From: Nitrososphaera sp. AFS
GTDB lineage: Archaea; Thermoproteota; Nitrososphaeria; Nitrososphaerales; Nitrososphaeraceae
Length of the DNA: 54,421 nt
Assembly (NCBI RefSeq): GCF_009898475.1
Contig: NZ_QURE01000002.1
Span: 1-54,421, forward strand
Direction of reading: 5' to 3'
How positions within the stretch are numbered: the first letter of the stretch is position 1; every line of letters begins with the position of its first letter. A program made the translations under genes and the position numbers. The notes below the pieces were generated by a model, which saw nothing but the letters and a program-made list of their open reading frames with translations, was not told where the DNA came from and ran no database searches. Positions 1-54,421 of the stretch are shown piece by piece.

Positions 1-1102
1 CAAACCAACTTCGCGAAGTTTTTGAGGTAGATAAGTTTCTGCCAAAAACCTAAATCCATGTTTAAAGAACGCGTCTAGCTCACACTTTTCTCTGCGTTGT
101 ATAAAGAGATTCAACTCTTTTTGCCATCGTTTGTCATTCAACCAAGGTTTTTTCTTCATATCATTTGCTCTATTGATATCTTCTTCTGAGGCCTGCAATC
201 GTGCAACTTCCGGGATGTTGTAATCGTAGATATCGGAGAACATCATTCCTAATACTTTACAGTCAGGAGCAACCAATCTATCACTATCATAGCTTAGAGA
301 CTCGCTGCCGATTTTATAACGCAACCCAATACCTAACCCCCATGGATCAGCATCTGCAAAGATGACCACAGGTTTTTTCCATTCTTCGTTAAGAGTTTTG
401 ACCATCATTCTCGTAGCCCTGTCTGGCTCTCCTGATCCAGTCATTAAAATTGAATTATACTTCTGAATAAATCCCGACTTTCGAATATTGTTCAACACAG
501 TGTCCTTCTCAACTACCATTACAAAGTCGGCATTGACGTTTACGATTTCAACATCTCGGATATTGGTCGGTATCAATTGAGAAGTTGCCCGACTTCCTAA
601 ATTGCAATCAATAATATCACCACCGACACGTAAAGTGATCGGACCGGAGATCATACCTTTTGGCTTTGAAGTAACCGAGAATTCTTCACGAGGAACTGCT
701 GTCAATAATTCTATAGCCTTTATTGCGTCATCTGAATTTTCCTGGCTGTTCCAAAATTTTTGTTTGTTTTTTTCGTCGTCACCTATGGATGTTAATGTTG
801 CATAGTACATCCCTCGAATGGTGCTTTCCATCTCTTCATCGAGCAACTTTCGGATTGCGTTTGCCATGACGAGATATTGGGAGAAGGTTGGAATTTTTTT
901 TGCTATCTGGACTTACTTGAACTGTTTTATCGCCTATCGTTAGCATCCTTTTATCCTTAGACCAGATGGTATTGTCATATCCTACTTTTGGAACGTCAAG
1001 AACAGGCATTGTTTTATCAACCATAAGGTCATTTGCCACATCTGCCATGAGTAGCTTTATTTTTTTAATAACCTCTCTATGACGCTTGTCTTTTACAGTC
1101 AT
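1..1102 (-). CDS. top6A: DNA topoisomerase VI subunit A (Spo11-like), frameshifted, 3' end cut by window
   Basis: Catalytic subunit of the type IIB topoisomerase that cuts both DNA strands through a tyrosine. The first 68 or so codons (from ATG at 1102) read LDVPKVGYDNTIWSKDKRM and so on. The frame then breaks in a run of eight T (plus strand, 894-901). Removing one base restores a continuous reading frame to position 1 with the catalytic-Tyr region (MYYAT) and the Toprim acidic motif FADADPWG. The restored length is 367 codons and the last readable residues are KLREVGL, so only a few C-terminal residues lie outside the window. The ATG directly follows the TAA of top6B, so the two are co-transcribed and probably translationally coupled. 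Identity is certain; whether the frameshift is real is not. Confidence 0.9.
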
Positions 1103-3079
1103 TTACCTTCTTTTTCCTTTTGGTTTATAGAAGACATCCATGGTGGTTTGATCTTTTTTTGGAGCGCTAGATTTTGCTGACCCCTTCAAATGAGTTTTGT
1201 CATGCTGCTCTAAACTGTCCATATTTCCCAAACTGGAACCTGGTTTAGGTTTTTTCTCGACCCGTGTATCTGAGTTGTCGGCTTCTTTCTCTATCCTCTG
1301 ACCTGTGATTTTATCTTGTTTTTCGGTGATACTGGCACCAGCAATTTCGCCTCTGACATGTTTCTCGGCAAGATGTGAAAAAGCCTCAGACAGCCTTCTA
1401 GTGTCAACCTTGATTGATTCTGATATAGCAGATACAATCAATGGAATGTAGTGTTTGTAGAGACGCAACCGGCTTTCAGCCTCTTTCATTTTTAGCTCCT
1501 TTCGAATCTGAGCGCTTACCTTTCTATACAAATCTGCTAGACAAGCCTTCATATACTTTTTTAAATCACCTTCAGAAGCAATGCTTTCCTTGCCTGCAGT
1601 TTTGTAGGGTATTTTGGTCGAACATATATGGAAGAAAATATGCGTCGGCAGCAGTTCTATAGCCTTGCCTGACTTGCTCTCGCCATTTGCAAATTTGTCT
1701 TTGACTTCCTTCTTTGAGATTCCCATTTTGTTAATTTCTACGTCAGATACAACATCTCTGGCAACATCAGAGCCTTCATCATATAGTAAGGGAATCTTGT
1801 TTGCAAATCTAAATAATTTAAAAGACGTTATGTCTCCCCCATATGCTATCCCACTTTCTACTATTGTAGGACGATTGTTCACCACGCATGTTCGAAAAGA
1901 GTATGCTGTTAGCGTAGGCTTTAGTATTTTAACGGCCAATTTTGTTTGAAGCTGGGACTCATTTTCATTCTTATTTGTGACTATAGTATATTCTGATGTC
2001 ATACCTGCGGTTAAAATTTCCTCTCCTATTGGGCTAAGATGGTCGGTATTAGGGGAGTGGAATCGAGTTTGCTTACACACGTTTACAACTTTGATCAATT
2101 CATGCTCATCGTATTTATCCGCAGGTTTTAATGGGATATTGGCTTTTGAAATTATCTCCTTCGCCTTGCCACTTGATAGCTTTTGAAAGGAGTTACAAAG
2201 TATCCCGTGAAGTGTTGTCTTTTGTTGCATAGAATTAACTATCGCCTTCTTTAGTGTTTTCAGATCCATATCTGCAGGATGCGGCAAAACCTCTTTAGCA
2301 GGCTCAGGCATTATCGTAGTTCTTCTATCAAATGTTAATTCTCCATCATCTGTAAAAAATTTTAAACTTGCATACGGATTTACAATACTTGTATTGCTGA
2401 CATAATCATAGATCTTATTCTTAGTTATTGGGGAGAGTCTTGCACGTAATACGGCCTCAACTTTGAAGCCTGTATCACCCTTGATTTGGGCCTCCCCATC
2501 TTTCGCAACTCTCTTAGTAAGGACAATTGGCTTGTTTGTTCCAATGTCAGTTCTGAGCTCAAAATAATATTCTATTCTTTCGTCAACGGGCTTAGACCAA
2601 GCTTTAAGCGGGTGATCAGTATCCTTGGTTGAAAAGGCAGCAATCATCTTTAATCCTACACCGAACAGTCCTCGCTGCTGTTTTTCCACATACTTGGCTG
2701 ACGTCAAGAAAGAGCATACGGCCACTGGGACTTTATCGGCAGGGATACCTATACCGTTGTCTTCACACGATATAAGCCACAAATCATTTGTTTGATCCAA
2801 CACCTTTAAGGTAAGGTTAATGTTAGGTAGGATACGGTGCACTTCGCAAGAATCCAATGAATTCTCGATCAATTCTCTCACAGCCATATAGAGAATTCGT
2901 TCGCCGGTGAACCCTGCTAGGGCAGAGTTGTCGACAAAAAATTCAGATTCGGCCTTTTTGTCGTACTTGACCTTGCCTTTTCCATTGCTAGGATGGGTAA
3001 CGATTGCAAGGCCGGCACCACGGCTGGCGGGCTTGGTTTGCACTGCACTGGCAACTTCTACACTGGCTTTGGTCTTCAA
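1103..3079 (-). CDS. top6B: DNA topoisomerase VI subunit B (GHKL ATPase)
   Basis: ATP-operated clamp subunit of topoisomerase VI. The GHKL fold is clear: N-box RELIENSLDS (about residues 68-77), DNGIGIP (107-113) and GLFGVGLK (137-144), followed by the H2TH and transducer regions. At 658 residues it is longer than the usual 520-600. The first 45 residues are a poorly conserved extension. The last 90 or so are charged and look disordered, ending in QTTMDVFY (residues 644-651), which matches the PCNA-interacting (PIP) pattern. The start is TTG at 3079: a stop lies just upstream in frame and the next Met is residue 65, inside the fold. It lies directly upstream of top6A. Confidence 0.95.
   Translation of the reverse strand: MKTKASVEVASAVQTKPASRGAGLAIVTHPSNGKGKVKYDKKAESEFFVDNSALAGFTGERILYMAVRELIENSLDSCEVHRILPNINLTLKVLDQTNDLWLISCEDNGIGIPADKVPVAVCSFLTSAKYVEKQQRGLFGVGLKMIAAFSTKDTDHPLKAWSKPVDERIEYYFELRTDIGTNKPIVLTKRVAKDGEAQIKGDTGFKVEAVLRARLSPITKNKIYDYVSNTSIVNPYASLKFFTDDGELTFDRRTTIMPEPAKEVLPHPADMDLKTLKKAIVNSMQQKTTLHGILCNSFQKLSSGKAKEIISKANIPLKPADKYDEHELIKVVNVCKQTRFHSPNTDHLSPIGEEILTAGMTSEYTIVTNKNENESQLQTKLAVKILKPTLTAYSFRTCVVNNRPTIVESGIAYGGDITSFKLFRFANKIPLLYDEGSDVARDVVSDVEINKMGISKKEVKDKFANGESKSGKAIELLPTHIFFHICSTKIPYKTAGKESIASEGDLKKYMKACLADLYRKVSAQIRKELKMKEAESRLRLYKHYIPLIVSAISESIKVDTRRLSEAFSHLAEKHVRGEIAGASITEKQDKITGQRIEKEADNSDTRVEKKPKPGSSLGNMDSLEQHDKTHLKGSAKSSAPKKDQTTMDVFYKPKGKRR
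1127..1150 (-). other. PIP-box-like peptide at the C-terminus of Top6B
   Basis: The codons read Q-T-T-M-D-V-F-Y followed by KPKGKRR and the stop. The pattern Q-x-x-(aliphatic)-x-x-(aromatic)-(aromatic) near a basic, disordered C-terminus is the classical PCNA-binding peptide of Fen1, PolB and similar enzymes. The match is seen directly; binding is inferred. Confidence 0.55.
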
Positions 3080-3359
3080 CCCATGAAGTGTTTCGCGAAC
3101 TCAATTTAACTTTTTATGTGTTTATGTCTCGTCGCAAAGGTTGATTGGCTGATTGGTTGATTTATTGAATTATATTCACTTGTTTAAGGATGGAACTCCA
3201 ATCGATATTTCATTAGTCCCGACATTAACTCTTCAGTTAATGCAACAATTAGCTTGTTTATGCAATTCCATAACCTTTTGTCTACAATATTATGCCTATG
3301 GTCCTGTCTGGGATTGGTGCAAAATTTAATAGGTATTGTTTACACGTTCGAATTTTGTA

Positions 3360-4411
3360 ATGGATTTAGAGGAGCGACTATCGCTAATTGTAAGAGAACC
3401 AACGGAAGAAGTGGTTACCGGACAAGAATTAAGGACACTTCTAGAAACGGTGGTTCGTCCTAAACACTATATCGGCCTAGAAATTTCTGGCATACTACAT
3501 CTCGGCAGCTTGATTCTGACAGGCTTTAAGATTAACGATCTAATAAAGGCTCAAGTTAAATGCACCGTTTTTTTTTAGCTGACTGGCATACCTACATTAA
3601 CAATAAGCTTCAAGGAAACTGGGAAAAGATCCAAGAGTTTTCGCAATACTATGCTGATGCATTCAGATTCTTTTGTCCAGGCGTGTCTATAGAACTCGGA
3701 AGTGATCTATATCAGAGGACCAATAACTATTGGAACGACTTTGTGAGGTTTAGTAAACAGATTAGTCTCTCTAGGACGATCAGGTCACTGACCATTATGG
3801 GCAGAACAGGAAACGAAAAACTAGATCTTGCACAGCTGCTGTATCCGCCTATGCAATCAGTTGATATTAAAGCCCTTGATTTGGACATTGTTCATGCAGG
3901 AATGGATCAGAGAAAAATACATATGCTGGTAAGAGAAGTCTTTCCCAAATTTGGTTGGAAGATTCCGGTCTCTGTACATCATCATCTACTACCTGGACTT
4001 TCAGAGCCTTCAATGACGGCTTCAAGCAATGATAATGACCATGATAACGCAGAAATCTTCAGTAAGATGAGCAAGAGCAATCCCTCTTCTAGTATTCTAA
4101 TTCATGATGACGAAAATACCATCACACAGAAAATCATGAAAGGATATTGCCCACCTGCAGTAGTTGAAAATAACCCCATATTGGAATTAATAAGGTATGT
4201 TGTATTCCATGACTATAGGGAGTTTGTAGTAGAACGACCTGAAAAATATGGGGGCACTGTGATTTATTCTAACTTCAAGGAGCTTGAAAGAAGTTACATC
4301 GAGAATAAGGTTCATCCAATAGATCTGAAAAAAGCAACGGCAGGATATATTAACAGAATTATTGGACCAGTACGTGAGCATTTTAAAGGCAGGGAACCAA
4401 AATTATCATAG
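3360..4411 (+). CDS. tyrS: Tyrosyl-tRNA synthetase, frameshifted
   Basis: Class I synthetase that charges tRNA-Tyr. The first part (from ATG at 3360) carries GLEISGILHLGS, the HIGH-type signature. The second part carries FLADWHTYINNK, the GMDQRK region and the KMSKS loop (FSKMSKSNPSSS). The two parts are in different frames. The break is in a run of nine T at 3568-3576, where the family normally reads KCTVFLADWH; seven T (or ten, with one extra Phe) would join them. The restored protein is about 350 residues, normal for the archaeal type. A TTG at 3336 is in frame, but the ATG lies about 30 nt after a TATA-like AATTTAATAGG, so I prefer it. Confidence 0.92.
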
Positions 4412-4527
4412 TATAACAAAATAGCTTCAGGTGCTGCGGGGTCCGATTTGGAAATTAAGTACCACTAATCATATGTACTACACTTCTCAGACAACATCAC
4501 TACCGAATTCGAAAGCCAAATGGAGAT

Positions 4528-5316
4528 TTATACAGCCTTTTTGACTAATTCGTACTTTGATCTATAGCCTCTTGGGTTTATCATCATGCCATTGTAATCA
4601 AATGTAGAAGAGTTGCCAACAATTACTGTCGTGATCATTCCAAGAAGCTCAGAATGCTCAAGCATTTTTTCAAGGGTGGTGATGGCGATAGTCTGGCTTT
4701 CTCTGTAGGCACCTTTAACTATCGCGACTGGTGTCTCTGGCTTTCGATATTTTAAGAAGATTTCTCTTGTATCTCTTAGTTGATGAATGCGCTTCTTGCT
4801 AGCTGGGTTGTATATCACAGTGACATAGTCTCCTGCCGCAGCAGCTTCCACACGCTTTACAATTATCTCCCATGGGACTAGTAGATCGCTCATACTGACA
4901 ACAGCAAAGTCAGTCATCAGTGGAGAGCCGACAAGCGCGGCGCAAGAGTTCAATGAAGAAACACCTGGCACACATTCAACAAGTATTCCGTTTTGCCTAT
5001 CCCATCCTTTTTCAGATAGAATTTCATAAATAAGCCCTATCATACCGTAAATGCCAGGATCACCAGATGACACTAATGCTACTACTCCACCAGCTTCTGC
5101 AAATTCTATCGCCTGATTAGCCCTTTCAACTTCTTGGGTCATAGCATATCGATAGACCTGCTTACCATCGATCAAATCTTCTACGAGTGAAACGTAAGTT
5201 TCATATCCCACTATAATCTGGCTCTCTTCTATTACTGCTCTGGCCCTTTGAGTCATATGTTCATGGTTGCCAGGACCAACCCCAACAACATATAATTTAC
5301 CTTTACTTACGGTCAA
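4528..5316 (-). CDS. cbiH: Precorrin-3B / cobalt-factor III C17-methyltransferase
   Basis: Tetrapyrrole methylase of cobalamin synthesis that methylates C17 and drives corrin ring contraction using S-adenosylmethionine. The SAM-site motif GVGPGN lies near the N-terminus (residues 12-17), followed by SSGDPGIYGM and VPGVSSLNSCAAL, and the later YNPASKKR and VKGAYRESQ blocks typical of CbiH/CobJ. At 262 residues it matches the family. The start is TTG at 5316, with no better in-frame start. It is the only cobalamin gene in the window, flanked by tyrS and lysC, so it is not in a cob operon here. The CbiH or CobJ name depends on whether the pathway is early or late in cobalt insertion. Confidence 0.85.
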   Translation of the reverse strand: MTVSKGKLYVVGVGPGNHEHMTQRARAVIEESQIIVGYETYVSLVEDLIDGKQVYRYAMTQEVERANQAIEFAEAGGVVALVSSGDPGIYGMIGLIYEILSEKGWDRQNGILVECVPGVSSLNSCAALVGSPLMTDFAVVSMSDLLVPWEIIVKRVEAAAAGDYVTVIYNPASKKRIHQLRDTREIFLKYRKPETPVAIVKGAYRESQTIAITTLEKMLEHSELLGMITTVIVGNSSTFDYNGMMINPRGYRSKYELVKKAV

Positions 5317-5370
5317 TTCTAGCAGTTACAACAAAATATAATTTATCCTTTTCTTACCTTGCTACGCCAA

Positions 5371-5466
5371 CCTGTCTATCTATCTATCTATATGTCCACC
5401 TGCCCACCCACTCAATTATCTATCCGCTCCGTCCTTCACACTTACCTACCGACCTGTCTGTTGGAA
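5371..5466. repeat. Pyrimidine-rich tract with (CTAT)4 tetranucleotide repeat
   Basis: The gap between the cbiH start and the lysC stop holds CTGT followed by four CTAT units (5376-5391), then about 75 nt almost free of G on this strand with repeated CCTACC, CTGT and CTATC pieces. No ORF is seen. Related CTGT/CTGC tracts recur near 19.95 kb and 26.02 kb. Confidence 0.7.
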
Positions 5467-5472
5467 TTCAAT

Positions 5473-6879
5473 CTAATTGGCAAGACCGAGCTTGAATTCT
5501 GAATGCAACGCTCTCACAGTCTTTTCGCAATCATCATCATTGACAACAAAAGCAAGGTTTAGTTCGGAAGAACCCTGCGCAATCATTATGACATTTACGT
5601 CGCTGCGTGCTACAGCGCTGAATATCTTTGAAGCTACCCCTTTTATTCCCCTCATTCCTGATCCTACGACCGCAATTATGGCAGCATTTTCCATAACATT
5701 TACCTTCTTGATTATTTTTCCAAGGAGGTTGAGCTCTAATGCAGTGGTTGCCCTCTCGAGATCGCTTTTTCTTACTACCATTGAGATACTAGATTCAGAG
5801 GGACTCTGAGAGATCATTATGATGTTTACCTTGTTTCGCGCAAGGATCTCAAAGATACGAGAAGCGGTCCCAGGAGAACCGGCCATATCTCCGCCGCTTA
5901 CATCGATTAGCGACGTTTTACGTATCGCATTTATTGACTTGACGATTTTTTGAGATGACTTTGTGGGGGTCGTAGTAATGATTGAGCCCTCCTGATTAAC
6001 ATTAAGTGCATTGCGAATCCTGATTGGTATGTTCGACTCAATCACTGGATAAAAGGACCTTGGGTGAATATACTTGGCACCGAAAAGGGCCATCTCTAAT
6101 GCCTCAGCGAATGAAACTTCTTTTAGAACTTGTGCATCGTGAACAATTTTAGGATCAGCTGTCATTAGCCCGTCCACATCGCTCCACAGCCAAACCTCGT
6201 CGGCCTGAACGCTCGACGCTATTAACGTGGCAGTGTAGTCTGATCCTCCTCTTCCTATAGTAGTGGTGACGCCATGCTGATCTGCTCCGATAAACCCTGT
6301 CACTATAGGGACCACGTTGTTGGCTAACAATGGTGTGATTTTCAATCCAACTCGTAGCTTAGTGGTATCCATCAAAGGTCGAGCATCTCCAAAGTTTGAG
6401 TCTGTCAAAATGCCCGCCTCTTTCCCAGTCAGATACTCGGATGGGATGCCAATATCTTGAAGAGCGTATGATACAATGGGAGTGGAAAGACGCTCTCCAA
6501 AAGACAGTAAATAATCTAATGTTTTAGGGGTTACCTCCGCCAAAAGAACGATACCTCTTAGAACTTTGTCCAATTCATCTAGTACTTGTGTGATTAGAGA
6601 CTCTGCATTTTTCATAATGGTCTTACTAATTATCGCATCGCGAAGAATGGCCATATGTGAATCACGAGTGCTTTTCATAAATTCTTCAATAGAAACTCTT
6701 TGGCCATTTCGTATACTTCCAGCAACTGAAAGTGTGTCGTCAGTCATTCCTCGGATAGCTGACACTACAGCGACAACCTCGTTCCCCATAGTCCGGTGGG
6801 TTTTAATGAGCTGGGCGACTTCCCGGACCTTGTTCGCCGAGTTCACGCCAGTTCCACCAAATTTCATTACTATGCGCAT
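5473..6879 (-). CDS. lysC: Aspartate kinase
   Basis: First step of the aspartate family of amino acids: phosphorylation of aspartate to aspartyl-phosphate. The amino-acid kinase domain opens with VMKFGGTGVNSA (residues 4-15) and includes FGERLS and the TIGRGGSDYTA block. The C-terminal third carries two ACT domains (from about residue 320), read as VDVSGGDMAGSPG and AAIIAVVGSGMRG, the usual allosteric sites. At 468 residues it is full length for the monofunctional archaeal enzyme. The ATG start at 6879 gives the normal N-terminus. It stands alone; no other lysine or threonine gene is adjacent. Confidence 0.95.
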   Translation of the reverse strand: MRIVMKFGGTGVNSANKVREVAQLIKTHRTMGNEVVAVVSAIRGMTDDTLSVAGSIRNGQRVSIEEFMKSTRDSHMAILRDAIISKTIMKNAESLITQVLDELDKVLRGIVLLAEVTPKTLDYLLSFGERLSTPIVSYALQDIGIPSEYLTGKEAGILTDSNFGDARPLMDTTKLRVGLKITPLLANNVVPIVTGFIGADQHGVTTTIGRGGSDYTATLIASSVQADEVWLWSDVDGLMTADPKIVHDAQVLKEVSFAEALEMALFGAKYIHPRSFYPVIESNIPIRIRNALNVNQEGSIITTTPTKSSQKIVKSINAIRKTSLIDVSGGDMAGSPGTASRIFEILARNKVNIIMISQSPSESSISMVVRKSDLERATTALELNLLGKIIKKVNVMENAAIIAVVGSGMRGIKGVASKIFSAVARSDVNVIMIAQGSSELNLAFVVNDDDCEKTVRALHSEFKLGLAN

Positions 6880-7067
6880 GGCTATTTAGATCACGATTAG
6901 AAGAGCAGTTTCCTGTTGAAGCTCTTTGATTTGTTTGAGTATGAAATAGTAATATACAGAAATGCGGGCATTTCCAACACCCTCAGATCTTGCAAGGGCA
7001 TATTTAGGTATACGTTATTTTCGATACTATTGTACTTTTGGGAACTTTGGGCACCAGTCTAGTATGG

Positions 7068-7078
7068 TTTTTATTTAA
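7068..7078 (+). promoter_or_regulatory. TATA box of rps13-rps4
   Basis: TTTTATTTAAG is centred 27 nt before the TTG start at 7100, the spacing expected for a leaderless archaeal transcript. This supports TTG as the true start of S13. Confidence 0.6.
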
Positions 7079-7099
7079 GAGATTGCTTGCTGATTTTGT

Positions 7100-7669
7100 T
7101 TGTCAGCGTCTGAATACAGGCACATTGTCAGAATTGCAGGAAAGGACATCGATGGTAGTAGGAAAATAATTGTTGCCTTGAGTGCAGTTCGAGGAATTGG
7201 TCAGAATATGGCTCAGATTTTATTACAATCTCTACGAATAAATCCGAATATAAGGTTGGGATTTCTTACGGAAAAGGAGTTAGTCGATATCGAATTGGCT
7301 ATTAGGGATCCAGCTAGGGTAGGAATGCCAGATTGGTATCTTAATAGAAGGAAGGACATGGAAACAGGTACTTCAAGGCATCTAATTACTTCCGACTTGG
7401 ATTTTATGATATCAAATGATGTAGAAAGAGAAAAATCTGTCATGAGTTGGCGGGGCTACAGGCATATGTTTGGACTTCGGGTCCGAGGTCAGTGTACCAG
7501 AACAACTGGTCGAAAAGGTGGCGCGGTGGGTGTAAAGAAATTGGCCAGACCAGTCTCAGCTGGACCGGCAGGAGCACCTTCTGCTGCCGCATCAGCAGCT
7601 CCATCAGCTGTTTCTGCGCCTGCTCCGAAAGCTAAAGAAACACCTGCTAAGGAGTCTGAAAATAAATAG
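7100..7669 (+). CDS. rps13: 30S ribosomal protein S13
   Basis: Head protein of the small subunit that contacts the P-site tRNA and the B1 bridge. The N-terminal region EYRHIVRIAGKDIDGSRKI, the helix-two-turn-helix AVRGIGQNMA and the basic RGYRHMFGLRVRGQCTRTTG block are typical of archaeal S13. After residue 150 there is a 40-residue Ala/Pro/Ser-rich tail ending in Lys/Glu, so the protein is 189 residues against about 150 in most archaea. The TTG start is supported by a TATA box 27 nt upstream. rps4 follows after 12 nt, giving the common S13-S4 pair; the S11, RpoD, L18e and other genes that often follow are absent here. Confidence 0.96.
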   Translation: MSASEYRHIVRIAGKDIDGSRKIIVALSAVRGIGQNMAQILLQSLRINPNIRLGFLTEKELVDIELAIRDPARVGMPDWYLNRRKDMETGTSRHLITSDLDFMISNDVEREKSVMSWRGYRHMFGLRVRGQCTRTTGRKGGAVGVKKLARPVSAGPAGAPSAAASAAPSAVSAPAPKAKETPAKESENK

Positions 7670-7681
7670 TAGGGATGGAAA

Positions 7682-8185
7682 ATGGGAGATCCTCGTAAAT
7701 CAAAAAAGAGCTTCCATCGACCTAGGAGGATATGGACAACAGACCAGCTGAATTCTGAACTTTACACTGTAGGCTCATTTGGGTTACGAAATAAAAGAGA
7801 ACTTTGGAAAGCTCAGACTGAGATAGCCAGGTTTAGGAATCAAGCTAGGGCACTATTGTCCCTGGCTACCGAGGTTAGATCAGAAAAAGAGACTCGATTA
7901 CTAAGGGCGCTGAATAGAATGGGGCTAGTAAGTGAATCTGCATCTCTTGATGATATTTTAAATTTGAGGATCGAAAACCTGCTTGAACGAAGGCTTCAAA
8001 CTATCGTTATGAAAAAGTCAGGTACGAAATCTCCTCACCAAGCTAGGCAGGTTGTAGTCCATGGACATGTAAGCATAGGCGACAGGATTGTAAACCTTCC
8101 TGGCTACTTGGTTAAAACTGAAGAGGAGCCCCAGATCACTTTGCACACAAATCTGCCAGGCCCATTAAACCAATCAGCTACTTAA
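7682..8185 (+). CDS. rps4: 30S ribosomal protein S4
   Basis: Primary 16S rRNA-binding protein of the small subunit. The N-terminal part is MGDPRKSKKSFHRPRRIW, with a coiled region and then the S4 RNA-binding domain: LLERRLQTIVMKKSG, HQARQVVVHGHVSIGDRIVN, at about residues 100-145. Its 167 residues are near the archaeal norm. It is the second gene of the S13-S4 pair. Its stop lies 3 nt from the stop of the convergent gene at 8189. Confidence 0.96.
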   Translation: MGDPRKSKKSFHRPRRIWTTDQLNSELYTVGSFGLRNKRELWKAQTEIARFRNQARALLSLATEVRSEKETRLLRALNRMGLVSESASLDDILNLRIENLLERRLQTIVMKKSGTKSPHQARQVVVHGHVSIGDRIVNLPGYLVKTEEEPQITLHTNLPGPLNQSAT

Positions 8186-8188
8186 AAG

Positions 8189-9166
8189 TCAGGGCTTGAA
8201 TTCAGAGACAATGTCTACGTGATCTATCTTACCATCTGCATTCATGTCAAATCCTTGTACTACCAATGCCCACTCTTCATTAGTTTTATAGCTTTTCAAT
8301 ATCTCTTGGCTATAATTAGTCAATGCCAAAACAGCAGATTTTGTTCCGATTGACCTTACACCTGCTAGAACTATAATTTTCTTCTTGTCATTATAGGGAT
8401 TTTTTATTTTAGCTATTAATCCTTGATTATCAAGACTATAGGATTTTGAAGAAGACGAGTCTACTAATCCCGACCAGAAATTCTTCTCGTTAAATTTTAT
8501 TGGCAAATATCTGTTAAACTGTGCAGTTACTATATTTGTGCCAGGACCTCCTATGGATATTAGGTTGTTTTCTTCGATAACCTTTTCTGCTTTGGCGTCG
8601 GCATCTAGCTTTACGATAAATTCAGGAGGGATATTACTGATTGTCCCAAGGAAGAAAGCTAGATGTACTGCATAGTGTCCATCTCGTGACGACGACCTAT
8701 ACGGTCCGTGAGGATCTGGGGCTCCCACTATGATTAAGCCACTAAATGCGCCATTCAGGATAAATTCATCAAAAAATTTGTTAGCATATTGTTCACGGGA
8801 ATTCTGTTGATTTCTGAGTTCTAGCTGCCTTTCTCCCCAATCCATCTCGATACCGAAAGCAGGACTAGAAGATTGGTAAAGTCTAGCAGTCCCACCTCTG
8901 ACCTGGTGGGTACCAACCTCGGTTAAAGCGCCAATATCAACTAATTTCCGTACGTAGTAGTATGCACTCTGTTCATAGATCTTGAGTTTTTTTGCTACTT
9001 CTATTGGATACATGGGACTACTTGATAACAGTCCTAACATTCGCCAAGCTAAAGGATTCGATAGGACTCTGAAGTGTTCCACGTTTTCGAACACAGTTAT
9101 CTTTTTACCAATGGTTTTTCCATCAGCGACATGAATCAGTGTCTTATCCACAGGCATACATAGCAT
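8189..9166 (-). CDS. Winged-helix protein with S-layer-like C-terminal domain and EF-hand loop
   Basis: Residues 28-98 form an ArsR-type winged helix (FRVLSNPLAWRMLGLL, then EQSAYYYVRKLVDIGALTE). The rest is not a standard regulator domain. GGPGTNIVTAQFN (206-218) and VLAGVRSIGTKSAVLALTNY (266-285) resemble the carboxy-terminal domain shared by archaeal S-layer proteins. The protein ends with a perfect 12-residue calcium-type loop, D307-x-N-x-D-G-K-I-D-x-x-D318. No signal peptide or membrane segment is seen, so it should be cytoplasmic. The ATG start at 9166 lies about 20 nt below an AT-rich box (9178-9197) in the promoter region shared with divergent glmS. The target is unknown. Confidence 0.7.
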   Translation of the reverse strand: MLCMPVDKTLIHVADGKTIGKKITVFENVEHFRVLSNPLAWRMLGLLSSSPMYPIEVAKKLKIYEQSAYYYVRKLVDIGALTEVGTHQVRGGTARLYQSSSPAFGIEMDWGERQLELRNQQNSREQYANKFFDEFILNGAFSGLIIVGAPDPHGPYRSSSRDGHYAVHLAFFLGTISNIPPEFIVKLDADAKAEKVIEENNLISIGGPGTNIVTAQFNRYLPIKFNEKNFWSGLVDSSSSKSYSLDNQGLIAKIKNPYNDKKKIIVLAGVRSIGTKSAVLALTNYSQEILKSYKTNEEWALVVQGFDMNADGKIDHVDIVSEFKP

Positions 9167-9285
9167 TAAACCCGACCATTATATAATTATATTTAGCGGT
9201 ACTATTGAATAGTAGTTAATAAATTCATTCTCGCGCTAGCCACTAGTACGTTTAATCTTAGAATGGTACGTAAAACCGTTGAAAA

Positions 9286-9297
9286 ATGTTAAAAGCA
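9286..9297 (+). promoter_or_regulatory. TATA-like element of glmS
   Basis: AATGTTAAAAGC is centred 27 nt before the GTG start of glmS, consistent with a leaderless transcript. It lies in the 151-nt divergent promoter region with the winged-helix gene. Confidence 0.45.
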
Positions 9298-9317
9298 GTT
9301 AGATTCAATAAAATTCT

Positions 9318-11084
9318 GTGTGTTCAATAATAGGCTATGCCAGCCGTTCAAGTGTGGCTCCAGTTTTGGTTGATAGCCTCAAACGAATGGAATATAGAGG
9401 ATATGATAGCGTGGGCTTAGCCACGATCGATAATGGTAGGATTCTAACACGTAAAGGTGTTGGGAGAGTGTCGGCTGTAAATAGCTCGCTTAACTTAATA
9501 ACTATGCAGGGACAAGTCGGTATTGGCCACACAAGATGGGCTACTCATGGAGGAGTAACAGAAAAAAATGCTCATCCTCATTACGATTGCGCCGGCGACG
9601 TTGCTGTAGTTCATAATGGAATTATAGAAAATTACAAGGACTTGAGGGACGATCTTATCAAGAGCGGCCACAAATTCAAAAGTGACACTGATAGTGAGGT
9701 GATAGCGCATCTCCTGGAAAGCTACTCAAGGAAAAATTTGAATATTGCACAAATCGTAAGCAATACATGCAAGAGGCTAAAGGGTTCCTACGCATTTGTA
9801 GCCGTTTTTGAGAATGGGACAATTTGTGGCTCCAGATTCGATGAGCCCCTTATAATTGGTCCAGCAGACGAGGGCTATTTTATTTCAAGCGATGTACTTG
9901 GATTCCTACCTTATACCGACAAGGCCATATTTCTAGATAACAAGGATATTGCAGTTATTGAGGGCAAGGATTTGAAGCTTTATGATTATGATGGAAACCC
10001 CCTTTTTAGGCAGATTACCCAGGTGGCCTGGGAATTGGGATCGATAGACAAGGGAAAATTTACCCACTATACCCTGAAGGAGATCCATGAACAGCCGCTT
10101 ACAATTATGAAGGCGTCGTCACGGAATGTAGAAAAGTTAAAGCTGTTTTGTGATATCATTCGTAACTCTAGTACATTATATCTAACCGGAAGTGGGACGA
10201 GCTATCATTCAGCTCTGGTAGCTAAACATTTGCTTTCAAAGTTTGCAAAAATTAGAGCAGAAACTATCGTGTCAAGCGAGTTTCAATATGATCTCGCTCC
10301 TATGGACAGCAGCTCGGTTCTGATTGCTATCTCCCAAAGTGGTGAAACTGCTGACGTGCTGCAGTCTGTAAAGGACGCAAAACAAATGGGCGCAAAAATC
10401 CTTTCGATAGTTAACGTTCCTACTTCGTCGCTGGCCAGAATCAGCGACTCGTTTCTCACAATCGATTGTGGCCCTGAGGTGGGAGTGGCCGCAACCAAGA
10501 GTTTTACTGGACAACTTTCAGTGCTTTACAGTATAATTGATGAATTATGCAATGGCTGTTTGGGTTATCAGCTAAGCAAACTAGAACTTGTAGACGCCTT
10601 AAATGAAGTGCTTGCGTCAGAAGAACAAATAGAGAAAATTGCAGACAGTATCACCGCCTCCAAGGATATCTATATCATGGGAAGATCTATACACTATCCT
10701 ATCGCCCTGGAGGGTGCACTCAAGATAAAGGAGTTAGCGTATGTTCATGCCGAGGGGATAGCAACGGGAGAATTGAAACATGGCCCTCTTGCTTTAATAG
10801 ATACGAACAGTGTTGTCATTATAATCAACCCCAAGGATGCAACTTTCCAGGATAATGTTGCAAGCGCACATGAGATAAAGGCAAGGGGAGCCATGATTAT
10901 AGGTATATCAGATGAACCTGATGACTCGTATGATATGTTTATTAAATTACCGACGGTAGGGAGAATACATTATCCTTTCTTGGAAGTAGTTCCATTGCAG
11001 ATCTTGGCATATTATTTGGCCCTGAGAAAGAATGCAGATCCAGACTATCCTAGAAATCTGGCAAAATCAGTCACGGTGAAGTGA
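9318..11084 (+). CDS. glmS: Glutamine--fructose-6-phosphate aminotransferase (isomerising)
   Basis: Makes glucosamine-6-phosphate from fructose-6-phosphate and glutamine, the entry to UDP-GlcNAc and surface glycans. The start is GTG, so the nucleophile Cys2 follows the initiator Met (MCSIIGYA). The glutaminase domain carries GIGHTRWATHG and ENAHPH-like NAHPH. Two SIS domains follow (GSGTSYHSALVAKH and GRSIHYPIALEGALKIKE), and the C-terminal motif is NLAKSVTVK. At 588 residues it is full length. glmM lies 16 kb downstream. The gene is transcribed alone, divergent from the winged-helix gene. Confidence 0.97.
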   Translation: MCSIIGYASRSSVAPVLVDSLKRMEYRGYDSVGLATIDNGRILTRKGVGRVSAVNSSLNLITMQGQVGIGHTRWATHGGVTEKNAHPHYDCAGDVAVVHNGIIENYKDLRDDLIKSGHKFKSDTDSEVIAHLLESYSRKNLNIAQIVSNTCKRLKGSYAFVAVFENGTICGSRFDEPLIIGPADEGYFISSDVLGFLPYTDKAIFLDNKDIAVIEGKDLKLYDYDGNPLFRQITQVAWELGSIDKGKFTHYTLKEIHEQPLTIMKASSRNVEKLKLFCDIIRNSSTLYLTGSGTSYHSALVAKHLLSKFAKIRAETIVSSEFQYDLAPMDSSSVLIAISQSGETADVLQSVKDAKQMGAKILSIVNVPTSSLARISDSFLTIDCGPEVGVAATKSFTGQLSVLYSIIDELCNGCLGYQLSKLELVDALNEVLASEEQIEKIADSITASKDIYIMGRSIHYPIALEGALKIKELAYVHAEGIATGELKHGPLALIDTNSVVIIINPKDATFQDNVASAHEIKARGAMIIGISDEPDDSYDMFIKLPTVGRIHYPFLEVVPLQILAYYLALRKNADPDYPRNLAKSVTVK

Positions 11085-11290
11085 AGTAGCTGACTGTCCT
11101 GCTGATTGGAATTTATTTTTAAAATAGAGAAAAGCTCCGCATCCAGAACGGCATAGAATAGCAAGATCGATTCCTTATCTCCTACTTCCTCCCTCCATTG
11201 AGAAGAAAAAACACACTATCAACACATGCATCAGAATTTTATGTCTAGTGCCACTGCTTAATGTGATTTTTGTTTCTTAGGACAAGAAGA

Positions 11291-11300
11291 CTTTTAAAAT
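11291..11300 (+). promoter_or_regulatory. TATA box of the histone gene
   Basis: CTTTTAAAAT, preceded by purine-rich AAGAAGA (BRE-like), is centred about 29 nt before the histone ATG. Confidence 0.55.
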
Positions 11301-11324
11301 GCACGAACAGTTGTCAAGATCAAT

Positions 11325-11549
11325 ATGTCTTCTACTCCAGAACTAGGGCTTGCCAGCATGTACAGGTTCATAAAAAAATCAGGCGCTGACAGAGTGAGTG
11401 ACGACGCTGCGTCCGAACTTAGAAGGATTCTTGAAGAGATTGCAGAAAAAATAGCAAGGCAGGCAGTTGAATTATCTGCCCACGCTGGTAGAAAAACGGT
11501 GAAATCTGAAGACATCCATCTTGCTTCAAAAAATGTAATGAAGTTCTAA
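11325..11549 (+). CDS. Archaeal histone
   Basis: A 74-residue histone-fold protein that wraps DNA as dimers and longer stacks. The three helices can be read as LASMYRFIKKSG, DDAASELRRILEEIAEKIARQAVELSAHAG and SEDIHLASKNVM, with the RKTVKSEDI loop that contacts DNA. Short tails are absent. The ATG start is well placed after a TATA box. It stands alone between glmS and tatD. Alba, another chromatin protein, is at 43.8 kb. Confidence 0.95.
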   Translation: MSSTPELGLASMYRFIKKSGADRVSDDAASELRRILEEIAEKIARQAVELSAHAGRKTVKSEDIHLASKNVMKF

Positions 11550-11705
11550 TGTCAAAACGCTATTTAATATAGCAAATGTCTAGTCATTGCTTACAATTTG
11601 ATACTGTAGTTCATAAGCGTTTATCGCAGACATGCCTTTAGATCGGTTGCATGCTTGATGACAAACCATATTAGCGAATGATTGGTTGATTAATGAGAAA
11701 CCTAT

Positions 11706-12479
11706 ATGGTCCTGCTTGACGCTCATATCCATCTGATCGATAATGAATTCTCTGATTATAGGCAACATATTTTCAGAAGCCTAAGAGAATTAAGAATGAA
11801 AGCATGTTCAGTCACAGTAGACACTAATTCCTTACAAAAAAGCCTTGAATGCTTTGACGATTCTACACGTGACGTCGTCTTTCTTTTTGCTGGTATACAT
11901 CCAGAAAATGCTGCAAGTGACGATCTTAATGTCTTTTACGATGTTTTTAATAATAATATTAATTCTATTGACGGTATTGGCGAAATTGGTTTAGATCCTA
12001 CTTACGAGGACCGGAGTGGAAGTATCTATTCTAAGCAGGTAGAGGTCTTTAATCGGATGCTTTGCCTTGCTGAGAAAATCAGAAAGCCAGTCTCAATACA
12101 TTCAAGAGGTTCACTTAATCATATTTTGGAAATTCTTAAATCGTACGATTTAATGGGTGTAATGCTCCATTGGTTTGAAGGTAGTATGAAACAACTGGCT
12201 ATCTCTGATGATATGGATTTGTTCGTTTCATATGGTCCGTCTTTGATATATTCCAAGGAAAAGAAGGCCTTGTTAAGGAAAACCCGCAAAGACAAAATTC
12301 TTGTAGAAACTGATGGTCCAGTAAAGTATCGAGGCTGCTTTAATAATTTTCCTTCAATGTCGACTTCTTTCCTGATCAGTGTGGCTAATTGTGTAGCAGT
12401 CGCCTTGGGTATGACCTACGAGGAGACAGAGGCATTGTTAGAGAGGAATTCTGAAGGATATTTGAGTAGAAAATTATAA
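11706..12479 (+). CDS. TatD-family metal-dependent hydrolase
   Basis: TIM-barrel amidohydrolase of the TatD DNase family. The metal-binding DAHIHL motif is at residues 5-10. GIHPENA (83-89), GEIGLDPTYED, the SIHSRGS block, the LHWFEGS block and VETDGP supply the remaining His, Glu and Asp ligands. At 257 residues it is normal length. Bacterial TatD members are 3'-5' DNases; the archaeal substrate is not known. It starts at ATG 11706 and is transcribed alone between the histone and RPA genes. Confidence 0.88.
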   Translation: MVLLDAHIHLIDNEFSDYRQHIFRSLRELRMKACSVTVDTNSLQKSLECFDDSTRDVVFLFAGIHPENAASDDLNVFYDVFNNNINSIDGIGEIGLDPTYEDRSGSIYSKQVEVFNRMLCLAEKIRKPVSIHSRGSLNHILEILKSYDLMGVMLHWFEGSMKQLAISDDMDLFVSYGPSLIYSKEKKALLRKTRKDKILVETDGPVKYRGCFNNFPSMSTSFLISVANCVAVALGMTYEETEALLERNSEGYLSRKL

Positions 12480-12837
12480 TAGCCGCCAAAGTATGTGTAG
12501 ATAATTAGGCTGGGTCTTGTTTTTCCCAAAATGAGCATTGTTGCTATTTTATTTGCCAAAATTAATTTAGTATTTGGCAGAATTGGAAACAGATTAGACT
12601 GTCATGATATTGACATTGCAAATATTTGAAATCAAAAGCTTGAGTGTTCGAATTGGCTGATACAGAATTGAGAAATTGAAGATTCCAAGGAGAAAATAAT
12701 CGTACAAACCAGTATTTGTGACAAAGCCTCATTGCGATGAAAGTAATTCGATTCATTCAATACATATTTAGCAATAGCCAATAATGTTGCTTATCAAAGA
12801 ATATAGGCAAGTTCATGGCATATTTTTTTGACTGCCC
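12480..12837. other. Intergenic, no convincing gene
   Basis: 358 AT-rich nt between tatD and the RPA gene. One inverted repeat is visible (TGCCAAA at 12554-12560 with TTTGGCA at 12573-12579), a possible 3'-end hairpin for tatD. A TATA-like AAGAATATAGG lies near 12797-12807, upstream of the RPA start. Open frames on either strand look random. Confidence 0.5.
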
Positions 12838-14274
12838 GTGTCTGTAGATTTCAAAACAATGATAGAGTCATTACTCAAACAGAAACCAGACGTGAGCTTT
12901 GAACAGGTGAGGGATTTAATTGACGAAAAGAAACGTAAGATAGGTGCTGGGTATCTCACGGATCAGGGTGCTTTATTTCTAGTAGCTGCGGATTTGGGTG
13001 TTTCCCTTGGAAGCACAAGCCACACTGACGGTTCAATTAAGAACCTGTATATAGGAGCAAAAGATGTGACCATTTCTGGCCGTGTTATGAACGTCTATCC
13101 TTCACGCAACTTCATTAGGAAAGATACCAAAGAAGAAGTTAAAAGCAGAACATTGACCATATACGACAGCGAGGCAACTATTCGCGTTAGGATTTGGGAC
13201 GACCGTCCCAGCAGCGCTGGTGATTTAAGCTTAACTCCTGGAGACCTGGTAAAAATTTCTCGAGGCAATGTGAAATCCGGCTTGGACAATAAGCCTGTGA
13301 TAAACTTGTCGTCAACTTCTCAAATAGAAATCCTTCCGGAGGATAACTCCTCAATCCCGAAGATTGATTCTATTACCATATCCGTTGAAGAGCTGAATGA
13401 AACTATGCAAAATGCAGTAATTGCTGGCTGTGTTAGTAACCCAAGAATATCTCAGTTCACTAATTCTAGAGGCGAGAATACAAAGTTACTGCAATTCCAG
13501 CTTTCTAACGACTCAAGAGATAGAGAAATAAGGACTGTTATCTGGAACGTAGACGAAACTAAGATCCCGAAAATCTTCGAGTCAGACTCTAAGGTCAGAC
13601 TGATAGGGGTTAAGGTGAAACAAGGAAATCCACAATACAGTAGCGGAGACCTGGAGATACACGGGGATGAAGGCACAATTCTAGAGTTCTCGGGCGCCAA
13701 AATGGATATTGATATCAAGAGTCTGAGAGTGCTGTCGTCAGGCAGCGAAACAGGCAGGGGCAACACTGCTTTTTTGGCAGTTGACAGTACTGGGAATTTT
13801 GTACGCCTAGCTGTTGATAGCGCCTTGATAAACGAGCCATTGCATCCAGATACCATGATAGAATGCGTGCCCAGCAGAATATTTGGAAATTCCTTTATTC
13901 TTAATAAGGAAGACTCTTATGTTCGAGTAATCGAAGATGACGAATCATTCCCAAAAAGCTCATCGCTTGAGTCAAAGATCAAAGATGTCAAGATATCTGA
14001 TTCACCTTATATTTTAGAGGTTATTGTGTTGCAGTCCCCGAATTCTACTGACGTTACTACCAAAAACGGTGAGGTAGTTAGTGTTAGCGATACACTAATC
14101 GGAGACGATACAGGTGAGATTCGGCTCGTAGGCTGGAGACAACACAGCGCAGAGGTCAGAAATCTTGTTGTAGGTGATCGAGTAAGAATACTAGGGGCAT
14201 CAGCAACTCGGGGGTTGTCGGGACAAACGGAGCTTACTTTAAGGGCTGAATCTTCGTTGATAACCATTAAGTAG
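12838..14274 (+). CDS. rpa: Replication protein A-like single-stranded DNA-binding protein
   Basis: Binds single-stranded DNA in replication and repair through several OB folds. A short N-terminal helical part (FEQVRDLIDEKKRKIGAGYL) is followed by at least three OB-type segments, each starting with a strand such as VTISGRVMNVYPSRNF (about residues 79-94), NAVIAGCVSNPRISQF and PYILEVIVLQSPNSTD, with the typical IRVRIWDD and IRLVGWRQ strands. No zinc finger is seen. It has 478 residues and a GTG start. It is convergent with the Lhr helicase gene, with only 28 nt between stops. Confidence 0.85.
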   Translation: MSVDFKTMIESLLKQKPDVSFEQVRDLIDEKKRKIGAGYLTDQGALFLVAADLGVSLGSTSHTDGSIKNLYIGAKDVTISGRVMNVYPSRNFIRKDTKEEVKSRTLTIYDSEATIRVRIWDDRPSSAGDLSLTPGDLVKISRGNVKSGLDNKPVINLSSTSQIEILPEDNSSIPKIDSITISVEELNETMQNAVIAGCVSNPRISQFTNSRGENTKLLQFQLSNDSRDREIRTVIWNVDETKIPKIFESDSKVRLIGVKVKQGNPQYSSGDLEIHGDEGTILEFSGAKMDIDIKSLRVLSSGSETGRGNTAFLAVDSTGNFVRLAVDSALINEPLHPDTMIECVPSRIFGNSFILNKEDSYVRVIEDDESFPKSSSLESKIKDVKISDSPYILEVIVLQSPNSTDVTTKNGEVVSVSDTLIGDDTGEIRLVGWRQHSAEVRNLVVGDRVRILGASATRGLSGQTELTLRAESSLITIK

Positions 14275-14302
14275 CAAAAAGTTCCTCTTGTACTGGGTTA
14301 CT

Positions 14303-17047
14303 TCAGTCATTCCAAAAGCCCCTAGTCATTACGTACTGCCTTTCGGCCTCGTATATACTCTTGTAGATTTGTTCGTCGTCGATGTAGTTCCGCAGTATCC
14401 TTGCAGCGCCATCTGCGCCAATACCGTAACCTGACAAAACTATTAGTGCAGTCTTTCCAAAATTATTGATCAGTGAAGCAACTTTCCATGCACGATCAAA
14501 ACGGTGTTCTTCTTCAGACCGTAATTTTTTGCCCTTGAGTTTGTTAGAGATAATGGTTGTCAATTCGTTATCTGACCAAAATGTTGCCGTGATCAATCGA
14601 GATTTGCAAATCGGGCAAAACAACTTTTCAGGCACATCCATAGTTTGGAAGGTTCTCTCCCATTTTGCGCATCGGATACAAATTAGCCTATGTTTGGTTT
14701 TCTCCAATCTCTCCTTGACTAGATCTATGATCCCTTTCTCCACACTTAATGGATTTGAGGAGAATTTTGTACTATGTTCAAGAATCGGCTGGGCCAAATC
14801 GGAGAAATCAGTTACTTCATTCCACTGAATATTAGAATGCCCTTCCCGTATGCTCTGAAAAGCCGCTTCAGTGCCTCTAACGTCAAATTTATCGTGCAAT
14901 AGTTCTCTGATTGACTCCTTGCTAAGGGGAGTTTTGGAGTACCTTTCGTACAACAAGCGAGCCACCCTTTTGTCGTAAAGCGCATCCTTTGGAACCATCC
15001 CGAACCTTTTTGCCACTGCCCAGACCTTCCAATTCATGATTTGAGTGCCAGCGAATGACGCAATAATGACCGATTCATAATCAAAAGAGTCTTTGAAGGC
15101 GTTCTCGATATGCAATTTTCCTATTCTCGCGTTTGATGTTAGCATAATTCGGTATGGATCAGACCTAGTTTCGACGATGTAGCCCAGTTGTGAGGATAGG
15201 ATAGCGGACAGAAGATATGCTATGGTGCTATTGATCTTGGTGCCAAACATGGAGTGAACCACTAGAGTATTTTTAGCAATGTTACTTTCTACTACAATGT
15301 TGGTACTGTCTGGTACAATACTCATTTGGCAAATGCTCTTTTGAAGTGAAGAGCCGGAAATTTTTAATAGTCCCTTAGCCACTTGTTGCCTCAAAACGCC
15401 AACCTCCCTTGCTGTCGCTTTATCTACGGGGATCATCTCCCCTACCCAATATGGGATGTTTATTGCGACGCCTCTAAGAGGCTCGACGTTTACAATCATC
15501 CTCTTTTCGTCAATAGATATAATTCTCCATTGTGAACCCTTGAGAACGAAAACGTTACCTACCTCAGCGTAGTCTTCGACAAATTGCTGATCTAACGTCC
15601 CTACTTTCCGTTTGCTGATGATGTCAGTGACCTCGAACTTCATGACATGGGGAATCATTGAGAGGTTATCAAAATAGTATCGGTAAGCTTTTAGACGTCG
15701 ACGAAACGTACGGGTTTCTCTGTCGTATTTGACGATGCCGCTGTTATCGAGTATTTCAAGGCAGCTCACTACATCTTCAATACTTGTCTGACTGAAAGGG
15801 TAAGCCCTTCTGATAAGATTAAATGCATCCGACAAACCGATCACACCTTTGGTTTGAAGACACATCCCAACAACATGATGTGCAATAACATCTAGAGCAT
15901 TCGCGTGCATCGATTGTTCCTCAATGGATCCTCCCTTCATTCTACGAATTATCGCTAAAGCTTCTAGGTAATCATCAGGATTATTTGTGACTATCAATCC
16001 TTTGGCTTGTGAAGCTTGCTTGTGTCTGCTTCGACCAAGTCTTTGTACTAGCTTTGAAACTTGTCTAGGAGAGCCATAATGTATGACAAAATCAATAGAA
16101 CCAATATCCAGGCCAAGCTCCAACGAAGACGTGCAAACAATCACACCGGCCTCTCCAATCCTAAGTTTTTGTTCAGTTTCCTGTCTCATGTCTCTTGAAA
16201 GAGATCCATGATGGACGTCAACGTTAACTAGACTCTGATTTCGAAGTACAGTCGCCAGATACTCGGCCTCATCTCTAGTATTTGTAAACAGCAGTATGGA
16301 ACCAACAATCTTGTTTTTTACTAAATAACTTGTAATGAACTCTGACACTTTAGGAAAAGACCCATTCACATACTCCAGGGCGATGTCATAATCCCTGCCA
16401 GATCTATCTACCAGGACGGCGTGTTTTCTGTTGGTGCCGGAAATAAATTTTCCAGATTCTGGTAAATTTCCGATGGTAGCAGACAAACCTATCCTAGTAA
16501 CGTGCTTTGAGCTGTTTGATTGTAACCTCTCTAGCCCTATGCTCAGATGGGCGCCTCTTTCGTTAGAGACAAGCTCGTGAACCTCATCAATTATTATCCA
16601 TTCTAATGTGTCTAGGGCCAGAAGCATTTTTTCACTGGAGAGAATAACCCCTAATGATTCCGGCGTTGTAATTAGGATATCTGGTGGTGAGTCTAGGATC
16701 TTTCTCCTGGCCTTGGTTGAGGTGTCACCATGCCTTATTTCTACTCTCAATCCATCAGATTCTGCGTAACTGACAATTCTCCTAAAAACGTCGTTGTTCA
16801 AGGCCCGTAATGGTGTAATGTATACTGCGTGGATTTTGCCTTCTACCCTTGCTTCATTGCATACCATGCTCACGACAGGCATAACTGCAGATTCCGTTTT
16901 ACCTGAACCAGTGGGCGCAACTAGCAGACAGCTAATTCTCCTTGCTATCACCGGTATTGATTTCTGCTGGATTCTGGTAAGTGAATCAAAGCCTTCTTTT
17001 CTGAACTTTTCTATTATAAGGCGATCTATTGCAACATTATGTTTCAA
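14303..17047 (-). CDS. lhr: Lhr-type superfamily 2 DNA helicase
   Basis: 3'-5' DNA helicase linked to archaeal repair. It has Walker A APTGSGKTES, DEVH box, SATIGNLPESG (motif III), TSSLELGLDIGSIDFV and QRLGRSRHK (motifs V-VI), then the winged-helix and Lhr-core regions. Near the C-terminus a CxxC...CxxC zinc site is visible (CIRC and CPIC). An upstream TTG at 17143 would add 32 residues, but they overlap the end of the small membrane-protein gene and look non-coding. I therefore place the start at TTG 17047, 7 codons before AIDRLIIEKFRKEGF. That gives 914 residues, within the family range. Confidence 0.9.
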   Translation of the reverse strand: MKHNVAIDRLIIEKFRKEGFDSLTRIQQKSIPVIARRISCLLVAPTGSGKTESAVMPVVSMVCNEARVEGKIHAVYITPLRALNNDVFRRIVSYAESDGLRVEIRHGDTSTKARRKILDSPPDILITTPESLGVILSSEKMLLALDTLEWIIIDEVHELVSNERGAHLSIGLERLQSNSSKHVTRIGLSATIGNLPESGKFISGTNRKHAVLVDRSGRDYDIALEYVNGSFPKVSEFITSYLVKNKIVGSILLFTNTRDEAEYLATVLRNQSLVNVDVHHGSLSRDMRQETEQKLRIGEAGVIVCTSSLELGLDIGSIDFVIHYGSPRQVSKLVQRLGRSRHKQASQAKGLIVTNNPDDYLEALAIIRRMKGGSIEEQSMHANALDVIAHHVVGMCLQTKGVIGLSDAFNLIRRAYPFSQTSIEDVVSCLEILDNSGIVKYDRETRTFRRRLKAYRYYFDNLSMIPHVMKFEVTDIISKRKVGTLDQQFVEDYAEVGNVFVLKGSQWRIISIDEKRMIVNVEPLRGVAINIPYWVGEMIPVDKATAREVGVLRQQVAKGLLKISGSSLQKSICQMSIVPDSTNIVVESNIAKNTLVVHSMFGTKINSTIAYLLSAILSSQLGYIVETRSDPYRIMLTSNARIGKLHIENAFKDSFDYESVIIASFAGTQIMNWKVWAVAKRFGMVPKDALYDKRVARLLYERYSKTPLSKESIRELLHDKFDVRGTEAAFQSIREGHSNIQWNEVTDFSDLAQPILEHSTKFSSNPLSVEKGIIDLVKERLEKTKHRLICIRCAKWERTFQTMDVPEKLFCPICKSRLITATFWSDNELTTIISNKLKGKKLRSEEEHRFDRAWKVASLINNFGKTALIVLSGYGIGADGAARILRNYIDDEQIYKSIYEAERQYVMTRGFWND

Positions 17048-17216
17048 TGTCCGTTTTAGTTCCTGACCCTGGTGGCTGTTTTTGAGTTTGAGGTTGCTGA
17101 CGTTTCGATTTGCCGCTAGACCTTTCGTAGACGATTGCCCCAATTAGGCCTACCACAAAAAGTCCGACAGACATCCAAACATATGTATCGAAATTCGCTA
17201 TCGGACCAACTACCAT
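17037..17216 (-). CDS. Small single-pass membrane protein upstream of lhr
   Basis: A 59-residue protein: a short N-terminus, one strong membrane helix (VWMSVGLFVVGLIGAIVY, residues 13-30), then a Ser/Lys/Gln/Pro-rich soluble tail ending TKTDIET. It starts at ATG 17216, about 32 nt below a clear TATA element (17240-17259). It ends overlapping the TTG start of lhr by 11 nt, so translation may be coupled. The helix followed by a basic tail predicts the N-terminus outside and the tail in the cytoplasm. I do not recognise a family. Confidence 0.7.
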   Translation of the reverse strand: MVVGPIANFDTYVWMSVGLFVVGLIGAIVYERSSGKSKRQQPQTQKQPPGSGTKTDIET

Positions 17217-17239
17217 AAAGGCTCAAGTGATCTTGCTCA

Positions 17240-17259
17240 ATAAATACATATATTTTTTC
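17240..17259 (-). promoter_or_regulatory. TATA element of the small membrane protein-lhr unit
   Basis: Reading on the minus strand, AAAAAATATATGTATTTATT is centred about 32 nt before the ATG at 17216. No other gene lies downstream of it on this strand before lhr. Confidence 0.55.
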
Positions 17260-17476
17260 GGGAACTCGATGTTTGCGAGGGATCCAGCGATCGATGTCCT
17301 TTTGTTTATTTTACTATAAAATCAAGGTCCTCAGAATCGCCAATTAGCAACACAATTGCTGCTTACAACTTTGTCTAGTATTGTGCATGGGTTCATGCAG
17401 AGGAGATCAATCACACCAGCCTCTCTTAAAACGGCGTGGAATATTACGATTAGGATAATAATAGGTCCTATACATC

Positions 17477-18373
17477 TTAAATTGTTGTAACAAAATTAGA
17501 GCCGTCCAAAGGAATTAACGTATGTTCTGCCTGAGTTACGATCTTGCCATTGCCCTCTACCAGAATTGGATATGCGTGAAGATTCCTTCTCCTTAGCAGT
17601 ATTTCAGTCAACGTGCGAGCCTTTGGTTCTTCATAAAATTCTGTAATCCATCTGATAGCAAATGGCAATGTTCTAAATCGAGCCCACAATTGATCCAATA
17701 ACAAATCTGCTTCTTGGTACTTTGATGGCTTACGAGAAGCTATACCAAAAATATTGCGCACTTTGCCCTCGTAAACTATTCCGTCGCCATCTTTCGTAGT
17801 GGCAAATGGCTCAATTGCATATGCCTGATTTGCTGACAACTTGAAGGAAGGACCGATCGTTTTGATATTGGGTATTGATTTACCAGCATGAATAGTATAT
17901 CGTTCTAAGGAATGGCCGCTCAGATTCTTGATAGGTTTGTAACCCATTTTCAATATCGTGTTTTCTATAACAGCTCCTATGTCGCTAGCCTTAGATTCGG
18001 CATTGGCTTTCTTTATTGCTTCACTTAGCGCTAACTCTGCAACTCTTACTAAATCATTATACTTGTTATCGTATGATATCGTAACGGCAGTATCTGCAAT
18101 ATAACCTTCAACCTGTACTCCTATGTCAATTTTCAAAACATCTGTGTCCTTTACTTCGATTGGATCGTTAGGTTCAGCAGTATAGTGTGCGGCAACCTCA
18201 TTTAAGCTGACATTGACTGGAAAAGCAGGAGCTCCTCCTAACTTGCTAATCTCACTTTCTATTGACTCGCATATGTGTGAAACCGTAGTTCCCACGTAGT
18301 ACTTTTTCCTTGCATTCTCACGGACATGGGACGCTATCTTTCCTGCTTTTTCATAAGAGGCGTTATAGGTCAT
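17477..18373 (-). CDS. map: Methionine aminopeptidase, type II
   Basis: Removes the initiator methionine from new proteins. All five dinuclear-metal ligands are visible in order: D in KIDIGVQ, D in IADTAVT, H in LSGHSLE, E in IEPFAT and E in QAEHT. The insert between His and Glu marks the type II (archaeal/eukaryotic) form. The 298 residues are the usual length. ATG start at 18373. It is transcribed alone, upstream of the lhr unit on the same strand with a 260-nt gap. Confidence 0.96.
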   Translation of the reverse strand: MTYNASYEKAGKIASHVRENARKKYYVGTTVSHICESIESEISKLGGAPAFPVNVSLNEVAAHYTAEPNDPIEVKDTDVLKIDIGVQVEGYIADTAVTISYDNKYNDLVRVAELALSEAIKKANAESKASDIGAVIENTILKMGYKPIKNLSGHSLERYTIHAGKSIPNIKTIGPSFKLSANQAYAIEPFATTKDGDGIVYEGKVRNIFGIASRKPSKYQEADLLLDQLWARFRTLPFAIRWITEFYEEPKARTLTEILLRRRNLHAYPILVEGNGKIVTQAEHTLIPLDGSNFVTTI

Positions 18374-18476
18374 GCGTCAAAACGTTGATAAGAAAAATGG
18401 TATATAGAGCTATTGCCACCAAGAACGTTAAAATACTGTCAAGCCTTCCGCATTTTCAATAGACCATTTTTCCATT

Positions 18477-18550
18477 GGGGTCGTTGTCTAGCTTGGTATG
18501 ATTCCAGCCTTGGGCGCTGGAGGCCGTCGGTTCAAATCCGGCCGACCCCA
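18477..18550 (+). tRNA. tRNA-Pro (UGG)
   Basis: Acceptor GGGGTCG pairs with CGACCCC, discriminator A. The D arm is GTC-loop-GAT. The anticodon stem CCAGC/GCTGG encloses loop CTTGGGC, giving anticodon TGG. The T arm is GTCGG-TTCAAAT-CCGGC. The CCA end is not encoded. No intron. The first half is nearly identical to the tRNA-Pro (CGG) at 44254. Confidence 0.93.
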
Positions 18551-18597
18551 CATTTCATAATAAGTAAATATTAGGATCCGCTAAATTGAAGTAGATA

Positions 18598-18771
18598 GTG
18601 CAAATAATAAGGATAGAAGATAATACGTTTAAACGTCTCTCTTCTGTGTTGGAGGAGGCGATGCATAATAGAAGAAAGGATTTGAATTTCGATGATTTGT
18701 TGAACGAGTTGATAGATGTATACCAAGAGAGTGTTTGGGGCAGTATTGGCGGCCAAATTGGTGGTGGCTGA
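18598..18771 (+). CDS. Small antitoxin-like protein
   Basis: 57 residues starting at GTG 18598. The N-terminus IIRIEDNTFKRLSSVLEEA is a beta strand followed by a helix, and RKDLNFDDLLNELIDVYQE is a second helix. This is the layout of VapB-type or ribbon-helix-helix antitoxins (strand, then the 'S/NFDDLLNEL' helix). The C-terminus is Gly-rich. An AT-rich box (about 18558-18572) lies upstream, right after the tRNA-Pro. No toxin gene is adjacent on either side, so it may be an orphan regulator. Family assignment is by pattern only. Confidence 0.55.
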   Translation: MQIIRIEDNTFKRLSSVLEEAMHNRRKDLNFDDLLNELIDVYQESVWGSIGGQIGGG

Positions 18772-18847
18772 ACGCATGTCAAATTGTCATAAGATATCAC
18801 ATGAAGCACAAAGCATTATCGAGATTAGAATCTGACGGAAAACTCAA

Positions 18848-18865
18848 TTGAATTGGTCAATTCAA
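18848..18865. promoter_or_regulatory. Perfect 8-bp inverted repeat, possible operator
   Basis: TTGAATTGGTCAATTCAA is a perfect palindrome of two 8-bp arms around GT, 77 nt after the stop of the antitoxin-like gene. It could be a binding site for a dimeric regulator or a 3'-end hairpin. No T-tract follows. Confidence 0.35.
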
Positions 18866-19059
18866 ATCTTGCTCTCTTGCCCGCATGCCTTCTAATGGAT
18901 GCCCTGTCTTTCAATCACTAATGTTTGTCAAGCCATTGGTTGATTATGGACATACTCTCTGGGAGATAAAAAATCTATACTTAATCATGCCAAGGAACAA
19001 CTGGAATGGGTCGTAAATTGAAATTTACACAATAGCATATCATGAATTAAATGGATATT

Positions 19060-19296
19060 TCATTGGGTTCTTCGTCCATTCGCCACTCTCGTAGTGCTGT
19101 GACAAGCTGGACACTTAGCCCATCGGTGACCGCCAAAATATTCCCATTCATAAGAGCACGATTGATAGCTGCACCTGATCCTGATTCCCTTTGGGTGACC
19201 CCTTGTTCTGGTCTCCTGCAGGGGTTTGCGAGATCTGCGCGCCGTGCGTGGAAGCAGCCGGAAGGTACGATTATTCAACGTGGCAAATTTTACCAT
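19060..19296 (-). CDS. Small basic zinc-ribbon protein
   Basis: Up to 78 residues. The C-terminal half has a zinc-ribbon pattern, RCSYQSCSYEWEYFGGHRW followed by CPAC (Cys pairs as CxxxxC and CxxC), a form seen in small archaeal DNA- or RNA-linked ribbons. The N-terminal half is Arg/Lys-rich. Local base composition is more GC-rich than the surroundings. The ATG at 19296 is very close to the TATA-like tract (19301-19317), so the true start may be the TTG at 19278. Function unknown. Confidence 0.55.
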   Translation of the reverse strand: MVKFATLNNRTFRLLPRTARRSRKPLQETRTRGHPKGIRIRCSYQSCSYEWEYFGGHRWAKCPACHSTTRVANGRRTQ

Positions 19297-19395
19297 TGTT
19301 TGATATAATTATATTTTGATCTAACTACGTACTGGCAGTATTACTTGTTTTGCAGCTTCGATAGTTTTAAAAGTATATGAGAGCGCACAGAACCC

Positions 19396-19941
19396 ATGGC
19401 AAGAACATTTTCAAATCAAACGTTGAAGGTCGGAGAACAAGCTCCAGATTTCAAACTGAGAGGTGTTGATAATAACTTTTATTCTTTGACAAAGGGAAGT
19501 GACTGTGTTCTGATAGTTTTCATGTGCAACCATTGCCCCTACGTAAAGGCACGCGTAAGGGATATCAATGGATTGCGACAAAAGTTTACATCTAAACAGC
19601 TCCAAATAATTGGAATAAATAGCAACGACCCAGATTATGATGGAGAAGGGTTCGACAATATGGTTGTTTTCGCAAGTGAAAATGAGCTAAATTTTCCGTA
19701 TTTGATTGACGAAACTCAAGAAGTTGCAAGAATGTACGGAGCAAGCTGCACCCCCGATCCATTTCTTCTTGACTCTCAGCTAAGACTTGCTTTTCACGGC
19801 AAAATCAATGATGCAACTGAGCCTGAGATGCAGCCAAATGACCATATAATGGAGAAGAATATAAGAAAACTATTAAATGGCGAGAAGATCGAGAAAGATT
19901 TTGATCCTTCAGTGGGATGCTCCATAAAATGGAGAAATTAG
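19396..19941 (+). CDS. Thioredoxin-fold redoxin family protein
   Basis: Soluble thiol protein of the AhpC/TSA-redoxin type. LKVGEQAPDFKLRGVDN is the usual opening. The active-site region is MCNHCPYVKA, with a CxxC (C-N-H-C) at about residues 44-47. GASCTPDPFLLD supplies the cis-Pro region and a further Cys. The 181 residues match the single-domain family often annotated as thioredoxin-like peroxiredoxin. Reductant and substrate are unknown. A TATA box (about 19363-19376) lies 26 nt before the ATG. The promoter region is divergent with the zinc-ribbon gene. Confidence 0.85.
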   Translation: MARTFSNQTLKVGEQAPDFKLRGVDNNFYSLTKGSDCVLIVFMCNHCPYVKARVRDINGLRQKFTSKQLQIIGINSNDPDYDGEGFDNMVVFASENELNFPYLIDETQEVARMYGASCTPDPFLLDSQLRLAFHGKINDATEPEMQPNDHIMEKNIRKLLNGEKIEKDFDPSVGCSIKWRN

Positions 19942-19943
19942 AC

Positions 19944-19985
19944 TGATAGGCAGGCAGGCAGCCAGGCAGATAGACAAGCGGACGT
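19944..19985. repeat. Tetranucleotide-type tract (GGCA/GATA units)
   Basis: Between the redoxin stop and the next start the strand reads TGATAGGCAGGCAGGCAGCC followed by AGGCAGATAGACAAGCGGAC, a run of CAGG/CAGA/TAGA units. Read on the other strand it is the same CTGT/CTAT/CTGC style as the tracts at 5.37 kb and 26.02 kb. Confidence 0.65.
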
Positions 19986-20026
19986 TGCTGTAGCGAACTT
20001 GTTTTGATCCACCATCTATAATAACA

Positions 20027-21451
20027 ATGAAGCAAAACTCCTGCGACCTTCTAATAACTGATGCAAAAATAGTAGTTCCAAAAGTAGGAATAGTTGAGAG
20101 TAATATAATGATCGAGGGCGGGAGAGTGAAAGCGTTTCAGCGTTCACTCGATAGTATACAAGCCTCCAAAAGGATCAATGCTCAAGGAAAATATGTTCTA
20201 CCAGGAGTTATAGATCCTCATGTTCACTATGGGGTTTACACACCCATTGAAGAGGCAGCAAAAACGGAATCTAGATCTGCTGCTATCGGAGGTGTAACAA
20301 CTATGATGCGGATGCTCAGGCTGTATACATCTTACCACGACATCAGAGAGCAAATGGATTGGGGACGATCTTCGCACTTTGTAGATTATTCAATTCACCC
20401 ATCTATTCTTAAAAGGGACCAAATACAAGATATCCGGTATTTAAAAAAGGAACTTGGGATTGGTTCGGTTAAAATTTACACTAATTTGGATAAAGATGTT
20501 GGCCGCATATTAGTTGACTTAGAACCTGGCACCCATGACCTGGTGGAAAGACAGGTAAATATTGATGATCAAATGGTCTCTGACATTATTAGAGAGGCTT
20601 CAACTCAGGGATCTATTGTACTGATTCATGCTGAGGATCCAGAGGTTTGTTCTCGAATTGAAAAGAAAAACAGGACGTTGACTGGACCGTTCAGAACAAA
20701 AGCTGATCTAAAGATTTGGTCAGAATGTCGCCCGCCTAGATCTGAAGTGAGGGCCATAAATAAGACAGGTATGCTTGCTAGGAAATATGGATCAAAGCTA
20801 TATTTCGTGCACATCGGATCTAGATTAGCTCTAGACTCAATTTTGAGAGAAAGGGAAAAAGGCAACTCGAATATATATACTGAGACTTGCCCGCACTATT
20901 TGACTCACACTGATGAGTTTCCTCACCTTATAGGCAAGGTAGTGCCTCCTCTAAGAACTAAGGAAGATACTCAATCTATATGGTCTGGTTTGGTGAACGG
21001 TGTTATTGATACAGTTGGTTCAGATCACGTAGCAAATAAGCTATCGATCAAACTGGGTGGTGGAGATTTGTGGTCAGCGAAAGCGGGATTCCCCGGAACA
21101 GCCACATTGCTTCCAGTGATGTTGAGTAAAGGCGTTAATGAAGGAAGAATAAGTCTTGAAAGAGTTGTTGAGGTGACTAGCTATAATGCTGCGAAAATTT
21201 TCGGATTGTACCCGCGAAAGGGTACGATTGAAAGATGGGCTGATGCTGACCTTGTGATAGTAGACCTGAATTTGACCCAAAAAGTTACGCCTGAAGTTCT
21301 CCAATCGTACTCCGATTATTCGATTTATGATAGATGGGAGCTTCAAGGCTGGCCGATCTGTACAATAGTCAGGGGAAGAGTAATTATGGAGAATGGACAA
21401 GTAGACAAAAATGCCTGTGGGCACGGGAAGTTTATCCACCAGGCCTGCTAA
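20027..21451 (+). CDS. Dihydropyrimidinase/hydantoinase-like cyclic amidohydrolase
   Basis: TIM-barrel amidohydrolase that opens cyclic amides (dihydroorotase, dihydropyrimidinase, allantoinase group). Visible metal-site elements: DPHVHYG (about residues 63-69), the carboxylated-Lys region SVKIYTN, HAED, YFVHIGS and DTVGSDHV. The C-terminal GTIERWADADLVIVDL segment is the typical closing sandwich. At 474 residues it is longer than most dihydroorotases and fits dihydropyrimidinase or hydantoinase better. No pyrimidine genes are next to it, so the substrate cannot be set. ATG start at 20027. Confidence 0.8.
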   Translation: MKQNSCDLLITDAKIVVPKVGIVESNIMIEGGRVKAFQRSLDSIQASKRINAQGKYVLPGVIDPHVHYGVYTPIEEAAKTESRSAAIGGVTTMMRMLRLYTSYHDIREQMDWGRSSHFVDYSIHPSILKRDQIQDIRYLKKELGIGSVKIYTNLDKDVGRILVDLEPGTHDLVERQVNIDDQMVSDIIREASTQGSIVLIHAEDPEVCSRIEKKNRTLTGPFRTKADLKIWSECRPPRSEVRAINKTGMLARKYGSKLYFVHIGSRLALDSILREREKGNSNIYTETCPHYLTHTDEFPHLIGKVVPPLRTKEDTQSIWSGLVNGVIDTVGSDHVANKLSIKLGGGDLWSAKAGFPGTATLLPVMLSKGVNEGRISLERVVEVTSYNAAKIFGLYPRKGTIERWADADLVIVDLNLTQKVTPEVLQSYSDYSIYDRWELQGWPICTIVRGRVIMENGQVDKNACGHGKFIHQAC

Positions 21452-21480
21452 ACCATGCTATGCTTAATCATTTGGGTGAT

Positions 21481-22188
21481 TCATTTCTTTCCTGGTTGGA
21501 ATAACTCAAACGAACCATCCTCTTTGACCTTGTAGTATTCATCAGCTCTACGGAACAGCCCAACTTCGGATATACCGGGAATCGACCTAAGTTCAATTTC
21601 GGTATGAATAGGATCTTCAATTGATTCAAATAAAGTATCTAAAATGATGTTACCGTTTTCAGTAATGTAGGGATATCCATTTTCTGCTTTGCGCAATAGA
21701 GGCCTTCCTCCAAGCATCTCTAATTTCTGTTGGATTATTGATCTTGCAAGTTTATGAACTTCGATAGGAATCGATCGGGTGAAATGCTCAACATATTTGG
21801 TAAAGTCAGCTAGGATCACTACTTTGTTTGCAGCTGACATCAGCAACTTCTCTCTGAGTAAAGCACCTCCACCTCCCTTAATCATATTAAAATTCGAATC
21901 AATCTGGTCTGCCCCATCGAAGACGACATCAACTGCATTTAGTTTGCTTAGATCGACTGTTTCGAGTCCTGCATTTTCAGCTTCAATCTCAATCTGTAAA
22001 GAAGTTGTTACAAAACAGATCGACGATTTAGATGGTAGATTCGTTAGTTCTTTCACAAATGCTGCCATAGTACTTCCACTGCCCAGACCTACAATTTTGG
22101 CTCGGGATAAATTGCGAGCTATTGCATGTGTTAAACAACCATGCATAGTAGGCTTGGATGGCATTGTTGAGGTTAAATCCCATAACAA
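21481..22188 (-). CDS. rpiA: Ribose-5-phosphate isomerase A
   Basis: Interconverts ribose-5-phosphate and ribulose-5-phosphate. Conserved blocks are visible: IVGLGSGSTMAAFV, VFDGADQID (with the catalytic acid region) and IKGGGGALLREKLL, then RSIPGISEVGLF. About 235 residues is normal. The start is uncertain between TTG 22188 and ATG 22164; upstream in frame there is a TAA at about 22205. The gene follows the coiled-coil membrane protein on the same strand. Confidence 0.93.
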   Translation of the reverse strand: MLWDLTSTMPSKPTMHGCLTHAIARNLSRAKIVGLGSGSTMAAFVKELTNLPSKSSICFVTTSLQIEIEAENAGLETVDLSKLNAVDVVFDGADQIDSNFNMIKGGGGALLREKLLMSAANKVVILADFTKYVEHFTRSIPIEVHKLARSIIQQKLEMLGGRPLLRKAENGYPYITENGNIILDTLFESIEDPIHTEIELRSIPGISEVGLFRRADEYYKVKEDGSFELFQPGKK

Positions 22189-22260
22189 ACTGACAATATG
22201 GATTTATATTTCTTGGGCGCCTGGACTTGCTATTTGTGCTAAGTTTTTGCTCTCTACCAT

Positions 22261-23055
22261 TTAACTTGGGTTGGATCTTACGATTGAAGAAACTGCGTCT
22301 CTGCTAACCCTGCGAATGTCCATTGTAATGTTATTATCATTTTTGTTATCTTGAATAGTCTTTAGAGGATATGACGTCACACGGTCACCTTCAGTACTGG
22401 TTTTTGGTTCCAGCTGACTTGACTGGCTCAAAAGCTCATAATCTATGTCCACATTTTCAAGCCTATTTAAAGCCTGTAAGATCTCTTGCTGGACGTCTTT
22501 AACATTCGTGTCCTCGGATTTATTCTCAGTAAACTCGGCCATAGGGTCCCTTGCTTCGATCGGTTTTGAAAAGGGTTTCTTTTCTTGGTATTGTGGGATC
22601 GAATCACGCTGTCGTTCTTCGGCCGAGTGATCCATGGACAAGCCATACTTTTGTGACATCTCGCTCAGCCTTCCATCCAACGATGTGATCTTGGCTTCAA
22701 TTAGGGAAACCAGTTTATTTCGGGCCTCTGAGAGCTCAGTAAATTCTACCGATAATTGCAACTCATCAATTCTTTTATTTATATTATCTAATTGAGATTT
22801 ATACTTGGTCACCAAATGATCGCGTTCCTGGCTCCTGCCATTGCCCTGTGCGAATTCATAAGCGCTCGTTATTGAATGAGATAAAATACTTTTTTCGAAT
22901 TCCAAAGATTCAATTTCTGATTTGGCTGTTTCTAGCTGCTTAGGAGATGTATTCTGTGGCTGTTCTTGATAGGTCAGTCTACGGCTCAGCAGAAATAAAG
23001 TAAAAATTGCACCGCCCAAAGCGACGCAAACTATCACAAGGATCTCCACGAACAA
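22261..23055 (-). CDS. Membrane-anchored coiled-coil protein, function unknown
   Basis: 264 residues. One N-terminal membrane helix (IVCVALGGAIFTLFLLS, residues 8-24) is followed by a long charged region with heptad-like helices (about 40-145: LETAKSEIESLEFEKSIL, LDNINKRIDELQL, LVSLIEAKITSLDGRLSEM), then a low-complexity acidic/polar C-terminus. The layout suggests an anchored scaffold with the coiled coil in the cytoplasm. Downstream of the LSm-L37e pair, same strand, with about 100 nt between. No family recognised. Confidence 0.75.
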   Translation of the reverse strand: MFVEILVIVCVALGGAIFTLFLLSRRLTYQEQPQNTSPKQLETAKSEIESLEFEKSILSHSITSAYEFAQGNGRSQERDHLVTKYKSQLDNINKRIDELQLSVEFTELSEARNKLVSLIEAKITSLDGRLSEMSQKYGLSMDHSAEERQRDSIPQYQEKKPFSKPIEARDPMAEFTENKSEDTNVKDVQQEILQALNRLENVDIDYELLSQSSQLEPKTSTEGDRVTSYPLKTIQDNKNDNNITMDIRRVSRDAVSSIVRSNPS

Positions 23056-23151
23056 ATGCTTAAGTCTATCTAAATTACTTTATAGTTAAATTTTTCTAAA
23101 ATTCAGCCCTTCCAAATTTACTTTTCCTAATTCAGAGCGAGTTACAAAAGA

Positions 23152-23322
23152 TCATATGACTCGCCGCTTGATCCAGTTGTATTTTCTCATCTTGGCATCT
23201 GGAAACCCACATTTGGCGCATTCCCTTCCACGCTTATGAAAGGAATTATGACCACATCTTCTGCATCGGATATGTGTCCTTTTTCTTGTGAAATTTCCCA
23301 TAGAGGTAGTGCCTTTAGTCAC
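23152..23322 (-). CDS. rpl37e: 50S ribosomal protein L37e
   Basis: A 56-residue zinc-binding large-subunit protein. The sequence opens [20 protein letters not shown], a diagnostic L37e N-terminus, and the four zinc cysteines are seen as CRRC and CAKC. The protein is very basic, as expected. The start is GTG at 23322, 20 nt after the stop of the LSm gene. LSm-L37e is a conserved archaeal pair, which supports the call. Confidence 0.93.
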
Positions 23323-23342
23323 CTTCGATCACCCGTAATGCA

Positions 23343-23573
23343 TTAAGTTGGAGGAGGGGATATAATTACAACATTGTCTCCTCTAACTACTATCGTTCCA
23401 AGGTCATTGGATTGACCACCATCAAGTATCTCAACTGATTCTTCAAGTAGCAAATTCATATGCTGATCGAATCCATGAAGGCTTCCTCGGATGACCTTCC
23501 CGCCCTTCAATTTGATAAGCACGACTTTACCAAGACTTTCATCCAAAACTTTTACTGCCATGTCTACCGACAA
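23343..23573 (-). CDS. Sm-like archaeal RNA-binding protein (LSm)
   Basis: Forms heptameric rings that bind U-rich RNA. The Sm1 motif GKVVLIKLKGGKVIRGSLHGFDQHMNLLL and Sm2 motif LGTIVVRGDNVVII are complete. A TTG start at 23573 gives 76 residues; the ATG at 23561 (MAVKVLDESLGK) also fits the family and is the more likely N-terminus. It is the first gene of the LSm-L37e pair. Confidence 0.95.
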   Translation of the reverse strand: MSVDMAVKVLDESLGKVVLIKLKGGKVIRGSLHGFDQHMNLLLEESVEILDGGQSNDLGTIVVRGDNVVIISPPPT

Positions 23574-23623
23574 GAATAATGTCTACCTAATGGTATGGCA
23601 TATTGTAGGCATATATTAAAATT

Positions 23624-24337
23624 TCATTGCCGGGATAATTCTGAAATTAGTTGGACAAGGTTGGTGACTATCTCTCTTAGCAGTCTATTACCTTTGATTT
23701 TGCTCGCGCTCCGCGGTTGGCCCCATACTCCGTTGCCAGTCAATATGGGAAATGAGCCAGGCACATTAGTCAACGTAGAATATGCAATCCTGGACTTTGA
23801 CAGCTTTCTGGAATTTGGCTCTGCCTTTTCCATTTTAACGAGGTCAGGGCATATAGCTAGTACTAACGATGTTTCTACTTCTCCAGCATGGTCCAATTTC
23901 TTGTGCATTCCGTTCCAGTAATTAATTGCAAATATGTTGGTATCAGAACGCATAGAGTTGTTGACATTCTGCGAAATATACTGTAAGACGCCAGTGTTCC
24001 CGTGATGGCCGTTTATGAATACAATTTCTTTTATCCCTTGAGAGGATAAAGAAATGCAAACCTCACATAATACTCTTGACAGGGTTGAATTCTTTAGAGA
24101 TACATTGAACATGGGCTGGTGTTCAAATGATACCGCATATGAAATGACCGGCAAAACAAAGCATCCAAGCTCATTAGCTACGAGTGTAGCAATCCGTTCA
24201 GAAATTAGAGAATCAGTAGATATTGGAAGATGTGCGCCGTGCTGTTCAAGAGAGCCAACAGGCACTATGGCCCTATTTATTTTCTTAATTAGGCTTGTGA
24301 ATTTAGTGTGAGTAATATTGTAAATTTGAATAGCCAT
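23624..24337 (-). CDS. arfB: Creatininase-family amidohydrolase, probably FAPy deformylase
   Basis: 237 residues with all creatininase-family metal motifs: VGSLEQHGAHLPISTDS (Glu, His, Asp ligands, about residues 28-44), INGHHGNTGV and DHAGEVETS. In archaea members of this family remove the formyl group from the product of GTP cyclohydrolase III (ArfB) on the way to riboflavin and F420. Thaumarchaea use F420 and this window has npdG, so that role is reasonable. Creatininase-like peptide or amide hydrolases cannot be excluded. ATG start. It lies between LSm and purU, all on the minus strand. Confidence 0.75.
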   Translation of the reverse strand: MAIQIYNITHTKFTSLIKKINRAIVPVGSLEQHGAHLPISTDSLISERIATLVANELGCFVLPVISYAVSFEHQPMFNVSLKNSTLSRVLCEVCISLSSQGIKEIVFINGHHGNTGVLQYISQNVNNSMRSDTNIFAINYWNGMHKKLDHAGEVETSLVLAICPDLVKMEKAEPNSRKLSKSRIAYSTLTNVPGSFPILTGNGVWGQPRSASKIKGNRLLREIVTNLVQLISELSRQ

Positions 24338-24422
24338 TATCTATCACTACGTATTGAATCAGCTCTTTAAGCGCATTGCCGTATGTTTGTATTCCTTGAC
24401 CGGTCAAGTGGCGTTGCTTCTC

Positions 24423-25289
24423 TTACACATTGTTGTTGTCAAGAACATGTACTCTACCCCAATACACTTCTAACCTCCTCTCAAGATACAACTTTGTCGC
24501 TTTGAGCAACGTTTCTGCTTCCAAAGATTGCCCCCTTTCTCGTATTGTATCCAATGTATCTTGTTCATTCACTCTAAAGGAATCCTGATATATGATTGGT
24601 CCTTGGTCCAGATCTTCTGTAACGAAGTGTGCGGTACATCCAACTATTTTAGCACCTCGTTCATAAGCCTGAACATAAGCATATGCGCCAGGGAAGGCAG
24701 GCAAAAGTGATGGATGGATGTTAATAATCCTGTGAGGGTACCGCCATACAAAATTTGGACTTAGCACTCGCATATATCGCGCCAGAATAATTAGGTCTAT
24801 ATCATACTGGTCGGTGAGTTTCAAAATCTTGGCTTCGGTAGATAGAGGGTCTTGCTTGTCATCAATACCATAGAAAGGTATTCCCCTTGCTTTTGCTTGG
24901 TCTTCAAGTATCTGATCACTGCCTATGATTACCGGAATATTACAACTGATTAGGCCTTGCTCTTTGGCTTCTAGAAGCTTGGTTAAGCAGTTTGGTTGTT
25001 TGCTTACCAAAATTGCTACATTCCTTAGTCTATTTGGATCATCATAGTGCACCTTTATTTCCATTCCTAACTTGTTTGATAAAGAACGCATTCCGCCGTC
25101 AATTTCATTTCGATCAACCGTTTGATAAGAAGCCTCAAGGTGCATTCCGAATAGTCCTCTAACTACATTTTGGTTAACCTGCTCTATGTTCCCCCCAGTT
25201 TTAAAAATGAGATTCGTAATATCCGCAACAACTCCTCCACGATCTTTTCCAACAACTGTAACTTCGATAAGGGTTCTAGGTTTAACCAT
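24423..25289 (-). CDS. purU: Formyltetrahydrofolate deformylase
   Basis: Releases formate from 10-formyl-tetrahydrofolate. An N-terminal ACT domain (VTVVGKDRGGVVADITNLI, residues 10-28) is followed by the formyltransferase fold. The catalytic residues are visible: Asn and His in IINIHPSLLPAFPG, and Asp in EDLDQGPI. The ACT domain separates PurU from GAR transformylase (PurN). At 288 residues it is full length. A TATA-like AATTTAAAGG lies about 45 nt upstream of the ATG on this strand. Formate could supply purine synthesis or one-carbon balance. Confidence 0.88.
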   Translation of the reverse strand: MVKPRTLIEVTVVGKDRGGVVADITNLIFKTGGNIEQVNQNVVRGLFGMHLEASYQTVDRNEIDGGMRSLSNKLGMEIKVHYDDPNRLRNVAILVSKQPNCLTKLLEAKEQGLISCNIPVIIGSDQILEDQAKARGIPFYGIDDKQDPLSTEAKILKLTDQYDIDLIILARYMRVLSPNFVWRYPHRIINIHPSLLPAFPGAYAYVQAYERGAKIVGCTAHFVTEDLDQGPIIYQDSFRVNEQDTLDTIRERGQSLEAETLLKATKLYLERRLEVYWGRVHVLDNNNV

Positions 25290-25454
25290 GCTATATTTTC
25301 AGACTCGAATTTTCTCTCTCAAACAAACCTTTAAATTTCTAACTGCTCAAAAAGTGACATTTGACGCCAGGTTTCTGGAGCTGCTAATTAATATGTACAA
25401 ACCGTCTTTTGAAAAATTGATCAGGTCTTCAGAATAGCGCAGGACAATTGATAC

Positions 25455-25622
25455 ATGAAGCAGCGGGAAAAAAGTAACAAGTACTACGATTATAATAAGC
25501 CTATTGCCAGATGTGTCATTTGCTATACCATTTCTGGATGGCACTGTTCTGAATGTAATAATGATTTTTGTCAATCTCATTTTCAATCGCACAAAGGTAA
25601 GAGTGGTTGTAGTTTTGATTGA
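25455..25622 (+). CDS. Very small treble-clef zinc-finger protein
   Basis: 55 residues starting at ATG 25455. The cysteine/histidine spacing is C20-x2-C23-x7-C31-x2-C34-x4-C39-x2-H42-x3-H46-x5-C52. This resembles AN1 and B-box zinc fingers, which bind two zinc ions. The N-terminus (MKQREKSNKYYDYNKPIA) is basic. Such stand-alone AN1/B-box-like proteins occur in archaea but their role is not established. It sits alone between purU and tRNA-Leu. The regular metal pattern makes chance unlikely. Confidence 0.7.
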   Translation: MKQREKSNKYYDYNKPIARCVICYTISGWHCSECNNDFCQSHFQSHKGKSGCSFD

Positions 25623-25843
25623 ACGTTAAATTAGTCATTTATAATCTGTTTGTGGCTGAAATGGCTTCTTGTATGTCGACTGATCCTTTGTGAGATGCAA
25701 AATACAATGAATATTTCAATCGTATCGTTCATGATTAATCAGATTTCAACCTTGTTCACAAAATGAGTAAGGCTGAAATCGAATGCTATGCATAAATCAA
25801 CATGTAGGAATATTATATCTGTCGCATTGAGCCTTCAAGAAAA

Positions 25844-25978
25844 TGCGGGGGGTGGGAGTTGAACCCACGAATTCCTAAGAAACAGGGTTCTAGGAACAAG
25901 GTTTGAAGCCTGCTCATTCTAAGCATCGCACTTCAAGTATTAAGTCCTGCGCCGTTGGCCAGGCTTGGCAACCCCCGC
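25844..25978 (-). tRNA. tRNA-Leu (probably UAA) with an intron in the anticodon loop
   Basis: Acceptor GCGGGGG (25978-25972) pairs with CCCCCGC, discriminator A at 25844. The D arm is GCC-AAGCCTGGCCAA-CGGC. T arm GTGGG-TTCAACT-CCCAC. The anticodon stem opens CAGGA followed by CTTAA, so anticodon TAA. The 3' half resumes at ACCCTG (25888) with a type II variable arm TTC-TTAG-GAA. The total of 135 nt minus a mature 85 nt leaves a 50-nt intron (25889-25938) at the canonical 37/38 site. The top anticodon pair would be an A-C mismatch in this model, so the exact junction is not certain. Confidence 0.85.
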
Positions 25979-26016
25979 ACAATAACCCCACAAACAGCCA
26001 GCAATTTATCTATTAT

Positions 26017-26036
26017 TCTGTCTGTCTGTCTGTCTG
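26017..26036. repeat. (TCTG)5 microsatellite
   Basis: Five perfect TCTG units in the gap between tRNA-Leu and the response regulator gene. Similar tetranucleotide tracts lie at 5.37 and 19.95 kb. No coding frame covers it convincingly. Confidence 0.8.
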
Positions 26037-26155
26037 TAATACTATACTAATAACCTATCATGATTCAAACGTGTTTACTCTTAGAATCGGTCATGTAAAT
26101 AAATTAGGAATCGCTGGTCCATGACAACATATTGAGAACTTCGCACTTTACAGAA

Positions 26156-26572
26156 TTAATTGTCAATAATCGACCTTAGCTTTGGTATTAAGTTGGATAT
26201 TGTCACCGGTTTCTTGATGAAGTGTTTTACATCAATAGACGGCAAGACCTTGTTAAATTCTTCTTTGGTAATTTCGAATGCAGTTATAAATGCAATTTTC
26301 ATAGATGGATTCTTCTGTTTTATTCGTCTATACAACTCAAAACCATTCATTTTTGGCATTCTTATGTCTGTGAGGACTAGTTTATAGTAATCAGCCGGAT
26401 GACTGCAAAAATTGTCCAAAGCTGTCTCACTGTCAAAAAATGCATCCACACTGAAAGTAATTCCGTGATCTCCGGTTTCTAGATCCCTTTTGATAATCCG
26501 TAATATGTCTCTTTCATCATCGACAACCATTATCCTCGGAGGCTGATTCCTCTCGGATTGATTGTCGAGCAT
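26156..26572 (-). CDS. Single-domain response regulator
   Basis: 138 residues, essentially only a CheY-like receiver. The acidic pair is in IMVVDDERDIL (about residues 14-24), the phospho-acceptor Asp is in LTDIRMPKMNG, the Thr is in FITAFE and the Lys is in FIKKPVT. There is no output domain, so it must act by protein contact. No histidine kinase is adjacent. The ATG start lies 27 nt below a TATA box (CTCATATATATAACT read on plus, 26591-26605), consistent with a leaderless mRNA. Confidence 0.93.
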   Translation of the reverse strand: MLDNQSERNQPPRIMVVDDERDILRIIKRDLETGDHGITFSVDAFFDSETALDNFCSHPADYYKLVLTDIRMPKMNGFELYRRIKQKNPSMKIAFITAFEITKEEFNKVLPSIDVKHFIKKPVTISNLIPKLRSIIDN

Positions 26573-26897
26573 ATTTATTTTTCAAAAAATCTCATATATA
26601 TAACTATCATGGTTATGATATCGTTAAATTTCCATTTTTCCTGCTGAAAAATGCAGTTATCAGTTGGGTTATTCTTGCTCTCAGTCATTGAAAAAACCAA
26701 TGCTTGCTGAATCTCCCTTTGTTCAAATGGAAAGGTAACCTTGTTACTAATTCAGAGTGTATCATATTTTCAGTCAATAGTGCCCGACGTTACAAAAAAT
26801 AAGAGTCTGGTTTCTCGGCAAGGGAAGCTAATGAAATAAGCTAGAAAAATATTTACAATAATAATAAATTATCCGCTCAGATATTCTGTTCGAATCT
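26573..26897. other. Divergent promoter region, no gene seen
   Basis: 325 nt between the response regulator and glmM starts. It carries the response regulator TATA box near 26591-26605 and a TATA-like ATAATAATAAATT (about 26859-26871) some 30 nt before the glmM ATG. The middle is AT-rich with no convincing ORF or repeat. Confidence 0.5.
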
Positions 26898-28292
26898 ATG
26901 ATTTCTGGGACAAAGTTATTTGGCACAAATGGTGTACGTGGAGTTTTCGGAAGGGATCTTACTCTTGACCTTGTTATTGATCTTTCATACTCTCTTGCCA
27001 CTTTTTATAGGACTGGACCTATTGTCGTGGGACGTGACGGTAGAAATTCTAGTCAAATAGTTTCACAAGTTGTCATTTCATCGTTGAATTCAGCGGGCCT
27101 GGAAGTTGCGAATGCGGGTCTTATTCCAACTCCTTGCCTACAGTTTGCCGCGAAACGACTCGGGTACAACGGAGGGATCATGATAACTGCTTCTCACAAC
27201 CCCGGTGAGTTTAATGGGATCAAACCATCAGCTGCTGACGGCGTAGAAATTTCGAGAGAGGACGAATCTACAGTCGAGTCAATCTATTTCTCAAAGCAAT
27301 TTTCGAAAATAGACGGTACCTGTAGCGAGTTCCACGATGATCGTATAATAAGTTCGTACATTGATAAAGTCATCGAGCTCATAGATATTGAGAAGATTCA
27401 AAAACGACGCTTTGTTATCGCCATAGACCCAGGCAACGGCGTACAGACGACTGTCGCGCCGGTACTAGCCAAAAGATTAGGGTGCAGGGTTGTCACCGCG
27501 AATAGCACAATAGATGGCACCTTCCCAGCTAGGGGATCTGAACCTTTGCTAGATAATCTCAACACTCTTTCCTGCATTGTGAAGGGTACAAAAGCAGATA
27601 TTGGAGTCGCATATGATGGCGATGGAGATCGCAGTATTTTTTGCGATGAAAAAGGAGTGATACATCCTGGTGATAAAACAGCTGCCAGTATCGTTGGTTA
27701 TTTATTGAGAACTAAGCACAGGGGAGCCAATGTAGTATGTCCTATAAATACCACTATGGCTGTGTCAAAGGTTGTCGACGAGGCCGGGTCAAAGGTTATT
27801 CACACCAAGATCGGAAGTGTTGAAGTTTCAAGGGAGATGATCAAAACCAAAACAATCGTTGGATTGGAAGAAAACGGTGGTTTCATGTATGGTAAACTAA
27901 ATGAAGTCAGAGATGGCGTAATGACAACTGCCCTGGTCCTTGATATGCTGGCCTCCGAGAACCAAACACTCTCCGGTTTACTTGCCTCACTGCCAAAAGT
28001 ATTCCAGTACAAGGCCAAGTTCAAGTGTGATAAATCTACTGCTTTAAAGGTTGTGCGAGTATGCATGGAACATGGCAGCTTCCGCGAACTTCAAACACTT
28101 GATGGTGCAAAGATATGGATCGATAGTGAAACCTGGATCATGGTAAGACCGAGCGGTACGGAACCATTGGTTAGGATGTACGCAGAGTCTAGTGATAAGA
28201 TGCTCTTGGATTCGAAAGTGAGAGAATATCGAAGATTGATCGAATCCACTATCAAAAAATGCCAGCCTTTCGAAAATAGACAACATTTTTAA
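26898..28292 (+). CDS. glmM: Phosphoglucosamine mutase / phosphohexomutase
   Basis: Converts glucosamine-6-phosphate to glucosamine-1-phosphate for UDP-GlcNAc. LFGTNGVRGVFG opens the protein. The phosphoserine loop is TASHNPGEFNGIK (about residues 97-109), the metal loop is YDGDGDRS, the sugar-binding loop is LEENGG and the phosphate-binding loop is RPSGTEPLVRMY. At 464 residues it is full length. The family also includes phosphomannomutases. With glmS in the window, the glucosamine substrate is likely but not proven. ATG start at 26898. Confidence 0.92.
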   Translation: MISGTKLFGTNGVRGVFGRDLTLDLVIDLSYSLATFYRTGPIVVGRDGRNSSQIVSQVVISSLNSAGLEVANAGLIPTPCLQFAAKRLGYNGGIMITASHNPGEFNGIKPSAADGVEISREDESTVESIYFSKQFSKIDGTCSEFHDDRIISSYIDKVIELIDIEKIQKRRFVIAIDPGNGVQTTVAPVLAKRLGCRVVTANSTIDGTFPARGSEPLLDNLNTLSCIVKGTKADIGVAYDGDGDRSIFCDEKGVIHPGDKTAASIVGYLLRTKHRGANVVCPINTTMAVSKVVDEAGSKVIHTKIGSVEVSREMIKTKTIVGLEENGGFMYGKLNEVRDGVMTTALVLDMLASENQTLSGLLASLPKVFQYKAKFKCDKSTALKVVRVCMEHGSFRELQTLDGAKIWIDSETWIMVRPSGTEPLVRMYAESSDKMLLDSKVREYRRLIESTIKKCQPFENRQHF

Positions 28293-28318
28293 TACTCCTC
28301 TAATCCTCATAGAGAGGA

Positions 28319-28347
28319 CTAAGATGATCCCGATGGGTGATATTTAG
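28319..28347 (+). promoter_or_regulatory. Possible k-turn in the L7Ae leader
   Basis: In the leader just before the L7Ae ATG: CTAA (28319-28322), a GAT bulge, GA, T, then CCC-GAT-GGG, T, GA, and TTAG (28344-28347). The facing GA dinucleotides next to a T-T pair and a short G-C stem are the core of a box C/D-type k-turn, the structure L7Ae binds. The outer stem is only 4 bp with three unpaired bases, so this is a candidate only. Confidence 0.4.
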
Positions 28348-28350
28348 GAC

Positions 28351-28731
28351 ATGAGTAAGCCTTATTATGTGAAATTTGAAACACCAAAAGACCTAGTTAA
28401 TGCGGTTTATGAAGCGGTACGAACTGCAAAGCAAAGTGGTAAAGTCAGAAAGGGGACCAATGAGACTACGAAGGCAATTGAACGTGGTAGCAGCAGGTTG
28501 GTTGTAATAGCAGAGGATGTTGAACCCCCAGAAGTTGTTGCCCACTTGCCGATTCTCTGTGAGGAAAGAAATGCTGCATACATATTTGTGCCAAGCAAGC
28601 AGCAACTTGGCGCGTCTCTGGGTATAGAAGTAGGATCTGCGGCCGCCACGATATTGGATGCAGGAGATGGACAACATATTCTAGAGCAGGTAGTGAGTTC
28701 TATTGAGTCCATTAAAACAAAAAAGGGCTAG
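28351..28731 (+). CDS. rpl7ae: 50S ribosomal protein L7Ae
   Basis: Binds k-turns in 23S rRNA, C/D and H/ACA guide RNAs and RNase P RNA. The RNA-binding region is GKVRKGTNETTKAIERGSSR (about residues 31-50), followed by VVIAEDVEPPEVVAHLPILC and the LGASLGIEVGSAAA loop. 126 residues. It is the first gene of an operon L7Ae-S28e-L24e-ndk-infB, all closely spaced on the plus strand, a classical archaeal arrangement. ATG start. Confidence 0.97.
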   Translation: MSKPYYVKFETPKDLVNAVYEAVRTAKQSGKVRKGTNETTKAIERGSSRLVVIAEDVEPPEVVAHLPILCEERNAAYIFVPSKQQLGASLGIEVGSAAATILDAGDGQHILEQVVSSIESIKTKKG

Positions 28732-28738
28732 TCGTTAG

Positions 28739-28954
28739 ATGAGCAAAACATCTGAAGAAAAAGTCATTCCTGCTGAAGTAATTCAAATCGTAGGTAGAAC
28801 GGGCATAGCCGGTGAGGTTATTCAGGTGAGGGTTAGAGTGTTGGAAGGAAAAGATAAAGGACGAATATTGACTAGAAATGTCAAGGGTTCTATTAGGATG
28901 AACGATATCTTGATGTTAAGAGAGACTGAGAGGGAAGCTCGAAAGATAAAGTGA
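28739..28954 (+). CDS. rps28e: 30S ribosomal protein S28e
   Basis: 71-residue small-subunit protein with an OB-like fold. [20 protein letters not shown] and the C-terminal [15 protein letters not shown] are signature blocks. It starts at ATG 28739, 7 nt after the L7Ae stop. Confidence 0.97.
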
Positions 28955-28981
28955 TCATTGTGATCGGTGTGAGTATGCAAT

Positions 28982-29194
28982 ATGAGCAAGAGCACTGCCT
29001 CAATTCGTGATTGCTTCTTCTGTGGTAAACACGTACCCACAGGACATGGAACGATGCTTGTCAAGAATGATGGCTCTATTCAATGGACATGTTCCAATAA
29101 ATGTAAAAAGAATCTTCGTAAGCTAAGACGCGACCCAAGGAGATTCAAATGGACAGAAAAGTACGTGAAAGGCGGCGTCAGAGTCAAAAAATGA
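28982..29194 (+). CDS. rpl24e: 50S ribosomal protein L24e
   Basis: 70-residue zinc-ribbon ribosomal protein. The zinc ligands are in RDCFFCGKHVPTGHG and WTCSNKCKKN. LRRDPRRFKWTEKYV is the usual C-terminal region. It starts at ATG 28982, 27 nt after S28e, and ends 4 nt before ndk. Confidence 0.97.
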   Translation: MSKSTASIRDCFFCGKHVPTGHGTMLVKNDGSIQWTCSNKCKKNLRKLRRDPRRFKWTEKYVKGGVRVKK

Positions 29195-29198
29195 AACT

Positions 29199-29612
29199 AT
29201 GATGACAGAACAAACTCTAATTGTTATCAAGCCTGATGGGGTGAAACGACATCTATGTGGTATGATACTTTCTCGATTTGAGCAGAAAGGATTTGATATA
29301 AATAATATCAAGTCTTTTTATTTTACGTCGCAGAAGGCTAAGGAGTTTTATGCTCCACACAAAGATAAGACCTTTTTTGATGATCTGGTGACCTTCATTA
29401 CCTCTGGCATGGTAGTAGCCTGTATTTTGAATGGACCAAACGCCATTACTACTATAAGGTTAATGATAGGTGCAACTAGATCCTTTGAGAGTGCTCCAGG
29501 AACAATTAGAGGTGACCTCGGACTTGGTATAACCGATAATGTTATCCACTCTTCGGATTCCTATGAAAGCTTCATAAAAGAGTCAAGGGTCATTTTTGAT
29601 CGTATTATTTAA
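29199..29612 (+). CDS. ndk: Nucleoside diphosphate kinase
   Basis: Equalises nucleoside di- and triphosphate pools via a phosphohistidine. TLIVIKPDGVKRH opens the protein. ATRSFESAPGTIRGD and NVIHSSDS hold the nucleotide site and the catalytic His. 137 residues, normal. The start is ATG ATG (29199 or 29202). Stop TAA is followed at once by the GTG start of infB. Confidence 0.97.
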   Translation: MMTEQTLIVIKPDGVKRHLCGMILSRFEQKGFDINNIKSFYFTSQKAKEFYAPHKDKTFFDDLVTFITSGMVVACILNGPNAITTIRLMIGATRSFESAPGTIRGDLGLGITDNVIHSSDSYESFIKESRVIFDRII

Positions 29613-31412
29613 GTGAAGCTCAGGCAACCAGTTGTAGTGGTTTTAGGTCATGTAGACTCAGGCAAGACCTCTCTGCTTGATAGGATAAGAGGAACTGCTG
29701 TTCAGGCTCGAGAGGTAGGTGGCATTACCCAACATATTGGTGCAAGCATCTTTCCTATAGAAACTATAAGGGAAATAACTGGCAGATTATATGAACGGCT
29801 CGAAAAGTCTGAGACGCAGATACCAGGTTTGTTGATGATCGATACTCCAGGCCACGAAGTTTTCGCTAACCTAAGAATGCGTGGAGGATCAGCAGCAGAT
29901 CTTGCTATCGTGGTCGTTGATGCTAACAAAGGGTTCGAGCCTCAAACAATAGAAAGCATAGGTATACTTACTAATAGAAAGGTACCTTTCTTAATAGCTC
30001 TTAATAAAGTGGACGCAATATCAGGATGGAAAAAAGGTAGTCAAACAGGTAATAAGGTGTCGCTAATTTCAGATGAAATTAAAGTCCAGGACGCCTTTGT
30101 ATCTGAATTGCTGGACGAAAAAATTTATGACGTAGTCGGAGCGCTTTCGAGATTAGGTTACAACTCTGAAGCATTCTGGCGAGTTAAGAACTTTGCAAAA
30201 GAGCTTGCAATAGTGCCTGTAAGTGCTGCAACAGGTGTTGGTATACCTGAGTTACTTGCAGTTTTAGTTGGTCTAGCTCAGCAATTTATGGCTACCAGAT
30301 TAGAAAGGCATTCTTCCTCCACGAAGGGAATCATCCTTGAAATCAACGAAGAGGTGGGTCTAGGACCAACGGCCAATATCATAATACTAGACGGTGAGTT
30401 GAAGCAGGGCGATAGCATAGTTTTGGCGAAGAGGGATTCTGCGATAGTTACTAGAATCAAGTCCTTGCTCATACCAAGGCCTTTAGATGAGATGAGAGAT
30501 CCAAGAGATAAATTCAAGCCAGTAAGTGAGGTAATAGCTGCAGCCGGGGTAAAGATAACGGCTCACGATCTAGATGGTGTTCTTGCCGGAAGCCCAGTAT
30601 ATGTATTGAAAAGTGGAGATAATGAAGATAGGATCAAATCAATTGTGGAGACAGAGATTAAGAGCGCGTTTATCGACACTAATTCTATCGGTGTCATTCT
30701 GAAATGTGATACTATAGGGTCTGTCGAAGCTCTTACAGATCTTCTTAAACACGAAAATATACCGATTCAAAGTGCTGATATTGGTCCAATCACAAGGAGA
30801 GATGTAATTGCAGCTTCCACTGTGAGGGAAAAGGACAGGTATGTTGGAGTAGTTCTTGGATTCAATACAAAGATACTAGAAGATGCACTCAAGGAATCGC
30901 AGGAGAGAAATGTCAAGATCATAATGGATCGGATAATCTACAATCTCGTGAGAGGATATACCGATTGGGTCAAGTATCAAAAAGAACACGAAGATTCTAT
31001 TTTATTTAACGAGATCCAGCCGGTCTGTAAATTTCAATTTTTAAAGGGGTTCATTTTTCGGCGAAACAATCCGGCCGTTTTTGGAGCAGAAGTATTAGTA
31101 GGCAGATTGAGACAGAAGGTCAAAATTATGAATGAAGTTGGCCAAAAAATAGGAGTCATACATCAAGTGCAAGAAAATGGTAAATCACTAGATGAGGCAA
31201 CCAAAGGAATGCAGATAGCAGTATCGATCAGGGGACCGGTGATCGGTAGACAGATTAATGAGGGTGACATCTTCTACACCGATTTAAACAGTAAAGAGGC
31301 AAAGCTGCTCGCTGAACGCTTCAAAGCCCGCTTGACTCCCGAAGAGGATGAGGTCTTTGGTAAAATTTTGACGCTAAAAAGAAGTGAGGATTCTGCTTAC
31401 GGTTATATTTAG
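29613..31412 (+). CDS. infB: Translation initiation factor aIF5B (IF-2 homologue)
   Basis: GTPase that joins ribosomal subunits during initiation. G1 VLGHVDSGKTSLLD (residues 10-23), G2 region GGITQHIGAS, G3 DTPGHEVF, G4 ALNKVD, then the EF-Tu-like beta barrels and the helix-linked C-terminal domain. At 599 residues it matches archaeal aIF5B, which lacks the long N-terminus of the eukaryotic factor. GTG start right after the ndk stop. It is the last gene of the L7Ae operon, and faces thioredoxin across 33 nt. Confidence 0.97.
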   Translation: MKLRQPVVVVLGHVDSGKTSLLDRIRGTAVQAREVGGITQHIGASIFPIETIREITGRLYERLEKSETQIPGLLMIDTPGHEVFANLRMRGGSAADLAIVVVDANKGFEPQTIESIGILTNRKVPFLIALNKVDAISGWKKGSQTGNKVSLISDEIKVQDAFVSELLDEKIYDVVGALSRLGYNSEAFWRVKNFAKELAIVPVSAATGVGIPELLAVLVGLAQQFMATRLERHSSSTKGIILEINEEVGLGPTANIIILDGELKQGDSIVLAKRDSAIVTRIKSLLIPRPLDEMRDPRDKFKPVSEVIAAAGVKITAHDLDGVLAGSPVYVLKSGDNEDRIKSIVETEIKSAFIDTNSIGVILKCDTIGSVEALTDLLKHENIPIQSADIGPITRRDVIAASTVREKDRYVGVVLGFNTKILEDALKESQERNVKIIMDRIIYNLVRGYTDWVKYQKEHEDSILFNEIQPVCKFQFLKGFIFRRNNPAVFGAEVLVGRLRQKVKIMNEVGQKIGVIHQVQENGKSLDEATKGMQIAVSIRGPVIGRQINEGDIFYTDLNSKEAKLLAERFKARLTPEEDEVFGKILTLKRSEDSAYGYI

Positions 31413-31445
31413 CATCTATTGCCCGTTCCAGTCTTAGATAGACAG

Positions 31446-31754
31446 TCACTGGTATTTTTGTAATAGTCCTTCTAGACCCTTTTCTCCTACCGCACCTACA
31501 GCTCTGTCTATAGGCTTGCCATTCATGAACATTATGAAGGTAGGAATAGCGTAAACATCGAATTTCATGGCAACAGTTTGACTGTCATCTACATTTAAGC
31601 GTGCAAAGGTGACCTTGTCTGCATATTTCTTGGCTAGCTTGTCGAATATTGGTAGCATAAATTGACACGGACCACACCAGGTAGCCCAAAAATCAACCAA
31701 CACTGGCTTGCTCCCATTGACGATTCCAAAAAAGTTCTTCTCAGAGAGCTCCAT
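31446..31754 (-). CDS. trxA: Thioredoxin
   Basis: About 102 residues with the active site WATWCGPCQFMLP (redox CGPC, about residues 27-30) and the cis-Pro YAIPTFIMF. FARLNVDDSQTVAMKFDV is the classical central block. A TTG at 31757 precedes the ATG at 31754; I take the ATG. It is a stand-alone reductant, and no thioredoxin reductase is next to it. Confidence 0.95.
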   Translation of the reverse strand: MELSEKNFFGIVNGSKPVLVDFWATWCGPCQFMLPIFDKLAKKYADKVTFARLNVDDSQTVAMKFDVYAIPTFIMFMNGKPIDRAVGAVGEKGLEGLLQKYQ

Positions 31755-31860
31755 CAAGGTTTGATTTGAGCTTGCGTGTACACCAGGATTTTTTTTTCAG
31801 GACAACTAAAGCAGCGAATTGCTATTTAAGACTTTGTCATATGTCGTCATTGAATATTCT

Positions 31861-32292
31861 TCAGAGGTCCAACATAAATTTAACAGTCACGCCACCAGAA
31901 TGTCGATTGATTTCCATTTCGTGGTACGTTACCCCTTTAATCTCTATTTTATAGCTGTGCTTATCCAAGTCTATTTTTTCGCCCATTGCTTCCCCTTTAA
32001 TTGAGTATATTCCTTGGTTTTCGATTATCTTAACTTTAAAATTTGAAACAACAATTTTCTCTACTAGCACTAGTAGCAAAACCTTTTCGAGCCAATTATA
32101 CAAGAGATTTTCCATATCATGCCCCGTGGCTTCAATCAAGAGCTTCAGGGCGGGCGAAAATCTATGGATGTCGAACATTGCATGGACAAGGCCACGGGCA
32201 GAGTTTTCAAAGGCATTTTCAATAGTACTTCCGGTTGCTTCTATCACCAAGTCGGTAACATGATCTAAATAACGAAATCCTGAATCTACCAT
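31861..32292 (-). CDS. Archease, activator of the RtcB RNA ligase
   Basis: 143 residues of the archease fold: GFRYLDHVTDLVIEATGSTI at the N-terminus (with the conserved Asp residues), LLYNWLEKVLLLVLVE in the middle and GVTYHEMEINRHSGGVTVKF at the C-terminus. Archease helps RtcB join tRNA exons and modified ends. Two tRNA genes in this window appear to contain introns, so its substrate class is represented nearby. rtcB itself is not in the window. ATG start, divergent from hisS. Confidence 0.93.
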   Translation of the reverse strand: MVDSGFRYLDHVTDLVIEATGSTIENAFENSARGLVHAMFDIHRFSPALKLLIEATGHDMENLLYNWLEKVLLLVLVEKIVVSNFKVKIIENQGIYSIKGEAMGEKIDLDKHSYKIEIKGVTYHEMEINRHSGGVTVKFMLDL

Positions 32293-32348
32293 GCGATCTC
32301 ATTTTCTCTTAATTATAATAATTGATCGGAAAATCTAAATGCGAACAC

Positions 32349-33659
32349 ATGACGTTCATAAATATGAAGCTAGAGCTCCCGCGGGGAATGAGAGACATTG
32401 AACCAAACGAGCTTGTCGGCATTAAATTCATAAAAGACAAGTTCGACGAGACAGCAAAGCTATTCAACTTTGTTGCTATAGAGCCCTCTCCTATCGAAAT
32501 GTTGGCCACACTTGAGGCCAAAGCGGGGCCTAGTATATCCAATGACATTTACAGCTTTATTGACAAAGGCGACAGAAAAATCGCTTTAAGATTTGATCTT
32601 ACTGTAGGAATGACGCGGTTCATTAGTCTTAGACGAGATCTGAAAATGCCAATGAAAGTAGCTTCCTTCGCAGGAGTGTGGAGATATGACGAGCCCCAAG
32701 CCGCACGTTACCGATATTTCCATCAATGGGATATTGAGCTTTACGGTTCTTTTAGTGTTGAATCAGACGCAGAAGTCATAGAATTTGTTTCAAGGTTTCT
32801 TGACAAGCTCGGCCTGAATGCTGTGATTGAGATAAATGACTTAAGGCTTATAGAGGAGTATATCCAGAAAGTGTTAGGCATTTTTGATAAACCGAAAATC
32901 CGCGAAATGCTTAGAGCCTTGGACAAGATCTCCAAGAAAAGCTCTGAAGATGTGATTGATGAATATTCTGAACGGCTTGACCCCGAAGCACTACGCCAAT
33001 TAATATCTGATACAAGGACTAAAGGGTCACTAGAGGAGGTTAAAGGGAGATTGGAAAAAGCCTCTAAATTATGCTGGCGCAATCTTGAAGAGTTAATGGA
33101 TTCTCTAAGATTAAGAAAAGTGAAGGACACGAGAATTAATTTAGGGATAGTGCGTGGACTAGATTATTATTCTGGGATAGTATTTGAGGCGTTTGATCCT
33201 GGAGCAGAGGTTGGGGCGATTGTAGGAGGGGGACGGTATGACCTACTAATGAATGCCTTTGGGAGAGACGATCTTGGGGCCGCCGGAGCAGCAGGAGGTA
33301 TTGAGCGGATATTGCTGGCTTTGAAAAAAAAGGGTGTCCTGCAATCTCATAAATCTCCATTAATCTATGTAGCATATTCATCGCCAAATGTTAAGAGATA
33401 TGCTATTGAATTAATTTCAGACTTGCGAAAATTCGGGATCAGTGTAGATTATGACATGCAAGGCAGGCCTATGCGAAGACAGGTACAGGATGCATATTCA
33501 AAGGAATCAATCCTTATAATTATGATAACGGAAGAATTTGCGGAAACTGGTCTTGTGACCATCAAAGACGTGAGAGATCACTCAGAAAAGAAATTCCGGA
33601 TTGATAACCTTGGTGAGCTGCTCAATAAGCAATTAGTGGCACCAAAACATATAGGCTAA
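32349..33659 (+). CDS. hisS: Histidyl-tRNA synthetase
   Basis: Class II synthetase. LELPRGMRDIEPNE is the N-terminal motif, ALRFDLTVGMTRFIS and WRYDEPQAARYRYFHQWDIELYG form motif 2, RGLDYYSGIVFEAF is the histidine-A motif, and AAGAAGGIERILLAL forms motif 3. A C-terminal anticodon domain follows. The TTG at 32322, ATG at 32349 and ATG at 32364 are all in frame. A TATA-like TTAATTATAATAATTG (32308-32322 region) lies about 34 nt before the ATG at 32349, which I favour over the TTG; 32364 also fits the family. Confidence 0.95.
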   Translation: MTFINMKLELPRGMRDIEPNELVGIKFIKDKFDETAKLFNFVAIEPSPIEMLATLEAKAGPSISNDIYSFIDKGDRKIALRFDLTVGMTRFISLRRDLKMPMKVASFAGVWRYDEPQAARYRYFHQWDIELYGSFSVESDAEVIEFVSRFLDKLGLNAVIEINDLRLIEEYIQKVLGIFDKPKIREMLRALDKISKKSSEDVIDEYSERLDPEALRQLISDTRTKGSLEEVKGRLEKASKLCWRNLEELMDSLRLRKVKDTRINLGIVRGLDYYSGIVFEAFDPGAEVGAIVGGGRYDLLMNAFGRDDLGAAGAAGGIERILLALKKKGVLQSHKSPLIYVAYSSPNVKRYAIELISDLRKFGISVDYDMQGRPMRRQVQDAYSKESILIIMITEEFAETGLVTIKDVRDHSEKKFRIDNLGELLNKQLVAPKHIG

Positions 33660-33782
33660 ACCGAATCGAGGTTATTCTTAGCCGATCATTACTAGTGCAT
33701 TAGTTTGCAGCGAATGGGCAATAATTTAAGATACTTAGGTTCCGCATTTCAAAACACTAATTTTATAAATGTGCTATAGTTA

Positions 33783-33947
33783 ATGGTGGTAGGGCAATTC
33801 GGTAGTGAAGTGATGACATTATGTTTGGCGTTCAAAAGCCAGAATAGCTTCTATGACCTGAATATCCAAAGTTATGATATGAATAAAATAAGACAAAACA
33901 ATGGGTCACGACGGGAATCGATTTGGATAGGAGTGGCAGTCAATTAA
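33783..33947 (+). CDS. Possible small protein or small RNA gene
   Basis: Behind a good TATA box (TTTTATAAAT, 33761-33770) an ATG at 33783 opens a 54-codon frame with no known family (MVVGQFGSEVMTLCLAFKSQ at the N-terminus). The expected transcript start is near 33791, which is after that ATG, so a start at GTG 33810 is equally possible. The same stretch also reads as a weak C/D-box RNA (GTGATGA at 33810, CTGA at 33858). Something is probably transcribed here; what it is remains open. Confidence 0.3.
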   Translation: MVVGQFGSEVMTLCLAFKSQNSFYDLNIQSYDMNKIRQNNGSRRESIWIGVAVN

Positions 33948-33983
33948 TACGCTTAAATATTCTTTAATGGAGGCCAAACACTG

Positions 33984-34457
33984 ATGATTGGTGCACGTCG
34001 CAAAGGGCTATACAGTGCTTCGAATGAGAGTAGAAACAACCGTGAGGGCCTGAAAGGCTGGCTTGATCCAACGGGCTACGGTTGGGAGCGGATATCGTAT
34101 TGGCTACAGAGATTAACAGGTTTGTTTTTGTTGGTTTATTTTGTTGGGCATGTATATGAAACCAGCTCGCTTACTGGCGGCATTGGATCATGGAATGCGA
34201 TGCTCAAATTCACAGAAACTACATGGGGGCATCTGTTTCTCATCCTAGTCATAGGCACAAGTACATACCATTCCATAAATGGTATTAGGCTGATTTTTAC
34301 AGAAACTGGGAAAGGAGTGGGAAAGCCAGGAAGGCCAGAGTACCCTTATGACGCTTTATCCTTAAATTACCGGCAAAAGTCCGGAATATGGATCGCGTTG
34401 ATCTTGGCAGTAGTAGCAATGGCTTATGGCTTTAATGTGCTTTTCACTGGAGGCTAA
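33984..34457 (+). CDS. sdhC: Succinate dehydrogenase cytochrome b subunit
   Basis: Membrane anchor of complex II. RISYWLQRLTGLFLLVYFVGHV (membrane helix 1 with the conserved Ser/Arg and His), THLFL-like WGHLFLILVIGTSTYHSINGIRLI (helix 2 with His pair) and IWIALILAVVAMAYGFNVLF (helix 3) are clear. 157 residues, including a soluble N-terminus of about 45. GGAGG about 15 nt before the ATG may be the ribosome site. It is the first gene of sdhC-orf-sdhB. The flavoprotein SdhA gene is not present in the window. Confidence 0.9.
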   Translation: MIGARRKGLYSASNESRNNREGLKGWLDPTGYGWERISYWLQRLTGLFLLVYFVGHVYETSSLTGGIGSWNAMLKFTETTWGHLFLILVIGTSTYHSINGIRLIFTETGKGVGKPGRPEYPYDALSLNYRQKSGIWIALILAVVAMAYGFNVLFTGG

Positions 34458-34479
34458 ATTTCTGCAAGGGTATGAAAAA

Positions 34480-34833
34480 ATGTCCACAGCTGGAGTAATG
34501 GTCCGAATATATTTCCGATATCCAAACTTAGACACATTTCTGAAGGCCTCGAATGCTAAAGAAAGAATAGTGTCCTCGAAAAAGATCTTTCTTGATTCAA
34601 CTCGAAGCTCATATGTAAGTACTGGTCATTTCTCGGTTGTGCCAGAAAATGATTTTTTCACCCTCTCATCCGATGTTTTACTGCAAAGGTTCAGAATTGT
34701 TTGGTCCACGCTGCGGAATTGCCAGATTTTTAACATATGCACTCTTGCATGTACTATCTTGGTCCAATCTAATAGCCAGATCAGCACTTATGAAATCGTC
34801 CTACAATTTTTTGGAGTAAGATTACTTGGTTGA
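34480..34833 (+). CDS. Unknown protein between sdhC and sdhB
   Basis: 117 codons starting at ATG 34480, 22 nt after sdhC and ending 19 nt before the sdhB ATG, so it fits an operon exactly where sdhD would sit. The predicted protein (MSTAGVMVRIYFRYPNLDTF at the N-terminus) has no clear membrane helix and no conserved His of SdhD. I see no frame or short indel that turns it into a membrane protein. It could be a soluble complex II subunit of unknown type, a decayed sdhD, or chance. Confidence 0.45.
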   Translation: MSTAGVMVRIYFRYPNLDTFLKASNAKERIVSSKKIFLDSTRSSYVSTGHFSVVPENDFFTLSSDVLLQRFRIVWSTLRNCQIFNICTLACTILVQSNSQISTYEIVLQFFGVRLLG

Positions 34834-34839
34834 TATGAT

Positions 34840-34846
34840 AAGGAGG
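34840..34846 (+). promoter_or_regulatory. Strong Shine-Dalgarno for sdhB
   Basis: AAGGAGG lies 6 nt before the ATG at 34853. It fixes that ATG as the sdhB start in place of the upstream in-frame TTG at 34826. Confidence 0.75.
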
Positions 34847-34852
34847 ATACAC

Positions 34853-35671
34853 ATGTTAGGCACAAATGGAAAACGGGCCAAGTCTAAGAGTGGTCCCGGG
34901 ATGAATAGCGTGACGATGAGAATATACAGGTCAACTGAAGAGGGCAATAAAGGTAGGTTTGACTCCTTTGATATCCCTATTCAACGCTGGACTACTGTGC
35001 TTGACGCATTACTCTACATCAAAGCATATAAAGACAGTAGTATCGGAATTAGATACTCGTGCCGTATGGCCTCTTGCGGGTCTTGCGGGATGAAGATTAA
35101 TGGCAAGCCGAGGCTTGCCTGTTATACGAATGTATTGGAACTTGACTCTAGCGAGATCAGCTGCGAACCAATGTCAAACTTCCCGGTCCTCAGGGACCTC
35201 GTAACTGATTTTTCTCAGTTCTTAAACCACCATAGAAATATGAAGCCATATATAATAAATCCTGAAATCGATTTACGTGATAACCCCCAGTTATCAGAAT
35301 TCTTGCAGAACCCCACAGACGCAGATAAATTTCTACAGTTCTCGTATTGTATCAAATGTGGTCTGTGTTATTCAGCCTGTCCTACCGTGGCAACTGATAC
35401 TAAATTTCCGGGGCCTCAAGCTTTAGCACAGGCATATCGATACTCAGCAGACACTAGAGATGCAGGATCGCGATACGGTCTGACTTCTATAGATAGTAGG
35501 CACGGCCTATGGAGATGCCATTTTTCAGGCTCATGCAGCAAGGTTTGTCCAAAAGGCGTAGATCCAGCCTTAGGCATTCAGCTACTTAGAGGCAATATTA
35601 TGAGCATTACTAAGCGCCACAAGAAAATTGCCGAGTTAAAGCAGCACACGCGTAATCCGCAGACTGACTAA
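34853..35671 (+). CDS. sdhB: Succinate dehydrogenase iron-sulfur subunit
   Basis: Carries electrons from SdhA to quinone through three clusters. Cysteines for the 2Fe-2S cluster are in YSCRMASCGSCGMKINGK and the following RLACY. The 4Fe-4S set is in CIKCGLCYSACP and the 3Fe-4S set is in CHFSGSCSKVCPKGVDP. About 272 residues from the chosen ATG. The AAGGAGG ribosome site places the start at 34853. It ends 11 nt before the stop of the convergent DUF59 gene. Confidence 0.95.
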   Translation: MLGTNGKRAKSKSGPGMNSVTMRIYRSTEEGNKGRFDSFDIPIQRWTTVLDALLYIKAYKDSSIGIRYSCRMASCGSCGMKINGKPRLACYTNVLELDSSEISCEPMSNFPVLRDLVTDFSQFLNHHRNMKPYIINPEIDLRDNPQLSEFLQNPTDADKFLQFSYCIKCGLCYSACPTVATDTKFPGPQALAQAYRYSADTRDAGSRYGLTSIDSRHGLWRCHFSGSCSKVCPKGVDPALGIQLLRGNIMSITKRHKKIAELKQHTRNPQTD

Positions 35672-35682
35672 TGACTACAAGA

Positions 35683-36003
35683 TCACTGCTTCATGGGAGG
35701 TTTGCTGTCGTTTACTTGTTTATTTATTGCATCTGCCATGAAGTGATTACTAACATTAACCTTAACGTCTTCTATACCTTGTAGCATATAGATATTGTCA
35801 CGAACATCCTGAGCTATCTTGAAGCCAAAAACGGCTGGACAAAATGGACTAGTGAGATGCAAATCTATGTTTACCCTACCCATTTGAATATCCACCTTGT
35901 CAACGAGCTCCAATTCCATTATGGAAACCCCTATTTCTGGATCAACCACTTTGGTGAGTTCGTCAAATATCTGTCTCCGGGTCTCTTGAATATCTTGACT
36001 CAT
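35683..36003 (-). CDS. DUF59 / MIP18-family iron-sulfur assembly protein
   Basis: 106 residues. VVDPEIGVSIMELELVDKV (about residues 19-37) is the family signature, and LTSPFCPAVFGF carries the reactive Cys used in cluster assembly or transfer. It is close to SufT and PaaD-like proteins. Placed tail to tail with sdhB, whose product needs three clusters. ATG start. Function inferred from family. Confidence 0.88.
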   Translation of the reverse strand: MSQDIQETRRQIFDELTKVVDPEIGVSIMELELVDKVDIQMGRVNIDLHLTSPFCPAVFGFKIAQDVRDNIYMLQGIEDVKVNVSNHFMADAINKQVNDSKPPMKQ

Positions 36004-36156
36004 CCCTGTTGAATTTCGTAATTATCCATATATAACTATTATATTAAACCACTATACCTATTTGAAAAGCTGAATAATGCTTTACTCATTAATTGACTGT
36101 CGATATTACAAAACCTTGACACAAACCGTTATAATATGAATATTCTCCGTCTGTAA

Positions 36157-37662
36157 TTGCAGTTTATGTATCGTTCAAGGCCTAAGGGCTCATTGCACAA
36201 AGATATGCTGGACTTTTTGTCTTCAATAGGAGATGATCAGGAAGTATTCATATACGATTTGCTAGGTAGCCAAGCGCATGTTTTGATGTTAAACGATATT
36301 GGATTGATGGCCTACAATGAAACAAAAGCAATTCTGACCACATTAGATCGATTAAAACACCATCCTAACATTTTGGATACACAAAATGCAGAGGATATTC
36401 ATGAGGCCATTGAATCCACAGTGATAAAGCAAATAGGTATGGAAATTGGCGGGAAAATGCAGATCGGACGTTCAAGAAATGATCAAGTTATACTGGACAT
36501 ACTCATGAAAGTTCGTGATGATATTAATGTAATTTGCGATTCTCTAATCATCTTACTGCAATCACTGCTGGAGAAAGCGGATGAAAATGTAAACACCGTT
36601 ATGCCTCTTTATACCCATTTGAGGCAGGCCCAAATTGGCTCATATTCACACTTCATAGTATCGTACGTTGATTCTCTGCTCAGAGATATGGAGAGGCTTT
36701 ATACTTGTTACGGCCGAATAAATCGATCCCCGCTGGGGGCCGGTGCCGTAGGTGGATCAAGGATCATGCTTGATAGGGTAAAAACTGCTAAACTCCTTGG
36801 GTTTAGCAGTGTGATCGAAAATTCCATTGATGCTACAAGTTCCCGTGATGTTGTCATTGAGTATGCAAGCAATCTGGCCATGATTATGCTAACCCTAAGT
36901 AGGATGACAGAAGATTTCATTATCTGGTCTAGTGATGAATTTGCCTTTATCGAAATCTCCGATGAATATAGCTCTTCCTCAAGCTCAATGCCTCAAAAGA
37001 AAAATCCAGACCCTCTTGAGCTCTTGAGGGGCAAAGCTGGACAGGTTTTAGGTGATCTGTTCGCAATGACAAGTATCATCAAATCCATCCCGTCAGGGTA
37101 TAGTCGAGATTTACAAGAGCTCAAACCCACTATTTGGCATATCGCTTCAACTACGAATCAGTCCCTGAAAGTTCTTACGTATATCGTCAAGACTATCACT
37201 GTTAACAAGGGAAGAATGTTGGAAGCTTCGAATAACAGCTATGCTCTTTCCTTTGACATAGCGGAATTATTGTCTGTTAAATACGGAATTGCATTCAGGA
37301 CCGCGCACAAGATTATGGGTCTCCTGGTGCAAAGGGCTGTCCTAAAGAATAAGCAACCACTCAGAATGCTTTCTAAAGAGGACGTACGAAAGGTGTTAGA
37401 GAAAACTGGTTGTACAGTAAATGCAGAAGATGTGTCAAACGACATTAAGGGCATGACTCCTAACCTGTCTATTTCATCTAGACAATCAGCAGGTTCGCCG
37501 AATCCGCAGCAAGTACAGACTAGAGTCAAACTCCTCCGCGCTAGAGTGTTTAAGTATAAAGAACAAATTTCAGCCAGAAAAAATTCCGTCAGTGAAGCGT
37601 TTCAGATGCTCTCGCTACGTGTAAAGAAATATTCTGGAAATGATGTGAGTGGTATAAGGTAA
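36157..37662 (+). CDS. argH: Argininosuccinate lyase
   Basis: Splits argininosuccinate into arginine and fumarate. Signature blocks: DIHEAIESTVIKQIG, GRSRNDQV, THLRQAQIGSYSHF, the catalytic-Ser loop SSSMPQKKNPDPLELLRGKA and SGYSRDLQELKP. At 501 residues it is slightly longer than most. The TTG at 36157 gives MQFMYRSRP; the ATG at 36166 (MYRSRPKGSL) is the likelier start. A TATA-like GTTATAATATG lies about 30 nt upstream. No other arginine gene is adjacent. Confidence 0.96.
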   Translation: MQFMYRSRPKGSLHKDMLDFLSSIGDDQEVFIYDLLGSQAHVLMLNDIGLMAYNETKAILTTLDRLKHHPNILDTQNAEDIHEAIESTVIKQIGMEIGGKMQIGRSRNDQVILDILMKVRDDINVICDSLIILLQSLLEKADENVNTVMPLYTHLRQAQIGSYSHFIVSYVDSLLRDMERLYTCYGRINRSPLGAGAVGGSRIMLDRVKTAKLLGFSSVIENSIDATSSRDVVIEYASNLAMIMLTLSRMTEDFIIWSSDEFAFIEISDEYSSSSSSMPQKKNPDPLELLRGKAGQVLGDLFAMTSIIKSIPSGYSRDLQELKPTIWHIASTTNQSLKVLTYIVKTITVNKGRMLEASNNSYALSFDIAELLSVKYGIAFRTAHKIMGLLVQRAVLKNKQPLRMLSKEDVRKVLEKTGCTVNAEDVSNDIKGMTPNLSISSRQSAGSPNPQQVQTRVKLLRARVFKYKEQISARKNSVSEAFQMLSLRVKKYSGNDVSGIR

Positions 37663-37694
37663 AGCTTATGGAACAAGTGTAACTCATCATTATA

Positions 37695-37838
37695 TTGTCT
37701 AAGGACAATTCGAAAGTCTCTGCCGAGCAATTCCGGTCCGGTAAGATGGGTGAAGCAATTTCAGCTGTGTTACCTACCAGAGAGCACCCAAAGGAGCATT
37801 TGAATAAAAATAAAACTGTTAGTTGTACCTACCATTAG
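37695..37838 (+). CDS. Possible small ORF, low support
   Basis: A 47-codon frame starting with TTG after argH (SKDNSKVSAEQFRSGKMGEA follows the start), polar, no known domain. It ends just before the tRNA-Gln gene. Only its open length and protein-like composition support it. Confidence 0.2.
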   Translation: MSKDNSKVSAEQFRSGKMGEAISAVLPTREHPKEHLNKNKTVSCTYH

Positions 37839-37852
37839 AGAATTAATAGGTA

Positions 37853-37944
37853 TAGCCCGGCCCAGATTCGAACTGGGGTCAAAGGCTCCAAAGGCCTCTA
37901 TGCTTGGCCACTACATTCGGCAGAATTCAATCTACTACCGGGCT
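37853..37944 (-). tRNA. tRNA-Gln (UUG) with an apparent 19-nt intron in the D arm
   Basis: Acceptor AGCCCGG (37944-37938) pairs with CCGGGCT, discriminator A at 37853. Anticodon stem GAGGC/GCCTT with loop CTTTGGA gives anticodon TTG. T arm CCCAG-TTCGAAT-CTGGG. The D arm should read TAGTG-TAGTGGCCAAG-CAT, but 19 extra nt (37915-37933) interrupt it after TAGT. The insert contains a small hairpin, ATTC-TGCC-GAAT. Without it a normal 73-nt tRNA remains. This looks like a non-canonical archaeal intron. Confidence 0.88.
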
Positions 37945-37984
37945 TCCGGGCGTATTTTGAATAGATGATCCCATCTTTAGAATG

Positions 37985-39055
37985 TTACGCGTTCAAACGT
38001 AGGTATGAAATCATTTTATGTAGCGGATGTTCCATTCTGTTAAGAATCCTTTTCGCCAGTTTCATATGACGTACAATGAAATCCTCATCTGTGAGCATCT
38101 TATTAGTTAACCTGACCAAATTATATTGATCTGTAGCTCTCATAGCTAATCCTGAATTTACAAGGTACCTTTCCACATGGAATCTGAAAGGTGAAATTGA
38201 TATCGTCGGAATTCCAAGGAGAGACGCCTCAGTAGTCATGGTTCCTCCTGCGCCAATAAAAACATCAGACGAAGATAATAGCGTAATACCGTCTATGACC
38301 TCGTCTAGGATTTCTGCCTTACCTACATAGCGCTTCGCAAATTGTCGAACCTGTTCGTCGTATCTTCCCAATATTACTATCTGATTTGTTTTATGAAAAC
38401 GATCTACAACGGAATCAATCATAGAAATGCGATTTTTGAAGTTCTTGTCCGCGATATAGGAGGCGTTTGTCTCTTCTGGCCTAATCAGAATTTTTTTCTC
38501 TCTACAGACGTCAGTTCGCGCCGCTTGGATATTCGGTTGTAGCTTCGACTGCCAATTTTCCTGCTTGAGCCAAGCCGCGGGGTCCAAAGCCTTGTAATGA
38601 GTAATTTTAGCTTTTGAAATCCCGAAGGGTAGCCATTCATGGACTGGAATGACCCATGGACTAAATAGATGATCAACTAGAGGTAAAGAAATCCTTGAGA
38701 CAGCGCTAGCATGGGGTGAGTCATTAAATGCAATATGCCTTACTCCTAGGCCGAACGCCACACGTGATGCTTCAGGTGAGCAAAAAGTGATCGCCAAATC
38801 AGGCTCAAATTTATTTATCAGATCAGCTAGCTCAAAAATTCGCTTGGCACTTTCTCGCAATTTTTGATAGCGACTCGCGCCGCCGTGCCTACCAACTATT
38901 TCAAGCTTAAGACTTTTTACTTTTGCTAGACCTTCTGCCTCCCTGTAATGCCTAGAAGTATAGAGCAACTCGTGGCCGTAATCATGTAAAAGAGTTGCTG
39001 CGGATCCAAAGAACATTACTTGTTTAGGTGTCAGAATATCGAACCAAATTCTCAA
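37985..39055 (-). CDS. DUF354 glycosyltransferase-like protein
   Basis: About 356 residues of the DUF354 group, which has a GT-B-like (UDP-GlcNAc 2-epimerase-like) fold. RIWFDILTPKQVMFFGSAA opens the domain. Later blocks include FNDSPHA, LIRPEETNASY, ILGRYDEQ and the nucleotide-binding-like FIGAGGTMTTEASLLGIPTI. A TTG at 39106 is in frame, but family members begin at the RIWFDILTP strand, so the TTG at 39055 is preferred. It is divergent from the dehydrogenase-like gene and looks like part of a surface-sugar cluster. Confidence 0.75.
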   Translation of the reverse strand: MRIWFDILTPKQVMFFGSAATLLHDYGHELLYTSRHYREAEGLAKVKSLKLEIVGRHGGASRYQKLRESAKRIFELADLINKFEPDLAITFCSPEASRVAFGLGVRHIAFNDSPHASAVSRISLPLVDHLFSPWVIPVHEWLPFGISKAKITHYKALDPAAWLKQENWQSKLQPNIQAARTDVCREKKILIRPEETNASYIADKNFKNRISMIDSVVDRFHKTNQIVILGRYDEQVRQFAKRYVGKAEILDEVIDGITLLSSSDVFIGAGGTMTTEASLLGIPTISISPFRFHVERYLVNSGLAMRATDQYNLVRLTNKMLTDEDFIVRHMKLAKRILNRMEHPLHKMISYLRLNA

Positions 39056-39171
39056 GATATGGCAAGGTTTAGTAAAAAGGGGATGGAAAAACCTTTCTTT
39101 AACCACACTTTAGATAGGCCTGGAGGGTGAAAAAATTCCTGTGGTAGTCTTAGTAGGGGGATTAGGGTAAG

Positions 39172-40338
39172 ATGGCTGGAAGTCTAACCACCGTATCGGT
39201 GGTCGTGTATGGGCTTAGTACTGAGGGCTATCGCTTAGGCTCTATGATGGCAGTCAAGGGTTTCAAAGTTTCATTAATAGATGAGGCAGCTCGTATGGCT
39301 ATATCGTTAAAGCCTGACATCGCCAGAACATATCCTGACGTTAGCTCTCTAATAGAGGATGAGCCCCTACTAGCGCTAGAACCTGTTGATGTAGCAATAG
39401 GGGAGGCTTCCCATATTTTTTTTGCGCCTAAAATTCGAAAGGTAGGCCAAGAGGTCAAAGCCGACGTCGCATCCAAATTTAAAGATGCCATGAGACCAAT
39501 GAAAAAAGGTTCGTCGATAATTTTCTCTCTTCCAACAGGCATAGGCGGAAATAGTGAAAACATAGCGCTAATCGAGCATGTTACAGGAATGAGTGTGGGT
39601 GAAGATATCTCCTACTACTATGTACCATTGAGTCAGGAAATAAACACGACTCCAGAATTGATCGTCGGATCGTCAAAATCTAGGCATGATCTAGAGATCT
39701 CTAAAATGTTATCCGATCCTGATCTCAAGTCTAAAATTAGCTTTATCGACATCACATCAGCGGAATTTTTACATTCCATTCGCATCTTAGGACAATATGC
39801 ACAGATGGCAAGCATTTTGGAAATTTGTAAAAACTTTAGGGACACCAATAATAAAAGCGAACCTATACGTCGAGCATTTAGTGACCTGTACCTCGATAAC
39901 ATTGCTAATGGCCTTTATGACCTCAGAGTCATAGGCTCTTCTCTGGCGGGGGCTGGGCCATTGATGTATCTAGTTAACGGGAGCATTAAAGGAACGGAAA
40001 GTTATGTTAAGCACTTAATAGATAGGGTTCGTGAACTTTTGAAGAAACGGGACTTAAAGGCTAGCAGGACAAAGGTTGCAATTGCGTGGACCTTGGATCC
40101 TAATGAGATGCGTGGTGACAAGTTAGAACTTTTATCGACTCTTGAATCCAAATTAAAAGATTACATTGGGGACGTTGAAAGACAATCCTCTTCATCGTTA
40201 GATCTATACCCCACCGAAAAAGTAAGGATCGTAATCGCCTGCTCTAGAACAGATTACATGAGAATAACGTCTAGAAGTAAGGAGAACTCGGATTTTATCA
40301 TTATGAAAGCTAATCCTATCTGCGAGATAATAGGTTAG
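39172..40338 (+). CDS. Divergent nucleotide-sugar dehydrogenase-like protein lacking the catalytic Cys
   Basis: 388 residues with the layout of UDP-sugar dehydrogenases: an N-terminal Rossmann unit (VVVYGLSTEGYRLGSMMA, residues 10-27), the VPLSQEINTTPELIVGSS middle block, the helical SAEFLHSIRILGQYAQMAS block and a C-terminal nucleotide unit (VAIAWTLDPNEMRGDKL). Where active enzymes have GFGGxCxPKD this protein reads SLAGAGPLMYLVN, with no Cys. It may be a pseudo-enzyme, a reductase or a regulator. ATG start. Its neighbours are sugar-modifying genes. Confidence 0.55.
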   Translation: MAGSLTTVSVVVYGLSTEGYRLGSMMAVKGFKVSLIDEAARMAISLKPDIARTYPDVSSLIEDEPLLALEPVDVAIGEASHIFFAPKIRKVGQEVKADVASKFKDAMRPMKKGSSIIFSLPTGIGGNSENIALIEHVTGMSVGEDISYYYVPLSQEINTTPELIVGSSKSRHDLEISKMLSDPDLKSKISFIDITSAEFLHSIRILGQYAQMASILEICKNFRDTNNKSEPIRRAFSDLYLDNIANGLYDLRVIGSSLAGAGPLMYLVNGSIKGTESYVKHLIDRVRELLKKRDLKASRTKVAIAWTLDPNEMRGDKLELLSTLESKLKDYIGDVERQSSSSLDLYPTEKVRIVIACSRTDYMRITSRSKENSDFIIMKANPICEIIG

Positions 40339-40374
40339 GCTAGTGTCTTAACCGAATTGAGATCAAGCATGTGG

Positions 40375-40887
40375 CTACTCTGTATTATTAGAGGATAGCC
40401 ATTTTGCTTGTTTCTTGTTATACTCCTCTCTTGTGTAAATTACTCTCGCCGGGTGGCCCATTACGACCATTCGGGGCGGAACATCTTTTGTGACCACCGC
40501 CGCCATGGCAACGACACTGTCTTTCCCTATAATTACTCCCGGTCTAACAACAGCCCTACTACCGATAATCGCCCCATCTTCTACAATAGCCCCTTTCATT
40601 TTTGGACTCATCGGATATGGATCGTTTGTGAACGTTGCAGCTGGCCCAATAAAAACACCTTTCCCAATCGTAGTTAAGGGAGGAATATAGACAGATCCTT
40701 CAATTCTGCATTGGTCACCGATTGTCACCTTATAATCGATGTGAGTTAGTGATCCAATCATGACGTTATCACCAATTATGGCATCATCTCCAATATAGGC
40801 AAAATGCCAAATCTTGACATTTTTCCCGATTTTAGCGGTTTTAGAAATATAGTTAGTAATGGGCTTTTGACTGTCGCTCATACTCAA
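40375..40887 (-). CDS. Hexapeptide-repeat acyltransferase (WbpD-like)
   Basis: 170 residues of left-handed beta-helix repeats from about residue 15 to 140 (IGKNVKIWHFAYIGDDAIIG, VMIGSLTHIDYKVTIG and so on), followed by the GHPARVI closing element. This is the form of sugar N-acetyltransferases that act on UDP-amino sugars next to WbpB/WbpE-type enzymes. It is the last of three closely packed minus-strand genes with the Trm112-like and Gfo/Idh genes, which supports a sugar role. ATG start. Confidence 0.85.
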   Translation of the reverse strand: MSMSDSQKPITNYISKTAKIGKNVKIWHFAYIGDDAIIGDNVMIGSLTHIDYKVTIGDQCRIEGSVYIPPLTTIGKGVFIGPAATFTNDPYPMSPKMKGAIVEDGAIIGSRAVVRPGVIIGKDSVVAMAAVVTKDVPPRMVVMGHPARVIYTREEYNKKQAKWLSSNNTE

Positions 40888-40891
40888 TAAT

Positions 40892-41182
40892 CTACATGTG
40901 CCAAGGGTTGCCGTGCCTTATAACTTTGTCAGGGATCTTACTTTTCCATTTCTGCAAAAAATTGATATCAGTCTGCCTTTCACGCAATTCATCGGGCAGC
41001 ATCATTGGGATCTCATCTATTATGGGATAGTATCTGAGACACTCATTACAGAAGAGCAGTCCTTCATTGATAATTGCTTCGTCGATCTGATTGTCCTGCG
41101 CTAAGACATCCAGTTCAAATAACTCTAAGGGATAGTGTTTATCGACAGGACAGGCCAAAATATCGATCATGGATTTCTTCAA
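40892..41182 (-). CDS. Trm112-like small zinc-ribbon protein
   Basis: 96 residues. MIDILACPVDKHYPLELFEL (starting at residue 5) and LLFCNECLRYYPIIDEIPMMLPDEL are the Trm112/YcaR signature, with a single CP pair and the CxxC. In eukaryotes and some archaea Trm112 activates methyltransferases; members inside sugar clusters have unknown partners. The start may be the ATG at 41170 (MIDILACPV). It overlaps the end of the Gfo/Idh gene by 4 nt and precedes the acyltransferase by 4 nt, so the three form an operon. Confidence 0.85.
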   Translation of the reverse strand: MKKSMIDILACPVDKHYPLELFELDVLAQDNQIDEAIINEGLLFCNECLRYYPIIDEIPMMLPDELRERQTDINFLQKWKSKIPDKVIRHGNPWHM

Positions 41183-42150
41183 TTGGATTTCAAATCCATG
41201 TATATTGGCGAACCTGTCCTCGCGGATAGGAGGGCAGCTTCAGCAACTTTTGTAACATTTGTTGCATCCTCTGGAGTGACAACGAGCTTCAAAGTTCTTC
41301 CAGAAATTACATCCAGAAAGCTCTGTATTTCGAGGGTTAATGGTTCTTGAAATTTGTCTGGACGGGGTATTATTGTTGCCTTTCCGTGGTCAATCTTTAC
41401 ACCTTGCGTAATGTAATCACCCTCTATTATGCCCTCTGTGCAAACGGCGCTAAACTTTCTAACACGGTTCGGGGTGATCCAATTTGAAGCAATTATTGCA
41501 ACCCTTTGTCCATCGAAGCCGAGCATAATGGTCGCAAAATCTTCATATGAGTGAAACTTCGTGCCTGATCTCGCAAAAACGACTTGAGGTGTGCTATCAA
41601 AAAGGTACATTGCAGTATCAATATCGTGGACAGAAGTATCATATATTATGCCAACGTCTTGGATATGTAAAGGCATTCGATTTTCTCGATGAAATTCCAT
41701 CATTATCAAGTCGCCATATTTACCGGCATCTATAATCTGCTTGACGTTTTGTATTGCCGGATTGAACCTTTCTATATAACCAGAAGTCAAAATCACACTC
41801 ATTTTCCTGGCAATCTCAATCATATGCTCACATTCACTCGATGAGAATGCCAACGGTTTCTCTACGAAAACGTGAAGTTTTTTTTCCATAATTTTTTTTG
41901 CTAGGTTGAAGTGAGTTTTAGTTGGAGTGCAGATGACTGCTGCCTCTAACGAAGGTTCTCTTTCAAGCATTTTATCAAGAGAGGAATAGTGATTTGCATT
42001 ATACAGCTTTGCAAGTGCTATCGACTTGGATTCATCTGTATCACAGATGGCCGTCAAGGCTCCCATGTCGTGTAGAACTCTTGCATGATTCTTTCCCCAA
42101 CCTCCGACACCTACAACCGCGATTTTTCGGTCTTTTTCAGCTACTACCAT
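41179..42150 (-). CDS. Gfo/Idh/MocA-family oxidoreductase (WbpB-like)
   Basis: NAD(P)-dependent sugar oxidoreductase. Rossmann IAVVGVGGWGKNHARVL (residues 9-25), VICTPTKTHF and the EKPLAF active-site motif (Lys), followed by the alpha/beta domain with the DTSVHDIDTAMYLF His. 323 residues, normal. Gfo/Idh enzymes next to hexapeptide acetyltransferases usually oxidise UDP-GlcNAcA-type sugars at C3. It overlaps ilvE by 7 nt and the Trm112-like gene by 4 nt. Confidence 0.88.
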   Translation of the reverse strand: MVVAEKDRKIAVVGVGGWGKNHARVLHDMGALTAICDTDESKSIALAKLYNANHYSSLDKMLEREPSLEAAVICTPTKTHFNLAKKIMEKKLHVFVEKPLAFSSSECEHMIEIARKMSVILTSGYIERFNPAIQNVKQIIDAGKYGDLIMMEFHRENRMPLHIQDVGIIYDTSVHDIDTAMYLFDSTPQVVFARSGTKFHSYEDFATIMLGFDGQRVAIIASNWITPNRVRKFSAVCTEGIIEGDYITQGVKIDHGKATIIPRPDKFQEPLTLEIQSFLDVISGRTLKLVVTPEDATNVTKVAEAALLSARTGSPIYMDLKSN

Positions 42151-43070
42151 ACAGGAGTTAACCAGCCACTGTACTTGGTAATCTCTGCACTTACAATTTT
42201 TGAATAAGTCACTCGAACTTGATTGGTAATATTGCCTTCTTTACCATTGCCTACTGCTCGGCCATCAAGATTGACTATTGCGGTGATTTCAGCTGCTGTT
42301 CCGGTGAGAAATATTTCATTTGCCATATATAATTCAGTTCTAGAGATGGGACGTTCAATTACATCATATCCTAAACTCCTAGCGATAATTATTGCAGTAT
42401 CTCGAGTAATTCCATCTAAAGCTGAGCAACCAACATGAGGAGTGTATATTTTATTATCTCTAACAACGAATATGTTTTCGCCTGGGGCTTCGCTGACATT
42501 GCCATATAAATCCAACATGACTGACTCGTGGTATCCGTTCCTGTTGCATTCTTGGGTTGCAAGGATTGAGTTAAGATAGTTTCCGGCCGCTTTCGCCATC
42601 GGCGGAGTAGACGAGTCATTTATCCTCCTCCAGGTAGATATACACGCATTAATTCCCTCTTCTCTAAAGTATTTGGCAAATGGGAATACTAGAATCACTG
42701 CATGCGTAGGCGATCTAGTCGTTACGTTTAAGTCAATACCATGTTGTCCTACAAACGCCATGGGTCTGATATAGCATGATTCTTTGATTCCATTTTTCTT
42801 GAGCAGTGCTATTGCTGCGTCTTCTAACTCAGAAGCGGTGTAATCGACTCTGATTGAATATATCGAAGCAGATCGACGAAGTCTTTCCATGTGTTCTCTC
42901 AACCTAAAAATGTGGAGATTATTTTTTGATGGATACGCACGAATACCCTCAAACACTGATGTGCCATAATGCAGAGCGTGGGTGGTAACAGGCACAGTCG
43001 CCTCCTCCCATTTCACAAATTGCCCATCAAACCAGATGAAGTCGCCGCCTTTTGTTCTCATCCATGGCAC
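42144..43070 (-). CDS. ilvE: Branched-chain amino acid aminotransferase
   Basis: PLP enzyme of fold type IV. FDGQFVKWEEATVPVTTHALH and YGTSVFEGIRAY open the protein. The PLP Lys is in PPMAKAAGNYLNSILA, and the Glu loop is DLYGNVSEAPGENIFVV, then SALDGITRDTAI. At 308 residues it is full length. It overlaps the Gfo/Idh gene by 7 nt, so it is co-transcribed with the sugar genes; it could alternatively aminate a keto-sugar, although fold IV enzymes rarely do so. ATG start. Confidence 0.93.
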   Translation of the reverse strand: MPWMRTKGGDFIWFDGQFVKWEEATVPVTTHALHYGTSVFEGIRAYPSKNNLHIFRLREHMERLRRSASIYSIRVDYTASELEDAAIALLKKNGIKESCYIRPMAFVGQHGIDLNVTTRSPTHAVILVFPFAKYFREEGINACISTWRRINDSSTPPMAKAAGNYLNSILATQECNRNGYHESVMLDLYGNVSEAPGENIFVVRDNKIYTPHVGCSALDGITRDTAIIIARSLGYDVIERPISRTELYMANEIFLTGTAAEITAIVNLDGRAVGNGKEGNITNQVRVTYSKIVSAEITKYSGWLTPVW

Positions 43071-43098
43071 AGTCGGCCCCCGATTATAAAAATCTAAG

Positions 43099-43746
43099 TC
43101 AAATGAATCCTTCTTTCGGAATCTTCATCCCTAGCACCCTTAGAGTGTGATCCGTAGATTTTGCATAGTCTTTTATTATATCCCAATGACGTTCGATGAG
43201 ATCTACTACACCATTTGGTACCTTCTCCTGCCAACTGTTTTCTATGTGTTTTAATTCGCTCCTTGACGCTTCGAATTCATTGATGGCTTGCTTGTACAGC
43301 AACTCTTTTACATCGGACGCGGAGCCGGCCTGCCTACGTGCTTTCAGGGGTTTGAGCCGAAAAAACGTCAGAGTGATTCTTTCTGCAATATCTCCAGTGT
43401 AGGATACGAATTCTTTCTCTCTGATATTCCTCAGAATTTGATTCCTTAATAACCATGAAAGAGGGGAAATTAAAGGAGGGAGGTATCTAATGAATGGCGA
43501 TTCTAGTGAGTAATCTGGGGAAACGTTGATAGATGCGTTTCTTCCAAACGCCGATTCAATCATCGCTTTCCTTATTTCATAAGGAAAAGGGAAGCTACGA
43601 GTGTTTATCTCTTTATCATTTTTTAAAAATCTGACAGGGTAGATATAAACATTATAATTTTTGTTCAGAAGAGACGATATAATATTTGTATGAGCAATGG
43701 TTAGAGGATTTAAGTGAGCAAGATAGACGGCAGCCACTCTCTCCAT
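43099..43746 (-). CDS. Divergent nucleotidyltransferase-like protein
   Basis: 215 residues. The N-terminus VAAVYLAHLNPLTIAHTNII resembles the (H/T)xGH loop of the adenylyl/cytidylyltransferase fold (here T-I-A-H), and FVSYTGDIAERITLTFF may stand for the second motif. The C-terminal half is helical and charged. The match is weak and the usual HxGH is not intact, so activity is uncertain. It lies 28 nt upstream of ilvE on the same strand and may be in its operon. Confidence 0.5.
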   Translation of the reverse strand: MERVAAVYLAHLNPLTIAHTNIISSLLNKNYNVYIYPVRFLKNDKEINTRSFPFPYEIRKAMIESAFGRNASINVSPDYSLESPFIRYLPPLISPLSWLLRNQILRNIREKEFVSYTGDIAERITLTFFRLKPLKARRQAGSASDVKELLYKQAINEFEASRSELKHIENSWQEKVPNGVVDLIERHWDIIKDYAKSTDHTLRVLGMKIPKEGFI

Positions 43747-43801
43747 TGGCTATACCAAACTCTACTCTACACTTAGATAACAAAAAGGGTCGGAAAGGAC
43801 C

Positions 43802-44122
43802 TTATGATACCCGTTTTACTTCTATTTCGATTGTCGAGACATTTCTAGTTCTGCCATCTTCTGATTGCACTGTCTCTGAGCCAATCCTCACATCGCCTAC
43901 TCTATAGCCAGCATTTTCCATCCTTTTCAATATGATTTGTGAAACATCTACTGCCCTGCCAATACTTAAGCCCCGAGCCTTTATAGTTACTGATGGCTGG
44001 TTAGCGAGTTGGATGAGAGTTGAGGTGACATATGCCATTAAAGGTTTCTTTCCTATATACACTGCGTCACGTGGACCATCTTTGTGAGCCTGTGGATTTT
44101 GTTGCGGTTGTGCTTCCGACAT
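43802..44122 (-). CDS. albA: Alba DNA/RNA-binding chromatin protein
   Basis: 106 residues. VYIGKKPLMAYVTSTLIQLA holds the lysine loop, and IKARGLSIGRAVDVSQIILKR is the conserved helix. The N-terminal 20 residues are a polar tail. Binds DNA as a dimer; acetylation of the Lys in the loop controls affinity in some archaea. ATG start; a TATA-like GATTTAAATTATCC (44141-44154 region) lies 26 nt upstream. Confidence 0.95.
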   Translation of the reverse strand: MSEAQPQQNPQAHKDGPRDAVYIGKKPLMAYVTSTLIQLANQPSVTIKARGLSIGRAVDVSQIILKRMENAGYRVGDVRIGSETVQSEDGRTRNVSTIEIEVKRVS

Positions 44123-44253
44123 ATCAATTTCAGTGGTCTGGGATAATTTAAATCAAGAAGATAACGATGGACGATAACACCAGTTGCTTGAAGTCTTGTA
44201 AATTGTTACTTAGGGCTTGGCTGACTTCGATGAGAGCCTCTGGCCTCTATCCA

Positions 44254-44327
44254 TGGGGCCGGCCGGATTCGAACCGGCGGTCTCCAGCGCCCGAGGCTGG
44301 CATCATACCAAGCTAGACAACGACCCC
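44254..44327 (-). tRNA. tRNA-Pro (CGG)
   Basis: Acceptor GGGGTCG (44327-44321) pairs with CGGCCCC, discriminator A at 44254. The anticodon stem CCAGC/GCTGG encloses loop CTCGGGC, anticodon CGG. T arm CCGGT-TCGAAT-type loop with GCCGG/CCGGC stem. No intron. The first 30 nt match the tRNA-Pro (UGG) at 18477. Confidence 0.93.
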
Positions 44328-44440
44328 TCGATTTGAACAATCATTGTTGAGACTTCATTAAAAATATTCGTAGATGTTATTAATGTTCATTGTGTGTACT
44401 TTTGTACAATAGTATATTCAACAATTATTACTAATTGCAT

Positions 44441-46270
44441 CTATGGAAAGTTGACTAATTTATCATGGTGTGGTTTTATGGAGGCATTATTTGCATCTAG
44501 GCCCCTCCATATCACATCATATCCTAATTCAGAGAGCAGATCAATATGATAGAATATTGGTATCCTGAGTTTATCAATGACCAAATTAGCTTCATTTAAA
44601 GTGTTAACTTTGAGTAAAGAGGCCTGCAAATCCACGATTTTATCTTTCCGTATCAAATAAGGCCCAACTATCAAATAATTACGCAAGCCGTCTTTGCTAC
44701 TGTCCGTGCTGTTTAGATTTCCTGGTTTCCTTCTTTGAAGAGCTAGATGCACGGTTTCAATCGGGACATTATATCGGGCGGCCAAATCCGAGAGCGATAT
44801 AACACCATTCGATCTTAAATCAGCTTTGTCATCTTCTGTATCAATGATTCGATCAAACTCCGATACAATTTCTTTAGAAAAAGTGTCTGCTAGTCTAACA
44901 AACGACTCTCTATCTAAAAGTTTCAGGTAAGATAGAATCTGTTTTAATGGTACCTCTCCTCTTTCATAATGGATTAGATGATCGTTTCGAATTAATGATC
45001 TTAGCCTCCGCAACTCTGGCTCCGCATCTTTATACGCTGAGCCTGTAAGATATTCTTTATTAATGGCAATAAATATATCGCAGGAGATACAATTTTCATT
45101 TTCTTGGCCAGAGATTATGCTTATTAGCTTCTCTATTTTCCGTTTTAGATAGTCGATCGTCCAAAAGCCAACTATTTCCAGGTAAACTCGTTGACCGTGC
45201 CGTTCAAACAGAAAGTCTGGGATGAACACCTTTCCACTTTCTAATATGATAGGATCTGGTTCCCTGGCCATCGTCCAGCCGGATTGACATTGTTCAAATT
45301 TAGTCGCAAATCTTTGCTCGAAGTTGCTGTCAAATACTGAACCAGGACCAGCTATGTTAAGGGCTGAACAATAATATGGCACGGACATTAAAGGAGCCGC
45401 GTTTTTATCAAGCCGGAAATCGTATATTTTCTTTCCTAGGGTCAATGACTTTCTAACAATCCATGCTTGTATAGACCAATCGTCTGACTTCACTATGCTA
45501 GGCACTAATTTCGCTAAAGCTGTTCCATAAATCTCTGTCATCCTAATAATGCTCAGAGGGCCTTCAACAGAGCAGACAATTTTGTCGTACTGAGAGTTAG
45601 TATAACCTTGAGACTTTTGGCTCCTAATACTATACATTAAACCCTGTCTTTTGACATCACGTAACACTCGTTTCCAATGCGTACCGCCACGAAGCGAAAA
45701 CTCTAGATTAGTACAACTAAATAAAAGCGTCTGAACTACAGCTAGATTATACCATGCAATTAAGTCAGTAGCTTCTAGGCGAAAGAATGACTGCAGCTCT
45801 AAATTTTCATCCAGATCATTCCAAACTAGCTCATCCAATAGATCACGATCCATCCCCAAGCGTGAGGCCACAGTTTGTAAAATCTCATCTCTCTTGTCGA
45901 TGCTAAGTGCTAACTGATGCTTGGCTGATTCTTCGTATAATTTTTTTCTTATTAATTTGGAGCTAACGTTAGGAATATCCCGCGCTAGGTTTAGTTTATT
46001 TGCATTCTGTTCAAGACTACTTGCAAAGATACACCTTTTGTCGAGTAGGTTACAAATTCCTCTAACTAACCTAGCGTCACCACAATTAGCTTCAATCATT
46101 CTTATCCTATCAATCAGCAACCCCTTTTTTTCCCGCTTTTGTGCTGCCTGTTCATACTCCCTAATGAGACTGGAGAATAACGATAGATCTTCATCTGAAG
46201 AACAAAATATAGGGACCAGATTGTTCCCCTTATTAAAAATTTTGACTCTTAGGTACTGATGGGGTATCAT
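44441..46270 (-). CDS. bax1: Bax1-like DUF790 nuclease
   Basis: 609 residues of the archaeal DUF790 family, whose founding members (Bax1) bind the XPB helicase and cut DNA near bubbles. The C-terminal half has the PD-(D/E)xK-type site: VFIPDFLFERHGQRVYLEIV (the two acidic residues and the E), then GFWTIDYLKRKIEKL with the Lys. The N-terminal half is a helical DNA-binding region. The XPB gene that usually lies next to bax1 is not here. ATG start. Isolated between tRNA-Pro and a hypothetical gene. Confidence 0.82.
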   Translation of the reverse strand: MIPHQYLRVKIFNKGNNLVPIFCSSDEDLSLFSSLIREYEQAAQKREKKGLLIDRIRMIEANCGDARLVRGICNLLDKRCIFASSLEQNANKLNLARDIPNVSSKLIRKKLYEESAKHQLALSIDKRDEILQTVASRLGMDRDLLDELVWNDLDENLELQSFFRLEATDLIAWYNLAVVQTLLFSCTNLEFSLRGGTHWKRVLRDVKRQGLMYSIRSQKSQGYTNSQYDKIVCSVEGPLSIIRMTEIYGTALAKLVPSIVKSDDWSIQAWIVRKSLTLGKKIYDFRLDKNAAPLMSVPYYCSALNIAGPGSVFDSNFEQRFATKFEQCQSGWTMAREPDPIILESGKVFIPDFLFERHGQRVYLEIVGFWTIDYLKRKIEKLISIISGQENENCISCDIFIAINKEYLTGSAYKDAEPELRRLRSLIRNDHLIHYERGEVPLKQILSYLKLLDRESFVRLADTFSKEIVSEFDRIIDTEDDKADLRSNGVISLSDLAARYNVPIETVHLALQRRKPGNLNSTDSSKDGLRNYLIVGPYLIRKDKIVDLQASLLKVNTLNEANLVIDKLRIPIFYHIDLLSELGYDVIWRGLDANNASIKPHHDKLVNFP

Positions 46271-46344
46271 TTTGCTTTAGCCTATTCTAACTCTGCAGAA
46301 CGACGTTAATAGGTATCTGTCGAAATGGGTATTTGTACTAGGCC

Positions 46345-46943
46345 ATGCCAATAACGGCATTACTATGTGCAGGAGCCAAAAGCCCAGGTAAGTTAACTGA
46401 AGTAGCGTCAAAAAACCTACGAGCTATGAGCTGAATGCTGCCATTATAGAAGCAAAAATCACACACAGCTTACTTGAGGTTCTTGATTTGATACTTGTGA
46501 ATGAACCCCGCGAATGCCAAGCGATTCATGAAAAGATGACCCTAATTCAAATAACAATACTTAAAAATAGCGCTTTCACTTTATTGGCATGCTGGGTAGA
46601 GAGGTCAGGTTCAATATCAATCGATAACAGACTGGTCCAGTTTTTGGAGGACGCTAAAGATTGGGAGAAAAAGGCAACCAATATACCAGGAGTTTTCTTA
46701 TTGAAATTGCCCTCTTTTAAGCGAAGATCTGCAGCGCTAGCAATAGAGGTAAATCCGCTTGGAGCGTCAGGAGCAGTCACTAAAAAAAGAGGCATTGTTG
46801 TGAGATCCTCAAAGGAGCTGGAGGAAATCAATAGATTGCTATCGCATCCGAAAATGGCTGAACTCGCTAAGCTCGTAGATCAGGTAAATCCAGAAAAGGC
46901 TGCCACAGAAACAAATTCTGAAAGTACAGTTTTTGAAATCTAG
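46345..46943 (+). CDS. Conserved-type hypothetical protein, apparent frameshift
   Basis: The frame from about 46488 to 46943 is open, but it has no good start. An ATG at 46345, about 33 nt after a TATA-like GTTAATAGG, opens a protein-like frame (MPITALLCAGAKSPGKLTEV) that meets the downstream frame at a run of six A (46410-46415). One extra A joins them to give about 199 residues, with EVASKKPTSYELNAAIIEAK at the junction. The C-terminal part LPSFKRRSAALAIEVNPLGA is a conserved-looking domain, but I cannot name a family. Polar C-terminal tail, no membrane segment. Confidence 0.5.
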
Positions 46944-47210
46944 TTCCAACATTCATTCATCCGAACAAGTAAAGGAACTTGCAATCGTCAACGATTAGGA
47001 ATCTATTCAAATGTCAGAATTTGCTTTAGGAACTTCACAATGCTAAGTTTGGCGGTACCTTTCAGGTAAAGCGTAGACTGCATTCATTTTTCAGATTCAT
47101 AGTCTTAATTGTTTTAGGGTTTTGTCGTAGGCCGATCCGACTTATTGTGTTGTAAACCTGCTATTGACTTATCTATTGATATATGGGATAACAAGCTGAA
47201 ACCTTGCCTG

Positions 47211-47285
47211 GGGCCCGTAGCGTAGTCAGGATATCGCGGCGGTCTTCGGAACCGCAGATCGAGGGATCGAAGCCCTCCGGGCCCG
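47211..47285 (+). tRNA. tRNA-Arg (UCG)
   Basis: Acceptor GGGCCCG pairs with CGGGCCC, discriminator G. D arm GCG-loop-CGC. The anticodon stem GCGGT/ACCGC encloses loop CTTCGGA, anticodon TCG. T arm GAGGG-ATCGAAG-CCCTC. No intron, CCA not encoded. A TATA-like ATTGATATATGG lies about 25-30 nt upstream. Confidence 0.92.
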
Positions 47286-47447
47286 GCTAACTTTCGGAGT
47301 GCACAAGAGCGTGATGGTTGTGCGCGAGAGTGAATTAGTTATCTTATCCTAAATTAGGCTTGTAGCAATCAAAGTCAATGTCTAGACTGTATCAAAATGA
47401 GCCATAACCATTTATCTGAGTAAAATAGAATATTGTCTGTTTCGCAT

Positions 47448-48635
47448 ATGAAAGTGTCCGAACGAACATCTGGGGTAGAATATGTCATACGGGATATAAT
47501 TTCATATGCACGAAAATATGAGGATACAGGAAAACCAATAACGTATCTGAATATTGGAGATCCCGTAAGATATGGTTTCAATACACCTCCTCATATCAAG
47601 CAAGCCCTAATAGCTGCAGTAACCAATGACCAGAATTATTATGCTGAATCGGAAGGAGCTCCAGAATTAAGAGAAGCGATCGTAGAAAAAGAATCGCAGA
47701 AGGGATTTAGTCTTTGTGAAGGTGACGTGTTGGTAACTAATGGTGTCTCAGAGGGTCTAGACATGATCCTGGCTTCGATTGTGGATCCAGGGACAGAAGT
47801 ACTCATGCCTGGGCCTCATTATCCGCCATATGCCTCTTATACCAAGTTCTATGGCGGTAGACCCATAGAATTCAAATTATACCCAGATGGCCGTCCTGAT
47901 GTGGAGGATGTTGCATCAAAGATCAATTCTAAATCACGCGCAATTTGCATTATTAGTCCAAATAACCCGACTGGTGAGGTTTTTGACCGTAAAGGTCTTC
48001 AACAAATTGTAGATTTAGCTTCAGAACATAACCTTTACGTGATTTGTGATGAAATATATGACAACATTATCTTTGACGAGCAATTTACTGGAATCGGGAG
48101 AGTGGCCAGGGACGCACCAGTGATTCTGCTAAATGGTTTTTCTAAGGCATACCTTATGACGGGTTGGCGCTGTGGTTATCTTTGTCTGAATGCCCGATCT
48201 AGGAAGCTAGATTCTCTTCGAGAAAATGTAGCCAAGCTTGCACGAGTCCGTATCTCCTCAAATCTACCGGTTCAACTAGCCGCTGCACAAGCATTGCGTG
48301 GACCACAAGACCATATACAAGATATGGTTCACAAGCTACGAAAACGAAGGGACTACGTTGTGAAGCGATTGAATGCTATAGATGGGGTTTTTTGTAATTT
48401 GCCAAGAGGTGCATTCTATGTTTTTCCTAAAGTTGACCTACACGGCCGGTGGAGGGATGACAACGAATTTGTGCTTAATTACTTTCATTCTACTGGGGTC
48501 TTAACAGTTCCTGGCTCAGGATTTGGAAAGAAGTTTGGTGCAGGCCATTTTAGAATCGTATATCTGCCACAAATTTCAATCCTCGAAGAGGCCATGAACA
48601 AGTTAGAAACGTTTATGTCTAAATCATGCAAATAA
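47448..48635 (+). CDS. Class I/II aminotransferase (alanine/aspartate type)
   Basis: PLP aminotransferase of fold I. INIGDP-like YLNIGDPVRYGF near the N-terminus, YAESEGAPELREAIV, SPNNPTGEVFD, ICDEIYDNIIF and the PLP-Lys block NGFSKAYLMTGWRCGY are clear. About 395 residues. The TTG at 47433 is in frame; I use the ATG at 47448 (MKVSERTSGVEY). Members of this group transaminate alanine, aspartate or similar. It stands alone 160 nt after tRNA-Arg, with htpX downstream on the same strand. Confidence 0.9.
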   Translation: MKVSERTSGVEYVIRDIISYARKYEDTGKPITYLNIGDPVRYGFNTPPHIKQALIAAVTNDQNYYAESEGAPELREAIVEKESQKGFSLCEGDVLVTNGVSEGLDMILASIVDPGTEVLMPGPHYPPYASYTKFYGGRPIEFKLYPDGRPDVEDVASKINSKSRAICIISPNNPTGEVFDRKGLQQIVDLASEHNLYVICDEIYDNIIFDEQFTGIGRVARDAPVILLNGFSKAYLMTGWRCGYLCLNARSRKLDSLRENVAKLARVRISSNLPVQLAAAQALRGPQDHIQDMVHKLRKRRDYVVKRLNAIDGVFCNLPRGAFYVFPKVDLHGRWRDDNEFVLNYFHSTGVLTVPGSGFGKKFGAGHFRIVYLPQISILEEAMNKLETFMSKSCK

Positions 48636-48671
48636 TTAAAAGCGGCTAGAGCGTATTAATGTATAGCACAA

Positions 48672-49586
48672 TTGTCGTCGCTTAAACCTGCATGGCAGAA
48701 GAGGGACACAGGTCTAACCGTTAGAATGATCTTTAGCTTTGCTATCCTTACTGTCTTGTACTTAGTTTTTCTGAGCGTACTATCCTACTTAGGGATAGGT
48801 TATATTCCGATCATACTGATTGCATCGGCTATGATTTTGGCCCAGTGGTACTTCTCAGACAAGATTGTTTTGTGGAGCGCTAAGGCCAAAATCGTTTCAA
48901 GGGAAGAAGAGAAGGATTTGCACGAAATGATCGAAAGAATTGTGGCGAGAAATAATCTTCCAAAGCCGAAGATAGCAATTGTAAATACAGCCATGCCAAA
49001 TGCCTTTGCAACGGGTAGGGGGCAGAAAAGCTCGGTGGTTGCAGTTACGAGAGGCTTGATAGATATTTTGGACGAAGAAGAGCTGGAAGGAGTTATTGCT
49101 CATGAGCTAACACATATCAAAAACCGTGATGCACTTGTGCTTACGCTTGCAAGTCTGTTTTCAACGGTGGCCTGGTATCTTATGCAATTTGGATTTTATG
49201 GAGGCCTTTATGGAGGAGGCTATGGATACAGCGGTAGGGACAGAAACGGTGGCGGTGCAATGCTTATCATATTGCTGGTAGCTATGCTTACCTGGATAGT
49301 CAGCTTTTTGATTATAAGGGCGATATCCAGATACAGAGAGTTTGCTGCGGATCGAGGCTCAGCCCAGATGACTGGCAGGCCGGTAAAGTTGGCCAATGCT
49401 CTCTTAAAAATCAGTGGGAATATGAAGCGCATTCCAAATAAGGATTTAAGAGAAGTAGAAGGTTTGAATGCGTTTTTTATTGTGCCTGCGCTATCAGGAA
49501 GCACAATTGGAAACCTCTTTTCTACACATCCCCCAGTGGAAAAGAGAGTTCAGAAACTCATGGAGATGGAGGCTTCCATGAGTTGA
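48672..49586 (+). CDS. htpX: HtpX-like M48 membrane zinc protease
   Basis: Membrane protease for quality control of membrane proteins. Two N-terminal membrane helices (about residues 17-40 and 43-60), the zinc site HELTH at 144-148, two more hydrophobic segments (about 158-175 and 195-215) and the third ligand Glu in SRYREFAADRGSAQMTG. 304 residues. TTG start at 48672. Its TGA stop overlaps the TTG start of the next gene, which indicates coupling with pspAB. Confidence 0.94.
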   Translation: MSSLKPAWQKRDTGLTVRMIFSFAILTVLYLVFLSVLSYLGIGYIPIILIASAMILAQWYFSDKIVLWSAKAKIVSREEEKDLHEMIERIVARNNLPKPKIAIVNTAMPNAFATGRGQKSSVVAVTRGLIDILDEEELEGVIAHELTHIKNRDALVLTLASLFSTVAWYLMQFGFYGGLYGGGYGYSGRDRNGGGAMLIILLVAMLTWIVSFLIIRAISRYREFAADRGSAQMTGRPVKLANALLKISGNMKRIPNKDLREVEGLNAFFIVPALSGSTIGNLFSTHPPVEKRVQKLMEMEASMS

Positions 49587-50161
49587 ATTTTTTTAATAGG
49601 TTTAGAAGGAGCCCATTGTTAAAGTCGGCCTCAGATACCATTTTTGCTTTATCTTCCGCATATATCACGCTAGAAACTAAACTGGGTCTAAAAAGCACCG
49701 GCAGGTCAGCAATTAGCCTTAAGGCCGTTGACGGTATGTACTTTTTGACGATGAAGGAGGATATTCGAAATTTTTTGAACGCCAGTAGAACAGATTTCGA
49801 CCTCACTTATCGCATACTAACAGACACATATGGATATCTTTGGATAATTATTGAAGGCAAAAACATGGAGGATATTCTCGCCGGTATGACAGCAGTAGGA
49901 GACATTATTTATGAACGTGGGTTCGCAGACAATCTGCTTGCTACAGTCTTTCAATTTATTAGTGGCACATTAGACGCTACTCCCGGTTCCCAATATTTGA
50001 TCTATAATTATAAGCGGAATAATTTTTACCCCTTCGTACCATTGGGCCAAAAGAATCGGGACACTGAACAAGAGATGAAAATCTTATCGGCCGTGGACCA
50101 AGAGCTGCGTTTCGAGAAGGACATGAGCAATTGGTACCCACTTTGGGACGTGCCACTTTAA
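49583..50161 (+). CDS. pspAB: PspA-associated protein PspAB
   Basis: 192 residues of the small soluble family found next to HtpX in archaea and linked to membrane-stress (phage-shock-type) response. FALSSAYITLETKLGLKSTG and the C-terminal ELRFEKDMSNWYPLWDVPL are typical. Role known only by association: HtpX, PspA and their partners. TTG start overlaps the htpX stop (AGTTGA), so translation is likely coupled. It overlaps the end of the convergent pspAA gene by 4 nt. Confidence 0.8.
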   Translation: MNFFNRFRRSPLLKSASDTIFALSSAYITLETKLGLKSTGRSAISLKAVDGMYFLTMKEDIRNFLNASRTDFDLTYRILTDTYGYLWIIIEGKNMEDILAGMTAVGDIIYERGFADNLLATVFQFISGTLDATPGSQYLIYNYKRNNFYPFVPLGQKNRDTEQEMKILSAVDQELRFEKDMSNWYPLWDVPL

Positions 50162-50739
50162 GTTACGGGTATTACGCCTTCCCCTTTGAAGAGCCTTTTG
50201 GCTTCATCGATAGAAAGATCGACACTTGGCAAAATAATATCAGATCTAACTATTTCCTTGCTATTATGAGGCTTTCCAAATTTCTTTACTATGTCAGTTA
50301 GTTGAGCCAAGCTTTTCCTGAATTCATCATCGTTAGGTCTCTCATTGCTTACTATTCTAACCATATCACAATCTACCTTACTAAGTTTAGCTAATACCCT
50401 ACTACTAACCGTGAATTGACCATGTCCCATAATTCTAACGATCCTATTGCGTTCGAAGCTAGTCTTTCTCACTGGTCGCGCAATAATTTGGCTCTTTCCA
50501 GATGATCTGCTCACTCCTTTTATGTTAATTCCTACTTTGGTGCGTGTACTACTAGCGAATCGAGGCTTAAGTTGGACTTTTTTTCGGGACAAAAATTTTT
50601 TGTTATTTTTGAGAACTTTGAGTCCAGCACGTTTAATGCTGCGCCTATTTACTGCTCCACCATCCATTGCTCTTTTTGCACGGTCTTGAATCTTTGAGGC
50701 TAATTTTGAAAGCCGTGTTCTACGCTTAGCAACCTTCAT
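50158..50739 (-). CDS. pspAA: PspAA-domain protein with long basic N-terminal extension
   Basis: 193 residues. The C-terminal half (about 99-193), with VRIMGHGQFTVSSRVLAKL, FRKSLAQLTDIVKKFGKP, SDIILPSVDLSIDEAKRLF and the final GEGVIP, matches PspAA, normally about 92 residues and PspA-associated. The first 98 residues are very rich in Lys and Arg with little hydrophobic content and look disordered. The ATG at 50739 follows in the same open frame. PspAA here faces htpX-pspAB tail to tail. A PspA gene is not in the window. Confidence 0.75.
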   Translation of the reverse strand: MKVAKRRTRLSKLASKIQDRAKRAMDGGAVNRRSIKRAGLKVLKNNKKFLSRKKVQLKPRFASSTRTKVGINIKGVSRSSGKSQIIARPVRKTSFERNRIVRIMGHGQFTVSSRVLAKLSKVDCDMVRIVSNERPNDDEFRKSLAQLTDIVKKFGKPHNSKEIVRSDIILPSVDLSIDEAKRLFKGEGVIPVT

Positions 50740-50849
50740 GATTGCCTTTTGTCACTCCTTAATACAATATCCATATATCTCTTTATGCATCTTCTGAGCC
50801 ATTAACTTTACTAGGATTCAGTCCATTTCGGACTCAATTCTTCCAAAAT

Positions 50850-51026
50850 TTAGACTAAAATGATGGTAGTTATAATAAAGTATGATAACAAAAAGACAAC
50901 AATTATTACGCCATTATTATTATTATTATTTTTGTTATGAAACGTAACGGAACTAATGTCCTCCTTAGGCTTGATTGCTACAATCCTCTTGGGGACAGAC
51001 AATACTCCATTTCGAGTAGGCTGCAA
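50850..51026 (-). CDS. Possible small tail-anchored protein with Asn-rich linker
   Basis: A 58-codon frame starting at TTG 51026. A basic N-terminal 30 residues are followed by NKNNNNNNG (from an ATT/AAT triplet repeat) and a C-terminal membrane helix of about 20 residues (VIIVVFLLSYFIITTIILV). This is the layout of Sec61-beta/SecG-type tail anchors, but the sequence does not match the ones I know. The triplet repeat could fake a coding signal. Start uncertain. Confidence 0.4.
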   Translation of the reverse strand: MQPTRNGVLSVPKRIVAIKPKEDISSVTFHNKNNNNNNGVIIVVFLLSYFIITTIILV

Positions 51027-51084
51027 CACTATGTATATGTATGCTACATTTAGTCATATTCTTTTTGAGGTGGCAGGTTAGTTG

Positions 51085-51381
51085 TTATCTGTAATCGAAC
51101 CTACGTCTCTCATGCTCGTCAGGCGGACCATAGTCCTCTTTCTTTCTGAAATAACCCCAATAAAGTAAAAATCCCCCTACAATCAGCATACCAATCACAA
51201 ACTTCTCGTTGGTTATTTGTGAGTTTGTATAGTTATCAAGGTAAAAACCAAATGAGAGGTTGCTTGTGACTAGGTATAGGTTTCTCAATGCGATGATAAC
51301 TGCCATCACGATAAAAAGGATACCCATTGCTGACATCCAATTTTTTCCACGTCTACTTCGTTCCTCTCCTCTAAATCTCAT
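51085..51381 (-). CDS. Two-helix membrane protein, unknown
   Basis: 98 residues: basic N-terminus (MRFRGEERSRRGKNW), membrane helix one (GILFIVMAVIIALRNLYLV), a polar loop, membrane helix two (FVIGMLIVGGFLLYWGY) and a charged C-terminus (KKEDYGPPDEHERRRFDYR). Both termini should be in the cytoplasm. It follows npdG by 4 nt on the same strand and is probably co-transcribed. No family recognised. Confidence 0.7.
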   Translation of the reverse strand: MRFRGEERSRRGKNWMSAMGILFIVMAVIIALRNLYLVTSNLSFGFYLDNYTNSQITNEKFVIGMLIVGGFLLYWGYFRKKEDYGPPDEHERRRFDYR

Positions 51382-51385
51382 GTAT

Positions 51386-52060
51386 TTAGACTATTCTTAT
51401 GCCGGGATTCTTAATCTTGTTCCTGTGCGCCGAATTCAATAACATAGGAGTTAGTATTTCTGCCTGATAAGCGATTGACAGCGGACCTAGATATATATAG
51501 CGTAACCCAGAAATTTCCGAAATAAGATTGTTAACAGTTGCTAACGCATCTTTGTCATTTCCGCATACAAAAGTGTCTGAATCTAGACCCTCATGAATGC
51601 TTTTCAAGCGGGCTTCGGAAATTGTATGAAACGACGCTACGATTTTAAATTTGTCTCCTAAATGTGCTGCTACGGCCTCTGCAGCAGATCTTTTCGAGTC
51701 CTCCATAGGAGTGTAGACAAACCCGCTCTCGGTCTTTTTCATAGGAACAATGGGAGATATCACTATACAGTCGTCCCTTAGATGTTTTGAAATCTGTTCA
51801 CATGTATCTTTGATATGTTCGTAATGGATGGATAGCAAGAGAACGTCAGACTTTCTTGCTATTGATAAATTCTCATCCCCAATAATGTTACCGCTCATTT
51901 TATCTCCGTAATAATTTCTAGCAGTCCTAAAGTAATTGTTTGCAGCATCTTTTGCCTTCTGCACGTCTCTAGACCCAACTAAAATGTCATGTTTAGGCGA
52001 CCATCTTAAAGCAAACCCTTCGCCCATGCCTCCAGTTCCCCCTATCAGTCCTACTTTCAT
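51386..52060 (-). CDS. npdG: F420H2:NADP+ oxidoreductase
   Basis: Transfers hydride between coenzyme F420 and NADP. The N-terminal Rossmann motif VGLIGGTGGMGEGFALRW (residues 3-20) and GSRDVQKAKDAA are typical, as are VLLLSIHYEH and the VYTPMEDSKRSAAEAVAA block. 224 residues. ATG start. F420 use is expected in thaumarchaea. Transcribed with the two-helix membrane protein downstream. Confidence 0.93.
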   Translation of the reverse strand: MKVGLIGGTGGMGEGFALRWSPKHDILVGSRDVQKAKDAANNYFRTARNYYGDKMSGNIIGDENLSIARKSDVLLLSIHYEHIKDTCEQISKHLRDDCIVISPIVPMKKTESGFVYTPMEDSKRSAAEAVAAHLGDKFKIVASFHTISEARLKSIHEGLDSDTFVCGNDKDALATVNNLISEISGLRYIYLGPLSIAYQAEILTPMLLNSAHRNKIKNPGIRIV

Positions 52061-52177
52061 TGAAGAAGGTTCACAAGGATTTGTTTATTAAAGTTATTAA
52101 GACTATCTGGTCTTTCCCAGAATACAGAAATCTCAGCTGATGCCAGCGAAAATTAATATTACATTTCAACTCGACTC

Positions 52178-52813
52178 TTGACATCTTACTTGCCGCTGCT
52201 AATTTTTATGCGACACGGACAGGCGGACAATAATGTTAACAGAGTCTTAGTGGGACGGCATGTAGAATCGCATCTGACCGCATTCGGAATACAACAAGTA
52301 GAGGATACGGCAAAGCACCTACAACATATCCCAATTGATAAAATTTATGTTAGTCCAGTTATTCGAACCGTAGAAACGGCTAACATTGTGAGTGAAATAT
52401 TAGGTATTCCTTATGTAATAGACGAAAGGTTGTACGAAATCGAGATCGGAAAACTCGTAGGAATGAACTACGACGACGTCATAAATCAGTATGGAAATTT
52501 ATTCCTTAAATTTTATGGAGAAACTGAGACAACTCTCTCAAAGCATGGGGTAGAAAGCTTTTCGGCTGTAAAGCGGAGAATAAAGGCTTTAATGGATGAG
52601 GTGGCTGAGAGGGATCACGATAAAAATGTTCTTTTGATAAGTCATCTTGATCCAATCAAGGCCGCTATCTCTATCTTGGTTGACCTTAGTCCAAAAACTT
52701 TGTATCATTGGCACGTAAGGAATGCTGCACTTACAATACTAAAACATGAAAGCAAGATATTCTCACTTTCCGGAGTTAACATTATGAGTATGCATAGATA
52801 CTTGACTGAATAA
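52178..52813 (+). CDS. Histidine phosphatase (phosphoglycerate-mutase superfamily)
   Basis: 211 residues. The phosphohistidine motif is LIFMRHGQADNN (residues 8-19), with the second block SPVIRTVETANIV, the YEIEIGKLVG acidic region and the ISHLDPIKA His. This superfamily includes phosphatases and cofactor-dependent mutases; the substrate cannot be set. TTG start at 52178. Single gene, divergent from npdG. Confidence 0.87.
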   Translation: MTSYLPLLIFMRHGQADNNVNRVLVGRHVESHLTAFGIQQVEDTAKHLQHIPIDKIYVSPVIRTVETANIVSEILGIPYVIDERLYEIEIGKLVGMNYDDVINQYGNLFLKFYGETETTLSKHGVESFSAVKRRIKALMDEVAERDHDKNVLLISHLDPIKAAISILVDLSPKTLYHWHVRNAALTILKHESKIFSLSGVNIMSMHRYLTE

Positions 52814-52966
52814 AAGATAAAGATGATTAGTTAGTTATGGTCACTTTTAGCCACTCCTCGATTTGCATAGCCAACCTGGCTATACATAGCATGGTTATAT
52901 AGCACCAGGTCTTGCAAATATTTTATCCCTTAGAAGTTAGGTATACTCGAACTCTGAATTGTCATT

Positions 52967-52984
52967 CGATCTGCTTGCAGATCG
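52967..52984. repeat. Perfect 8-bp inverted repeat
   Basis: CGATCTGCTTGCAGATCG: two 8-bp arms around TT, about 150 nt after the phosphatase stop. Possible operator or hairpin; no T-run follows. Confidence 0.45.
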
Positions 52985-53420
52985 TGAAATATTCGTAGGG
53001 CGAACAATGTGGCTTTCAAACAAATATGGCTCTTGGTGCTGTTATAGGACGACCTATGTCACGTCGTAATCATAATTTAGCCAGACTTTGTCAATATGTA
53101 TGTCTCGTTAGTATGCTGAGGGCCTCTAGGCTCTTGAAGTTAAGTTAGGTAATGCTGCTGTACTCTACCCTTGTGAAAGATGTGTAGCGATTATGGAGAA
53201 CACTGTCGCTTTAGAAATACTACTAAAGCTCAAACCAAATTAGGATGCTCTAGAGATGTACAATTTAATCTTATAATATGCTAATTTAACCTTCAATATA
53301 TTAATACGAACCCGATGCGAACCGTATGCCGATGGCATGACAAAAGTTAGATAACAATATGGATCCGATCCAATATCCAGTGTGTTTTATGGCTAGAATA
53401 GATACCCAATATCAAAAACC

Positions 53421-53433
53421 TTAAATTATATAC
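53421..53433 (+). promoter_or_regulatory. TATA element of the terminal oxidase operon
   Basis: TTAAATTATATAC lies about 36 nt before the GTG and 42 nt before the ATG of the first oxidase gene, giving a short leader. Confidence 0.5.
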
Positions 53434-53462
53434 TGAAACCTAAATGAACAAACAGGGATAGT

Positions 53463-53759
53463 GTGGATATGGTACCTAATTCAAACGTTTGGCGTACTGT
53501 TGTTATCATTTTGCTTCCTATTCTAGCTATTTCAATCCTGAGCGTGACTTTGTCTCTAGCATTTGGTCAAACAACTACTCCTACTCAAAACTACGTTCTG
53601 AGAAGGGTAGCTATTTGGGATCTCTTCTATAGAGGGATGGTAGCCGCCTTTGTGGTTGGGGCTCTTGTTCAAGGAAGTGTAGTATATGTCTCATGGAGAT
53701 ATAGAGAGTCTAATAAGAAAACTCATCCGACTCGTGGACCTTCAGAGGGCGGTACCTAG
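53463..53759 (+). CDS. Heme-copper oxidase small subunit (N-terminal helix part of CoxII)
   Basis: 98 residues with two hydrophobic segments (about 14-34, possibly a signal helix ending in FGQ, and 57-78) and a basic tail (WRYRESNKK). The second, AIWDLFYRGMVAAFVVGALV, resembles helix I of oxidase subunit II. The next gene supplies helix II and the CuA domain, so subunit II appears split into two polypeptides. GTG at 53463 or ATG at 53469. Two nt separate the stop from the next ATG, so the genes are coupled. Confidence 0.7.
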   Translation: MDMVPNSNVWRTVVIILLPILAISILSVTLSLAFGQTTTPTQNYVLRRVAIWDLFYRGMVAAFVVGALVQGSVVYVSWRYRESNKKTHPTRGPSEGGT

Positions 53760-53761
53760 TT

Positions 53762-54421
53762 ATGGCTTCTCATGCGATTTATGAGTGGATCTACGTGGGC
53801 GTAGTTATTGCTTTATTGGCATGGATAGGGGCTGATTCATGGAATGTAGAGCATATGTTGGAAGCTGTGCCTCCAAATGCCGAAGTTATAAAGGTAATTG
53901 GTCAGCAATGGTTTTGGACATTCCAGCACGTAGATGGGACTCGTGAAGTAGGTCAATTGCATTTAAAACAGGGAGTCCCATACAGGTTCGAAATTGTCTC
54001 TCAAGACGTCATTCATGCCTTTAACATTCCCGATTTTGCTGTATTGACCGATGCAGTTCCTGGGAGAGTCAATACAGTCTGGAACGTGTTTGATGTGCCG
54101 GGCCAGTATCTTATACAATGCAGGGAATATTGCGGACTCTTGCACTACAACATGCGGGCTCAACTGTTCGTGCTACCTGCAACGGCCGGTGGATCAGCTT
54201 CTAGTGCTCCAAGTACGGCTTCAGCCGTGAGTTCAAGCGCTCCGAGTAGCACACCTGCTGCAACCAGTGCGAGTAGCTCCCCCACTTCATCTTCGAGCTC
54301 TGGTCCAGTAGGAGCCAAGTTAACAATTCTGCAAGGTGCCTCTACTCAAGGCAATCCAGCATATTCACCTGATACGCTCTCAGTCAAGAAAGGTAATTCT
54401 ATTCAAATCACCAACAAAGAC
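53762..54421 (+). CDS. coxB: Cytochrome c oxidase subunit II with CuA and a fused second cupredoxin domain, cut by window
   Basis: At least 220 residues, open to the window end. One membrane helix (residues 9-25), then WFWTFQHVDG and the CuA cupredoxin. All CuA ligands are present: His85, Cys120, Glu122, Cys124, His128 and Met131 (from QCREYCGLLHYNM). A Ser/Ala/Pro linker (about 141-181) leads to a second domain, AKLTILQGASTQ to LSVKKGNSIQITNKD, typical of plastocyanin-like cupredoxins. ATG start at 53762 after the small subunit gene. Electron entry in ammonia oxidisers is thought to use such blue-copper proteins. Confidence 0.9.
   Translation, partial: MASHAIYEWIYVGVVIALLAWIGADSWNVEHMLEAVPPNAEVIKVIGQQWFWTFQHVDGTREVGQLHLKQGVPYRFEIVSQDVIHAFNIPDFAVLTDAVPGRVNTVWNVFDVPGQYLIQCREYCGLLHYNMRAQLFVLPATAGGSASSAPSTASAVSSSAPSSTPAATSASSSPTSSSSSGPVGAKLTILQGASTQGNPAYSPDTLSVKKGNSIQITNKD

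Follow-up and report, generated by a model that had tools for sequence, protein, structure and literature searches.

How can an intron be removed from a tRNA when the pairing that would bring its two ends together uses bases which, in the mature tRNA, belong to the acceptor stem? This question is raised by the tRNA-Gln(UUG) gene of Nitrososphaera sp. AFS, which lies in the stretch of 54,421 nucleotides analysed here (the window; positions 1 to 54,421 of contig NZ_QURE01000002.1). The host assembly is a 2.34-Mb MAG of the family Nitrososphaeraceae, 89.6% complete. The sole tRNA-Gln(UUG) gene detected has an intron between tRNA nucleotides 10 and 11, whose bulge-helix-bulge (BHB) splicing would probably be helped by a copy of the acceptor strand in the leader, through the freeing of exon 1.

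An intron in the D stem

The features of the gene are the following:

37944–37935, minus: exon 1, tRNA nucleotides 1–10, AGCCCGGUAG (direct reading; relatives with the intron nearly all have the same sequence or a UGG variant)
37934–37916, minus: 19-nt intron UAGAUUGAAUUCUGCCGAA at 10/11 (homologous inserts in the order; intronless homologues join exactly there)
37915–37854, minus: exon 2, nucleotides 11–72, anticodon UUG, UGUAGUGGCCAAGCAUAGAGGCCUUUGGAGCCUUUGACCCCAGUUCGAAUCUGGGCCGGGCU (Rfam match; identity in the family)
37853, minus: discriminator A73 (direct reading)
37860–37854, minus: 3′ acceptor strand CCGGGCU, for which exon 1 and the leader copy compete (direct reading; partition functions, leader present or removed)
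37946–37951, minus: leader copy GCCCGG of acceptor nucleotides 2–7 (set 1 nt ahead of the tRNA; able to pair with the 3′ acceptor strand)
37937–37940, minus: C5 G6 G7 U8, exon side of a predicted 4-bp splice helix, H (of 83 distinct introns, 82 allow all four pairs)
37918–37921, minus: GCCG, intron side of helix H (one of GCCG, GCUG and ACCG in all but two of 83 distinct introns)
37922–37933, minus: intron hairpin h′ (AGA/UCU, loop UUGAAU), abutting H (closing run compared with shuffles over 83 introns)

Along the minus strand, the leader (...UACGCCCGGA) is followed by exon 1, the intron, exon 2 and A73, and the hand reading of the gene is AGCCCGGUAG, UAGAUUGAAUUCUGCCGAA and UGUAGUGGCCAAGCAUAGAGGCCUUUGGAGCC...CCGGGCU+A. 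Removal of 19 nt from 37944..37853 (minus strand) leaves a complete tRNA-Gln(UUG) with the D-stem pairs G10-U25, U11-A24, G12-C23 and U13-G22, and the spliced sequence agrees with the intronless homologues of the order. ARAGORN made no call for the gene, and the Rfam tRNA match (37917–37861, minus) is limited to model positions 9–63, as is to be expected of a gene broken near its 5′ end. Both exons are adjacent and in order at 37944–37853, so that the gene is not of the split or permuted kind; the argininosuccinate lyase gene, which matches Nitrososphaeraceae, adjoins it.

Relatives of the gene were sought by BLAST with exon 2 in 70 genomes of the family and 305 of the order, and 143 genes, picked regardless of leader, were parsed: 94 with the intron and 49 without. 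Exon 2 is almost invariant in the family (its 62 nt are 100% identical in many members), an insert is present at 10/11 in 64 of 64 parsed family genes, and intronless homologues read AGCCCGGUAGUGUAG directly. Thus, the insert is not there by chance. It is also found in seven other families (f2, f3, f7, f12, f14, one f10 genome and many f9 genera), and the 94 intron-bearing genes hold 83 distinct introns of 15–68 nt (median 20). In three of these families (f7, f12 and f14; loci L166, L170, L171, L172 and L173) tRNA-Gln(UUG) is interrupted twice, by the intron at 10/11 and by a further insert that separates D arm and anticodon stem.

The spliced reading and the homologous inserts at the same site in the order bear out what an earlier note on this DNA had claimed, namely a short non-canonical intron in the D stem of tRNA-Gln(UUG). 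That note placed the intron at 37915–37933. Its length of 19 nt stands, as does the product, the boundary being ambiguous by one base such that 37915–37933 and 37916–37934 give the same mature tRNA; however, relatives without this ambiguity put the cut after G10 and together favour 37916–37934, one base away.

On a tree of RpoB sequences, the state of the intron changes at least five times on supported branches and nine times by parsimony, and both states occur within the genera g36, g50 and g55. As helix H is the same throughout, the simplest reading of this comparison would be one old gain followed by several losses, the alternative being repeated gain.

A single tRNA-Gln(UUG) gene was found in the MAG (89.6% complete), and a single one in each of the complete family genomes G006, G016, G024, G028 and G033. 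The second intact gene, which the earlier note had named as the finding that would overturn its reading, was seen in none of these. Two genomes (G061 and G069; loci L076 and L077) have 41-nt 3′ tRNA-Gln fragments, identical to the 3′ end of the gene and away from the full gene, which are possibly attachment-site copies left by integrating elements. In several Nitrosopumilaceae-like genomes (L175, L211, L144, L153, L163), the anticodon loop of tRNA-Gln has C33 in place of the near-universal U (CCUUGGA or CCCUGGA).

A probable splice motif and the host endonuclease

The bases that face C5G6G7U8, ending two before the 3′ cut, are GCCG in 56 distinct introns, GCUG in 15 and ACCG in 10. The exceptions among the 83 are one GCCU, with three pairs, and the genome G049, in which CCGU/GCGG is a compensatory change in helix H. 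The changes preserve pairing (G-C to G-U, U-G to U-A, and CGGU/GCCG to CCGU/GCGG). The remaining intron bases can fold into hairpin h′, whose closing run averages 4.0 bp over the 83 introns versus 0.68 in shuffles and reaches 3 bp or more in 71 of them. A 4-bp helix flanked by 3-nt bulges that carry both cut sites (RG↓N and AN↓U, the arrow being the cut) can be drawn for 82 of the 83 distinct introns. The splicing endonuclease, EndA, cuts inside a bulge between the second and third base, and in the bulges of the window gene (A9 G10↓U and A A↓U11) both predicted cuts lie at that point. By the BHB definition, a 4-bp helix with 3-nt bulges is the archaeal EndA substrate (PMC4090602). An outer exon helix straight after the 3′ bulge, as the strict hBHBh′ form has it, is absent, C4-G12 being the only direct pair; an outer helix would consist either of this pair alone, leaving a 3-nt bulge, or of GCC/GGY at the cost of an 8-nt bulge. 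Because the outer helix is missing, the motif is a relaxed BHB.

Two other pairings were rejected. In 43 of the 83 introns, helix H could be prolonged by nucleotides 9–10 pairing with intron bases, which would close the 5′ bulge and counts against the motif; an extended helix of this kind is possible in just those 43, compared with the 71 that have hairpin h′. The pairing ATTC/GAAT, put forward in the earlier note as the splicing helix, is not conserved, whereas C5G6G7U8 with the intron GCCG is, together with the separate intron hairpin.

The EndA alpha subunit of the host (199 amino acids) retains the Tyr/His/Lys triad and aligns with Aeropyrum pernix EndA through the Crenarchaea-specific loop (CSL), its Lys54 lying opposite Lys44, the CSL lysine that has been linked to broad specificity (PMC6379350). 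Two EndA subunit genes are present in 11 of 11 relatives tested. The second subunit, EndA beta, was not found in the MAG (89.6% complete), and this is attributed to the incompleteness of the assembly; Thaumarchaeota enzymes have been reported as alpha2beta2 (PMC4090602). The expectation that the host EndA would be of the broad-specificity type is therefore in keeping with an alpha subunit that has both the catalytic triad and the CSL lysine, and with a second subunit in every relative tested. These comparisons support a host enzyme of a type fit for relaxed motifs, putatively (alpha-beta)2 with the CSL lysine, the beta subunit being supplied from relatives only.

A copy of the acceptor strand in the leader

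Since helix H takes C5–G7, helix H and the acceptor stem are mutually exclusive. In 94 of 94 intron-bearing genes, acceptor nucleotides 2–7 are repeated just upstream of nucleotide 1. The copy is GCCCGG in 72 genes, GUCCGG in 16, GCUCGG in 3 and GCCUGG in 1; the remaining forms are GCCCCG in G049 (acceptor AGCCCCG) and AUCCGG, with 5 pairs, in G168. It is separated from the tRNA by 1 nt in 80 genes, by 0–3 nt in 93 and by 10 nt in G320. These six nucleotides are conserved across 29 genera, with unconserved flanking positions. Their variation is nearly all from C to U, and GUCCGG, GCUCGG and GCCUGG still pair with G of the 3′ acceptor strand. G049 shows a joint change of all three elements: its acceptor reads AGCCCCG, its intron GCGG and its leader AGCCCCG.

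The duplex of leader and 3′ acceptor strand has a mean dG of −13.3 kcal/mol in intron-bearing genes versus −5.4 in intronless genes. When the copy is scored as present at a duplex dG of −9 or below, it is present in 93 of 94 intron-bearing and 3 of 49 intronless genes, and these three exceptions are marginal (−9.0 to −9.9). Of five independent pairs on the RpoB tree, a mean of 4.7 have the leader changing along with the intron, and the mean for the opposite direction is zero; with the small sample of n=5 pairs, the median p of the sign test is 0.0625. Among the 30 other tRNA genes of the complete genome G028, none has such a leader (lowest dG −6.5). In the genome of the window, no acceptor copy adjoins any other complete tRNA gene, and two other tRNA genes reach about −10 once 25 nt upstream are allowed.

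Two other accounts of the copy were rejected. It is not the true 5′ end of the tRNA, as its first bases vary and no U8-A/G9 follows it, unlike in the intronless homologues. A leader hairpin (leader CCGG with exon CCGG) is possible in most genes but not in G049, where the pairing of leader with 3′ strand is kept. Intronless Nitrosopumilus-like members of g54 in f9 (e.g., L168, L180, L190–L192) have a conserved upstream GUGCUCGAUUUAGC, which holds GCUCG, a weaker complement of the 3′ acceptor strand, 6–7 nt upstream; this stretch may be a relic of the leader copy or a promoter element.

The effect of the leader on folding was calculated as ViennaRNA partition functions over 94 precursors. The mean probability of helix H, P(H), falls from 0.57 with the native leader to 0.195 when leaders are shuffled and 0.11 when they are removed, while the mean probability of the acceptor stem rises from 0.18 to 0.71 and 0.88, respectively. 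The native leader makes a mean of 4.75 pairs with the 3′ acceptor strand. For the window gene, the calculated P(H) is 0.57 with the leader and 0.00 without. In G049 there is no clear gain in P(H) from the leader, and in G168, with the 5-bp copy, the model gives a P(H) of 0. In the nascent 5′ part of the transcript the leader lowers the computed P(H) (0.42 versus 0.69), and a leader retained beyond splicing goes on competing with the acceptor stem, the computed probability of which is then 0.31; thus, any benefit of the leader would be confined to the full-length precursor at equilibrium.

These results are probably best explained by the following course of events. In the precursor, C5G6G7U8 would pair with the intron GCCG and the remaining intron would form a short hairpin, a fold that would compete with the mature acceptor stem. 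The leader GCCCGG would stand in for exon 1 on the 3′ acceptor strand, so that helix H could persist in the full-length precursor. An (alpha-beta)2 EndA would cut each bulge after its second base, and the exons would then be joined. After splicing and removal of the leader, exon 1 would regain the 3′ acceptor strand. It is fairly likely, if less so than the splicing itself with some help from the leader, that removal of the intron depends on the copy as a “placeholder”, that maturation of this tRNA is an ordered exchange of strands, and that the copy is kept or lost together with the intron.

Perhaps the copy acts mainly on 5′ processing: its pairing with the 3′ acceptor strand would delay RNase P until splicing is done, instead of helping EndA directly. 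This is unlikely, despite requiring the same pairing and agreeing with the low stem probability (only 0.31) when the leader is retained after splicing, as a delay of RNase P alone leaves unexplained why helix H needs the acceptor strand to be freed and the calculated P(H) goes up about fivefold with the leader. Delay and help with splicing can also coexist.

It is rather improbable that the intron is real and spliced and the copy has no role in splicing, being a promoter or start-site element, or a hitchhiker that disappears when the loss of an intron replaces the whole 5′ region. Under such linked replacement, leader and intron would be lost at the same time, the independent changes are few, and the leader sits where transcription could start; however, a block of 6 nt is conserved across the 29 genera amid unconserved flanks with variants that nearly all preserve pairing, tracks the altered acceptor in G049, and is absent from other tRNA genes of the genome. 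That the gene is a disrupted pseudogene, with an intact tRNA-Gln(UUG) in the part of the genome that the MAG (89.6% complete) lacks, is scarcely credible, being contradicted already by the complete family genomes, which have no second full UUG gene, and by the family-wide conservation of the site and structure of the insert and the near-invariance of exon 2.

Relation to other tRNA introns

Removal of the tRNA-Gln intron with the help of the leader placeholder, the reading preferred here, can be compared with three known systems. With the archaeal non-canonical (relaxed) BHB introns of Crenarchaeota and Thaumarchaeota (PMC4090602, PMC8450103, PMC3218864), the gene shares a short insert outside 37/38, a 4-bp helix, 3-nt bulges carrying the cuts, an intron hairpin and, putatively, an (alpha-beta)2 EndA with the CSL lysine. 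It differs in its site, 10/11 being absent from the positions given in the text of the review, in a splice helix that uses acceptor nucleotides 5–7 and U8, and in the acceptor copy of its leader. The description of such introns as known mainly from crenarchaea is out of date: tRNAscan-SE 2.0 has a dedicated model for thaumarchaeal non-canonical introns, of which 107 were counted in Thaumarchaeota genomes (PMC8450103). With split and permuted archaeal tRNA genes (PMC3218864, PMC4090602), what is shared is a flanking leader that joins in the pairing that enables splicing, whereas the tRNA-Gln gene is continuous and its leader is proposed as a stand-in on the 3′ acceptor strand rather than as a builder of the BHB with another half. 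The introns of tRNA-Arg(CCU) (L026) and tRNA-Asp (L247) in the same family have a similar 4-bp helix, AG↓N bulges and a short D-arm intron, but their helix lies inside the D arm, the acceptor stem is unused and no leader copy was seen.

The intron itself is ordinary in kind and has very probably been predicted in databases already. A leader copy of the acceptor strand tied to an intron, or competition between leader and acceptor stem in an intron-bearing pre-tRNA, was not found described in the openly licensed literature; as far as could be found there, the coupled “placeholder” is undescribed, and it is the part that deserves the attention of specialists. The leaders of tRNAs are commonly regarded as disposable. 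The 6-nt element described here seems to be selected solely on account of an intron, in an archaeal group that is among the most abundant of soil and sea. If true, this would explain the persistence of an intron where the splice motif must break the acceptor stem, it would predict splicing before 5′ trimming, and the independent losses would be a natural test set for the co-evolution of leader and intron.

Introns are plentiful among the tRNA genes of this genome. The window also holds, at 25844–25978 (minus strand), a 135-nt gene resembling tRNA-Leu whose anticodon region is broken by a long insert; ARAGORN calls this gene as Ser with a 52-nt intron. The tRNA-Arg(CCU) gene mentioned above (L026; G000 contig C18, near 1982–2040) contains an 18-nt intron in its D loop, where a GCGC/GCGC helix is flanked on either side by an AG↓A bulge.
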